From the NCBI GenBank assembly GCA_034687125.1, contig JAQGBZ010000298.1:1-64000 (forward strand): a stretch of 64,000 nucleotides of DNA, read 5' to 3'. Both the position numbers and the translations under genes were made by a program. The notes below the pieces were generated by a model. That model did not search any database. It saw only the letters and a list, made by a program, of their open reading frames with translations, and was not told the origin of the DNA. Origin of the DNA: Neelides folsomi. Its lineage: Eukaryota; Arthropoda; Collembola; Neelipleona; Neelidae. Each line of letters opens with the position of its first letter. The stretch's first letter is position 1. Shown piece after piece: positions 1 to 64,000 of this stretch.

Positions 1-146
1 AACCAATTGTTTAAAATCTATAATTTTATGATATTTGACAACAACGAATGGCATACTAGAAAATCATTTGATGTTATGTTAATGGTGTAAATTATGTTTA
101 AAGATTTAAATACTTAACGTGAATGCCTTGTATATTGTATTCTTAC

Positions 147-2667
147 TTTTGAGAAATGCAAATGATGCATTCCTTCAGCTATGTTCATTCCGCATAAGAG
201 CAAATTGTATGATGTAAGAAGCTCTGGAGTTGTTTCTGAATTTCTCCAATGAAGTAAAAGTTCTTTAAGTGGAATTCCTTCACCTTCAATTGGAAAATAC
301 ATGCTACCAGCGTTTTCAAAAAATCCTATGAACTTCACAACATTCTCGTGACTCCCGACCCGGATCAATTCCTCCACTTCAGCATACAGTTTTTCACCCA
401 ATTCAACAGAGCCCACAGCTGAATAATATAGAAAACCAATTAACTAAAATATAAATTAAAACTTATTTAGTAGTGTAAGAAAAGTTTAATTTAAAAACAT
501 ACATTTGTTGTGGAGGGAAGGCAGTGAAAACAAAGTGACAGGGCCGCCAGTCGTTTTCATGGCAGTAAGATACACCGGGCCAAAGGAGGAATTCCCAACC
601 AATGTACTCCGACCTTCGTCTTCCTCTGGACTTTCTAAAATATTCTTTGGCACATAGGAAACTTCTTTCAACTTTTCTAAAACTCGAAGTCTCGGGTCCT
701 CGTCATGGATGAAGGATGCGTGAGTGTAAGCTCCATTTGAACTTTCCTGCAATGAGAAAACAATAAAATGTACTTTTAGGAAAATTCCTTAATTCCTTTT
801 AATTTACTGGAAATGAGAGGAGCGATGAATCTCTTGTAGTCAATTGATGATTCTCCATATTTCGCTCTGGTATTGTTGGAGACCTTCGACGTCTCTTTGG
901 AACAAGACCGATCTTGAGAACGACGTAGGCGGATAAACAAGCCATAAGGATAAACCCACTCACTCCGATGGCAATCCAAAGACCCATCACGACCTTCGGG
1001 TCGCTGCCAATTACTTCATCTCGAACTTTTCAAAATATTTATTTCATTTAGAGGAATCGAGAGGTAATTGTTTTGAACATTATTTTCATTATTATTTTAA
1101 TGAAAATGAAAATGAAAATTTTATAATTAATGGGTTGGAAAATCACCTTTAGATGAACTTCGATCTATGTAAGCTGCTGTATGTTGTTCATGTGAAGTGG
1201 CAGAATAAGACGATTCCATAAAGCCACCCATTGTTGAAACAACACCGAGCTTTGGATGCCAATGCCCTTCTGGCATATGACCATTGTAATATCCACCATA
1301 CCAATACCCGTCTCCAATGTAAAACTTCGTAGGCAAATTCTGCATTAATAATATTTAGCAATTGAGTATTTACTTAAAATAATTTATATAGTTGTATTTA
1401 ATAAACCTCAGGAGAGAATTCCGCTGCTATGTAAAAATTGTATCCAAGATTCATTGAATCGTTCCAAGTGACGAGTTGATCCTTGTTGAAGAATGTGGCT
1501 CTTGAGTCGTCAATAAGCGCAATGCGATAGGCAGAGATCGGACCTCTCGTGTTATTAGCACTCACGAGTGTAATCCCCATTGTGTGCCGATCTTGACGGA
1601 AGACAGAAGGCGGTTGCGGAATTTCCGGTACTCCGATCTTTGTCCAAAGGGTCACGGATGTAGGTGCGGAGGGCCCTTCCGAATTAACAGCACTCACTGA
1701 TACATTGTACTGGGTGCCTGGTTGAAGACCAACGAGATAATTCTCTTCTTTCCCATCCGACACTTCCCATTTACTCATTTGAAGTGAACTCTGAAAAGAA
1801 AGCAGAAGTGAGTGAAAATTAAACATTAGGACAATAATTAATAAACAATTTTACATGAGAGTAAGAGAAGATTGGCTTGGCTGTTATGAGGTAGCCCTTC
1901 AATTGACCATTTGTCGCCTTTGGTTTAACCCAAGAAATTCGGAGAGAGTTCTCGGCCCTTTGGAGAAGCATTACTTGCTGAACCGAAGAAGGAACTATGT
2001 AAAAGAAGATTAGCATTTAGTATTTTAAATAGATCAACTTGAAAAGTGAGAATATCTCACTTCCCATTTCGGACTTTGAACATTAGTAAGGAGAAAAAAT
2101 AAACACCTTTGAACTCTGTATCGTAAATTGAATAAGAGGTTGTTGATCCGCAGAAACTGTCAGTGTGCGGACGAGAGCAATTGTCACAAGCCCCAAGTCC
2201 ATTTCTCCCATACGATGATCCGCAGCGGCAAGCTAGATTTGTTTGTTCTTTGGTGACCCCAGCATATCTAAAAAAACAGGTAAAGTTTGAGTAGTTAAGT
2301 TGCTAAAAGGGAAATGATTTTGTTTGAAATTATAGTTGATTAATATTTAAGTGGTAATTATTAATTCTTAAAATGTTATTTCACCTAAACGAGTCATAAG
2401 CACAGGCATTGATGCACTGGTCGACCGAATCTCGTGCAATTGGAGATCGAGGGTCGAACCAAAGGTCAAGGGCTGGACCTTCAGCGACTCCTTCCTCTTT
2501 CTTATAACATCCCAAGTGAATCCGTCCCCGCCCATCTGTAAATATTAATTTATATGCATGGATTAGGAATGGTTTAAATGGAAATCTAATCGAATAACTT
2601 AAAATGAAATGCTCTCACCTACTACTACAGAGAGAAACGTCAAAATAATAAAATAAAGTTGATCCAT
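147..2667 (-). CDS. WSC-FN3-FN3 receptor with tyrosine-kinase-like domain (3' end off window)
   Basis: Type I membrane receptor. Hand-spliced minus exons: 2667-2619, 2535-2385, 2267-2107, 1994-1855, 1790-1407, 1339-1147, 1019-808, 746-503, 418-147 (602 codons; continues past the left edge). Order: signal peptide (residues 1-16, MDQLYFIILTFLSVVV); Cys-rich WSC-like domain (about 18-119, beginning with a GCYK motif and ending YSIYD); FN3 at about 121-218; second FN3-like domain 219 to about 320; transmembrane helix about 369-391 followed by a KRRRR stop-transfer; N-lobe of a receptor-tyrosine-kinase-like domain from about 466. The Gly loop is degenerate (GNSSFG, 481-486) and the position of the usual beta-3 lysine (VAxK) reads VTLF, with Phe503. 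The alpha-C Glu appears present (E525). The catalytic HRD loop and DFG lie outside the window, so pseudokinase status is inference. The start is supported by the signal peptide. Domain calls are by pattern only; I know no named orthologue. Confidence 0.85.
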
Positions 2668-3202
2668 TCACTTAGAGTTTCAGCCGCCAGAATTGTAATA
2701 ATTAGTTAAAAATGTACTTTGTACTGAAAATTATAAATATGTTTGCTGGCGAGTTTACAATTTGATTTTGGAAAACCTTCGACCTCACAATCCGATAAAA
2801 TTACATTAATGGAATGGCGAGTAATTTAAAAAAATGTCGAGGGTCACTCGGCCCTCGTCGAGAACTCCCCGACTCTGGTTAATGTCAACCATGGGGATTG
2901 GAATTTTCCCATTTGAACTCTGTCTGACTGTGGGACTCACCGAGCAAAGCTTTTAGTTCCCAATTGAATTGCTAAGGGTTGAATGCAACAATAAATTATA
3001 TTAGCGACTAAAATATGTCTCAATTCTAATAAGATTTTGCTTGATATGTATTTTCCTTTTTCTTTCTCATTCGTAAATCTTGAATAATTTTTTACCTTTA
3101 ATTAACATTAACAATTTAAACTTTTCATCCAATTAATTGTTAAATTTTATTTCTTCAATCATCAATTCTTGAGGGAAAGTTATTTTACATTGTCTTTGCA
3201 CA
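2668..3202. promoter_or_regulatory. Divergent intergenic region between receptor gene and ERAL1
   Basis: 535 bp between the two start codons of head-to-head genes. It must hold both promoters and 5' UTRs. I see no TATA box in a convincing position and no repeat. The bidirectional-promoter role is inferred from layout. Confidence 0.5.
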
Positions 3203-5079
3203 ATGTCACTAATATTCTCACTAAGGTTTTGTGTAAGGCAACTCAACACTTCAAATTCAATTCGGCTTTGCAGCAGTTTCGTAAGTGATTTTAGTTAATT
3301 ACAAATTTCATAATTTTAACGTGGCATGATTTATATTATATATTTAGAATAGAGGAATTATCAAATATAAATTTATGATGTAATATCATTTTAGGCGGTT
3401 CGTAATAATGATATTGCGGTGATTCGTTCGAACGAAGAAAAAGTTCTCAAAGTTGCAATTATCGGAGTTCCAAATGCTGGAAAAAGCACACTTATAAACC
3501 AACTATTGGATCTCAATGTAAAAACATTTATTTTTTATCCTTACATTTATAAGAAACTTTATATGGCATTATGATCTTCTAATTATATAGAGAAGTTAAT
3601 GTAGTAATGATTTAAAGGTTTGCCCTGTTTCAAAGCGTCCGCACACAACAAGAAAGGGTCAACGGGCAGCGTTACTTGATCAATCAACCCAAGTTATTTT
3701 TCTCGACACTCCAGGACTTGTTAACTCAAAAGAAAAAAAGAAGTGATGTTTACATATATATCAAAAATACAATTTTACGAAAACATATTATGATAAACAT
3801 AGATTGAATGATTATTGAATTTTTTGTATAACTATTTTAAATCTTTTTTTCTTTTCAGATTTTCATTTAACGATGATTTTGTTAATTCTCCTGAAAATGC
3901 AATTAAACGTGCAGATCTGGTGGCAGTTCTTCATGAAGTTTCGAGTAAAATCTATCGGAATAAATTAGACAGGAAACTGATTAAAATTCTCGAAAAGTTT
4001 TATATGAAAAAGACCATACTGATTTTAAATAAGGTAATTTATTATCTTCACATATCCATATAATTGCTGCATGATACAAATCATTACTCTCTTTTCCAGA
4101 TTGATGTCTTAAGATCTAAATTAAATTTGCTTGAAAGTGTTAGAATATTAACTAATGGGAAGGTGAACCAAAAGCCTGTCCCTGTTAGCTATGGCTATCA
4201 GAGTCACGAAAAATTGAATATGGAGGAGATTTTAAAGGTTGCAAAGAAAGAAGAATTTGTAAATACCGAGGAACCCAACAATGTTGAATATGGTAAACTA
4301 TTAATATTTATATTTTATTACAATACATAGCAGTAGATTCCAGTATTAGAATTTATTCTTGTGTGTATCAAAATTATTATAAAGGTGTCTGTTGTTTCTT
4401 ATCGTGATCTTTTTCAATTCCCTTTGCTAGAAGAGAAAGTTGGATGGGGATCATTTGATGAAGTATTCATGATTTCTGCATTACATGGTGATGGTGTTTC
4501 AGATCTTAAGGTTTGTCAAACTCGTATTAATTGAACCATTTTTAAAAGAAAGTCAATTACGATTGATTTATATTTCTAATAATTAATTGCTGTTGAATTT
4601 ATATGGTTTATTAACTTTGCAGAAATACTTTGTCAATAATGCTGAGCCAAGTCCTTGGGAACACAAAGATGATTTTGTGACTGATATTCCAACGTCTGAT
4701 TTAATTATTGATATTATTAAAGCCAAAATCCTTGAGCATCTTCCCCACGAAGTTCCTTACAAAATAAGCCCTAAATTGGAAATGTGGGAGCCAATGGAAG
4801 ACGGTATTTGAACTAGTTATAAATTATTTGACATTATTTAATTATTCTTAAACTTAGATCTAAATAGGAATTTATTTGTACTTTAAAGGAACGATTCGAA
4901 TAGGAGTTACAATTTTATGTCCAACGGAGAGGTACAAAAAAGTCGTGATTGGATATCAAGGGCAACATATTCAACGAATAACTACCGAATCAAAAAATGA
5001 TTTAATGAGAGTTTTGGGCAAATACGTGGATCTTATCATTCAAGTCAATGAAATTAAGAAAGAAAAGAATAACTCGTGA
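3203..5079 (+). CDS. ERAL1: Era-like GTPase, mitochondrial (ERAL1)
   Basis: GTPase that in the known family binds the 3' end of mitochondrial small-subunit rRNA and aids 28S subunit assembly. Exons: 3203-3280, 3395-3517, 3618-3742, 3859-4033, 4100-4292, 4431-4510, 4623-4803, 4868-5079; 388 aa, usual for an Era plus targeting sequence. The N-terminus (MSLIFSLRFCVRQ..., rich in Arg and Ser, no acid) fits a mitochondrial presequence. G1 is GVPNAGKST (50-58), switch I carries PHTTR (75-79), G3 is DTPG (97-100), G4 is NKID (166-169, split by an intron) and G5 lies in SALHGDG. The C-terminus is a KH domain with IGYQGQHIQRI, the RNA-binding GxxG-type loop. An ATTAAA polyadenylation signal lies 24 bp after the stop (5103-5108). 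Convergent with the AIFM3-like gene downstream. Confidence 0.95.
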
Positions 5080-5866
5080 ATGAGTTAAATGTTTGAATTT
5101 TTATTAAAGCTTGTTTTATATCCTACAAACGTGACTCACTATTAACATTTATTGTAAGTACTATTCACATACACGAGTTATTTATTTTAGTCAAACAGTC
5201 AAAATCTTAAATTTTATAGTTAATAACATAAAAACTTAATATTTTTGTTTTCGTTTCCTTGATAAATCACATTGTGGTATTTATTCATTTAGATAGGCAC
5301 CTAACATTTTAGTAATATGCACAACCAAATGGGTTATGTAATGGACCAACTAAATCGGAAATATCGCGATTTTAAACAATAATACTTTTAACACAGTTGC
5401 AACCTTTTTGTTCCCATGAGATCACAAATTCATCATTACAATTAATTATTAATAATAATTTTTTATTATAAGGAATTTAGTAAAATTCATATAATCTCTT
5501 TAAGAGTATTATAATTATTTGGTTAAGGTATAATTTGTTATTGATTTGCTCATGTTGATAGTCGAGATTGCATGATTAATTTCTAACAATATCAATCTAA
5601 ATATCTTTATAAATAATTCATGAATATTGGTCCATTGATTGTTCGTGAGATTCTCTAAAATAACTAGAATATGCCACTTTGTTAGTGACCATGTTATCTT
5701 TTAAATATTTAATTAATTGGTCTATTTTCAACAAATGTTCTATGAAGTCAGGAATGTCTGCATACCTATAATAGCATTGACTATTTTTATGACTGACCCA
5801 ACCCTACTTTATATTATTAGTGCTTTTAAGATTTTGCTAAACTTTAAATTCCTCACAAGTTTGGAA
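5080..5866. other. Convergent intergenic region (3' UTRs)
   Basis: About 790 bp of AT-rich sequence between the stops of ERAL1 and the AIFM3-like gene. It includes the ERAL1 poly(A) signal at 5103-5108. Nothing else recognisable. Confidence 0.6.
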
Positions 5867-8384
5867 TTAAAAGTCCCCTGTGTCAACTTGCCCAAATGTT
5901 GGTGAATTTGGGAATCTATCTAACACTTGTTGGGGGAATTCATCGATCCATTCTTGCCCTTGTTCCATCAGATCAGCAATTGTGACGCACAAAGGGTCGC
6001 ATCCCACAGTTGCAATTGCTATAATTTTCTTTTCACGGCGGTACAAGGTGCAGAATTCTTGGTTGGAAGGTTCGCCAAATATTACCGTTTCATCGAAGGC
6101 TTCTCCATATCCTACATATACATATTCATATGAAAATATATTAAATTATTAGCAATTCCGATTAACCTAGCTCAAAATCACTTTGTTCTCACCGGCATAA
6201 CGCAGATTGATTCCACAAACGGAAGTCCAAAAAAAAGGAATCAACTTTCCAATGTCACCATTTTGTCCCAAAAGACTCAAAGCTGCAGCTTTTCCATGCA
6301 TTTGAGCCACTTGCCAATGAGCGACAGACGCCTGACCTTTTGATGCAATCGCGAGAGGAAATGACGTGACGTCTCCAGCTGCATAAACCCCATTTATATT
6401 CGTTTCCATTTCCTAAAAGATAGAATACGTATATATGTATATTAAACATTCAAATATATTTAAATGATACCTTAAAGTTAAAATATACTTTTATTCAATT
6501 ATATAACTATTTGGCATGCAGTTGGTTATTTTATTCAAATAATATTATAATTACTTTATTGACCACCACAGCCCGAGATTTCTCATCTAAAATTATTGGC
6601 GATTTTTGCAGGAACAATGTATTTGGAACTGCTCCAATTGCCACTACGACGAGATTGCATGAGATTGAGAGATTTTTCTTGGTGATGACAGAGGTGACTT
6701 CCTGTGAGGAGTTTCCTTCGAATTTCTCAACTTGTTCAGAGGGATGAAACCTGATGTTTTCTTCTTTCAAGAGACGTTTAAGCAAAGGAACCCCCGTTCT
6801 GATCCCCAATATTCCACCATAAGGTGTTTGTGATCGGCTAAGAATGTCAATCTCTTTACATTTATCTTTAAGAGCTGAGGCAAGTTCCATAGCTATGAAC
6901 GATGAACCAACGATCACCAAACTGAGAAACAGAAAATGTGACATAATCAATTAGGATGTCAAAATATGCATATATGGTATACCATACATACATACCATAC
7001 ATAATAAATACTTTATTTCTAGTTTGAACAATTTAAGACAATACCTCTTCCCCTCGGCCAAGTCTTTGATCTGCTTCGAATCCTTGATTGAATATAAGTA
7101 GATTATATTGAATAAATCAAATCCAGGGATAGAAGCATCAAGTTCCCGTGGTCTATTTAGACAAATTATATTTATATAAACCAATTGATGTATTTTTTAA
7201 TATTTGTAATACATATATAAAATAATGACAAGATGTTAAAGAATTAATAATCACCTGACTCCAGTAGCAATGAGCAACTTATTAAATTTAATCTCTTCAT
7301 TGTTTGTGACGGTAACGACATTGTTGTCAAAATCCACATGGTCAACTTCGCTCTTCGTCATCACCTCAATGTCATGTTCCTGATGAAAAGTGATAAAAAT
7401 GAGAACATTATTTCCTCGATGGAATGGGCAGGTCCATACTTGAAAGAAGATCTCGGGTCTGAGCGAGATTTCTTCCCATTCTCGTCCTGGGAACTTGCTC
7501 AGCTTCGTCCTGTCATATGGCAAGTGTTGATCCTGAGTTATCATAACGACCCTTCCCTCGAAACCTCGTTGTCGTAATGTTTGGGCTGCTGTGGTTCCGG
7601 CAGCTCCTACACACCGCCAAATGTCAATCAACGTTCCTTTTGGAATGGTTGCCAACCTGCTCCAATGATGAGGAACACCACGTTGGAATTCTTCATTTTA
7701 CCCAAAGGGGGGGTCATGCTATCTTTAATTAGATCTCCGGTCCAAACGATAACGTTTTCTCCTTTGACCTTCACCTTATAAGTGGGAATGGAGTTGAGCC
7801 CAGGGAACTCTTCGATGTCACCTGGAACAGAACGAGTTGTTGATAGAATTAGGAAAGGATTTGTTGTGGGACATGGAAGTTAACAGATCATATAATGGAA
7901 GATCGTTTAATTGGCTAATGGGGGAAACCTGTAGTTAGACAAAATTTTGCTCCGTGCCATGGGCATTTGACTGCCGGTCCATTAACGAGCACACCTTTCG
8001 AGAGCGAAGCTCCATAATGTGTGCATTTTGACCCGACGGCGTAAAGTTGTCCTTTATAATTCGCAATCAGAACCCGCCCGTTATTGATCTTCACTTCCTT
8101 CAAACTAGAGAGAAAGAATACCATTTTGATCATTCCCTTTAGGGTCCTCCCTCGGTTGGTGTGAGGAGGGGAATTGGGAAGAAAATGATTTATTCTATTG
8201 GCAAACATTGATGAAAATTACCTGTTGGGAGGGAAGTCGTCTATTTTACCAACCAGCACGCCTTCAAAGGGGATAAAAGATTAATTGATAATTCAAGGTG
8301 TTGGATGGTCTTATGATAATTGATAAAAATTAAAGGCGAACCTGGACCGTCAAGTCCGGCTGAGCAACTTCCACCGACGCCCAT
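5867..8384 (-). CDS. AIFM3: AIFM3-like Rieske/FAD-NAD(P) oxidoreductase
   Basis: Apoptosis-inducing-factor-3-type flavoprotein with an N-terminal Rieske [2Fe-2S] domain fused to a pyridine-nucleotide-disulfide reductase fold. Exons (minus): 8384-8342, 8261-8222, 8104-7929, 7821-7657, 7606-7440, 7379-7255, 7152-7045, 6921-6555, 6412-6193, 6111-5867; 551 aa, near the family length. Rieske ligands: C55-x-H57 and C75-x-x-H78 (CTHYG and CPWHG). FAD Rossmann motif: GAGAAG (140-145). NAD motif: VGSSFIAME (279-287), where the third glycine of GxGxxG is alanine. The second FAD contact is GVYAAGD (405-411). The start gives MGVGGS, which matches an N-myristoylation consensus rather than a mitochondrial presequence. 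The intron 7380-7439 is 60 nt, in frame and stop-free, so its removal is assigned from family alignment, not from a frame break. Confidence 0.93.
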
Positions 8385-8690
8385 TTAAAGACTTTGAAGC
8401 TCCTCAAGGAAATTGACAAGTCACGCTAAATAACAAAAAAAATTTTTTGAATACGATGCGTAGTTAAATTAACTTTGCTCAATACAAATACAAAACTATT
8501 TCATATGTAATACATACACATAGGTACTCTAGGTATTATGTACTATTTGTCTGTAATAATAACAAAGACTACTTTATAAGATTTGGTCAAATTATAAAAA
8601 ACCGCAAACACATACTTCTGGTAATATACAATTAAAAATATTCATGAATTATTTGTATTTCCATCTAGTATATGCATAATGTATGGTACA

Positions 8691-9105
8691 CAGGGGCGTA
8701 GCGTGACTTGGTCCGGCCCGGAGGCGAGCGGCCATGGTCCGGCCCCTGTATATAATATACTCAAAATTCCATCAAAATTTTGAATATATCTATAGGTATA
8801 TAAATTTTTTAGTATTAAATAAATAAGATCATATTTTAAGCATTAATAAGAACCATAAGGGGGGCCGGACCTAGGCAAAATATATACTAGATATTATTCA
8901 AAAAATTAAACGAGATCACATTTGACGAGAATAAAAATAAATATGGACCTTGGTCAAGAGAAAATTTTAAAAAATTCAATTTTATTTAATCTAAAGTTCC
9001 TTGCAATTGGAAAAATATCTAGTGTCTACTCCGCATTGGTCCGGCCCCTCAGTTGTCCGGCCCGGAGTTGACAACTCCTCTTAACTCCTCGGCGCTACGC
9101 CCCTG
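8691..9105. mobile_element. hAT-type MITE with perfect 8-bp target duplication
   Basis: 415 bp element with 13-bp terminal inverted repeats CAGGGGCGTAGCG at 8691-8703 and the reverse complement at 9093-9105. Both copies are flanked directly by atggtaca (8683-8690 and 9106-9113), a perfect 8-bp target-site duplication. The 8-bp duplication and a terminus starting CAGGG (YARNG type) are diagnostic of the hAT superfamily. CCGGCCC motifs recur near both ends. No open reading frame, so it depends on a transposase elsewhere. Confidence 0.93.
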
Positions 9106-9156
9106 ATGGTACATATGGTACATACTCACTTAATGTCAGTCAGTAACAGTTATTAG

Positions 9157-10228
9157 TAAAGAGCGGATATTTATGCAAGGCAAACCCCGGAAACATGTAT
9201 GCAATATGCAGCCCAAAAATCGCTAAATATGCACGATATACATATGAATATAGTAAAGTTATAATTGAACTCCTGTGAACTCCATCATAAACTGTGGTTA
9301 GATTCAGATTGTGGTTAATGCTCCCGCTCCCGTATGACCCATAATGCTCGGCTCATGGAGCCTTGGTCGATGAGTTACACAGCGGAGTGATGACCTGATG
9401 TCAATAAAGGTCCGTGATAGTCTTAACTCTGTGGTTTATTCATGGACGTAGTCCATCCTACCGACCTAGCCCTAGCTTTACGAGCGAGTCCGAGTGACTC
9501 CTAATTGAGTGACTATAAGAGTCCCTCACCTTATATACTATGTACCACCTCACCACCCCACAATACATATAGGATCCTACTATATGCATATGGAAATATA
9601 CATTACAAGCTATTATTCGTATGTATAAATGGATATTAATTTACTTATTGACAACTAAATGGGCCTTTTTAAGATTATTTTGTCATCTATTACATAAAAA
9701 TGCTATTTCAATATCCTAATTGATTAATTATTTAGGTTATTAATTTCTGATATAAATATTGCATAGGTTTTGAATATTAAAATACTGTTACAACTTACAA
9801 TTAGCTTAAGTGTAGTATATAAACAGTAAATATTATACAATATGGTAGGTGTGATATGGATAGATTTAGTACCTTACAATTAAAACTATTGTCTTATTTG
9901 AATAATTATAACATTTATCATCTTTTGGATAAATAATTTTTATAAAATAATTTTTGCAATATGGTACTTATGCATATGAAGCTATGCGTGTATTAGTTTA
10001 TTTGTTAATTGGGTATAGAAAATCAATAAAGTAAGATACTTTAATAGTTTATTTTACTCAAAGTGTAACCCTTTCACTGAAAAATAATAAGGGCAAGTAT
10101 TTCAGTAAATAAATTCAATAAAATTTTCAAAAAGGCCAAATATATGCAAAATATGCAGACAATCCGAAAATATGTTAAATATGCAAAATATGCAAGGTAT
10201 ATGCAAAAACCTAAGAATCCGCTCTCTA
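9157..10228. mobile_element. Second non-autonomous hAT-like element
   Basis: About 1.07 kb element. The left end TAAAGAGCGGAT and the reverse-complemented right end TAGAGAGCGGAT match at 11 of 12 positions. It is flanked by gttattag on both sides (9149-9156 and 10229-10236). Both ends fit the hAT YARNG start. TATGCA motifs are repeated close to both termini (9171-9240 and 10138-10207), as transposase-binding subterminal repeats often are. No transposase frame is seen. Confidence 0.8.
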
Positions 10229-12665
10229 GTTATTAGCGTTTAAAACAAAATAACAACTCCAAGTATTAAAACTAAAATTATGTAAATACAATGGTATTTA
10301 TATCCTTATTAATATTAATGTTGAGTAAGGAATGCATTTCTAAATACTAAACTATTTAGCATTACGTTTATGCATACTAATAATATGCCTACGTTAAGTA
10401 CTTTACATACATGTGGGTATGTATGGATAAATAATAGGCCTCCGGCTTGCATGGTGTACAGATTTGTGAATTTGACCATAAAGGATTAAGATCTTAAGAT
10501 GAATTTGATCCTAAACAGTTTGCTCATGCAAAACTCCATATGTGATAAAATCCGGATTTGAACCGGTTGATTCCTTTAATATCATTGTCTTGGTCATTCC
10601 GAACGAATCTGAGTTGTTCATTTGATTTCTCTCAATAGTAACTCAAAGTGATTTTTCCTTTATGCGATTATCCCCCTTCTCTATTTTGATCGAATCTCCT
10701 GTAGGGTCGAGGAAATAAATGAACAGGAAATCAAGACGTCTCTTAGAATGAAACAGGGTTGGGGTTCATCCCTCCCTCCTGCTCACACATCAGATAAAAA
10801 TCGCCATTTCTATAAACCCATGCAAATATGGTTCTCGAATGAGTAAAAAATTCCGATCAACTCACAGATAACACTTCTTTGACATGGTGAATCACAAGAC
10901 TAGACTCATGCTCCAAATCCAACAACCACAGAGACTCTGAGTCAAAATAAAATCACACTGTCCATTTGGAATGGAAATTTATATTCCTTTTGATTAGGTC
11001 AGAATTAATATGAGAGATGAATGATGATTAATATACTAATTGGAATTTTAGGAATGGCAATTCAATTAGATATAAATTCCAATATTAACTTTAAGAAAGT
11101 GATTTAAGTGGGGTTTAAAATTTTACCCGGAAACTTTTCCTTCCTTTCTCCTTTCGGCGTCGTCCACCGTCTCAAGATTCCCCAGAACGGCTTTCTCCTT
11201 AACTCACACATTGCTTTTATTCAATTTATTAACTGTACTTGTTAATCAACTAGATAATTCTTGTAACATTATGTCCATGTATGTCTTATGATTGGCAATA
11301 AATTATTATAACGGCAAAGAAGAAAATAAAGATAAATTTTAATCTGAATTCTTTTGTGGAATTGAAGAAGTTTAATCTTATTTGTATTCTGTATTTGTAA
11401 CATTCGAGAAGAATGAGAAGATGTATCTAATATTGTAATTGACTTTGACGTATTATTTTAATAATTTGGATGCATTTGTTATTTATATTCTTATTATAAT
11501 TCTTATTGTAATATTTACATTATATTTATGTTCAAGAGTACATTAATACTTACATTTATATGTAGTTCGTTATATATCTTCGGCTAATTACTTATCATAC
11601 AGTTACCAGTTACCATACATAAATCTTTTTAAAGTTTTCGCCTAGAAATCGTGAAAATAAATTGTTTTTTAATTACCAAACGCTTCAACTTCCCGTGCAT
11701 TTATTTGACGTTTTATAACTTTAATTACTCAAGCAGTTAAACAGGGAGGACATTAGTAGGAGAGTTGAATTAGGTAATTCCCCTAAGCTTCGTATAACTA
11801 GCGGTTTGAGTGAGTTAGTGAGTCGTTGAAATTCTTTATAAGGGCTCTATGTGCATTCTCGAATTGGGGGTAGGGCCAAATGAGCAACCGGCGACAGTTT
11901 GGGGATGAGTTCATGCCCCTAAAAAAGCAGTTGGTTGGAGGTTTAAAAATTACCAAAGATTTATCCTAGGATTTTAAATAGTCGTCGAAGGTCGTTTTCC
12001 CCCTTAAGAGCTATCATGGTTAAAGATGAGAAATGACAGAATGGATGGAATGGGGAAGGCTGGGAACAAATAAGGGAAGGATCTTTTAAGGTAAAATGAC
12101 CACTTATAAAGAAGAGTGTAGGATTTACGAGGAATTAAACGCTGAATGCCTCCTCATCGGGGCATGGGAAATGGGAGAGAGCCCCAGGGCGAGTGAATGA
12201 CTCTTCAAGGTGGCCCATGATGAACGCACAGCCTTATTTCCATCATATGTGATTCCGTCCTCGACTCCTTCTGGGTGGGGGACTCTGTAGGAAATCGTCT
12301 TCGGAATAAATAAAGGCTCTTTTTCCATTTATTGGGGACCTAACTGGTCTTTGTGGGGGAACGACAGAACTCGCCATTCCTCATTGAGGAGAAATTGCAA
12401 AGTTGAGCAGAGTCCCTATAAGGGCACAAAAATGGTGAATGTGTTATGAGCCAAGAATGGGAGTGCAGAACTAGCGGGCCACCAGCCCCCCCGACCAACC
12501 CGACTTTATTTATCAAACACAAACGGAAACTCACCGAGAGCGGAGGTGCGGACTCGAAGTTGAGACTTTTTTAACACCCGGCTTCGCACGGCCAATCTTC
12601 CTCCACGTGAGATTTCCCTCTGCTTGGCTCTCCGATTTCACCTCCGCAATGTGAACTTCCCAACT

Positions 12666-15600
12666 ATGGCCATTCTCCTTGAGTTCGTGCGGAACAGCGT
12701 CTGGCACGCTTTTGCCACCCTCGCAGAAGAAGACGGATTCACAGCCCCCAAAGCAAAACTCAGGGTAATTTTTAAACTAATTTTTAATATCACCAATTTA
12801 ATTTATTCATTGTCCAATTAGATTACTGTAAATTTGCAATTCTCCAAACATTTGGCTCTCTGACTCACTTCGCATAACTATAACATTGTTCATAAGTATG
12901 CTACATTGTTTTATTCGCGAATACTTTCTAAGCCGTTTACTCTTCTACGTACATTCATTTATGATTAATGAATGAATCACGTTAGCATTGTGCATCTTAC
13001 TATTCGCATCAATATCCACATATTAATTATTTAAAATATGGGAATATGGGAATGGGAAAAAATTTTTTAATCTAAATTAAGCAAATTTTCCAATTCTATT
13101 TAATTTACCATTCTTTGAATTATTTTACGAAGCCGCTGGTTGGGAAGTTGGGGCTGATTTTGGACTGTGCAAATATCGACAAAGGTCTAGAAGACTTCCG
13201 GAGCACTGCAAATCTCAATTTTTCCCATTTTGACTATTACCTTTCGAAAGAGGTATTTGTGCTGCTGAGTGATTCCGCAAGTCGGAAAGAGCTGGCTCCG
13301 CTTGAAAAAAGGATTGACGAAGCGTGTTGGGCCCTTGCCAAATCCCGGCTCACTCACGAGTCTCAAAAGCGGACCCTTCGACTCGACGCCGACAGCACGT
13401 TCAAGCTCTTCCGCATCTTTTGTCTCCTCGCCGATCTCATACGAGATGAAGACGGAAATGCCCAGGTTGGACATTTGTTTTCTCCCTACTGACACATTAA
13501 TGGTTCCCCTCGTCCCTATAGGTACTACTGTGTTCTGAGGAAGCCGACCTCGTGTTCACCAAATTCCTCACGTCCCTCAGCCGAGAATGGGAGCTGAGAG
13601 AAAACTTCGAGGTTTGGAAGAAATGAGAATTTACACACAAACTTTGATGAGCAGAGTTGAACAGATTTTTCCTTTTTTCCAGTGTTTGTTTTCGAATGCC
13701 CTCTTTGACTTCCAAACTTTCCTCTCTGTCATCGAGCTGAAATTCCTCAAGCACTTCCAAACGGAGGAAATAATTGAAGTCATCCACGACATTTACGATG
13801 AATTCGTCGACGACACGATCAAGAAGGTAAGAAAGACATCAAATTGAATTGGACACGTTTCGTTCTTGTGATTAAAAAAGTTTGACATAGGGAGCTTTAT
13901 TGAAGCGGGCTGAATATCTTCCAAAGTTTGTGGAAAGACTCTTTGAACTTCGATCCTCAGGCTTGACTTATTACTCCAATCCCAATAGACCTAAAATAAT
14001 TGAATTTGATTCACAAACGCGAGTCGAAGAGGGAAACGGTGGACCAAACTCAAAGTTCCATCAGTTCTATATAATTACGCCTGAAAGAATCGTTCAATTA
14101 GCCACCCTTGATAAAAGGTTAGTCTTTCTTATATGACAATATCAAAAGAATGAAATTTGTAAAGTTCAATAAGAACGCAGTGTAATATTTATTAATATTA
14201 AGTAGGTACAGTAGAATTTTTTAAAAGTATAATAGTATATATTTTAATTTAAAACTTTCCAGATACCATTCTCAATGGCTTACGTCGTTGAGGACAGCCC
14301 TTGCCAGGATTCATTGTCGAGAGTCTTACGGGCGATACCTGAGGAATAAACGGAGACTGGAATGGCACAGGATAAGGATTAGGAGACAATTGGAAGCAGA
14401 AAGAGCTCGTGAAATGCTCATGGCAGAAAAACTCGTAAGTCAGCTGGAAAATAAAAATTCATAAAATAAAATAAAATTTTAATTATAATAAAATAATATA
14501 ATAAACAAGAATTATTTTAATGTCTTTACGTTGATTATATAGGCGAGACAAGCAGCCGAAGACCAAGCAAGAGAACTTGCTGTTCAAAAAGCGTTCGAAG
14601 AGGAACAGCGAAGAAATCTCGACGAAGTGAGGAGACAACTCGAGAAGCTTCTCGAAGAAGAAATCCAAGCAAAGAGAGACGAAGAATTGGTCCGAAACCT
14701 CCAGGCGAGGATTTTATCCGAAGAGTGGGAGAAACGGGAAGAACTCGAGAAGCTCCAAGTGGAACAACGGAAGCTTCTTGACACCGAGAGAAATAAAACG
14801 AGGACGTATGAGCAAAGGCAAACGAAAATGGAACTTCAATTAGAAGGCAAGTTCTGATCGTTAGAGTTCATTTCTATAAAATTATTAATATGTGCGAGCT
14901 TTAATTAATAAACTTAAAGAGGCTTTAATGTTATCTACTAATTAAATCACTCCTGAAATTTTCAATCGGTTCAATATCATTCGTTATCTAGGGTCGATTT
15001 CTTTCAATTCTTGATAGCGAAGGTTTCTTGATCTGCTACAAAATAAATTCCGATAGGACATAAATTCAATTAAGTAATTGGAGATTAAAATTTAATTTAA
15101 AATTGATGGTTAAAGATTTAAGGTTCAGACCGACGTGAAGAACATCAGAAAGTGAATCTGGCTGAAAAAAAATTAAAATACGTCAATTTGTCCCTTCAAA
15201 ACTGAAAGAATTGAAATTGAGAATTTTGTTCAAATTATCTTTGGATTGAGTTTAGAGTCGATTCTGAGCAATCAACCTTATCTGATGAAATCTTATTGTC
15301 ATGGCCTTTATGGCTTCCTGGTTGATATTTTATAAGTGGCTTTCGGCACTATTTCGACTATAAGACACGAATTAGTTAAATTAAAATTACTTTAATATTT
15401 TTTCAATATAGATCTAGCTTTTTTAAATAGGTTTTTGCATTAAAAATTAATAAACAAAGTCCATAAGTTGACGATAATTGCTATGTATTGGGATAGCCGT
15501 AATTTCGTTTGGGTGTTGATACAATCAAAGTCTTATTCACCCCTTCCACTTTGGATCAGCAAATCCTTTATCTGCTATATTGTGCTATGTAAGGCATTCC

Positions 15601-16165
15601 AAAACCAAGGATTTTGATTTATGGAAATATTAAGAATTAGACTTTCTAATCAAGATTAATAAATTTTGAAAGATTTTAATACTTTTTTTAATATTGATTA
15701 AAGGAAGATGAATAATTATTAACCCAACTAACTACAAATGGTATGTGTATCTATTTAACTTTCAATAGTCTTTTTTGTAACATGATTAGATGCACGTTGC
15801 TATTTCTTTTAATTCAATTTTGTCAATTCAAAATGTCTAATAATTAATTATTGACCTCTTGAATAGATTGTTAAGTATTTTTCATTTATTCCTTTTGCTT
15901 TTCAGCCGCTGAAAAAAAGCTGAGGGAGCTTGAAAACACAAGAAGTGAAATGGACGTGGAACTTCAAGCAGCCCGAGAAAAAAACGCTGAACGAAATCGA
16001 GAAATCTTGGAAACGCGACTTAAACTCTTTTCTGCCCCAATTGTGGAAGACGAGAAGATCACAAGAGCAAGAAGAAGTTTGAGTATGAGAGAAGGGAAAA
16101 CTTCCCAACAACCGCCATACCGCCCAAATCCCAATCTACCCAGAATTGAATTCGATCATTGTTAA
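12666..16165 (+). CDS. SWAP-70/DEF6-like PH domain and coiled-coil protein
   Basis: Homologue of SWAP-70 and DEF6, which act as phosphoinositide-responsive Rac regulators and actin-bundling proteins. Exons: 12666-12764, 13133-13465, 13522-13611, 13683-13826, 13891-14117, 14263-14434, 14543-14846, 15906-16165; 542 aa (family about 585-630). The N-terminus keeps the VWHAF motif and the EACWAL segment of the degenerate EF-hand region. The PH domain runs from about 223 to 310, ending with the invariant Trp (W303). A long charged coiled coil follows, including KRDEELVRNLQARIL, which matches the SWAP-70 coiled coil closely. The final intron uses a GC donor. The acceptor of exon 2 is the least certain junction. 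The basic stretch KKGHRRK of the vertebrate PH loop is not kept (here KRAEYLP). A poly(A) signal lies at 16176-16181. Confidence 0.88.
14847..15905 (+). other. GC-AG intron of the SWAP-70-like gene
   Basis: The reading frame LQLEG runs into a stop (TGA at 14857-14859) unless the donor GCAAGT directly after GAAG is used. Joining to the acceptor cag at 15905 keeps the frame and restores a typical coiled-coil sequence. GC donors of the form G|GCAAGT are a known minor class. At 1059 bp this is the largest intron of the gene, and it contains repeat copy A. Confidence 0.75.
15005..15558 (+). repeat. Dispersed repeat, copy A (full length)
   Basis: About 554 bp in the last intron of the SWAP-70-like gene. 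Its first about 138 bp and last about 125 bp recur almost unchanged at 17241-17504. No inverted termini or coding capacity recognised, so its class is unknown. Confidence 0.85.
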
Positions 16166-16862
16166 GCTTTTTAATAATAAAGTGACGTTTTCAGTATTCA
16201 TTAACAAACTCATCTTCTTATAAATAATATCATTTATCATCTTGCTTTTAACCATTTGCCCTTCAAATTTGATACTTAATAATAATAAATAAATAACCGT
16301 AATAAGTAGAGGTACATGATGTCATTTTGAGATTATTTACTTCTTCATGTGATGTATAATTATTTTATTGAATTACTTATATATGGATTCTAGTGTATTT
16401 TAGCTAAAATAATAAAATAACGTATCAAATAATATAATACAGATATACTGATAGATATAGTAATTGCGAAATTTAAGATTATTAAATACACTTAATATGG
16501 TATATAGAGTACACACTCATCTTGTTTATGCGATAAATAGCCTTGAAGTCATGATGCCTCAAATTATCTCAAAATACTTTTTATAAAGGTATAAGTAGTT
16601 TGTGAGTAAAGATATAAACTATGTTCGTAAACTATGTTATAACTATAACATATATAACAGATTTGCAAAAATATAAGAAATAAGAGTAATAAGGTAATAA
16701 CATATAGTTTTTGTTTATCTTTTAAATTCTATTCTTGCATATTTGGGTATTCATTGCATCAATACACTCTTCAGATTCTTATTTAAAACTTCCAGCTAGT
16801 TGTGATTTTCACTTATTTCGTTAATTAATTCAGTTCTGTAAAATTTACATATTAATAAGATA
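16166..16862. other. Intergenic region between SWAP-70-like gene and DAP decarboxylase
   Basis: About 700 bp, AT-rich. It contains the AATAAA signal of the upstream gene (16176-16181) and presumably the promoter of the decarboxylase. No other element seen. Confidence 0.6.
16176..16181 (+). terminator. Polyadenylation signal AATAAA
   Basis: Canonical AATAAA 11 bp after the stop codon of the SWAP-70-like gene. Supports 16165 as the true gene end. Confidence 0.7.
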
Positions 16863-19238
16863 ATGTCAAAAAAATACATTTACTTCCAAAATGGTGAACT
16901 ATTTATTGAAGACATTAAAGTCAATGATTTTTTAAAAGACCTTGATTCCCAAGGGGTTAGTGAAGAGATTGAAGTGTCAAACAAGTAAAAAAAATAAATA
17001 TAATATACATTCTTGCAATAAATATTTATTTTTAATAGTTTAATTTTAAAGGTTAATCAAGTTTGATGTTCCGTCAACACCTGCCATCATTTACAGCAGA
17101 GAAGCATTAAGAACCAACGTCGAAAGGTATCTGGATGGGATGAAGAAGCATAAAATCGATGGAATACTTGGGTAATTCATTAACTTTTATGTAATGTGAA
17201 GAATGATTAAGTTTATTAGTAACTGTCTGTCAATGTGCAACAATTCTTGATAACCAGCGAAGGTTTCTTGATCTGCTACAAAATAAATTCCGATAGGACA
17301 TAAATTCAATTAAGTAATTGGAGATTAAAATTTAATTTAAAATTGATGGTTAAAGATTTAAGGTTCAGACCGACGTGAAGAATATTTGCATTAAAAATTA
17401 ACAAAGTCCATAAGTTGACGATAATTGCTATGTATTGGGATTGCCGTAATTTCGTTTGGGTGTTGATACAATCAAAGTCTTATTCACCCCTTCCACTTGG
17501 ATCATTTCTTCATTCTTTCATTATTATTTCTACCTACCTACAAATTCTATATTTCCAATAGATATGCTCTTAAAGCCAATGGGAACATTCACTTATTGAA
17601 AGAAATTAAATCCTTTGGAGTTTCGGCATTGGTCACAGTATCTGGATACGAAATCATCACAGGCCTCAAAGTCGGATTTTTACCCCAAAACATTATATTC
17701 AACGGGAATGGAAAGCAAGAGTAAGAGCAAAACATTTATAATACGCATATAAGTTAATTTAATTAGAGTGATCATTTTATAATATATTAATAATTTAATT
17801 TTTTATCAGTTGGGAAATGAAGTTAGCTGTTAGCGAAGGAGTTTATCTTAACGTCGATTCCTTGTTTGATGCTAAAAGGCTCGTTAGCATTAGCGCAATG
17901 TATCCCAACAAAACAAGTATTTTTTATTTATTTTATAATAATACAATATTGGTAAAATAAGTAAATATTATGAATGAACAAATAAATGAAATATTAAGAA
18001 GTTAAGAGACAATTTTCTTTTCAGTCAAAGTTCTTCTTAGAATCAAACCAGCTCCACTCCAATGCACAGTTTCCGTCCATCCATATGTGAATACATCCGA
18101 AGCCTCCAAGTTTGGATTTGATGTCGAGAAGGTGGACGAAGTTTTAGATGTTCTGCAGGAAAGTAAAAACATTCACGTCTCCGGAATTCACTGTCATCTT
18201 GGGTAAAAAACAAAGACCATTAAATCAATCTTGTTAAAATTGAGTCGTTGAAGGAGCTGCATTTACGATCCGGGGGTGTACGGTTACATAGCAAGTTTCG
18301 TATCTGAAGCGTCTGGGGTTTTAAAAAACCGAGGAATGAAAGTGGAATTGCTCGACATTGGCGGAGGAATTGGAATCGATTATGAAAGAACAATCGACGG
18401 GGTCTCTCCATTCCGCCTCGGCGACTCTCCGAGTTTTCCAGATAAAAACATCCCACACGTCGAAGACTTCCTTCAAATCATTTCTCGGTTCGTTTCACCG
18501 GAAACGAAAGTTTTGATTGAACCCGGCCGCTCTTTGGTATTTCATTCATATTTCATATGACATTCAACATGCATTTCCTTTCTACAAACTACGTATTTAT
18601 TCCCAACTGATTCTGGAACAAACTTTATATAACTTAATAAAAATCAGTCTGTGGTAAATTAACACATTTTTTATTCAAAAGGTTGGAAACGCCGGAATTC
18701 TTTTGACCAAAGCAATTGGAATCAAAGAAGGGAATGGGAAGAGGTTCCTTGTTACAGACGCAGCAATGACAGAACTCATTAGGCCTTGCCTTTACTCCTC
18801 CCATCACCAAATCTACCCGACCAAGCTGAGGATGAACGCAGAAGTGAGAAAAATGACAATGTCCAATTATGAACCTATTAGGTTGTGGAACAATAAGACA
18901 ATTAACATTATTTTGTAGTGGAAAACATATGATGTTGTTGGTCCTGTTTGCGAAAGCTCAGATTTTCTAGGCAAAAATATTGAACTTCAAGAAGGGAGCG
19001 AATATTTTGTTGTGATGGACGTGGGAGCTTATGGATTTTCCATGTCTTCGACTTACAACCTCCGACCAAAAGCTGCCGAGGTGAGCACGTTGAGTATTCT
19101 ATGGAAATTACTAATTATTCTGAATAGTTCCTCGCATCTGGAACCAGAGTGGAATGCATTCGTCGGCGACACACATTCAATGACGTCGTCTATGAGGAAA
19201 ATCAATTTGAGAGAAGGGCGACAGATGAAGAGAAATAA
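16863..19238 (+). CDS. Diaminopimelate decarboxylase (LysA-like), intron-containing
   Basis: PLP enzyme of fold type III. The bacterial and plant family converts meso-2,6-diaminopimelate to L-lysine and CO2. Exons: 16863-16984, 17052-17171, 17562-17720, 17810-17916, 18025-18202, 18257-18536, 18682-18843, 18919-19080, 19128-19238; 466 aa. Visible motifs: PLP lysine in YALKANG (K85), NGNGK, HCHLG (225-229), phosphate-binding GGGIGIDY (264-271), EPGRSL (317-322), catalytic CES in GPVCESSDFLG (C387, E388), and the PLP-contact tyrosine in VGAYGFSMSSTYN (Y414). HCHLG and VCESSDF mark the DAP branch rather than ornithine decarboxylase or antizyme inhibitor. Eight spliceosomal introns and animal neighbours on both sides argue for a host nuclear gene. 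Animals lack the rest of the lysine pathway, so substrate and role are open. An AATAAA overlaps the stop (19234-19239). Confidence 0.93.
17241..17504 (+). repeat. Dispersed repeat, copy B (internally deleted)
   Basis: Lies in intron 2 of the decarboxylase gene, same orientation as copy A about 2.2 kb upstream. It matches 15005-15142 and then about 15432-15558, lacking roughly 290 bp of the middle. Matching parts differ only at a few small indels and substitutions (for example ATAGCC versus ATTGCC). It makes up most of this 390 bp intron. Confidence 0.85.
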
Positions 19239-19509
19239 ATTCCTTCATCATGTAAAGTAGTCTGAATGATAAGCAGATACATACATAGTTATGAGAATAA
19301 TGAAAAGACATGTACAAATTGAATTATTTTGAATGAGACCAAAATGGAAATGGTGAAATAATGAATAAATCAATTTTCGGCCTACTTGCAATGGAATGTT
19401 TAATGAGCTACTAATATTATATACTAAATCTCAAGGAAATTGACTGACAATAATTGTACGATTGATGGTGGTTGATTAGCGAATTAGCTTTCATCAGATC
19501 TTTGGATAT
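19239..19509. other. Convergent intergenic region
   Basis: 271 bp between the stops of the decarboxylase and V-ATPase G. AATAAA copies at 19234-19239 and 19364-19369 could serve the plus-strand gene. Confidence 0.5.
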
Positions 19510-20413
19510 CTAAGATGGGCGGTAGTTCCGATGGAGCTCAGGTTTGATATCGCAGACAAATTCCAAAAGGCGACGAATGACCTGAAATAAATATTAATTA
19601 GTATTTTCCCTGTAATTAAAGATTGTTAAATTTAGTAAAAAATCATTCATTATTTCATTCACCTGCTCTTTGCTGGCAGAGACTTGATGTTTCATCTCTT
19701 CGATTTGACGGGTCGTGTTTTGATCAATTTTGGCCGCCACATCCTCTCGAGATCCCATATGCTAAAACAATTAAATCATTTGGTTAAATATCTAAATAAA
19801 ATTTGAAGTTTAAAAATATTAAATACATCATTTAGCCATCACCCCATCACTCCTTGAGTTTTCGTATATAACCGAACAGTGATAGTTAATCTTAATTGAA
19901 TAAAGTATATGAAATGCACAGGTGAATCTCCCTTTTACCTTAGATTCAGTTTCCTTAAATTGTCGTTCTCGTTCTTGACGGTATTTCTCAATTTCGGCTT
20001 GTGCCTCCTCCTTGGCCTGCTTCAGACGACGGGCTTTTCCTGGATTAAAAAATAAATAATCAAATCATTCATTAAACATTCGCTAAAAACCCCTCTCTAT
20101 ACAAAAAACACTATCCGAACACTCAATTTCAGAAATTTTAATAACTCAATGTTGTCTAATTGAATAAAAACATTAGGTTGGCCAATCATAGAACCCTTCA
20201 ACCTTATTAAAATAATTGTGATTGATTGTAATTAACCCTAAGTTGAAAGTCATTAGGGCGTAGCCAGATGAAGTTCGAATAATGTATTTATGTAAATAAT
20301 TGTTCACTCCTTGAATGTTTGAGTCCCTTACTTTTCCGAGCTTCGGCGACTTTCTCTGCTGCTCTCTTTTCGGCAGTGAGGAGCTGTTGGATCCCTTGAG
20401 TCTGGGAAGCCAT
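19510..20413 (-). CDS. Vha13: V-type proton ATPase subunit G
   Basis: Peripheral-stalk subunit of the V1 sector, which pairs with subunit E to hold the stator of the proton pump. Exons (minus): 20413-20332, 20039-19939, 19761-19663, 19581-19510; 117 aa, the standard length. It starts [12 protein letters not shown], near-invariant in animals, followed by a long charged helix with [16 protein letters not shown] and KHMGSRED, and ends [14 protein letters not shown]. Identity is secure from these motifs. Divergent from CDC45, with 545 bp between start codons. The symbol follows the fly name. Confidence 0.97.
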
Positions 20414-20958
20414 TGTTGAGGAACAAGGTCGAGACGGGGTCAGAAAGATGTCTTGGACTCTGAGGAACTGCTTTAACTACACCCAACCCAGAAATCTCTC
20501 ACGTGGGATGTTCGGAGGGATTCAACTCAAACCTGCCAATCCCCAGAGCAGCGGAACTCAACGAGCGACTTGCGCCTTCATCCATCACATGCGAGGGAAA
20601 TGCATGGTCCCTTTTATTAAACATTGGAATTTCATTTAAGCAATTCGAGCGAGCATTCTTTTAATCTTTACACTTTTTAATTTAAATTTGGTCAGTGTCT
20701 GACCTCAACTAATTTCCACATTAAATTTAATTAAGTGGAATCCGCTACATATTCCATTCATAAACATCTTTAGCGCGAATCAAGAATTGTTTCGGGGAGG
20801 CGTAGGAATTAGAAAGTAAAAAACACGAGTTCGTTCCTTCTCTTTTATTATTTCATCTTTCGATTATCTCATGTTTAACATTCTTAAATTTTAACTAAGC
20901 TAAAGGCAGAAGTTCATTGAAAGCTGCTTGTTGTTCCTGGGAAGGGTGAAGGTTCAAG
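20414..20958. promoter_or_regulatory. Divergent intergenic region between V-ATPase G and CDC45
   Basis: 545 bp between two head-to-head start codons, so it should hold both promoters. The plus-strand open frame at 20448-20639 is not like any known protein and I treat it as non-coding. Confidence 0.5.
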
Positions 20959-23612
20959 ATGATAATTACCGAATTGAAAGATGAGTTTTACAATACTCTC
21001 AAAGGAAAGGTAAGAAACCATTGTTATTAATTTTACTAAAATATATCAAATAATATTTTTATTAATTTATTTACACTGATGCTAATGATTTCTGACTTTT
21101 CTGACAAAATAGCGTGTTCTCATCGTGTCGAGCACAGACCTCGACTCGGTCGCAGCATGCAAGATAATTCAGCATCTTCTCCGGACGGATTCCATCCAAT
21201 ATACGCTTGTGTCTGTTGACGGCATCGATGAGCTTAAAGAGCATTTCCTTGATTTTGTCAACTCTGTAAATCAATTTCGATTTCATGATAATCCATATTT
21301 TCCAAAAATTATAAGTTATATTAAGCTAAACTCATATTTTAATTTACACCATAGATCCAAGTTACTATTCTTATCAATTGCGGTGGAACGATTGATCTTA
21401 AAGAGTTGTTGAATCCGCCAAATACTTCAACATTTTTCATCATTGATAGCCATCGTCCCATTCATATACTTAATATATATGATACTTCGAATCAAGTAAA
21501 AATTACAAGCATTATTATCATTATGTCACATTGTTAATTTTTACTATTTGGTGGATAACAAAATCAATTTTATTTAGATCAATATAATCTGGCCTCCAAA
21601 TGAAACCGGTGAAATTCCATCCTTTGATGATATATTTCGTCCCGATGAAGATGTAAGCTATACTTAAAACTTAAAATTAATAGAAAATAAATTGTATCAT
21701 ATGAATAGTATAATTATTAACTTTAGAAAAAATGAATAATCACTGTAATCAGTTATGAAAATAATGAATTGACACATTTTAGTCTGAAGGTGACGATGAC
21801 GATAGCATGGACGATGAGGCAATGGATACCGATGAGGAGGAAGATTCCGAAGTCGGGCAAAAGAGAAAACGAGTTCGTCAGCGATATACACCAGAGGAAA
21901 TTGCCAGAAGGCGTGAACATCGGGATTGGGCGACTAAGAGACAAGAAATTCTATACGAATATTCTCAGTACTCTTATTATTCCACGCCTGTAAGATATAT
22001 TTTAAAATGAACCATAAAAATTATATTTTTTTAAATGACTAAAAGATTCAATGAATTCATTTTATTCTTTTTAGGCAGCTTTAATGTTATTGGAACTTTC
22101 ATGGCAACTTTCAAGAGGAGAAATGGAAATCTTGTGGTGGTCAATCATCGGCCTAACTGACTCATTCGTCATGAAGAGAATGGAACGAGAGAATTATGTA
22201 GCTTTTGCTAATGAAATCCAAGCACAAGTATCTCGTCTTTCTCATTCACAATCCGTTCCACGAGAGTCTCTCAAAGTTACCTATGAAAATGAGCAAGGAC
22301 CAATTAATCAAATAGCCAATTGTTCTATTTGCAATAATAATAATGTTTCGCAATTCTTTTCAGACTGACTCTTTATCTTTACCAACATTGGAACGTGTAT
22401 GAAAGTTTGAAAATGACTCCTGTCTCGTCTTGCCTTTTCAAGTGCTGGTCGATGAAGGGAGAAAAGAAATTACACGAGTACCTTGCTGATTTGGGGTGAG
22501 ATTATTTGTCAACTATTTCCCAGTTTTATAATTTTCTATATTGACAACTATTAATTGTAAGTATTAAATGTTCATTGTATATTTATAGTGAAGTTAATAA
22601 TTAAAATAATTTTATAGTCTTCCGCTTGCACAAGTGAAGCAAAAATACAACGCCATGGATCTCGCAATTAAAAAGGATTTGAAAAACATCATTATGTCCA
22701 AAGCTGATAGATATTCTATGGAGGACATCATAGTGCCGTCGTTTTATGCTCAAATCGGATACAGACAAAAGCTGAATGCTTACGATGCTCATCTGCTTTG
22801 TTTGGCTTTTTGTGATGCTCCAGGTGAAGAAAAATCTCCGGCTCAAAAGTTCACAGATGCTTTGGACTGTCTCGATATGTAAGGAAATCTATTATTAATA
22901 ATTTCGGTATTTTAATCTGTTTAACATTTATTTTAAGTCAACATACATCGAGAATCGAAGCTGGGATAGTTCTTGCAAAAAATCTTCTTCATGCAACTTT
23001 CCAACAAGTCCAAGCCTTTGTTGAAGCTAATCAAGTCATTTCTATCGGATCTTTCTTATATGCAAGTATTCCTGAGGTATCTTTCATTTTTATTAAATAA
23101 TTTTTAAAAATGTGAATATGTGCAAATGTAAATATTGTTATCATTTAATCTATTTACTATACATGTGTAATGAAGCAAAAATTGAATTGTTTTTAGGGAG
23201 CTATCGACGCCAAATATTTCTCTCGGCCAAATGCCCTTCTTATGTTGGCCCATTATACTCTACGTGCTTGTGTGTCAACACCCAAATTGCAAAAGCATTC
23301 TAACCTTCCTTTAGTCCTAATGGCCCCAATTAAACGGGGATTTTTCATTGCTGCAGGAATTCCACCCATGTCTTCACACTCTATGCAAAAGTAATTAATT
23401 TACTTTTGAATAAATTAATTTTCTATTATTTTCCCTGGTTCTATTATTTATTCAATTAATTTTTTATTAGTTTGTTCGGGAGGGTTTTTGAACAATCGGC
23501 TGCTCGATTCCAAGATGGGATATCAATTGACTATTTTGATCCTTGTGTGGTGCAAGTGAGTGCCGATATTCACTCAAAATTCTTGGAACATCTAAACAAT
23601 CTTTTGACGTGA
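20959..23612 (+). CDS. CDC45: Cell division control protein 45 (CDC45)
   Basis: Component of the CMG replicative helicase (Cdc45-Mcm2-7-GINS), nuclear, needed for origin firing and fork progression. Exons: 20959-21009, 21113-21265, 21355-21495, 21578-21652, 21783-21989, 22075-22292, 22364-22495, 22618-22878, 22938-23076, 23197-23390, 23471-23612; 570 aa, matching the family. Motifs: N-terminal RecJ/DHH-like fold with SSTDLDSVAA, INCGGTIDL and IIDSHRP; an acidic, disordered insert at 141-165 followed by KRKR; then YSYYSTPAA, LWWSIIGLTD, LYQHWNVYESL, GLPLAQVKQKY, FSRPNAL and the C-terminal NLFGRVFE. Exon 6 joins exon 7 in frame only through a GC donor at 22293-22294. Confidence 0.96.
22293..22363 (+). 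other. GC-AG intron of CDC45
   Basis: The frame after TYEN must join LTLYLYQHW. No GT in the stretch keeps the frame without a stop. A donor GCAAGG right after AATGA, with the acceptor cag at 22363, gives ENELTLYLYQHW, matching the CDC45 family. The intron is 71 bp. Confidence 0.7.
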
Positions 23613-26600
23613 ATATTACAGTTTTGTGTACATTTGTGATACGTTAATTATTTTTTTCTATAAATACTCACTGTTCGCAATTTATTCTTAATTTAAATTA
23701 TGTGACTAAATTAAGTAAGTTTTAATTATATGACTTATTCATAAGCTTATTTGACAACACTTCAATCTTTCCCTGTAATATATTTATTTATCTCAAAATA
23801 TAAGATGCAGCATCTCCTTTTCCAGTATGTGTTTAGCCTTGGACCTTTAATTTTTTATTGTTACCATTACTGATTACTATTTAATTTCATATTACATACC
23901 ATTTAAGTTGGTTTAAAACTTAAAATCCCATTGACTAGTAAATAAGTATAGTTTGCAGTTATTTGTATAATTAAAACTTAATAGTGGTTTATATACAGAA
24001 TATTCAGTTAGTTGTACTAAGTATATATGAAAATTTGACATTTTTAAAGAAATTCACTTGAAATTTGGAAGGAATATAGACAATGTATCCCTTATTCAAA
24101 ATTAAATTAACTTAATTGCTAACATCATCCAATCCCGAATTAAAAATATTTGAAAGGCTGGCCTATCATAGCGGACCATGCTTGGTATACCTATAGGTAA
24201 CTATTTTAATCAAGAGCTAATATCTATTACTATTGATGCAAATTATGAGTACACATCTATTTAGGCATATTTAAAAATACTTAATGTGTTTTGTTTCTCT
24301 TAATAGTACATAAGATATGTGAATCTTCATAGTTTTAAAATTAGCAGATGGGAAATAGAATTTAGTTGCAGAAATTTAATAATGAAACTAAAACGCCTTT
24401 TGGTCCATATGAAAGAGGCCAAAGAAGGTTTTCTCTTTTCGGATCCTCAGACTTTCCCTTTCCCATTCGTCCAATTTCAATCCGTTTCACCATGATCCTT
24501 CAAATAATTTAATATAATTTTAGTTCTAGCCCATCTATGACTGATGACTGTTGAAGGTGCCTAAGTTTAATCCATAATTTATAAACGTGTATCATGTTAG
24601 TTTTTTGCTCATAAGGACGAATAATGCTGTGCTGTGTTTTGTGTAGAATAATTTCAGAATACCAATTTCGTACAATTAATGTATCTATATAGATACTTAC
24701 TATATATTTGAACTGACTTGATGTATTAAAGGTATGGATTTAATAAATACAGATATTAGAATTTTATCCATTTATTAAATTTAAATAGGGAAAAATAAGG
24801 GTAATATTTCTGAATCTTATTATTATTTGAAATGTTTGCCCTTTACATGTGGTATTTATGGGATCTATAGTATAAATATGTTGATTCTATTGCCTGTAAA
24901 TTGGGAATGGAGTTGGGGTATAAGCAAATAGTCATAAAGTATTATGGGGTATGAACTTGGGCATTTCTCCATAACGGGAGTTGTTGATGGTCGAAATCCT
25001 TGTGGGCCCCTTTTCTCAACACCGAACTTGAATCTCTTCTTAAATAAGGAACTATCCCCATGGATGTTGTTTTTAAGCATGGAGGATTCTATTAAACTTC
25101 CCCATATGGAATAGGATGATTTACATGCATTGCTCCATCGCCGCCTTCTCAATCCGCCGAGGAGCGGAATCTGGGATTCGAAGCGAAAGTGTCGAGGGAA
25201 ATCTCATAAAGAAAACAGTCATAAATAAGCTCCAATTCATATCACATCTCTCGAAGGCATTTTCCTCGCATCCCTGCTCTGAGAGAAAACATGTACAAAA
25301 TATTCCTTCCAATTTCCCGACCCGCTCATTCATGATATACAATTTCTAATTTCAATACTTCTAATTTCCTCTTTTAATGGATGAGTCAAAGAGGAAATTC
25401 TTTAATCAACTCCTCCAAGGTGGGGGGAAACTTTCAAATTAAACTTTCCTTCCGTCTTTATCAGGGAAGAAAACATATACGGTTTCTTTCCTCGTTAATT
25501 GGTTCTGTTAAAAGAGAATTTTTCTATTCAGGCTTTCCCAGGCGATAAAATTAAATTCGAGAGCGTTCGAAAGCAAGTCCTTAATCCCATTTTCAATTCT
25601 AACTTTAATTTCGAAGAAGGCGAAGCCGCCTACTTAAAACTATGATTAAATTTCAACCAAGGCTTCCTACTTTGCAAACAGTCATGCATTAAGATATCCA
25701 AGCCTAAATATCTAGGTATATATATGTGCTAATGGTAAGCATTTATAAAATCATATACCATACATACTTACCATACAATTAGTTACAAATGTATAGAGCT
25801 AAATACCATAAGTATGTTCCAAATTGAGCTTATATAATCATATTACATATTTATAGTTAATAATTATCACAACACTCTTTATATCATAATAATCTTACTT
25901 AATGTTAGTTGGACCATTCAAAGCGAATAAAACACTATTTAATTAAAAATGTCGTTTGATGTAGTCCAATGTAGAGGAAATTGTCAAATCTGAGTTGATT
26001 GTGAAATGGCACGGAATGAAATTACAAGAGAAGAGCGAGTTGGGAGTATTGACTCAAAGTTAAATGAGAGCATTTATAAGACTTTAATTTCCAAGTTTAG
26101 CTCTTCCAATTTCATGGATTCTTATTGAATGTCTTCCTTCCTTTGTACACTATAGACATAACACTTGGGCTAACTAAGGGAGAGCATAGGAGAGGATAAA
26201 GGAATTAGGAGCTAATTCTTCCTTCAAAGATTCCCCAACAAATCTAGATTGATTTCGGACATTTTTGGCCGGCTGGCATAGTGATCATCTCCACCTTTCA
26301 TTCATTATATGATTAACGGAAAGTTATATAAGAGTTCTCTTTATTTCATCTTCTCCGAACGCGTGAGTTCCAGTTGGCCTCTTCCCACTCGCACTCCTCA
26401 GACCAGAATTCCAATTTCAACTCTTCGAAAATGAAAGAGAAAAGACACTCAAAGGAATTTCCTCACTCGAAAAGTTTTAACTCTGAAATTACTTTTATTC
26501 CGATGTGAAGATCTCTTGACTACGAGAGATAACTCGGCTATAGAAAATTGAGAAGTCCCCATGTCTATTACCTACATATGGGAAGGAACAGAAGGAAATT

Positions 26601-27327
26601 ATCATATTACATTTCAATGGTTACAATCCGAGCTTGGTTCATTTTCAAAATTACATGACCCTCCGCACTTTGAAATGTTAGACAATTTTTGTTTGCCATT
26701 GAGTGAGTCAATTATTATAATTGTCCTTATATTATAATTCAAGTATGCAAATGTTCATTACTGCAGATAAATACTTAACTATGATTAATATTATAATAGC
26801 ATAGTCACAAAACACATATTGTACAATACTTAATTTACTCAAATACTTATACTTTAGTTGTAACAATAATATTTATAGACATAAAAGAGGATGGAACAAA
26901 TTAAACAGTTTTTTTTAATTACTATCAACAAATATAAAAAAGTAGTGTTTTTTATCTAGCTAAAATAACGATCAGCACGTTTGAATTGAAGATTGACTTT
27001 ATATATTAGAATAAGGGGAGATAACGGCTAAAGTTGGTCTGAAACACGTGACTGCCTCGGCTCGTCTTGAGTTAAGAGTAACAGTTAACAGTAAGTAATA
27101 GATAATATTTTTATGATCTAAAAGAGTAAAATAAGCAAAAGTGGAAAGAAATGATAACCTATACTACAAGTCTCTATTACATAGGTACAAAGATCCTTTG
27201 GTGTATTTGATGTTTATGTAATGTTATTATTTTGTAATATCCAAGTGACGCTCACCAAATCAAATGTCAATAAGTGTCAAGCATGAAAGTGATTTGAACG
27301 GTTATTTATACCTGTAGGGTATTGAAT

Positions 27328-27380
27328 GTTCGATTTAAATTATGGGTTCGATTTAAATTATGAGTTCTATTTAATATGCG
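27328..27380. repeat. 18-bp tandem repeat, nearly three units
   Basis: GTTCGATTTAAATTATGG at 27328-27345, a second unit at 27346-27363 with one change, and a diverged partial third from 27364. Short local duplication; no function inferred. Confidence 0.8.
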
Positions 27381-30300
27381 AATAATATTCCATTTCGATT
27401 TTAAATCTAAAGTGGAGAATTGAACAGATAAGTGCTTGGAAATCCTCGCACCACAATCCTCATCTTGTGGAAGTCGATCGGGAGAAAATTAGTTTTAAAT
27501 ATCATTAAACCGCTCGCCCCTCCCGGGTGAGGCCAGAAATGAGGAAGTGAATCGAGCATATGTAATCTCATTTCAGAGATACAATTATAATAAGTCTTGA
27601 GTTGAGGAGGAGGAGCGGGAAGCGAAGTTGATCTCAGTTGGTGGGGTTTGGGGAAATGGCTCATTTCCTCTTACCTGTCAGGACTGACAGAATTATGAGA
27701 AAGTTTTCATATCCACATTGTTGACTCCCTCTGCTTCAATCTGTGGAGGATCTGGAAGTTTGGGAAGGGGCACTAAGGGTAATTTGATTAGGGAGGATAT
27801 AGGAGAAGGATCAACCCTGCAATTTTCCTTTTTCTCTCGGACTCGAAACTAACAATGGACCAAATGATCAGAACAAGTGAATGTCTCTTCACAACTCCTT
27901 TGATTCTCAAAAGATCTAACGAATCCATCTTTCCCCCTCATCATAGCTACACGAAGATGTGATTTTTATATTGATTAGGATTCATCTACCAATAATAAAA
28001 CTATGTATCACATTTGCTGATATTTAATTATCAAAAGTTACAGTTAGCAGTTATTCGAATAATTTTTTTGATTTATAACTTCATTGTGCTGCATTTTAAA
28101 AACATTGAATTATATACCTTTAGAATAATTTTCTATTTCTTTTCCATTTTTAATAAAATCGTAAAATTATCTGTTTTAACATATGTTTTTACAGTTTTAC
28201 TTAAAGCTAAATATAAAGGTGCAAATGTAGGTAGGCATAAGATATGTTGTGTACCTATGTACTATGTACCATACATATTTACATATATAAAGATTTAGGT
28301 CCATGCATACATTACATTTGAGGACCCATATTGCGACATTAAAAGAGGATTGGGCTTTTGGAGTATTTAAGATTGGAGTGCGAGTGGTTAGTTGAAAGCC
28401 GTAGGGCTCATAATCAATCTTCATTACTGCCAAAAGATCCCGATGATATCTGGCCGGTATCTTGTTTATTCTTTCTATCTCTCTCTGATGGACATTTAAT
28501 GGGACAAAGGGAAATTAAATTAATTCTGCTCCATGAAAGGGAAGACAGAAAGGGAGCGGAAATTAAACTGTTTTGTATTTTCTCCAACTCTCCAGACCTC
28601 CCCACCCATGCTGACTGAGGTCCGTTTCCTCCCGTGCTGCCCTGCTCCTCATCATTTGCCCAAACATGAATCCTCATTCGACATCCTTCATATATCTATT
28701 TAATAATTCAACCATGCATTTCCAATTCAATTAACAAATTATTCATTTAATACAAAATGTTGTAAAATAATTCATAAGAACTGCAAACAATTACTAATAC
28801 AAGGATTGATAAGAAACCAGGCGAAACTGATTGTGAGTATGGGGATAATTTTAAGAAGCGAAGGCACATTCGTTGAATGGTGTAAACACCATGGTACTTG
28901 GTTATAAACTGACGATCCGCAAGTCACCTTTAGAAGGAAAGGCTATTTGCCCTTGCCTTATTTAAAGTTCCTCGTACCAGCTCCATATGTAGGGCTTGGA
29001 TGGAATATGTATGAAATGCATATGTGGGGTGACGGGCTAACGTGTGAGCGGGTCTGCGGTTATCAGTGAGTTGGTTTACGACGCTCATCTTGGGAAAGGA
29101 GCAAGATAAGTCTGTGTAGGCCGAGAGTAATGGGGAGAGGTCAGATAAGATAAAGCTAGTTTGGAAAGAGATGGGAGGATGATCACAGCAAACCCTCGCA
29201 ATGTCCTAATGCCGATGTGATTGGAAGAATGATGCAAATGGTCGTGGAGCTTAAGCTGACCGTCTGCCTCATCGGCTGCCCAATTGAGATCCCCGCCGAA
29301 GGAACGAAGGTAACCCAACAACGGGGAAAATCGATAGGCCGAGTTGCTCAATTGCCATTGTCACATGAGGATGGAAATACCTCGTTAGTCCAACTTGTCC
29401 CTTCCTGTCAATTTCGCTCTTAAGACTTTGCCAATAAGGTCAAGAATGAAGCGAAAAGGGCGGAGATTAACATGGAATATTCTTATGGATCTGAGTGAGA
29501 GAACCAGTCGGGATCAGCATGCATTTGTAGCTTCTGATCTTCTCCCCCTCCCCCTTCTTCGCTCATTTAATTGAAGTGGAGGAGGGACTGTGACTGTCAG
29601 CCTTTCAATGCTTCTGTCTCCGCTTATGAATGTTTATGTCTGGTGCTGAGAGGAGAAAACGAGTCGGAACATGAGATATCTTCCCTCAACTTTTGGGCCT
29701 TATCGAAGAATTGGACCGGGTCCAATAGATCATCTTTCCAAAAAGACTGTCACATTTCTGCAACTTCGACTTTTCTATCTTCCTCCATCGAGCCCTTTGA
29801 GAGTCGACAAAGGGACAGTGGACCATAAAACTTAACGGCATTTCAGTTCATCATCCCCAATGATCTATGAATCCCGAAGTTCCCCGCTCGCCGGATAACT
29901 GAATAAATTCGAGATGGATTCCCTTTTCCGCCTCATTTTCTCCTTCACGGGACGGGAAGCGGGAGACTTGTTGCAAAACCGAAGACCATGGTCATACCAA
30001 ATTGCCTCGGGCATCAAATTTCCTCCGACATTCGACCACTACTGTCTTCCAAGGAGTTTCATAAGATTCCTTTTATGTACACACATTCCCTTTCTTAATA
30101 AAAAGAATCTTTCATTTTTAACTTCGGGCTTTCAATAAAAAAGTTTTTTAACAATTCATAAACCATGGGCTTTTTATTATCTTTTGACATCTGATTTTAC
30201 TTGCTAAATAAATAATGACAATAAGAGGAATCTTGAGGCTGAAAAAGAATCTTTAGAAAAAATTCCGCCACTGTCAAGATACGAAGTTATCTATGAATAT

Positions 30301-33300
30301 TTTAGCTTAATAGCTTTCAATACGAGATAAATATTTCAAATATTAACGGATATTTATTGATATGAAAATGGGCACTGTGAAATTTGAGTGTTAACTCGTC
30401 GTTGAATCTGAAATCTGTATTTTCTGCACATTTCTGTTATATTCGGGGTTCGAAACTTTTCAATCAATGAATAAATCTTCTTTAACTACTGGACCCCCCA
30501 AAAGAAGTTAGAACTTGCAAATGGTTTTTAACGATCATTACATTCGTTTGAAAGTGTATCATATTGAAAGGTTGATCAAAAGCGACGGAGAGATAATAAT
30601 GAGAGCCGGTGAAAATAAAATATAAAAGGGAAAGTTTTTTTCGTGACATTAAGACGGGTGTCCCTATACTCTATATAAAGTACTTACATACATGCGAATC
30701 GATTTCGAAGTTAACGATTGGGGCTTGTGGGATTGCATTGCTGAGATTCCTTCCCCTAACATTTTCTCAAATCGTTTTATTTTTTATTATATCTTTGTCT
30801 TCGACCGCCTACAAATCTTTCTCAACTCTCTTAACAATACACCATGGGTTGATATCAAAAGGTTTCGGTTCCCCCTTCGGAAATTGATATTTCACAAGAG
30901 CGCATTGAACAGGGGCTGAAGGAGGTCTGTAGTTTTAAATGGGAGTTCAACTCGTCAACGGAATTCAATTACACTCCGTCATCCTTGACTCAATTTTTCT
31001 CCGAATGGGAAACTCAATTGACATGGTCTTGGTCAATGAGAGTAATAGGGTATAGATAATCACCTCCGTATTGTTTATCTTGTTTTACTCCCTTTAACTT
31101 TCAATGAGTTTGGAATGAGTGTCTTGTGTCTCGAAGTTCCTCCTCATTCCCATGTTGATGAGGAAAGTTCACCGTCGGAAAGTTAAGATCGGGAAGACTT
31201 CCGAGAGGATCTATAGAAATGTCAAGATGTTCGGAACTGATAGTCCTCCTCCCCTTCACTCACCCTAATGAGAAAAAAGGAAGGAGGACAATTCGAGAAT
31301 CTGGATCAAGACACCCACCAGAGGAGATGACGCTCACACTGCGTCCATTTCACACGCGTGGGTTGATTTAAAACTAATTACCATCACCCGACCCTTCTTT
31401 CAACTACCTGCTTGAGATCCCTTTCCATAATATTCCATTACTATCAGCTCATTAAATGGGGGTGAAATGTGAGCTCGTAATAGATTAATTTCCGCAATGG
31501 TAAATTAAAGGCCGAGTTGAACATTGAATTACACTTGAATTAAATCCATGTTTTCAATTTCGCCCTTCTCCCACGAGTTGAGGTTGATCGGGGAACGCAC
31601 GGGTGCACTGAGTCCATATAAATCGGATCCTACTTGGAATTGTAGGTGTATAATGGTAAATGGTCCTGAAGGTTTGGAATGTAAGAGGAGGAAGTTGATC
31701 ATTCTGGGGATAGTCCACGCGAAACACAACTCTCCTTGCCTCTGACCGCTCTCAAATCAAACTCACAGAGAGCCAGGCGCTCCCCATTTTCCCTGATCAA
31801 AGGAGATGAATCGGATCGAAAGAGCCTCGCTACCTTTTTCCCGCAAAAAAACTCCCGTTCACATACTTTCCAATATACTCTGCTTTTATATAGAATATAT
31901 ATTGAACCTCATCTGCTTCACTCTCAACCCGAAAGCAAATGTAAAGCCCGACGAAGCCGCCTTTGCATTTACATTAATCATTTATCTGTTTATTTCCGAT
32001 TTATTTGGAGAAAGTTTCAAACTTCAATTTTCTCACATTTTATATTTCACTATAGGCATAATTCATTTAAGTAATATTAAATAAGGTTGTAAAATATATT
32101 TATGTATATAATGCATACATATATAATAAAAACCCATTTACAAATGTACGATATGGAAATATATGTAACTGTATATGGAGTATATAATCGTATACATAGA
32201 ATTGGTATTTAAGTAGATATTACTCCACTAATACAGTAATAAATAAGCAATGTGTACATGATACGCGCTCATAGTTAAAAGGTTTTTATTCGTATAATGG
32301 ATTGTTTTGTACAATTTTTGAGTTAAATCCTAGTTTTCCGAAAGTCTTGAAAGATCCTCCAGCTCGGCATATCCGAAATCCGTTGAAAATATTAAAAACA
32401 GCAAGTTTGTTGAGCTTGACGTCATTTGGGGAGAATTTGAAAATAGAGGGTCTTTTGTCTCCCTCAACATCCCCTGACAATGAGATAAGATGGAGGAGAA
32501 TGATAAGGTAATGGGCGGGGATTTCTCTAGTTAATTTTCTTTACTATTGCTCCTCACGCGATCGATGGGAGAATGATGGGAAATATTGCTGGTGGAAGAC
32601 GAGGATTTCTCTTTTAACCGCCCCTGCTTAAATATTAAGGAAGGGACTCGGGTTCTTAACTCCTTTTTTCCCTCCTCATCTTCAAAGTTTCGTAGTTGAG
32701 GAGGGTCGACAAGATCTCTTCTTTGAGATACTACCCAAGTTTGCCCAGACAGCCCGAGTGGGACTCCGGTCCTATCGAGAAAGTCTTTCAGAACACGTTG
32801 GGGCTCCTAATCTCTCTGCTTACCCTTCAGTTGGGAGAGGCTCTCTGGAGGAGAGGAATACGTAGATCAACGGCCCTTGAGCCTCATATTTATTGTCACG
32901 ATGAAGAGCTCGTGGAGAATTTTTTACCTCGCCCGACTCCCTCATCCACCTTATAATGTTATAATAGGGAAGGGCATAGGGAGATGGGGAGGAACAACCG
33001 CCGACCGAAACAAGGCCTGCATGTTAATAAAGGTAATCCTATTCCCTTAATGGCTTTCCTCCTCAACTTCATCAAATGCCTGGGTTTTTTCAAAGATCCC
33101 GATCAAACCTCGATCAACCTCATCAAATGAGCTAAACGCCGGATGATCGGATCTTCTTTACAACAATGAATGTAAAATGGGGGTGGTCTTTATGAGAGTA
33201 ATAATTATACACTACCATACCTCCTTTATATACAACTTTATTTGCTTTTGTTAAATTTCCCCTTTAATTAAAATTGAGGGAAATGGGTCTCTAAGGCCAT

Positions 33301-34453
33301 TTACTTAATAATAGCATCTACTATATGAATATCCCTCTTGACATTTCTTAATTGACCCTAGCAAATGGGACAGTTATACTGCATTGATTACTTTCTTTTC
33401 CGCCATTCTTTCTTATTCTAATGCATAAAAATTATTCTAATCACTTTTTTAAAAGTGTTTAAAAGGAGTTGGTAGTAGAAAAAAATTTTTATTCACATGT
33501 ATTGAAATTCTCAGATAAAATATCATTTCATTTCATTGCAACAACTGACGTGTTTCATACCTATACAAATACGGATTCTGCATACTTCATAATTCGTATG
33601 AATTGTAGTAATTTTTCCTTCTGTTGTCTTTATGAGTTTAATATTTAAATCGATAAATTTAGTGCACAACAATATATGTAACTATCAATAGTGAACAAAT
33701 ATTATCATAAACTAAATATTTATAAAATATCAATAATTCGTTCTATTGTATAGGCTCATACAGGCTAACTACTTTACTAGATATTTAGGTATTCAATACT
33801 TGGTATATAAAGAAGTTATCTAAGGAATGCATGTTATGTGAATTGATGTTTTAGATGCCAGTTTGTCGGCAGGAATAAAATGTTCATTCAACTTTGGAGT
33901 TATAACATTATTTATAAGCAACAGTCGGGATTTAATACATTGGTTATTAATGTGGAGAAGTGGCTTATGTTTTAATGCTCGTTTAAATAAAATTGTTCTC
34001 TTCTCTTCATCTCGAGAACTTTACGGGGAAAGAATTGAGAAAATAATCGAGTTTCCGAGAGCGGACATCAGAACCACTTTGTTTTATCGTAAAGTTTAAA
34101 AGCTTTCTCTCCCGCTCTCCTCAAACTGTCTTAGCCGGTTTATAAAGAGAAGGGAATTAAGTGGGGCTTAATCTAATTCTACCCGGGTGATATTATTGAA
34201 GGCCGGTTGAGCTATGAGAAAGGGCCACCAATTGTTCTTCCCACTTTTTGTAGAATGCAGACATAGAAATGTTACACTGAGTATAAACAACAAGTATGTA
34301 ACTGTAAGTAAATAGTTTGATCAAGCTGAAATTATCTTCTCTGAGAAAAAATCTCAATTCATTGCTGGAGTCTTCGTAAGTGCAAACCGGTTTGTTCTCA
34401 ACTCTCCACCGCATGACGAAAGCGAAGCTGAGCAAACTTTTCCTCGCCCATTT

Positions 34454-34467
34454 CCCCCCCCCCCCCC
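34454..34467 (+). repeat. Poly-C tract (14 C)
   Basis: Uninterrupted run of 14 cytosines, unusual in this AT-rich sequence. It could also be an assembly or sequencing weak spot. Confidence 0.85.
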
Positions 34468-37400
34468 AACTTTCACTTTAAAAGCACATGAATACAAATA
34501 AGTATTTTTACCACAATCCCTCAACTTTTTCACTCTTGTTGACACTTCATTCCCTTGTTTTACAGGATTTTAGTTCTTCTCATAAATGCCATTTAATTCT
34601 TTTCCTTTATTGTACTGAGTAAATGCATATTAGGTGTAATAATATTCCGATTCGAATCCAAGTTTTAAATTAACTTTGTCAACTTTATATTTAAATTCAT
34701 GACGGTGTTTTCAATTAATAATGTATTTTAGTAAGTGCATAATATAGTAGAGTGCATAAAATTATGTATTTACTACGGCATAGTTTAGTAGGTAGTAGTA
34801 CTTTTGGTTGTAAATAATTAAGTAATACATAACAGCTATGTCATTTTCATTGCCACATGTTCACATATGTATAAGTATAACTGTATTACTAGCTGTAGTA
34901 CAGGTTTAAACTTTTACTGATTTTATTAAAGGAGGAACTAAAGTGGGGTTTTTAATATCAATAAATGAAGTTTATAAATCAGTTTGATTTCAACGTGGAA
35001 GATAAATGGAAGTTTGTAAAGAGATTTAAGAATTCAGGAATCTAAGATCTAGGAACATTCAGGTAACGTTACTATTGAACTTTGTGCTAACTGGGAAAGA
35101 GCTGAACTTTGTTCTTTTCCTCATTTCCAAAGAGTAAGGATCGCATCGGCTTAGCACCCACGACCCTCTTAAGATCCAATGTATACTTATTGCCAACAAG
35201 TTAGGGCTCTAAGCCGCTCCCTATTTCCTTCTTTTGATATGTCTTTAGGGTCTCGGGCCGCAAATCCTCATTATTTTTTTAATTACCCTTAAATCTCTTC
35301 TCCCTTTCTTGGAAAGCCTTAAGTAATTGAGGAGCTTGGGAGGCACGGGCGAGGCGATTATTTAATCAATAAATATTACAAAACATGGAAGTTCTTAAAC
35401 CGCTTTCATAATAAACCTCCAAACCGCCCGGGTTCTTTCCACCTCCAAGGAGTAGAATTTCTATAAGCGGCTATAGTAAATCTAACATTTAGATTCAATT
35501 GCGAGCGGAGATAAGGAGATCTGCCAATTAATCCTCTTCTCGGCTCTCCTGTCATGAGGCGCCCCCGAACCCCGCGGATCCTCGAGGCAAGGAGTTATAG
35601 CCAAGCAAAGAATTAGAGGTTATTTAAAATAAACGATTTTGAAAGGAGATTTTGATGGGCTGAAATAAATCGCCCATGTGGAACCCTTCTTAAAAGGAGG
35701 TCCTGTGAAAGAGAATGGGTTCGGGGGAAATTGACAGGAGGCGAGAGGGACAGCGATTTCCTCAGTCCGGAAAGATCTTTGGCTTTCTCTCGAGCGTAAA
35801 AGAAAGGGGAGTAATGTGGAACTTGAGGGAACCATTACTCAGTTAAATGTTCGGTCCTCTTATTCCCAAAATCAGAGGAGTGTATAGGGCTCGGAAAACT
35901 GCATTAAAATATTTCTGCAATCTAAAGGAAAATGACGGAGTTTTATGAGGATGTTTATGGGTTCCTTCAGAGTCGAGATGTTCTGAATAGGAACTTCTCC
36001 CGCTGCCCTTTCTCTTAAATACGCGCGGAGGTTGAGTCCGTGATCTATATTTGCAATATACGAGAGTGTCCTGGCCCGCGTCCAAGTCCAAGAACCACCA
36101 CACTTCGCGCCCCGACGTTGGAACACAAGCACACTATTTTTCCAACAACCCCTTTTTATCAGGCTTTGTTTAAGCGCCTCATTCAGTGCCAAATTAGCTA
36201 TTACCATCACCACAAGAGGGACCTGATTTTGATCATAGCGGGCGGAGGAGACGCCCGGGTCTTTACTGGCATTTTTATTGAAGACCGGGAGGACGTTAGT
36301 GGAAGGTGCGGCCTTAATGCACCGGACACGTCGCCCTATTTCCTTCCACCTCCCAATCATGGCGATTAAACGGCTCCTCACCCGCGTCCACATTACAACC
36401 AACCCGCATTAGGAGCATAAATATGTCGTATATTGATCCCAAACAAGGCAACAATTTGGGCCGATTTGAGAGAGACCCAACGGGGTGCGTTCCACCAACT
36501 TCTGAGCCCTTTGATCTTCCTTTTCTCTCGGCAACTCCGAATTCCTCCAGAGACCACAAGATTCTCTTATTCTTTTATGCTCCTTAACGACTCACTCGCT
36601 TTCACTTGGACCTCGCAAAAACTAATTTAGAGTATTACTCAATGTTTCAATGATAGCTCGAGTTGAGATAGGAATTTGCCCATTTTTACTTCCAACAAGA
36701 AGTGAGAATTCACTTGTAAGCAATTTTATTAATTTTACAATCATATTTACAATTAAAGTTGATTTTTACATTATTATTAAATTAAAACTTGTACAATTCC
36801 TCGGTGAACATTCTTGATTCAGAGTTTCAAAATTCAACATTTTTTATTTATATTCCGTACATATTTATTTTGGATTTTATAAAAATAAATACATATGTAT
36901 GGTATGTCCATATTATACGCGGGGTTTTTTGTAAGTTTGTACAAATCATACTTTTATATTTTTATTATTAAGTATATTAAGTATACCTGTTTATGATGTA
37001 TAAATATATGTTTTGTCCAAAGGGGCAATTATTCATTTTTCTATTTCAGCCCACTGACAGAGTATATTAAAATAAAGATTTATTATGTTCAAGGGAGAAA
37101 ATTAGTTTCATTAGATTAACTTGAAGGTTTATTTAAACTTTGTGAAACTTACATCATCCCGAATTACATCACTAAATTACATATAAAATGTAACTTTGAT
37201 ATATTCTTGCGCTAGAAGTTTTATTGTCTCATTTGTCATTGCATATTAGAATTTATTTTATTAACGGCTCTTTATATGATCAATGGGAATTCGCTTTCCT
37301 TGCCAGTGGAGAATGATGTGAATTGAAGAAGTAAATATTTTTTGTTTGACTCCGCACCACCGAGGTAAAGCCTTCCATGAATAGTTGCTGAACAACTCGA

Positions 37401-40400
37401 GAGAATTTCCAATGCCCTTATTGCTGTTGGCTCTCTAAAAAGAATTTCCAATTCTTCCCGTTTCTTTGTATCATCTTGGAAAGTTAGTCGAGAGATGTTT
37501 GAATTACTGGTGGTTCCGAGCCGTCATGCCCTCACCGCATCAACAATATCCCCACGTCCGGGAAACATTTAACCCAAGACGTTTGAGAAACGTGTAGGGC
37601 CGAAATTAATTTCTCGAACAAGGTTTGTTTCTGGGAATTTGAGAAGGAGCCGTGAGGCGATATATTTAAATTGGGGGCGCATCGGCCGTCTCCTCCACCT
37701 CTCTTTCCCGTATTTCCAGATAAGTCTGTAATGGAATTTCTTGACATTAGATTTTATCTTTTTAACGGAGACAACATAGGGGTGGAGAAGAAAGGAGAAA
37801 AACCCAAATGGCTCCTACCGGCAAAGACTCACTAGATCGAATCCAATAAATTCTCATTGGGGCCTCCTTTACGTCGTCTTCAACTTTTCAATCCATGTGG
37901 GTTAAATTAATGAATATTTATTTTCTCCCTCATGAAGAAATACAATGAGGGAGATGGTTAACAGAACCCGTCCTGATTTCCTCACAATGGGATTCTTCAG
38001 AGTGCTCGGCCCTTTCTCCCTTTCTCTCGCATTTAGGCAAACAGCTACAATATTTATGATTACTTGGGAATTGCCGTCTGCCCTTCCCCATCCATAATAG
38101 ATCAGTAGGTCGATTCGGTTCTCAGGGAAATCGAGATTTATCTCCGACTCATTTCTTTTAACATGACAAGGACACAGGGCAGAGAGGTCTCAAATATTCA
38201 TAATTGAATAAATGGACCCTTCTTTCAAACGATGATTCTCGGAGCCATTTGAAGGGTTAATGAGGTTTGATTTAAACTTCTCCATTACCCACGATCCAAC
38301 AAGACATCCAATTTACCCAACTGCCCTTTTCGCTTCGGAAAAACGAGGACTAATCAGGTTCTGACCAGGAAAACAGTTCTTTTTCCTTCCCAAGCACAAT
38401 GCACAACTTTTCCCTCCTAGACACTTACCAAGAAATGAAGTAGGAAAAATAGAAAGATATCTCGAGAAGTCATGGGGCACACTTTGCTCTGTAAATCCGA
38501 CTTGGCTCATTTCTTTGCCTCTTTAACATGCGACCTCTTGAAGATGAAGCTTTCAGCAGACATTCATGCATCATGAATGTCTGGAAGGAAAGCGGCTCAA
38601 TTCTCCATATGAATTCCTGAGTTATACAAGTACTAACGCTTTTAATATTGGATATATACGACCCTTTCCATGACCCATTCCTACTATTAGATGTATCACG
38701 AGTTAGAGAATGGTTTAGGCAATGTATAAATTAAAGATACAGCCCGGCAATAAGATTTTAAATTGAAGGAAATGGAGGAGTCAAAAGGTTTTTGTGTACA
38801 TGCATATTTAAATTATGAGTAAAGCTAAATGAGGATTTAAAGTAGCGAATAGGATCTTAATGCCCTCCAAGGTTTTCCCTCACTTAACATTGAGAATATG
38901 AAATTGAGAAGGAAGAGATTTTAAAGCAAATAGTAGCAGAAGTGCGAAGAGGGATTTGATAAATATGAAACAGCTCCAGGACAGATCGATAAGGAGAATA
39001 AATAAATGAACGCATTTTTCCCACAGAAAAATGGAGTTTAAAAAGCAGATTAAAAAGTGGATGTGTGTTGAGCTGGAGGGTGGGAAAGATAAGTATGGAT
39101 CCTCCGTGAGATTTCTCTCTTCCTTTTGTATTCCTAGAGACGTTGAAATGTTGATGGAGCGGATTGGAAGTCACCTGTTTAAGAAAAACCCTCATGATGG
39201 GATGTATTGAGGGAGATGAATGGCGGTTTGTATATCATCCCCTCTCGGCAGTTCGCCAGTCTCTGCACACAATGTCAAATGAACAAATGGAGGGAATCCC
39301 AATACAAATAGGCGGCAGTCAGGAACACTTGACTCAAATGAAAACAGGAGGGTTTTTTGTCATATACATATGAGGAAAACAAGGATTTTGTGGCCTATTG
39401 GTTCTCCCTTTATTCTCGCCAAATATTCTCCCGCATTCACACGTGTTTACACGAGGGGTTCACGCCGTTCAATTTCCCCCCATTTTGACCCATTTGGATT
39501 CATTTGAATACGGCTCGAGTAATTTATCAATGGGAATTGGAAACTGAGCCTTTGTTTCCCACCCGAGCGGTGAAGGGAAGTTTCTCTTATTGACTCCGGT
39601 ATTTGGTTACATCATTTCTTCTCATTTTTTCCTCTTTTTTATCTGATTTTACGCCCGAGTGGCGACGGGTCCAGGGAGAAGAACGAATGTTTTTGACATC
39701 CTTTTTTATATATTATTTCACTCTATAAAGTCAAATGTGGGAGAAAGTTAAATTTATTCCTATTGATCTATTAGATGGAAAAGCCATCAACTTTCTTCTC
39801 CATGCCTCTTTCAATGAGCGGAGAACCTCATCCTATTACCGTCTCAGACAATAATGGCTAATTTATGATCTTCCCCTTTATAATCAACATTGGGGATTTT
39901 GCCCATTGTCAAAGGAAATTTTTTCCGCTCCTAATCTCCCTTTTGTTATTTTACCGGATTTAACTATTACGCTTGTGAAAGAGATGAGGCTTACTTTCAG
40001 TTTATTAATTTCCATCAAAAGACCCGAGCTGAAACATTTATGAATTTGGATCTCAATGGGCCTTCTGTAGTCGAATAAGGGAGGGAAGTAATAAAATAAT
40101 TCTTCTCCAATCTTTTCTCATTCCAACTATTGAATTGATAACAAGCCAATATTAACAGATGAGAGATCAAAAGAGAAAGTGAAGAGACTTGAGTTTTGTT
40201 ATGGCTGAGGAATCCCAATAGAGAAACTTGTGTAAGTAGATAAAGAGAAATGCGGGCTTGGGATGTTTTGAGAGCCAGAGGAATGTCGCATTTGGGGAAA
40301 TTTTGGTAAGAAAATAAATAGCTTTGAATCGTAGAGCAAATATTTGGAAATGCTTCAAAAATAAGGTTTTCGGGTTACCTACAAAATTTTATTAATTTTT

Positions 40401-42296
40401 TCAGTTTCTGAATTATCAAAGGAGCTCTTATTGTTTTTTCAGCTCTTCTTTCACTTAAACTAAAACTCACAATCAGTCAGTAATATCAAAATTTTAAACT
40501 TATTTAGCAAGATAACCCATTTCAGTTCATTGCCTTAAAATATGAAAATGTAATGAAAAAGTACTAGTAGTATCTACAAAGTAAAAACAGAAATAATGTA
40601 GATAATTTAATAAAGATTTTATTTTGGGTTAAATAAGTAAGTACTATCCCAAATCTACTACTATAGGTACATAAAAGTACATTCTTATTGGTTTAATGAC
40701 TAAATATTTTATTTATCTACTTAAGTATGTTAAGAACAGTATTATCCTATATTATACAATAAGAGTAAGAGTAGGAAGACAAACAAAACTTGGAGCTAAT
40801 ATTTATAGATCATACATCATATTTAGCAGATGTATGGAAGTGAAAAATATCTTTCTATTTAACTTTATAGCTCAAGATATAAGTTGAGAAAGGGCAAAAA
40901 ACTGGGATCTATTAAGCCCGAACGCGGGTATAATGCGTTAAAAGCGGGTTGCGGTAGGAGCAGCATTTTACCTATGTAGTCGTCTCTATTGTGAATTTTA
41001 ATCAGAGTGAATCTGATAAATGCAAAGGCCTTAAGCCCCGAGCTAGTTTACCATTTGGGTCGTGAATATGGAGAGCAATCCTCTTTTGTCCGCGGTGGAT
41101 TTGAATGGGGGTAAGCTGGAAAAGAATGTAATTGGAACTTAATCCCCCTCCCCACTGCACCGAAGGTAATGAGAAATCATTGATCAAGGGGCATCCTATT
41201 TCCCAATTTCTCCACATAAGAACCCTTCATTCCGCGTCCTGGTCTGGAGGGCGAGAGGATGAATAATTGAGAAAGCAATCTTTTTCCCCATTGAATCCCA
41301 TTTGCTTGAGGAATATTCGTCCTTTATGTTTATCATATGAAACCTAAGGTTCTTTACAACCTCTTCCAAGTGGCCAAAGGGAATGTCAACCAGGGGGAAA
41401 TATGAAAGGTTTTGACTGGAAAATGTTGGGGGCATTGGTGAGTTTAAAAGAGGTTAGTGAGTTAGTGAATGGGTAAAAGGGAGAGCATTTCCCCTTCAAG
41501 AGAGAGAGAGAGTGCAAAATCTTATAGATTAATGTTCCTTTTCTGTTTTGCGGATGTGCCGTGGAGAAATGGCATTATAGGACTGGGAGAGATCCGTAAG
41601 TTCCGGAACTTTCCCTCGCTTCGATCGTCTCGAACTCGTCGGTATACCCGTTCTCGAGATTTCCCCTCAGTCATGATCTGGTGCTCTGACGAAGCAGAAG
41701 CGGCTTTCTCCACCGACCCATTCGCATGTGGTTCGCTCTCCCGCATCTCATTTCCCACCGACATTTCCCCGCGAGGGCTTATACCAAGTGATTCCTTTTG
41801 TTATCCCTGACGAAGGAACCTCCTCTGCGACCAATTGATTTCTCTCTAATTAAACGACCCGATTTTCATTCAACCCATTTACAAGGTCTATTAAAACCAA
41901 TGTTCCAGTTGTCGATCCTCCGGTCCTCCTAATCTCCGCACTTAATTACTCTCTCAAAAGTTCTCCCACGGCCACCGGGGGGTCTCCTTTAATTGACTTT
42001 AACTTTATCTCTAAATAACTCAAGAGCGGGTTCGGCCGCTACACGCTCTCGCTCAACCGATTATCGAAGAACAATAATAAATATCCAAACTATTATTGCG
42101 ACTCGTAACGGAAACGAGGGGTTGTGGAATATGAAAACCGTGCTAATACCTCTCTATCTCCTCGCCATATCCTCAAATGCCGCGTTGGGAGCTTACAACA
42201 GTTGGTGGGGGGAAAGTTGGACTTAAGTTCAGAGGGAAATACCCGGGAGTTTTTTTAAGGAGCTTCGCAAGACGACGACTGCTTTCTACGTGGGCG

Positions 42297-42321
42297 GTTG
42301 TGTGTGCATGTGTGTGTGTGT
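42297..42321 (+). repeat. TG-rich microsatellite
   Basis: Interrupted (TG)n run with a TGCA break, inside the gene desert. Low information. Confidence 0.6.
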
Positions 42322-45300
42322 CAAGAGTCTCGTGAAGGATTAATACCCAAAAGCTCTCCCAATTGAGTCCCCAGAGAAAGAAATGAACTTTGAGTAATTC
42401 TTTGAAGAGGTTATTGAAAGAGAAACAAAACAAAAAACTTTCCACCCCTCTCCTATTGATCAAGAGATTCTCCCTTAACTACTCAATTGATAGCCGAGAA
42501 AGTGTCCGGACATGAACGTAGCTTATAAACACTTATCTTAAATGTTTAACCTCCTTCTTTGCCGGGGCTCATCGCCACTGGGGAGTCGCTTCGATTGGAA
42601 TTGAAGGTACAATAGTTTTTACGACGAATTCTGCTAAGGGACTCTCCTAAACCCCAAACATCCAAATGGCATAATTCGGAAGACCTTGTTTGCCCCACAT
42701 CGCCCGCATGTAATATGCATAGGGGCTGTGAGGCATATTTATGTTTCCTCATTCCGAGATTCCGAGATGGTTATATGAGTAATGTAGACGTCTATATGGG
42801 GCGAGTGAAATATTTCCCGATTCCATTACTATGCAATGGAAGGCATCGGGACTTTGGCCTTTAAATGGAGATCTCTATGAAATGAAAATTTCATTAGGGG
42901 AATGCTATTGTGTATATCGATCGGAAAGTGAGTTGAATCAGCCTTCGCCTCCTCCATCTCTCTTTCAATAATTTTTTAAAGTTTAATATAAAAAGGACCT
43001 TTGTTCTTCACCCGTGTGTGTGCAAAGTCATAAGGGAGGTGCGAGGGGAAAGACTTTGAAATCCTCCTGGCTCCGGGGAGATTGTTTGCAAAGGGGAGAC
43101 CGTCACTTGCACCTTCTCAAGAGCTCCATCACGTAATGCGAAAACTTTTCATACTTTGGAGTCTCTTTGAGGAAGTGAATAGTTGGGGAGCAGGAGGAAC
43201 CAAACCGTCTCCTCCCCTCAACCTCGTACATCATCTCCAAAAGTTGATATCTTAAAGGAGCTATAGAGAGCAGTTTAGAACAAAGGGCGGAACTGTTTTT
43301 CAATAACAGCCCGGATTTATTCCCCTGGTCGAAAAAAATATTTTGCCATTAGGAGCTCTTCCCTCTGCTCCAATCATTGTCGATTTGGAAGTCATGAATT
43401 ATTCAAAGAGCATAAATTTCCTCATTTTCTCCATTTACTCCATGTGATTGGCATTAACTGTGCACCACGTGTGTGTGCTTATTTACTAAATGGAGCCTAG
43501 TTAGCAGGCCGGCCCTCATTGCGTCCAAATGAAACACTGTTCCTCAAGGAGGGGAAATATTTTTAAATTTGTCAAAAAGAGGTGAAGCGGAGATGAAATT
43601 TGCCGAAGACAAGTTAAGGTGAACGGGCGTTCGAGAGGAGAATAACAAGGAGCCGGGAGTTTGACTATTGTACTCCGGTCCCGGGAACCGAGTTGAGCAA
43701 TAACGATTCTCCACTCAAATGCCGACGAGTCCCCGTTATAAATATTCTCTAACTAGGACCGAGGCGTTCGGGACCACTTGACTATTTGTTCGAACCTCGA
43801 CTGTAACGAGGCCCATTTAAAATACTGCCACATCATTAAACTCCTCATTCCTCATACGAACCGAGCGGCTGAGATTCAACAAGGGCCCTTCACGTCCCCT
43901 CACGTCAGATAAGGGACAGACGCATAGAAAGGACCATTAAGCCCCATTAAGGTCTAAATACACGAATATACTTCCCATTGTGAGGAAACTTGGATTCCAA
44001 TCAAGGAGATTCATTCATCTTAACAAAGCTCATAACTCATCTTGAATTCAAAATTGATCATAAGAAGAATCACACCCATAAATTTCAAAATTTGCAATTA
44101 GCTAATGCGAACACATTCCTCTTTTAAGCCAAACATTTTTGAGTGTGAAACTGTAAAATACATATGCATGGATATTTAAATTGTGCGGATAATTAGGAAT
44201 TACAGTAGAAAGAAAAGTAATTATGAATTATTTGGCTGCTCCATGTGCTTGGTATTAGGATTTGGGTCACAATGGAGAGAACTTCCTTGATGGCGGAGGA
44301 ACTGTGGAGTTTCTGTAATAACATAATTAATAATGAAGTGGGTTCGAATGAAGTCGCTGACTGGCCGAACGGAAATCTCGGAGAGTGAATTAAAATGGAG
44401 ATTCCCTCCGATGATGGATTATGTAAAAAGGGGCTCCTATTCTCTGGAAGTGTGGGGAAAGGAGAAGGTTGAATGAATTTTCTATTACTTCCATATAACC
44501 ATTCCGAGGATTCATTCTTTCTCAGAGGCACGGGAGGGGAAGGGAATAAAATAAAAATCGGATTCGGCAAATGACTTTCCCAGCCGCCTCGTTCATTAGA
44601 AAAGAATCTTTTGTGGGGGTTGGCTATGCTAGATTAATTTCCACTACCTTTCCACATAGTGGTTTAGCATAAATTTCCCCCGTTCCCTCCGAAGGCTCTC
44701 TGGGGAAGAGGAATAATTAACTATTGCACTTTATGTCTCTCATAAATGCACGTTCAGTTTAAACTCCCATTTCCCGAGCCTGCATGTGTGGGGAACATTG
44801 ATTTCCCAAAACTTTTTCTTCAAATGATGATCCGATGAGGAGCTCGGGTTTTTGAATTTTCAACGGCCCACCTTCCCCCCTTCATTATTTCCTCTTTTAA
44901 GGATTTCCCCGAGCTGCGGCGTCTCAAGAACCCGGCTGACACCCCCATCATTAATTTCCCTTCTAATAAAATCTAAATATGGGGCGAGTTTTGGAAGAAG
45001 GCATTGGAGTTGATCACAACGACCCCGCACTCAATTCTCAATCCCCAAAGACCGAGAGAGAATTCGAAAAAATGTACACGTCAAATTAGCTTTTTTCTCT
45101 CGAATGTCAAAGAAGCGGGATAATGTACAATGGGAGCATCAGCTAGGGCCATTCATCTTCACGGAGCGGGAAGTATAGGTAATATAATATATCGTGGAAT
45201 GATTAAATGATTATGATACCCTTAAATTAATTTCCTTCCTGACGCACTCGACGGTCTTGGCGCGAATGAATTAGTAGGTAGAATCAGAGCTCTTTACTTG

Positions 45301-48300
45301 TCTCCCTCACTCACTCAGAAAGACGCTTCCATTTGGGATTCTTTCTCCGAGATCCTTTGGGGAAAATCCATATTCGGCCCCACTTATTCCTCGGACGAGT
45401 TATGTCCCTGTTCCAGATTGAATGTTCCACCTCCGTCGGAGCTTTGGGATCTTCTTCCCGAGAGAAGAAGTAAGCCGGAGTGATCCTTGTAAAAATGTTT
45501 CCTTTCCACACTCATTCGATCTCCTATGTACATACATGAGCATTAAGTCCGCTTTTCCATCTCCATTTCAAGGGCGAGAGTGTCCGGCTCCCGCATCGGT
45601 GTCTCCTCGAGTTTCAAGTCAGTTCCTATTCTCCTCCCGCTCACAACCTTTCAAATAAATGATATTTCCTCCTTATCCATTCTAATCTTTTAAAATGGGC
45701 CTTTAAGATCTCCGCCTTTCTCCTCTGTTTACCTCGCTGGCTCTCTTTAATTCCCTTTTCATCTCCTTCAACTCTCTCCGCCTTGGGAAGAGACAATTCC
45801 GGGGATCCATTTTCACAAAAAATAAATTAAACTTTACAACCTTCAATTGAATAAGCCCATTTCTTTTTCCCCGAGTCGAACACGCGGCCGTTGAGAATGC
45901 CTATCAAACCTTAATGGGGGAAATGAAGGGCCGTTTTGAAATGCAAGGGGGAAAACACGGCATTAGACAGGGGGGAACAAGGAGGAGATGAGGCCATGAA
46001 AACGATCTTGTCGGCTCCTCCTCATTGACACTGAGTCGGATGTTCTTATGGGCATCATTATCCTCCGGAGATAAAAAGGGAGGAGATTTTAAACCTTTTA
46101 TATTCTTCTCATTATGAGCGAGTCATAACCCATTCAACTAATTCCGCGACGTTTAATAAGACGAGTCGGAAAATGAGCGGAATGAGGCATTTTTAACTCT
46201 GCCGAGGGAGAATTCTCCAAATGGGGTTTGAGCTGCCGGAGTTGCGGAGCAAATATTACAACAGTGCCCGAAAGGGCCCTTTGAGTTGGAATAATGCGGC
46301 TAAAAGACATTTGGTTCGAGGAGCTGAGTCGGATTCCTCGGAAACGGGGAAAGTGCACGGAGTCGATGAAGCCCAGTTCGTCTTCCAGAGGACCGCTCTT
46401 ATAATTGAGATAATCTAGAGAGATTATGTGAAAATGGGCTCGTTTAATCATATTTATTGTTCTTTAATCTCTTCAGCCCCTCGCGGTTCAAAAGCGAAGG
46501 CTCGGAGGCTCAAATAATGAATTCTCCTCTGACTCAAGGCAGTTCTCGTGTAATTTCATTGAATTACTCGATAGGCTTCAATTCTATAATTCCAGAACCC
46601 TGTCATTAAAACTTTAAATCCCAAATATTCAACTAAACAAATTAATACACCCAACATTGATCTCAATAACTTTCGCTTCAAAAAGACCTCAATTCTTCCC
46701 AATTTCACAATTATATTTAGCTTTACACGGACCACGAGTTTCATTGGCGGATAAAATGAAATATGCATAACTATTGATAGTCCTATTAAAACCTTAGTTA
46801 ATAGGCGTCCAATGCCTAAGGTTTATTCAACCTGATACAACATGGTCCGGTTGATTCTATTTTAATATAAAATAATCCAAGTCGGGGTATATCTGCAATA
46901 TTACAATTTTATTAATGAATTTTCATCGAGTGCTTCCTCTTTTCTCCTCTCAATGTAATAAAATACAGCGAGCGTAAGAGGAGAAGATTGAAATAGAAAG
47001 CTCGGGAAGGAGGGGACTTGAGCGGCATATTGATGTAATTAAAAATAGTCTCTTGGTTGGGCGGAATGAAGGTGGAAGAGAATTAAGAAAGAAGGAGACG
47101 CGTTAAAAAAGGAAAGTGATGTATGGAAATTGTAAGTGGACACGAAAGAAAAGGATCTTTTAACTCTTTGTTAGCCCACTCCTACATGGACTCTGTATAT
47201 CCTTTTACAAGTCTTGCCAGTTTATACTAAGGCGAGTTTCTCCACCCAAGGAGGGAGTCTCTACACGTAACTACATTGATAAATTAGTCCCGTGTCCGTC
47301 CTGCCTCTCCAATGGAAGATAAGGACGCGTGGAGAAAAGGAGATTCCGGTTTTTTCTATTTTCCTTACTTACATTCGGGATTTGATGTCGCGTTTTGAGG
47401 TGATTAAAGCTGACAGACCAACTTTCACCGCGCCGGTGGGCCAAGATAGGGAGGGGACCAAGTTGAAAAGTGAAACAAGATGTGGTTAAAATGTCAAATC
47501 TTTTTCGACAATGGAGAGAAAAGTTTATTGCATGGGGTGTATGGGCCAATAGTAGGTGTAGTATATGGGGACGGGTATAGGCGAACATGGTGGATTTGAA
47601 GGACTGTTGTCGGTCCTCATTTCCTCTGAATCCATTTCCCGCAGCCGGCAGCTCGATGAAAAGGAATTTCACAATAATGGAAGATGCATCAAAAGTGACG
47701 GATAAGGGAGAATTGGAAAAACATGGCTGGGCCGCACCAATTCCAGGGAAAGTGGTGGGAATGTGGGGAAATAAAATATTCTTATTTAATCATATGGAAA
47801 TTGAACCAATAAATTTCCGAGCATGTGGGGAAAAATGATATAAAATTGTCTTAGCTTCATTCATAATTGTGCTGAGAGAGACAAAAGGGCTGTCAGGGCG
47901 TGTAAAGATGATTTACATTCATTTATTGATCTCCGCACACTTTTGCCTTGACGGGCCGAAGGAAAAAATTCCATTTGAACTTAACAGGATTTTCCCTTTT
48001 CTCCTTCCCGAATCCGCGGAGGTTCAAAACTAAAGGCTAAGTCCCCTAATCCTCCTGACCTCCCTTTTTCTATGCCTCATTCTCACTTCCTCAGCCTCAT
48101 ACTTGAAGGATATAGGAGACATCCACCAAAGACATATTATAGGCACATGGCTCTGATCGAAATGCCCCGACTATTGATGCACACAGGACTTATGCAGGTT
48201 GAAGTGTAATGTAATTCATCCTCGTTTTCCCAATCCATTTTCCAGAAGTAAAGAAGGGAGAAAGTGGGGCGTAATTCTAAAGTCAATTAGAGATCGATCG

Positions 48301-51300
48301 CGTGTTCTCAACATTGAATATTTCCACTGGGGAAACAAGCCGGGTTCATTTTTCAGTTGCGTATATAATACATATATACTTACTTAACTTGCTATTTCTC
48401 TCTGTATGGAATAATTTATAATGGAAGGGCGGGCCTGGGGATGGGATTGAGAGAGATTTTTGAGAGACAGGTCCAAATTGGGATTTTATCCTCGAAAGCT
48501 CTTCTCTTAGATGACTCCTCGTTAAAAACCCTACCTGAACTTGTGAAAAATCTAAAGTGATTTTGCCCTCAAAAGGAACGTCAAGAAATGGTCTGGAGGA
48601 GAAAGATCTTTTTGACTGTTTTGATGCATGTCTCCCGAGTCCCTTAGATGATGTCTAAGTTTTCTTCGGTTCGGCTCCGCGGGTCAGGAGCCGAGTCATG
48701 GAGCAGAAGGTCTTATCGAATTTAAAATTAAAGCTTTTTCCCTTGGAGTAGGTAAATGAAATCTGGAAGATCTTTCACACCAGTGGGAAACAGAGTTTTT
48801 GAAAGAGAAATTCGGTAAGATCATAAGTCTCCTTTCGCGGGAAGTCTTGGACTGGATCTTATGAATTTTTCATCATTCCATATTTGCATTCATAAAGTAT
48901 CGGCACAAAGTTTGAGGGTCTAATTTTAAAGTAAAATGGAGAATTCAGTTTTAAGGAGTTGGCCCTCGTTTTCCTTTCTTTTCCCTTCAACCACTTTGTT
49001 TGAGCTTTTCTATAAGGGATAAAGAGGTCACAGAGGTTTGTCATTTCAATTCCAATGAGCACTGCAGTTTTTTATTATAAAAAGATCGTTTAATCGAATA
49101 GACAAATATTTTAGTGGGAATGCTCAATTCATAAATTAGGGTTGTTTTGATCAAATTTTAGAACTAGAAACTTGGATTTGGAATTCCTCTAATGTGATAT
49201 TGAGAAATGGAACAGAATACAAAATAAATGAAATTTAAATAATTGTTCCGTTCAAGGAGCTCCAATCAAAGGATTTTATTCTCGGATGTTTTAAAATTTC
49301 TTCATTGAAGTTTCGAATATATTATCATATCAATTCATTGAGGCTTATGCTTACAAGGCAAGTCCCACTCCATTACAAGGGAGGAGTGTGGAATTCTCAA
49401 TGATTCACGTACAAGGTTGAAAAGCTTCTCCGATAATCTCCCCAGATTATGTGATTTCAAACACAAACACAAACCCACTGAAATTGCTCGCATATATAAA
49501 AAGCAATTACATTATATATTTTATTACTCTATGCTTTACTTTGAATTACAACGACGCGACGTTGGGAAATTGAAATGGAATTATATTTTAAATTCCAAAC
49601 CCCTTTACAAATAATGAATCAGCTATTGAATAACTGAATTCAATAGAGCGCATAAATAATTATATTAAATGTAAATATTATTATACATAAATATGTTTAT
49701 AAGTAGATTATAAATGTTAAATTAATTATGTATGGTATTCAATATACGACGTTTGTGGTTATGTACAGACCATCACCAGATAAAGAATATTGATATATAC
49801 AGATATATATTAAAATTAATAAAATGACAAATAAAATGTCCTTTCATTTTGATTTTCGATGAGATCGAAGGGATCTCTTTTTGCGCCAAATGATTCTTTT
49901 TGAATAACTCTCTGCGGAGTCGAGGTGAAGAGGAGTATAGAGATATTGCTCAAAAATCCAGGGAGCGTATAAAAATCCGGCAGAAGTAAGGATCCCTTTA
50001 AAATGAGTAATGATTTCCGAGGCTCGCTCTTCCTCGGCGGGAGATTTAGGGAAGCCTCGAACGAGCACGTCTCTTCCGTCTCAGGATATGAGTCCAAGGT
50101 TCAGTGAAAGGACTTTTCAAAAAAACCTGGAAAAGACAGGCGTCGAATATGGAAATATCCCCAGCCGCATCAAAAGCCACACGTCCTTCTTTGAAAGGGC
50201 ATATAGCTGGAAATATGAGAACCGGCGGGTGAGAATGGGGAAATGAGCTTCCTTGCTTTTAAATGCAATTTGAGGTGTATCCAGGATAGGTGGAACGCCC
50301 AGAGCACCTTCACTTAAGGATAACCCGCCCAGGAAATTGAATTGCTCTTCTTCAATGCCAACTGCATCCATGCACACTGATAAAATGGTGGAAAATTGAG
50401 GCCATCATTTAGTTCATTGGGCGCTATAGATAGGTTTTGAATCAATAGGGAGCATTTCTCTGATCTTTGGCCTTTTAATTGAGGTAGAATCTGGGTGGGG
50501 TGGGTGTTAGCAGTGCGGATGGAGTTGGATCTTGACGCAATGGGAAATCCCGGTGTGACGAGGATTTAAAAGATGAGGGTGTGGCAAGGGATGGCCAACA
50601 CGGCCAACAAAAATCCTCCTTCATTTCCTTACATTTCTCCCTCATTGATCATGTCGTATCTTTCGAAATAACTTTTATTTTTGGCAACTGATTGGGGCCT
50701 CCTTCCCTTTTGTCCAAAGGCCAACAAACCAATCTACTTTTCTGCCCTCCTTTTCCTCGCGAAATCCCTCCAATTCAATGTATCATCCCATAAAATATCA
50801 TTTGAACTTCGCCACGAGGAGCTTTCTCCTTCCCAACCTCCGACTCAAAAGGGAAACTTGTTTCTTAAACAGAGAGAAAACCATGTGGAAATACATATAG
50901 GAGAAACTTCCGCGTTCTCCACGAGTGACGGCCATCTTCATCTTCCAAACCCTCCATTATAATTCCGAACTAGTCGAGTAGCCGGCGAGGCAAAAAAATA
51001 ATAAAATGAACATTGAATCCCAATTCCCTGCCCTCGATTACGCCCTACTTATCCTCAATGTTGGTGGACAATTGGAAATCCATTTGATGGAATTTAATTG
51101 AAATGTCATTGAAGCAAATTGTTTTAAAAATTTAGAACCCAACCAACACTCACTATGTGATTTACGGCCAAATGCTAAATTTTTATTGGCCCTTATTTAT
51201 ACGTCAAATTTAAAATTCAATTTGAATGTGTTTTGCTCAATTGTCTATTTTTATATAATATGTATGTGTAATATGTCTATAAAACCTTATTTTTCATAGA

Positions 51301-54300
51301 TCCATTTTGAGAGAAAATAGAAGAAATATTTCACAATTCTATTAAGTTTATGGCCAGAAGCTTTTATGTATCAATTTTCATAGCCATACATTTTGAGTTT
51401 ACGGCATGCTTCCTTTCCAAAAGATGTAACAGGAGCTCATTGGAAATAAATTGAATGCCTGGGATGTTGGAAGTGGCATCTTTTTTCAATACTTTATAAA
51501 GAGCTTTTATCAGTTAAAGGAGTTGATCCGAAATTGAGTTATCACTTGACTTATTTTGAAACTCTTTAATGCAATTAGCATTTAATTGGTAACCCGTCAC
51601 CCCCAGCTCTCTTCGACGATTAAGAAAATTGAAATTGGACGAAGGGAGTTGATGAGAAAGGAATGAAGAAGTTAATGCAATGAGACTTTCCGCTCCTTTT
51701 CCTCTTTATTTATTTAATATTATTAGTATCATTTTGTGAGGGAACAGAGGAAAGTCGCCTTGTTATTAAACGCTCTTGATGTTTTTAAGATTGGGAAAGA
51801 AAAACTTTCAAGTCCCTGGTAAAAGATTTTAACAGATTTTCTAAAAGGAAAAAATTCATTTATAATGAAAATCTTGAGTTTTCTAATGATCCTTCACCAT
51901 TGTGCTCCCCTTATATGCCATATAAACTAACCCTAACATTAAATAAGTATATCTTCATATACATATCAGTTGTAGAGTATGATTTCTGTTAACGGCATTA
52001 GTGCGTAAAGAGACGAGGAAAGCTGATTCTTTCCAATTCCTTTCTCAAGAGGATCCAATTAAGCTCTAAATACAAAATGATGTATTGGATGGACAGAGCC
52101 GTTCGCTGGGAATGCTAAATCCCCCATGAGACATTTCGAGTTGTGAATACAAAAGATGATTACAAATATGAAGTACGAGAACATGCCCGATGCGGCATGT
52201 ATGTATTTATAATATATCTGCTAGTATTTAAAATGTATAGTCGAACAACTGGGCGATCGATTCAGGGCGAGTTTAAAATTTTTCCTCGTTCATATATGAA
52301 GTTTTAGAGAGATTTGGCCGTAAGCTGTTAGCTTTTGAGGGATTGGGCTGACGAGGGCTTTCCAATGAATTCCCAATTAACATTTATGCATTCTAATTAG
52401 CGCCCTCATACTTCCCACTCCGGCCCACCATGTACTCAAGTGAGGGGGAGTTAGTCGAGTGAATAATGCGAGTCAACCTCTTTTCCCAAACCAATTATCT
52501 GTTTTATTTCGCCTCTTTGAATTCAGAAGGTTCTCAAAGCCATGTTAGGAGGAGAAAGGATGAGACGAGTTTGGGGACGAGAAAGTTCCGGTGGAGATCT
52601 TCGGCCCTCAGAGGAGATTCGGGCATTTGTTCAAATGGCAACGAGCCATTTTCACTACCAACTTATCGCTTTCTCCCTTATCATCATAAATTTAGGGAGA
52701 ACTCATCTATGCATAAATAGCCAGGTGCTCATAAATGCTCTCATGTTGTCTGTAAAAAGAAATATCCTTTTCCGCTCCCCCTGAGGCCAAGGATCATGCC
52801 CGCCAGTATTTATATCATCTCCCCTACATAATTTATCTTGTAAATTCAATCATTCAATCCCATCTGTATCTTGGCCCCTTATTCCCGAATATCAAGTAGA
52901 CTGTTCGTATTCAGCCCTCGTTTACAAGAATGATTAAGCTATTTACATCCACTCTCTCATTCGCACAATTTATATTATAAACACATCCAACCAACTAAAA
53001 TACGAGTGAGGATTAAACCAATATAAGCAGACCAAACACATTTTTCATCCAACTTACAAGGCACTCAAGACTCATTTTACACATGAATAAATTCCTCATT
53101 ACACGCAAAAAATATTTCCTCATCATATCTACCTAAGCAGCCCTTATTACACACAAAGATCGCGCATTTAATATAAATGGGCAAATGCCGATATTTATCG
53201 ATAATCTAATCCAATAACATTTGTACGTATTAATTTTAGGTTCAAATAATTGAACGTTATGCCCAATTAGCCTACAGTCTTATTTGCGGAAGTTGGGGGA
53301 AATCGTACATATTTGATATGTAAATGGTGAAAGTGTCAAGACTATTGAACATTATGGGCAATTAAACAATTTACAGTTCTCGACCCATTAACATACACAT
53401 TCCGTGTTGCGCACAAATTGTACAATTTCGGCTGCTGAGAATTGCCGAATATTTTAGAGATAATTTCTGTTTATGATAATGAGATTAAATGAGAAAGTGG
53501 TTGGATTTCTCACTTGAGTTCTTGAAAACGGCGCCTATAAGCTATTTACTATTTAAGGGAAAGTTTCAAATTCTCGTACCTACTAAATATTCCACTTCTG
53601 TAATCGGCTTGAAAAGTACTTAAAATGGAGAAGTTGTGGAAAGGTCGAAAAAGTTGCGGGAGAATTCGGAAGTCCCTCCGGCTCCCCGGTCTTAATTCTC
53701 CATTGATCAATATTTACGTAGTTGGGCGGTGTGTGGGAAAGAGTCATTTGGGTTCAACCAACTAAATGCAGAGACATGCGGAAAGACAGATGATGAAGTT
53801 GGGGTTTGATCAAGTCTCTTTTGATTTAATGCTGCTAATTCAATACTTATTAAAATGTTGAACCGGGGTTGGGGTTAATAATCCTTTATGTGTTCTTTCT
53901 CCCCTTTCCGAAACTGAAGTTTTTCTAATATATTTATTCATAAATAAATGTAAGGGCTTAGTATTCAGTTATAGGGTTTGTATCTCAACATGCTTTGTTG
54001 ATTCCTCAAAATTAAGATTGAGCGGAATGATTTGGATGGAGTCGGCGAGCCGTAAATTTCATTTTTAGCTCAACTTCATAAAAAAATTCATAAAATAGGA
54101 AAAATGGGAAAAGTTGGGATCTTGATTAAATATATCAAAAAGAGGGAGTGAAATTCCTCGACCGTCCGTCTTAAAAAAGTGGGGAAATATGGAGGCGGAA
54201 GCGGACGTTTCAACTTCCACTTCAGCTCAGTGTGGGGAGGAAGGAAGAGTCAAACTTGTTTGGTTTGCTTTCGACTTCAACCGACTCAACTGGTCAGAAT

Positions 54301-54650
54301 GGATGCGGCGGCTTCCAAATTTCATTTTATTCACTATCGACCAAAAGACCCTCCCGACCTCCTTTACTCGCCCCAACAAAACAAGAGAAACTTTCCTTAA
54401 TGCATTCATCCCATATAATCTATGTATATATTCCATCTAATATAAATGCATACGAACCATCCAAGAATCCATATAAATAAGTATAACTATACGAACATTA
54501 TATATTTACAAGTACATTCCCAATGGTGGCATGCACACTATGGACTGTTCGCCTTGCATACCCAATGCTTACTCTAATATATATACCATGTGAGGTCACA
54601 TACCTCATTTCAACCTTTTTTGAATTGAGCTCATTTTTATGAATTTTCAG

Positions 54651-57600
54651 TTGCGGATCGAGGAAAAGGGTTTCGGGTATGGCGCGACATGCAGGGCAAT
54701 TTTGCACCGAAGACTCCGAGTTTTCTCTCCCCGAAGGTGTGGACCTGGTCGGGATTGAAACTCCGAGGAAGCCCAGTTTTCCCAAGAGCATTCGGAAGAA
54801 CAAAGTGTCCACGTGGAGATCGTCCATTAAATTGGCGGCCATCAACTTGTTCGTGTGTGCCATCGTGGTGGGCTACGCTCTCATCGGCTCCTTCGTGTTT
54901 CTGGCCCTCGAGCAAGGGAGCCGTCTGGGGACGACGAACGTCCAAGTTTCGGCCAGCGGCTATCCGATGCGGAAGGGTGGCAACGTGACCATGGCCATTT
55001 GGAACACTATCCAGGGCGATGTGGTGCAGAAGCTCAAGGCCGACACCGTGAGGAACATTTGGGATATCACGATGAACATGAATATCCTTTACCCGGACAA
55101 CTGGACGAGGATGACTTCCGAAGAAGTGGGAAACTTCCAAAAGTTCCTCATTGAGAAGATTCTCACCGTGGTGGAAAACGCAACTATTCAAGAAGTTCCC
55201 TACTCGTGGACATTTCCGAGGGCTTTTCTCTTCGCCCTAACCACGCTCACAACGATAGGTGAGTTGTTCATTATTTTCAAAAGAAGGTGGTGTTGGAATG
55301 CATGTTGGGTAATGTGGATTTGGATTACCACCTTGTTCCTTATTTACTGCCCCATTTCCTCCCATGACTCCTCACGGAGGGAGTTTATTAAGAAGGGAAA
55401 AACTAATCTTCATAAAGATTCTTTTGGACCGATCAAAATGTTTACCATTCCGCGCCTTGTTCCCAAGAGGAAATCCTCCGTCTGTCACTAAAGAGAAGAT
55501 GGGCTATAAAATGAAGGATGATTCACTTTCCCCTCCCCACTTCCCTCTTCATCCTTTCATTATGAAAGGCCATAAACTCTTCTCATTCCTACTCACTTTC
55601 CCCCCACACACACACTCACAAGCATAAATAAATAATGAGAAGAGCAGGGAAGAAAGGTTGAGATTCAACCTCGGCATACGCCAACATAGCATGCACACTA
55701 ACTCCTTTATTACAACTTTCTTTACAACAAAGTATTTAGTATGAGGAATGACGGAATGAGAAATGGCTATATGTACACATCACTCTTATTATATCTGTAC
55801 ATACATTTGAAGTATTAAGATACAGCAAACAAAGACTTTTATATACAACCACCGCTACTGCATGTTATATTTACTTGTACCTATAACTAGTACTAGTTAA
55901 CCATAGTTAATATTATTATTGGTAAATATATGGTATGACTTTTATATGGTTCAAGTAATCAGTACTAACTTTTTATATGGTACACGTAAGATTGAAAGTG
56001 TTATAAATAAGTATATGAAAGCAGATAGCAAGTCTATCATTTCCATTTGTTTATTGTCTCGTCAAACTCGTGGCGTTTCGGCTCCTTTTCTTCGAAAGTT
56101 ATTATAATGAGTGGGATCTTGGAGATGGAAGGAAATTTCACACTTTCCCTTTCTCACTTCCCCTCGAGGGAAAGGCTATTAAGGAAGGGAAAAATGAGGA
56201 AAAGGGTTAAAAAAATTAAAATGAGATAAAGAACAAGGTTGAAGTCTCGTTCTCATAAAAGGAATTTCTCTGAGGAGAAAATGAGAAGTTTGAAATGAAA
56301 AGTATGGAAGAGTTTCCCCAACTGCGAAAGGAAGTGAGGGAGAGGCAGGGCATAAATGGGCCTATTTAACGCCTTCCCACTCTCCACTTTCATCATGAGC
56401 TCATCACGAGGAGAGTCCTTGAGATGAATTGGGGCGATTGGGTGATTTAATCCCAAGGCCCATCAGCCCATCAAATAGACGCAATCGGGAAGAAGAGATG
56501 AATGGCAATTTGATTGTCTGAGCCCAATTTCACTTTCTGTCTCTTTCTCCGAAGATTCTCAAAATTCCCCCAATTAAGTCCCCTTGAGAGGTATTTAAAT
56601 TATGTGGGGGAATATTTGAATAGTCATCCTTTCAGATTCATTCTTTGATAAACACCCAGAGTTTCATCAAGAAGATATTTGTCGGGCCGGGGAGTGAAGT
56701 TGGAGAAAATGTGAGTGAAGGGGTTTTGAGGCGGTTGTGAAGGTTGTTAATGGGCTTCTTCTCCAAAAAGAATTTTGAAGTCGGTGGAGGCCTTGGAGCA
56801 ATCCATTACTCCGCTTTAATGATATGCTTCCTTTGAACCTTGACTCAACCTGCCTCGCATTCTACCTTTGTTACTCCAACATTCTTTGTCCTCTTGGCGC
56901 CAACATGGAGTGGAGGTTGATATGAAAAGTGAAATTATAAACCATCCCTCTCATCTCCCGCTAAACGGCCCTTTTCATAAAGAGATAATTAATATTTAAG
57001 AGCCACCATAAAATCCAAAATCTAATCTGCACCTCATTTAATACCTTTTACTCCTTTCACCCACATCACTCCATTATTACTCACTTTCAACTTGGGCCTT
57101 TCTCTCCAGGATTTATCTTATTCTTTTATAACAATCCGTTTCAAGTCAGGTCTAGTTAATTAGTATATAACTAAAATTCCCATGTTCAAATATAAAGTGT
57201 GCCATTAGGATGATTATTAATTGAGGATTTCTAACCTAACTCAACAAATTAACTTTGATAAATTATCCGAGAAGGATTTAACAATGGAATATCTAGAATT
57301 TTATTTTCCAATTTTTTCTGTCATTAAGGAATAAGTGCACATAAGTAATGAAATGATCGTGGATGCTACCATGAATAAAATTGATCCTCATGGAAAACTT
57401 GGCGTGAGAATTCCATTTAGATAATAATGAAAGAGATTGTCCCAAGCTTAGCTCATTCGAGTAAAATTGAAGGATATTTGCTCTCAAAATTGGAAGCATT
57501 GGAGCGAAGTCTTTCAACTTGTATGGACTTGTGGAAAAATACAATTTAAGTGAATTTATCTCCTGGAGAGCTTAAAAAGTAAATCCATGGATTAACTTCA

Positions 57601-59848
57601 TTGAGTACAACTTTTTAACTTGGGAGCATTGTGTGTGAAAGGCGAGATCCAAGGCATGTCCTTTATTAGCAGCGTGTACGACTTTGTTAGAGGAAATTAA
57701 TGGAACCTCCTATGACGCGAATCGATAAAACTCGGTTGACACCAACAATAAGATTAAACTAACGGGTTTGTAGAACGTTGGGAAAGGCTCGGATTAATTG
57801 CATGAGGGATGGGTTTGAAACATGATAATTAAATACTTATCGGAGTTTTGGAATTATGAAAAGGTCGAGCAATGGGAAAGATGATTGTAGTTTGGAGATT
57901 GAGGGAAGAATGGTCGGTGGACCGTCCGCGGTTTTGGACCTTTCTGTACTTCCAACTTTTTTTATGCTCGAGCGTGCAATTTTCGTTGGCCCGAACATTT
58001 TGTGTCGAGAGGAAGGAGATTTATAGGCCATTAAATAAAGGCTTATTATGCCCCAACTTCCTCTTCGCACGGAGGAAAAGGCGACGTTCATTCCCATGCG
58101 ACTCTCGTCGGGGCCGCTGTCATCCCAACTCCCTTTTACTTCTCCCCACTTCCGACTTACATTTAAATTCTCATCTCATGAACCTCTCAGAGACGTTAAA
58201 ATAATCAATTATATATAAATATATGAACTAACTGGGGGCTCAATCAATGGCGGCGTTGAGCAGCGGCCAATCCAAATCCACAAGGCCTTTATTTTATGCA
58301 GACCAGATGGATCCCTTCCTTCTAATCTTTACATATGTTTGGACGACTGAGCCGGAAATGAATTTCTCTGGAGAAAACCAAGGGCCCAACCAGGATTTTT
58401 CATATATGCTAAAAAAGGAGTCTAATGGTTGGAAAATGATATTTCGACACATTGAGACATCAGTTTCATTTTCCCAATCCACTACTTTTTTCCGAGAACA
58501 AACAACACTTAGAGGAAATAAAAGAGAAAGCCGAGATGTGGTTACATATGTTTATGTAAGTAATGTCATGATATGTATTAGTATTGGCCTAACAGGAAGG
58601 TTTTGTTGTAAATAAGGGAAGGCGGGTTGTGTAATTATTTGAAAAACGTAATGAAAGTTTATTTAGCGAAACAAAGTGAATGAGGATTTCCTATCTGCTT
58701 TCTGGCCAGTTGGTTTCCCGACTTATGGCTAATTTAAGAGCAGAAGAATGGAATTGAGGCCGAATGGAAAGGGTTTTATGTTCTTTGTCTCTCCAATACA
58801 TTGGCGGAAATGGGATCATTTTTCACCCACCTGAAAGATTTGGTCCAATTGTGTCCTCAGAAGGCTTCTCCCATCATCATTATTACATACCTTGAGGAGG
58901 TGTGGGAGGAAATCAATGAGCCGTGTGGTAATTTATTTCTCCGCAGGGTACGGCGGCATTGGACCAAAAACGTCATCTGCCAAGATCGCGACGATGATCT
59001 ACGCCATATTCGGCATCCCCCTGATGCTCTGGTACCTCTCCAAAGTGGGATCGCTGCTGGCCAAGGTGGCCCGGTTCCTGTGCGGGAAAGTGTGCTGCTG
59101 CTGCATGTGTCGCGAAGGTCGCGGATCCGCGACCCCGTCGCCCTCCACGTCCTCCCACCGCCTCTCCGACCCCTACGGGTTCAAAGAGGAGGAGGAGGAG
59201 GAGGAGCACACGGGGAGCATCGGGCTCATCTCCACCGTCTGCGTCTTCCTCCTCCTGGGCTACGTGTTCGGGGGGTCGGTGGTGGTGTGTCGACTGGAGA
59301 AATGGCCGTTCCTGGACAGCTTCTACTTCTGCTTCCTCACCCTCACCACCATCAGCTTCGGGGATGTGCGGAGCCAGCGGAACGGCGGCCTCGAACGCCT
59401 CTCCCTCCGTACAGAGTGGTTCTGTGCTTTCTACATTTTCTTCGGCATGGCTTTTACCGCCATGTTCTTCAACATCCTTCACGAGGAGATTTCGAGACGG
59501 ATGAAGAGGTGGAAAGGGCCCACGGACCTCCACCATCACCATCACCATTTTCAAGGGGCCATTCCGGACCCGCCGCCGCCCGAGGCCGGGAGCAAGAAGC
59601 GGCGACAGGTCGAGAATTCATATTCGGTCCATTTTATGAATTTCCCTCCGCCGACGCCCTCGGCGAGCCGAGCCTTCACGGAGGAGACGCTCATGTCGAA
59701 CGAGATGCACATGAACAGGGTTCACTCCGTCGACCCGCCGGAGAAAAAGAGCTACGAGGAGCCGGAGCCTCCCACTGACTACGTCTTGACTCATCAGATC
59801 CCTCCACCGAAGGACATTTATGGGACGCATCATGTCTACCCGAGATAA
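54651..59848 (+). CDS. Two-pore-domain (K2P/TWIK-type) potassium channel
   Basis: Background (leak) potassium channel subunit of the plasma membrane; family members act as dimers. Coding exons: ATG at 54679 to 55258, and 58947-59848; 493 aa. The first exon begins at acceptor ttttcag (54644-54650), and the frame stays open between that acceptor and the ATG, so an upstream exon exists and could even add coding sequence. Topology: M1 about 51-77; long extracellular loop with sequons N102, N141 and N167; pore 1 with filter TIGYG (192-196); M2 about 207-231; cytosolic loop with a Cys cluster (243-248) and seven Glu (274-280); M3 about 285-307; pore 2 with filter TISFGD (328-333); M4 after EWFC; His- and Pro-rich tail. 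The exon codons are strikingly GC-rich compared with genes at 1-24 kb. The subfamily within K2P is not resolved. Confidence 0.94.
55259..58946 (+). other. 3.7 kb intron splitting the first pore filter
   Basis: Donor gtgagt at 55259 and acceptor ccgcag ending 58946 interrupt the first glycine codon of the GYG filter after its first base, an intron position known to recur in K2P genes. It is far longer than most other introns in this window. The open frame 58247-58615 inside it has no recognisable features. No transposon seen. Confidence 0.85.
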
Positions 59849-62800
59849 GTTCCAGCGGGCGTGCTCATCGGCGAATCTCTCCAAGTCAGACCTCGGTCCT
59901 AATTGAAGAGATTCGGGTCAATTCCCCATGTCTTGAGATAACACCTCCTATAGGGACGCTGTGTACAAGTGATCGATTCGAACCTCCACTTCCGCAATTA
60001 TAATCCCCCCTTAAACTCCCGCTCACAGCCCTCCTCATTGTTCGGTCAATGGTTGGAGGAAATTCTTCTCTTTTATTTCCATCTTATCGCTCCTTCTTTA
60101 TTACCGTTTGAAAATGATAATGGGTTTTACAATTTATGACATTGCCCTTGATACTAATTAGCCTATAATATCTTCACACTGTTAAAGTCTGGTATAGGGC
60201 TAGTTAATTCTTCCCGTTAGTTGAAACTTAATTGTTTTTCTAATGGCAACCCTTTTTATTGGACATCTATTACGAGGTCCATTATTATTACTTTTTCTCC
60301 TCATCGGAAGGATTTGATTAATTCAAGCCCCATGAATTACATTGATAATAACACGAGACTCACAATCAGTGTTTGAGCCAAGAATTCAAGACCCTTTATA
60401 TCTTTAACTTCTTCCTTGGTACTTATTTTAAAATTTTTACCCTTATCTGCTTATTGAGTTATCAATTTACCAGAGTGTTGAACATAAAAGCTTTAAAATT
60501 TGGTTCTTCGGAGGATCGATACCTGACAAATCAGTTTTGACGGCGTGTGTGTGATAAAACATTAAAAAGGAAGATTTTGTTCCTGAGAGTGAAAGTGGCA
60601 TGGACCATCAACCAATTAGCTATTTTAACAAAAAAAACTTTTGTGTATTTACTTAATTTTTTATATGTTCCTCAGTACAAAAATATTTCTACATATAATC
60701 TGAGTACATGCCTATTATACAAATGACAACATTTATTATTGCTCATAAACCCTATGAAATAATTCTCGTTAAAGTGAAACTTCGGAATTGTTAATTTAAA
60801 TAATGGCACGATTTGGAAATAAATGACATTTCTCTGACAATGATTTTCAAAAACTTTTTTGAAATGATATTGGTTGAATGCTTAACAATTTGTAATTTTA
60901 AATTGTAAATTAATTGGAAGTACCTAATTATACATTGTTAATTATTACTCGTTGTTAATGAACTGAAACTGTATTGATATCCAACTTTTGGCATTTAGTC
61001 TCTGAAAATAAACTCGTTGCTAAATGTTAATAATATACGAGCATATGCTGTTGGTATTATTATTTATATTCTGTACACTAATTATATTTATACTAAATGC
61101 TTAAAATATCACAAACCTAAAAATATAATTAATTAATTCATTGGGTTTAACAATTTTAGCACTGTATTATTAAACTAATTAGTATATTCTAAATTACTTA
61201 GCATGTATCAAATGTTCAATTATAAAATATGTTATGGTTGTGTGTACATAAATGTGAATTATATTTTTAATATGGGTCTGTAATAGTATACCGAACATTT
61301 CAGCGATCTTGCATAAATTTTTTAAAAAAGTATGTGTTTTTTGTGTCCAAAAAATCGATTGAACCAGATTATTTTACCAGGGAAATATTACATAGTTATG
61401 TAGTAATTAGATCTGCTATTAATGTAAATATATTATTATATATTATACTCTTAACGAGTAAATTTTATATCCGTGTCACATTGTTAAAATTGTTATTCAC
61501 ATGAAAATTATTTAGCTGACACTCCAAAAATTTCAAAACTTTAGGTATAAACGCCTACCAAAAATCTGTCAATATCTTTCAGTGTTTGTAAGATATGAAA
61601 TTCACTTTCGGCTACCATATCTTTCTTGGTATAACATCTTCCATGAAATGAAGATTCGGGGGATAATGAAGATTTGGGAATTTCACTGTATAATTACATA
61701 AACGTATTTAATAATAGTTTACATCCGATCAATAACGTATTGTAAGCATGAGTCACAGGATGTGACATGCTGAATCAGACTCTCACGGCCCCGTTTTGTT
61801 TTATGACTGTGAGTCATCGGAGGAGAATTGAACAAGATCAAATCCTCCAACACGCCAGTTGGGTTCCGGACATCAAGCCTTCCACAGCTTATGCCCAACT
61901 CGGAGATTCGATAAATAAAGTCTAAATTGAGTGGCCACTCGCAATTAAAGTCTAATAATTCATTGATTGATTAGATATCCGTTTCATGTGGTTAGTTAGG
62001 AGCGAGTCCGGGACGCTATAATCCCGAGGGAGTTTGGCGGGGGCCGCAGGGTCCCCGCCTTGCTACAATATGTTATATAATATTATTTAAGTACATTACC
62101 AACTCATTCTTATTCTTTCAGATTTAAAAATACAAAAAAGTATAGTACTACAATCCAGATTTTGTAAATATCATCTAATCTATGGTATATAACATGTTAG
62201 GTAAGTTCAATGTGAATTCGATTATCTAATATGAATATTATTTACAAATGTATAATTCACAGTTTCCATATTTGTTATTTATTGTAAATATTGTTGGCAA
62301 ATTGAAGATATAGGAAAGCAGAATTTGTTAAAATAATTTTTATCACACCAACAAACAATAATAATCCCTTTAATATTGACACAGAGATACACAAGCTCAA
62401 TGATATCAATATAAATTAATAGTATATAATATACATAAATATGTATGTGTGTATGAAGTGCCAGAGATCCAGGTTATTTTCTTCTATAGTTTCAAATCAA
62501 AAAGAGGACAACTATGAATGGTTCTCTGGTCGAATCTTTGCATCAAATAAACAAAAATGTTAACATAGAGCTGAAACTTGTTGTGCTAAAATAATATTAC
62601 AATGAACTTGTTAATTGTACAGTAAAATGTAAATAAAGTAAATATAAATTTAGAATTTAAGGGGAAAATAAAGGAATAGTAATAGTTGCCCTTTGAAAAA
62701 TATTAAATCAACCAAAGAAAAAATAACTATTTTTTTAATGATTACTAAATGAAATATTAAAATATTAAAATATTTTTACCTTGATTTTATTAAATTTTTC

Positions 62801-63757
62801 TTTAATAATAAATGACATGAAAGTATAAGAACATGAAGAAATACAATATTTGTACACTCTTGAATTTATAACACGTTATTATGTACCTATAAAAAAGTAA
62901 AAACTTAAACTTGTCATTTCAGTTAAGTACCAGATAAGTATACCTAGAGATATTAAATGTACATTGCTTACATTTAATATGCATTTTTTGTATGTTCTTT
63001 CCTTCTAGTTTGCTCTATCTTATATCTTTCAACGCATTCTCGTAATGTTGTTTCTTTAGATCTGTCAGATCAACAATAAATAGTATATTTTAAGGGTAAA
63101 AAAGAGAATAATTAAAATAATAAGATTTATAAAAAAAGAAAAAATTAAGATATATTAATTCATTTTATGTCATAAATTATTACAGAAAATTTTAATAAAA
63201 TTAAAGATAAAAATAGTTTTAAAACCTGACATAAACATTAATTCTTAAAAATTAATTTTGAAGGAAGCATAAATATTTCTTAAAGGACAATTAATTACAT
63301 TCTAAAAAATAATTAATACAAAATTTTATCAATCTGTTGATTAGTATAAATATAAATATCAATATTATAAATTGTGTCTCATCTCCAATAGCCAGAATCA
63401 AGTGCAGTAATAAAAATAAACAGAGATTAAATACAATTTATTAAAAAAAATCCATGCTTACATATGAACACACATTGTCATAGATACACATTAGTAGTAG
63501 TTGAATTTGCTAAGGTACAATTATGATTATTGAAGCCCACTAATCCGACCCTTGTATTGAAATGGTATTATTAGTGTTTGTGTGAATGAGGAAATGAACA
63601 TGGTTCAAAATAGAACCACACATATGTAATTAATCCATCGATCAATTAAAGCTCAAATCCACATATGGCCCTGAACCCATACATATAATGTATATTAATA
63701 TGGATGAAATCTGCGTAGGTCTTGGTGCAATGTGAAGATAAAGTGAATATGTTAAAC
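59849..63757. other. AT-rich 3' flank of the K2P gene
   Basis: 3.9 kb without a supported gene. The first part should be the K2P 3' UTR; an AATAAA at 61007-61012 is one candidate signal but distant. It becomes very AT-rich beyond 60.4 kb. A GC-rich patch with hairpins lies at about 61750-62060. Confidence 0.5.
61980..62060. repeat. GC-rich hairpin pair, possible transposon end
   Basis: A 7-bp perfect stem GGCGGGG/CCCCGCC (62036-62042 with 62053-62059) sits just after a smaller CGGGA/TCCCG hairpin (about 62009-62026). Both stand out from surroundings that are about 75 percent A+T by eye. Hairpins of this kind mark the 3' ends of Helitron-like elements, but I find no matching terminal CTRR in the right place, so the assignment is weak. 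Confidence 0.35.
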
Positions 63758-63940
63758 TCATTCATCATAAAACGGCAGAGTCGGCGAAGTCGAGAGCACA
63801 TAAATTACATTTTCAAATCCCAAGTCAGGAGAGACTTCCACAGAGGGTTCGAGCTCCGAAACTGTGTTCACTTCATGATCACATCGTATGTCTCCATTTT
63901 GCATACGGGTTGTAAGAAGACATTCCTCCGACCATCCGCA
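63758..63940 (-). CDS. Possible C-terminal exon of a gene entering from the right
   Basis: On the minus strand an acceptor-like tgtag (ending at 63941) is followed by a 61-codon open frame closed by TGA (63758-63760). The frame reads CGWSEECLLTTRMQ and ends LPFYDE, acidic and rich in Ser, Thr and Val, like a protein tail. No domain recognised. The 58 bases to the right of it would be intron. Evidence is limited to frame, acceptor and a locally higher GC content; it may be chance. Confidence 0.3.
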   Translation of the reverse strand, partial: CGWSEECLLTTRMQNGDIRCDHEVNTVSELEPSVEVSPDLGFENVIYVLSTSPTLPFYDE

Positions 63941-64000
63941 CTACATTTTTTACGTTTTATAAAAGGGAGCGGAGGGCTCTGCGGGAATTCGGGGCAGAGA

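Follow-up and report, generated by a model that had tools for sequence, protein, structure and literature searches.

An eight-intron diaminopimelate decarboxylase gene on an arthropod contig and a second-contig epimerase gene: a probable two-step end to lysine synthesis

The window (the 64,000-nucleotide stretch of DNA analysed here, which belongs to the 79,298 bp contig C298) carries on its forward strand, at positions 16863–19238, a predicted lysA gene of nine exons that join into 1404 bases encoding a protein of 467 amino acids with no internal stop. Exon 1 (16863–16984), opening with the ATG start codon at 16863, and exon 2 (17052–17171) are followed by exon 3 (17562–17720), which contains the PLP lysine K85 in the sequence YALKANG, and by exon 4 (17810–17916). 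The HCHLG motif is found in exon 5 (18025–18202), GGGIGIDY and EPGRSL in exon 6 (18254–18536), R357 and Y361 in exon 7 (18682–18843) and C388, E389 and Y415 in exon 8 (18919–19080), with exon 9 and the stop codon at 19128–19238. The eight introns range from 47 to 390 bp in length, are all of the GT-AG type and have a GC content of 25%, as against 42% for the lysA coding sequence.

The genes around lysA on C298 are of host type. Upstream lie exons encoding fibronectin III and pyridine-nucleotide oxidoreductase domains and, closest to lysA, the probable last exon region of a further gene (15875–16165, forward strand), the ORF of which has no Pfam match. Downstream, the convergent neighbour of lysA is a multi-exon V-ATPase G subunit gene on the reverse strand (19494–20476, outer limits placed by eye), where the V-ATPase_G Pfam model scores 35.4 bits (cut-off 28.6) in the ORF at 20288–20476 and 23.5 bits, below the cut-off, in that at 19594–19761. 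The exons of a CDC45 gene follow on the forward strand (21113–22882), with three of the four ORFs tried exceeding the CDC45 Pfam cut-off. The first-pass annotation had described the decarboxylase gene as set among animal genes, and these two neighbours bear that out. The window has a GC content of 36.7%, and the genome as a whole comprises 840 contigs totalling 75.1 Mb. PF00379, a cuticle domain that we take to be typical of arthropods, matches this genome at least 39 times and is silent in 14 controls (prokaryotes only). Intradiol dioxygenase (PF00775) is typical of plant-feeding spider mites; a search of the genome gave no match to it.

Both structural parts of a PLP-dependent decarboxylase of this type, the PLP-binding barrel and the C-terminal sheet domain, are present in the predicted protein, which exceeds the Pfam cut-offs for Orn_Arg_deC_N (PF02784, 118.8 bits) and Orn_DAP_Arg_deC (PF00278, 72.4 bits). 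It also passes the NCBIfam equivalog model for lysA (TIGR01048), the cut-off of which is 297.9 bits, with a score of 313.8. Its closest relatives in the PDB are the plant chloroplastic chains 6n2a (E-value 1.3e-71) and 6n2f (4.8e-71), both presumably from Arabidopsis, followed by other diaminopimelate (DAP) decarboxylases. In a three-row alignment of the window protein with 6n2a and 2p3e (the latter, we assume, from Aquifex), K85, H227, G265–267, E318, R321, R357, Y361, C388, E389 and Y415 are invariant, as are the HCH of HCHLGS, the GGG loop and EPGR, and CES and GAY are present in the window LysA; we assume for these residues the roles usual in LysA, as PLP lysine and substrate site. That an open, spliceable frame with such scores should have arisen by chance is far beyond what chance would be expected to produce. 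Judged on its sequence, the window gene is thus confirmed as a predicted intact, intron-bearing DAP decarboxylase gene on an arthropod contig. The unbroken nine-exon frame and the motifs listed in the first-pass annotation (K85, HCHLG, GGGIGIDY, EPGRSL, CES and GAY) were all recovered in the joined protein, with eight GT-AG introns, 1404 bases and scores over the Pfam and TIGR01048 cut-offs; only the length needs amending, from 466 residues to the computed 467.

The same annotation had seen no other lysine-pathway gene and had proposed a genome search for dapF. Its observation is correct for the window but not for the genome, since a genome-wide search with PF01678 located, in two pieces, an intron-bearing dapF gene outside the window at positions 8687–9702 of a 16 kb contig, C731. 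The predicted gene has a single 154-bp GT-AG intron and its joined protein of 286 amino acids scores 273.4 bits with the DapF equivalog model TIGR00652, far above the cut-off of 114.65. Two more acceptors lie a few codons downstream of the one chosen and are likewise in frame, which makes the junction the least certain point of the dapF model. C74 and C227, which we take to be the catalytic cysteines, are both present. C731 additionally carries a piece of a glycosyltransferase gene (Glycos_transf_2 and Glyco_transf_7C) that looks, to our eyes, like an animal GalNAc-transferase. About 1.8 kb from dapF on the same contig is a threonine-rich, mucin-like open frame (L006, 6106–6900, reverse strand).

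Could either gene be a product of contamination or assembly error, that is, part of a foreign contig or a chimera? The assembly is certainly fragmented, at 840 contigs, but the AT-rich GT-AG introns of lysA, and the V-ATPase G and CDC45 genes downstream of it on the same contig, are difficult to reconcile with this explanation, and dapF too has an intron and shares its contig with an animal-type glycosyltransferase gene. We regard contamination or misassembly as extremely unlikely.

Earlier steps of the pathway were looked for as well. No match to DapA (PF00701, DHDPS) or DapB (PF05173, DapB_C) was found in the genome by a six-frame profile search that ignores introns, a search in which DHDPS matched 14 of 14 prokaryote controls and DapB_C 11 of 14, the controls including no eukaryotes. 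Because introns are ignored, a DapA or DapB gene could have been missed, although a six-frame search of the same kind did recover the nine-exon lysA. Since dapF and lysA are present and DapA and DapB unmatched, the last two steps are apparently encoded and DAP synthesis apparently is not: as far as tested, the animal would be able to convert LL-DAP to meso-DAP and then to lysine but would be unable to make DAP itself.

To place the window LysA among its relatives, a bacterial set was assembled from at least 592 matching stretches, of which 576 were relatives; the best 80 of these were kept, 11 of them from Poribacteria. Eukaryotic LysA was represented in the comparisons by plant chains only, one of which entered the trees. 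In a tree of 83 rows, the window LysA forms a clade with the plant and Poribacteria LysA proteins (SH-aLRT 99), and the same clade is recovered with support of 100/99 in a more careful tree of 33 rows, comprising 27 of the 80 loci, three plasmid records, the plant and Aquifex chains and the window LysA. All rows in the 33-row tree are LysA-like, and the value of 100/99 speaks to placement among LysA-like proteins and not to separation from ODC/ADC. The LysA phylogeny that the first-pass annotation had called for, against bacterial, plant, protist and invertebrate proteins, has accordingly been run for its bacterial and plant parts.

A sequence motif points in the same direction as the trees. 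Amongst the best 80 of the 576 relatives, 11 have GNGK and 57 GVGK, with 12 having another sequence or no match; NGNGK is found in the window LysA and in all five Poribacteria proteins inspected. The plant chloroplast enzyme (6n2a/6n2f) and the Poribacteria LysA-like proteins are the closest relatives found, at 39–41% identity, and share both NGNGK and the clade with the window LysA. Compared with the plant enzyme, the window LysA has no plastid transit peptide obvious to the eye, sits on a long branch, is longer by around 20 residues ahead of the barrel and carries an internal insert of 16 residues. Other sources of relatives were more distant or silent. LysA relatives were found in 152 plasmid records, the 20 listed being 29–35% identical, and in viral contigs four stretches matched the pattern with LysA alone and 50 with the alignment as query, none of them a relative. 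Planctomycetes are named in no record title among the bacterial LysA matches listed.

We infer from these affinities that lysA was acquired by horizontal transfer from a bearer of a plant/Poribacteria-type enzyme. Of the old horizontal acquisition put forward in the first-pass annotation, a foreign origin is the part that stands as most likely, judged on trees of bacterial and plant LysA. The long branch (1.9–2.9) and the identity of about 40% to the nearest relatives leave several candidate sources, namely an alga or plant, a bacterial group such as the Planctomycetes and a eukaryotic gene of long standing. Even for the plant lysA, the donor is termed undetermined in the available text of PMC2530860. 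The eight introns suggest that lysA has resided in the host genome for a long time, unless some of them came with the gene from a eukaryotic donor.

The last of these sources bears on a different account of the gene, in which lysA was inherited vertically as an old eukaryotic gene of the plant, choanoflagellate or coral type, this lineage having kept it where most animals did not, with dapF alone arriving by later transfer. Clustering with the plant enzyme and the presence of eight introns speak for such an account. It requires, however, that the gene was lost in nearly all other bilaterians, from which LysA is, to our knowledge, absent. Published reports can be read in its favour, as far as their available text goes: DAP-pathway genes of choanoflagellates are among the amino-acid HGT candidates described, and sponge and cnidarian orthologues of such candidates are mentioned (PMC7971027), the DAP-pathway genes of Monosiga are all said to be bacterial or algal in origin (PMC4046809) and a table of acquired genes traces a coral lysA to chlorophyll-c algae (PMC4878875). 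We consider vertical inheritance of lysA unlikely, if well worth keeping in mind, and prefer horizontal transfer.

The long branch and low identity also leave room for drift in the substrate choice of LysA, and the lysA score exceeds its cut-off by just 16 bits. On this basis it might be supposed that the protein is a neofunctionalised decarboxylase acting on another amino acid, as do D-ornithine/D-lysine decarboxylase and BtrK. We think this improbable: the models for two sister families score far below their cut-offs (DokD, 141.9 against 700; FslC, 99.6 against 500), the active-site residues of LysA are retained, and a genome that also carries dapF favours DAP as the substrate. A shift to another D-centred amino acid, raised as an option in the first-pass annotation, finds no direct support, and decarboxylation of DAP is the activity we would predict for the window LysA.

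The affinities of DapF are different. Of 369 genomes taken from the class of a Marinobacter that had matched, 348 contain a match, the best being 49% identical. All eight named genomes tried gave a match; identity was 39–45% in five gamma- and betaproteobacteria (Nitrosomonas at 45%) and 37% in both Poribacteria genomes, and fell to 32% in a SAR86 gammaproteobacterium. In the PDB, 1gqz is the best match (238 bits), ahead of the chloroplastic DapF 3ejx (182 bits), and 114 plasmid records contain DapF relatives, the 20 listed being 41–43% identical. In a tree of 39 rows, DapF emerges from an unresolved fork together with most of the rows, on an end branch of 3.4, with no supported sister group and the bootstrap unsettled. 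Bacterial classes beyond the gamma- and betaproteobacteria were hardly sampled in these comparisons, which lead us to infer that dapF was acquired by horizontal transfer from a gamma- or betaproteobacterium. Since the affinities of the two proteins differ (plant/Poribacteria for LysA, gamma/betaproteobacterial for DapF), lysA and dapF were probably acquired separately.

Acquired lysine genes of this kind are already known from sap-feeding insects. In the whitefly Bemisia tabaci, the host dapB, dapF and lysA genes are reported to have Rickettsiales, Enterobacteriales and Planctomycetes affinities, respectively (PMC4607527); the whitefly lysine genes, dapF and lysA among them, are reported to rescue E. 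coli knockouts and silencing of lysA to lower both lysine and fecundity, and a gain of introns is reported for one copy of the whitefly lysA (PMC8659303). As far as their available text goes, the reports of whitefly introns conflict, with the 2015 table giving introns for dapF and none for lysA (PMC4607527) and the 2021 report the reverse (PMC8659303). The mealybug Planococcus citri likewise has a horizontally acquired dapF and lysA, in this case of Rickettsiales type (PMC8659303, PMC5664097), and whiteflies and mealybugs are thought, in the reports available, to convert DAP to lysine jointly with their symbionts.

Several of these features recur in the genome analysed here. As in Bemisia (PMC4607527, PMC8659303), host dapF and lysA genes would complete the last two steps to lysine, the donors appear unrelated, at least one gene has a gained intron and dapF is of gammaproteobacterial type in the whitefly and gamma- or betaproteobacterial here. 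Bemisia additionally has dapB, and its LysA groups with Planctomycetes whereas the window LysA is of plant/Poribacteria type and has eight introns. The whitefly DapF is reported to group with Pantoea and to be 59.55% identical to E. coli DapF (PMC8659303), compared with about 42% between the DapF described here and the E. coli copies in PLSDB. Planococcus citri resembles this animal in having the dapF and lysA pair, with dapB not mentioned in the available text of the sources (PMC8659303, PMC5664097), but its genes are reported to be of Rickettsiales derivation, which is at odds with the affinities of the present pair. The coral lysA is a further animal gene for a DAP decarboxylase, and the source attributed to it is algal, not bacterial (PMC4878875); its bearer is a cnidarian, not an arthropod. 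Amongst the open-licence PMC titles and abstract starts listed, we recognised no arthropod lysA or DAP case outside whiteflies and mealybugs; apparent lysA mentions for Folsomia proved to be lysates and lysis buffer.

The present pair is thus a further case of the host dapF and lysA phenomenon already published, and it is not unprecedented, because Bemisia and Planococcus are reported to carry acquired lysA and dapF genes and a coral lysA has been listed. We found no description of an arthropod with a small genome in which a LysA of plant/Poribacteria type, its gene interrupted by eight introns, occurs together with a proteobacterial DapF.

For both genes the evidence is of the same kind: each is open, intron-bearing and accompanied by host-type genes on its contig, keeps its catalytic residues and passes its equivalog cut-off. 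Animals are lysine auxotrophs. DapF interconverts LL- and meso-DAP by means of two cysteines and no cofactor, and LysA carries out the PLP-dependent decarboxylation of meso-DAP at its D-centre to give L-lysine and CO2. The reading we favour, and consider reasonably probable, is that a working host LysA and a separately acquired host DapF make up a two-step terminal lysine module with which this arthropod finishes lysine from DAP that it receives. The incoming DAP would probably include LL-DAP as well as meso-DAP; its supplier might be a symbiont whose own pathway is shortened, the gut microbes or a diet of plants or algae. Host DapF would convert the LL-DAP to meso-DAP, from which host LysA would release L-lysine and CO2, so that the final steps would be performed by the animal itself. 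A further arthropod with the same terminal pair, its genes apparently drawn from different donors, would point to these two steps as a place where lysine synthesis can pass to the host repeatedly.

Regarding supply, the first-pass annotation had proposed that DAP might be salvaged from peptidoglycan. This may be so, but the animal would have little need of an epimerase if meso-DAP from ordinary peptidoglycan were its sole source, and a supply of LL-DAP fits the presence of DapF at least as well. Such a supply, whether from the plastids of plants or algae, from LL-DAP actinobacteria or from a symbiont whose pathway is shortened, is no less likely than salvage from peptidoglycan. A search of the genome for an NlpC/P60 endopeptidase found none, the one candidate scored giving no match. 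In a bolder version of the module, which we hold to be rather doubtful, a compact-genome arthropod beyond the sap-feeding hemipterans would use genes from two unrelated donors to salvage DAP from the bacteria, algae and plants that it eats, with no nutritional symbiont. Were that true, the animal would be a partial lysine prototroph living on a cell-wall or plastid intermediate and, if it has no DAP-making symbiont, DAP derived from diet or peptidoglycan would be a real nutrient source.

The animal relatives of LysA are ornithine decarboxylase (ODC) and antizyme inhibitor. The window protein is not closest to animal ODC, PDB LysA chains reaching E-values of 1e-71 as against 1.1e-12 for the best ODC chain, 4aib, and 7.5e-7 for human ODC, 1d7k. 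Elsewhere in the genome, PF00278 matches two ODC-like pieces at the ends of contigs C110 (184 kb) and C653 (23 kb). These pieces (L008, 5292–5696, and L009, 8242–8724) correspond to complementary parts of the C-terminal profile and are possibly the two halves of a single predicted ODC gene that was split by the assembly. Within the window itself, an ion-channel gene at 54643–59848 has two stretches matching Ion_trans_2 in its second part, giving it by eye the look of a two-pore potassium channel, and this second part has a GC3 of 77%, far higher than its AT-rich surroundings.
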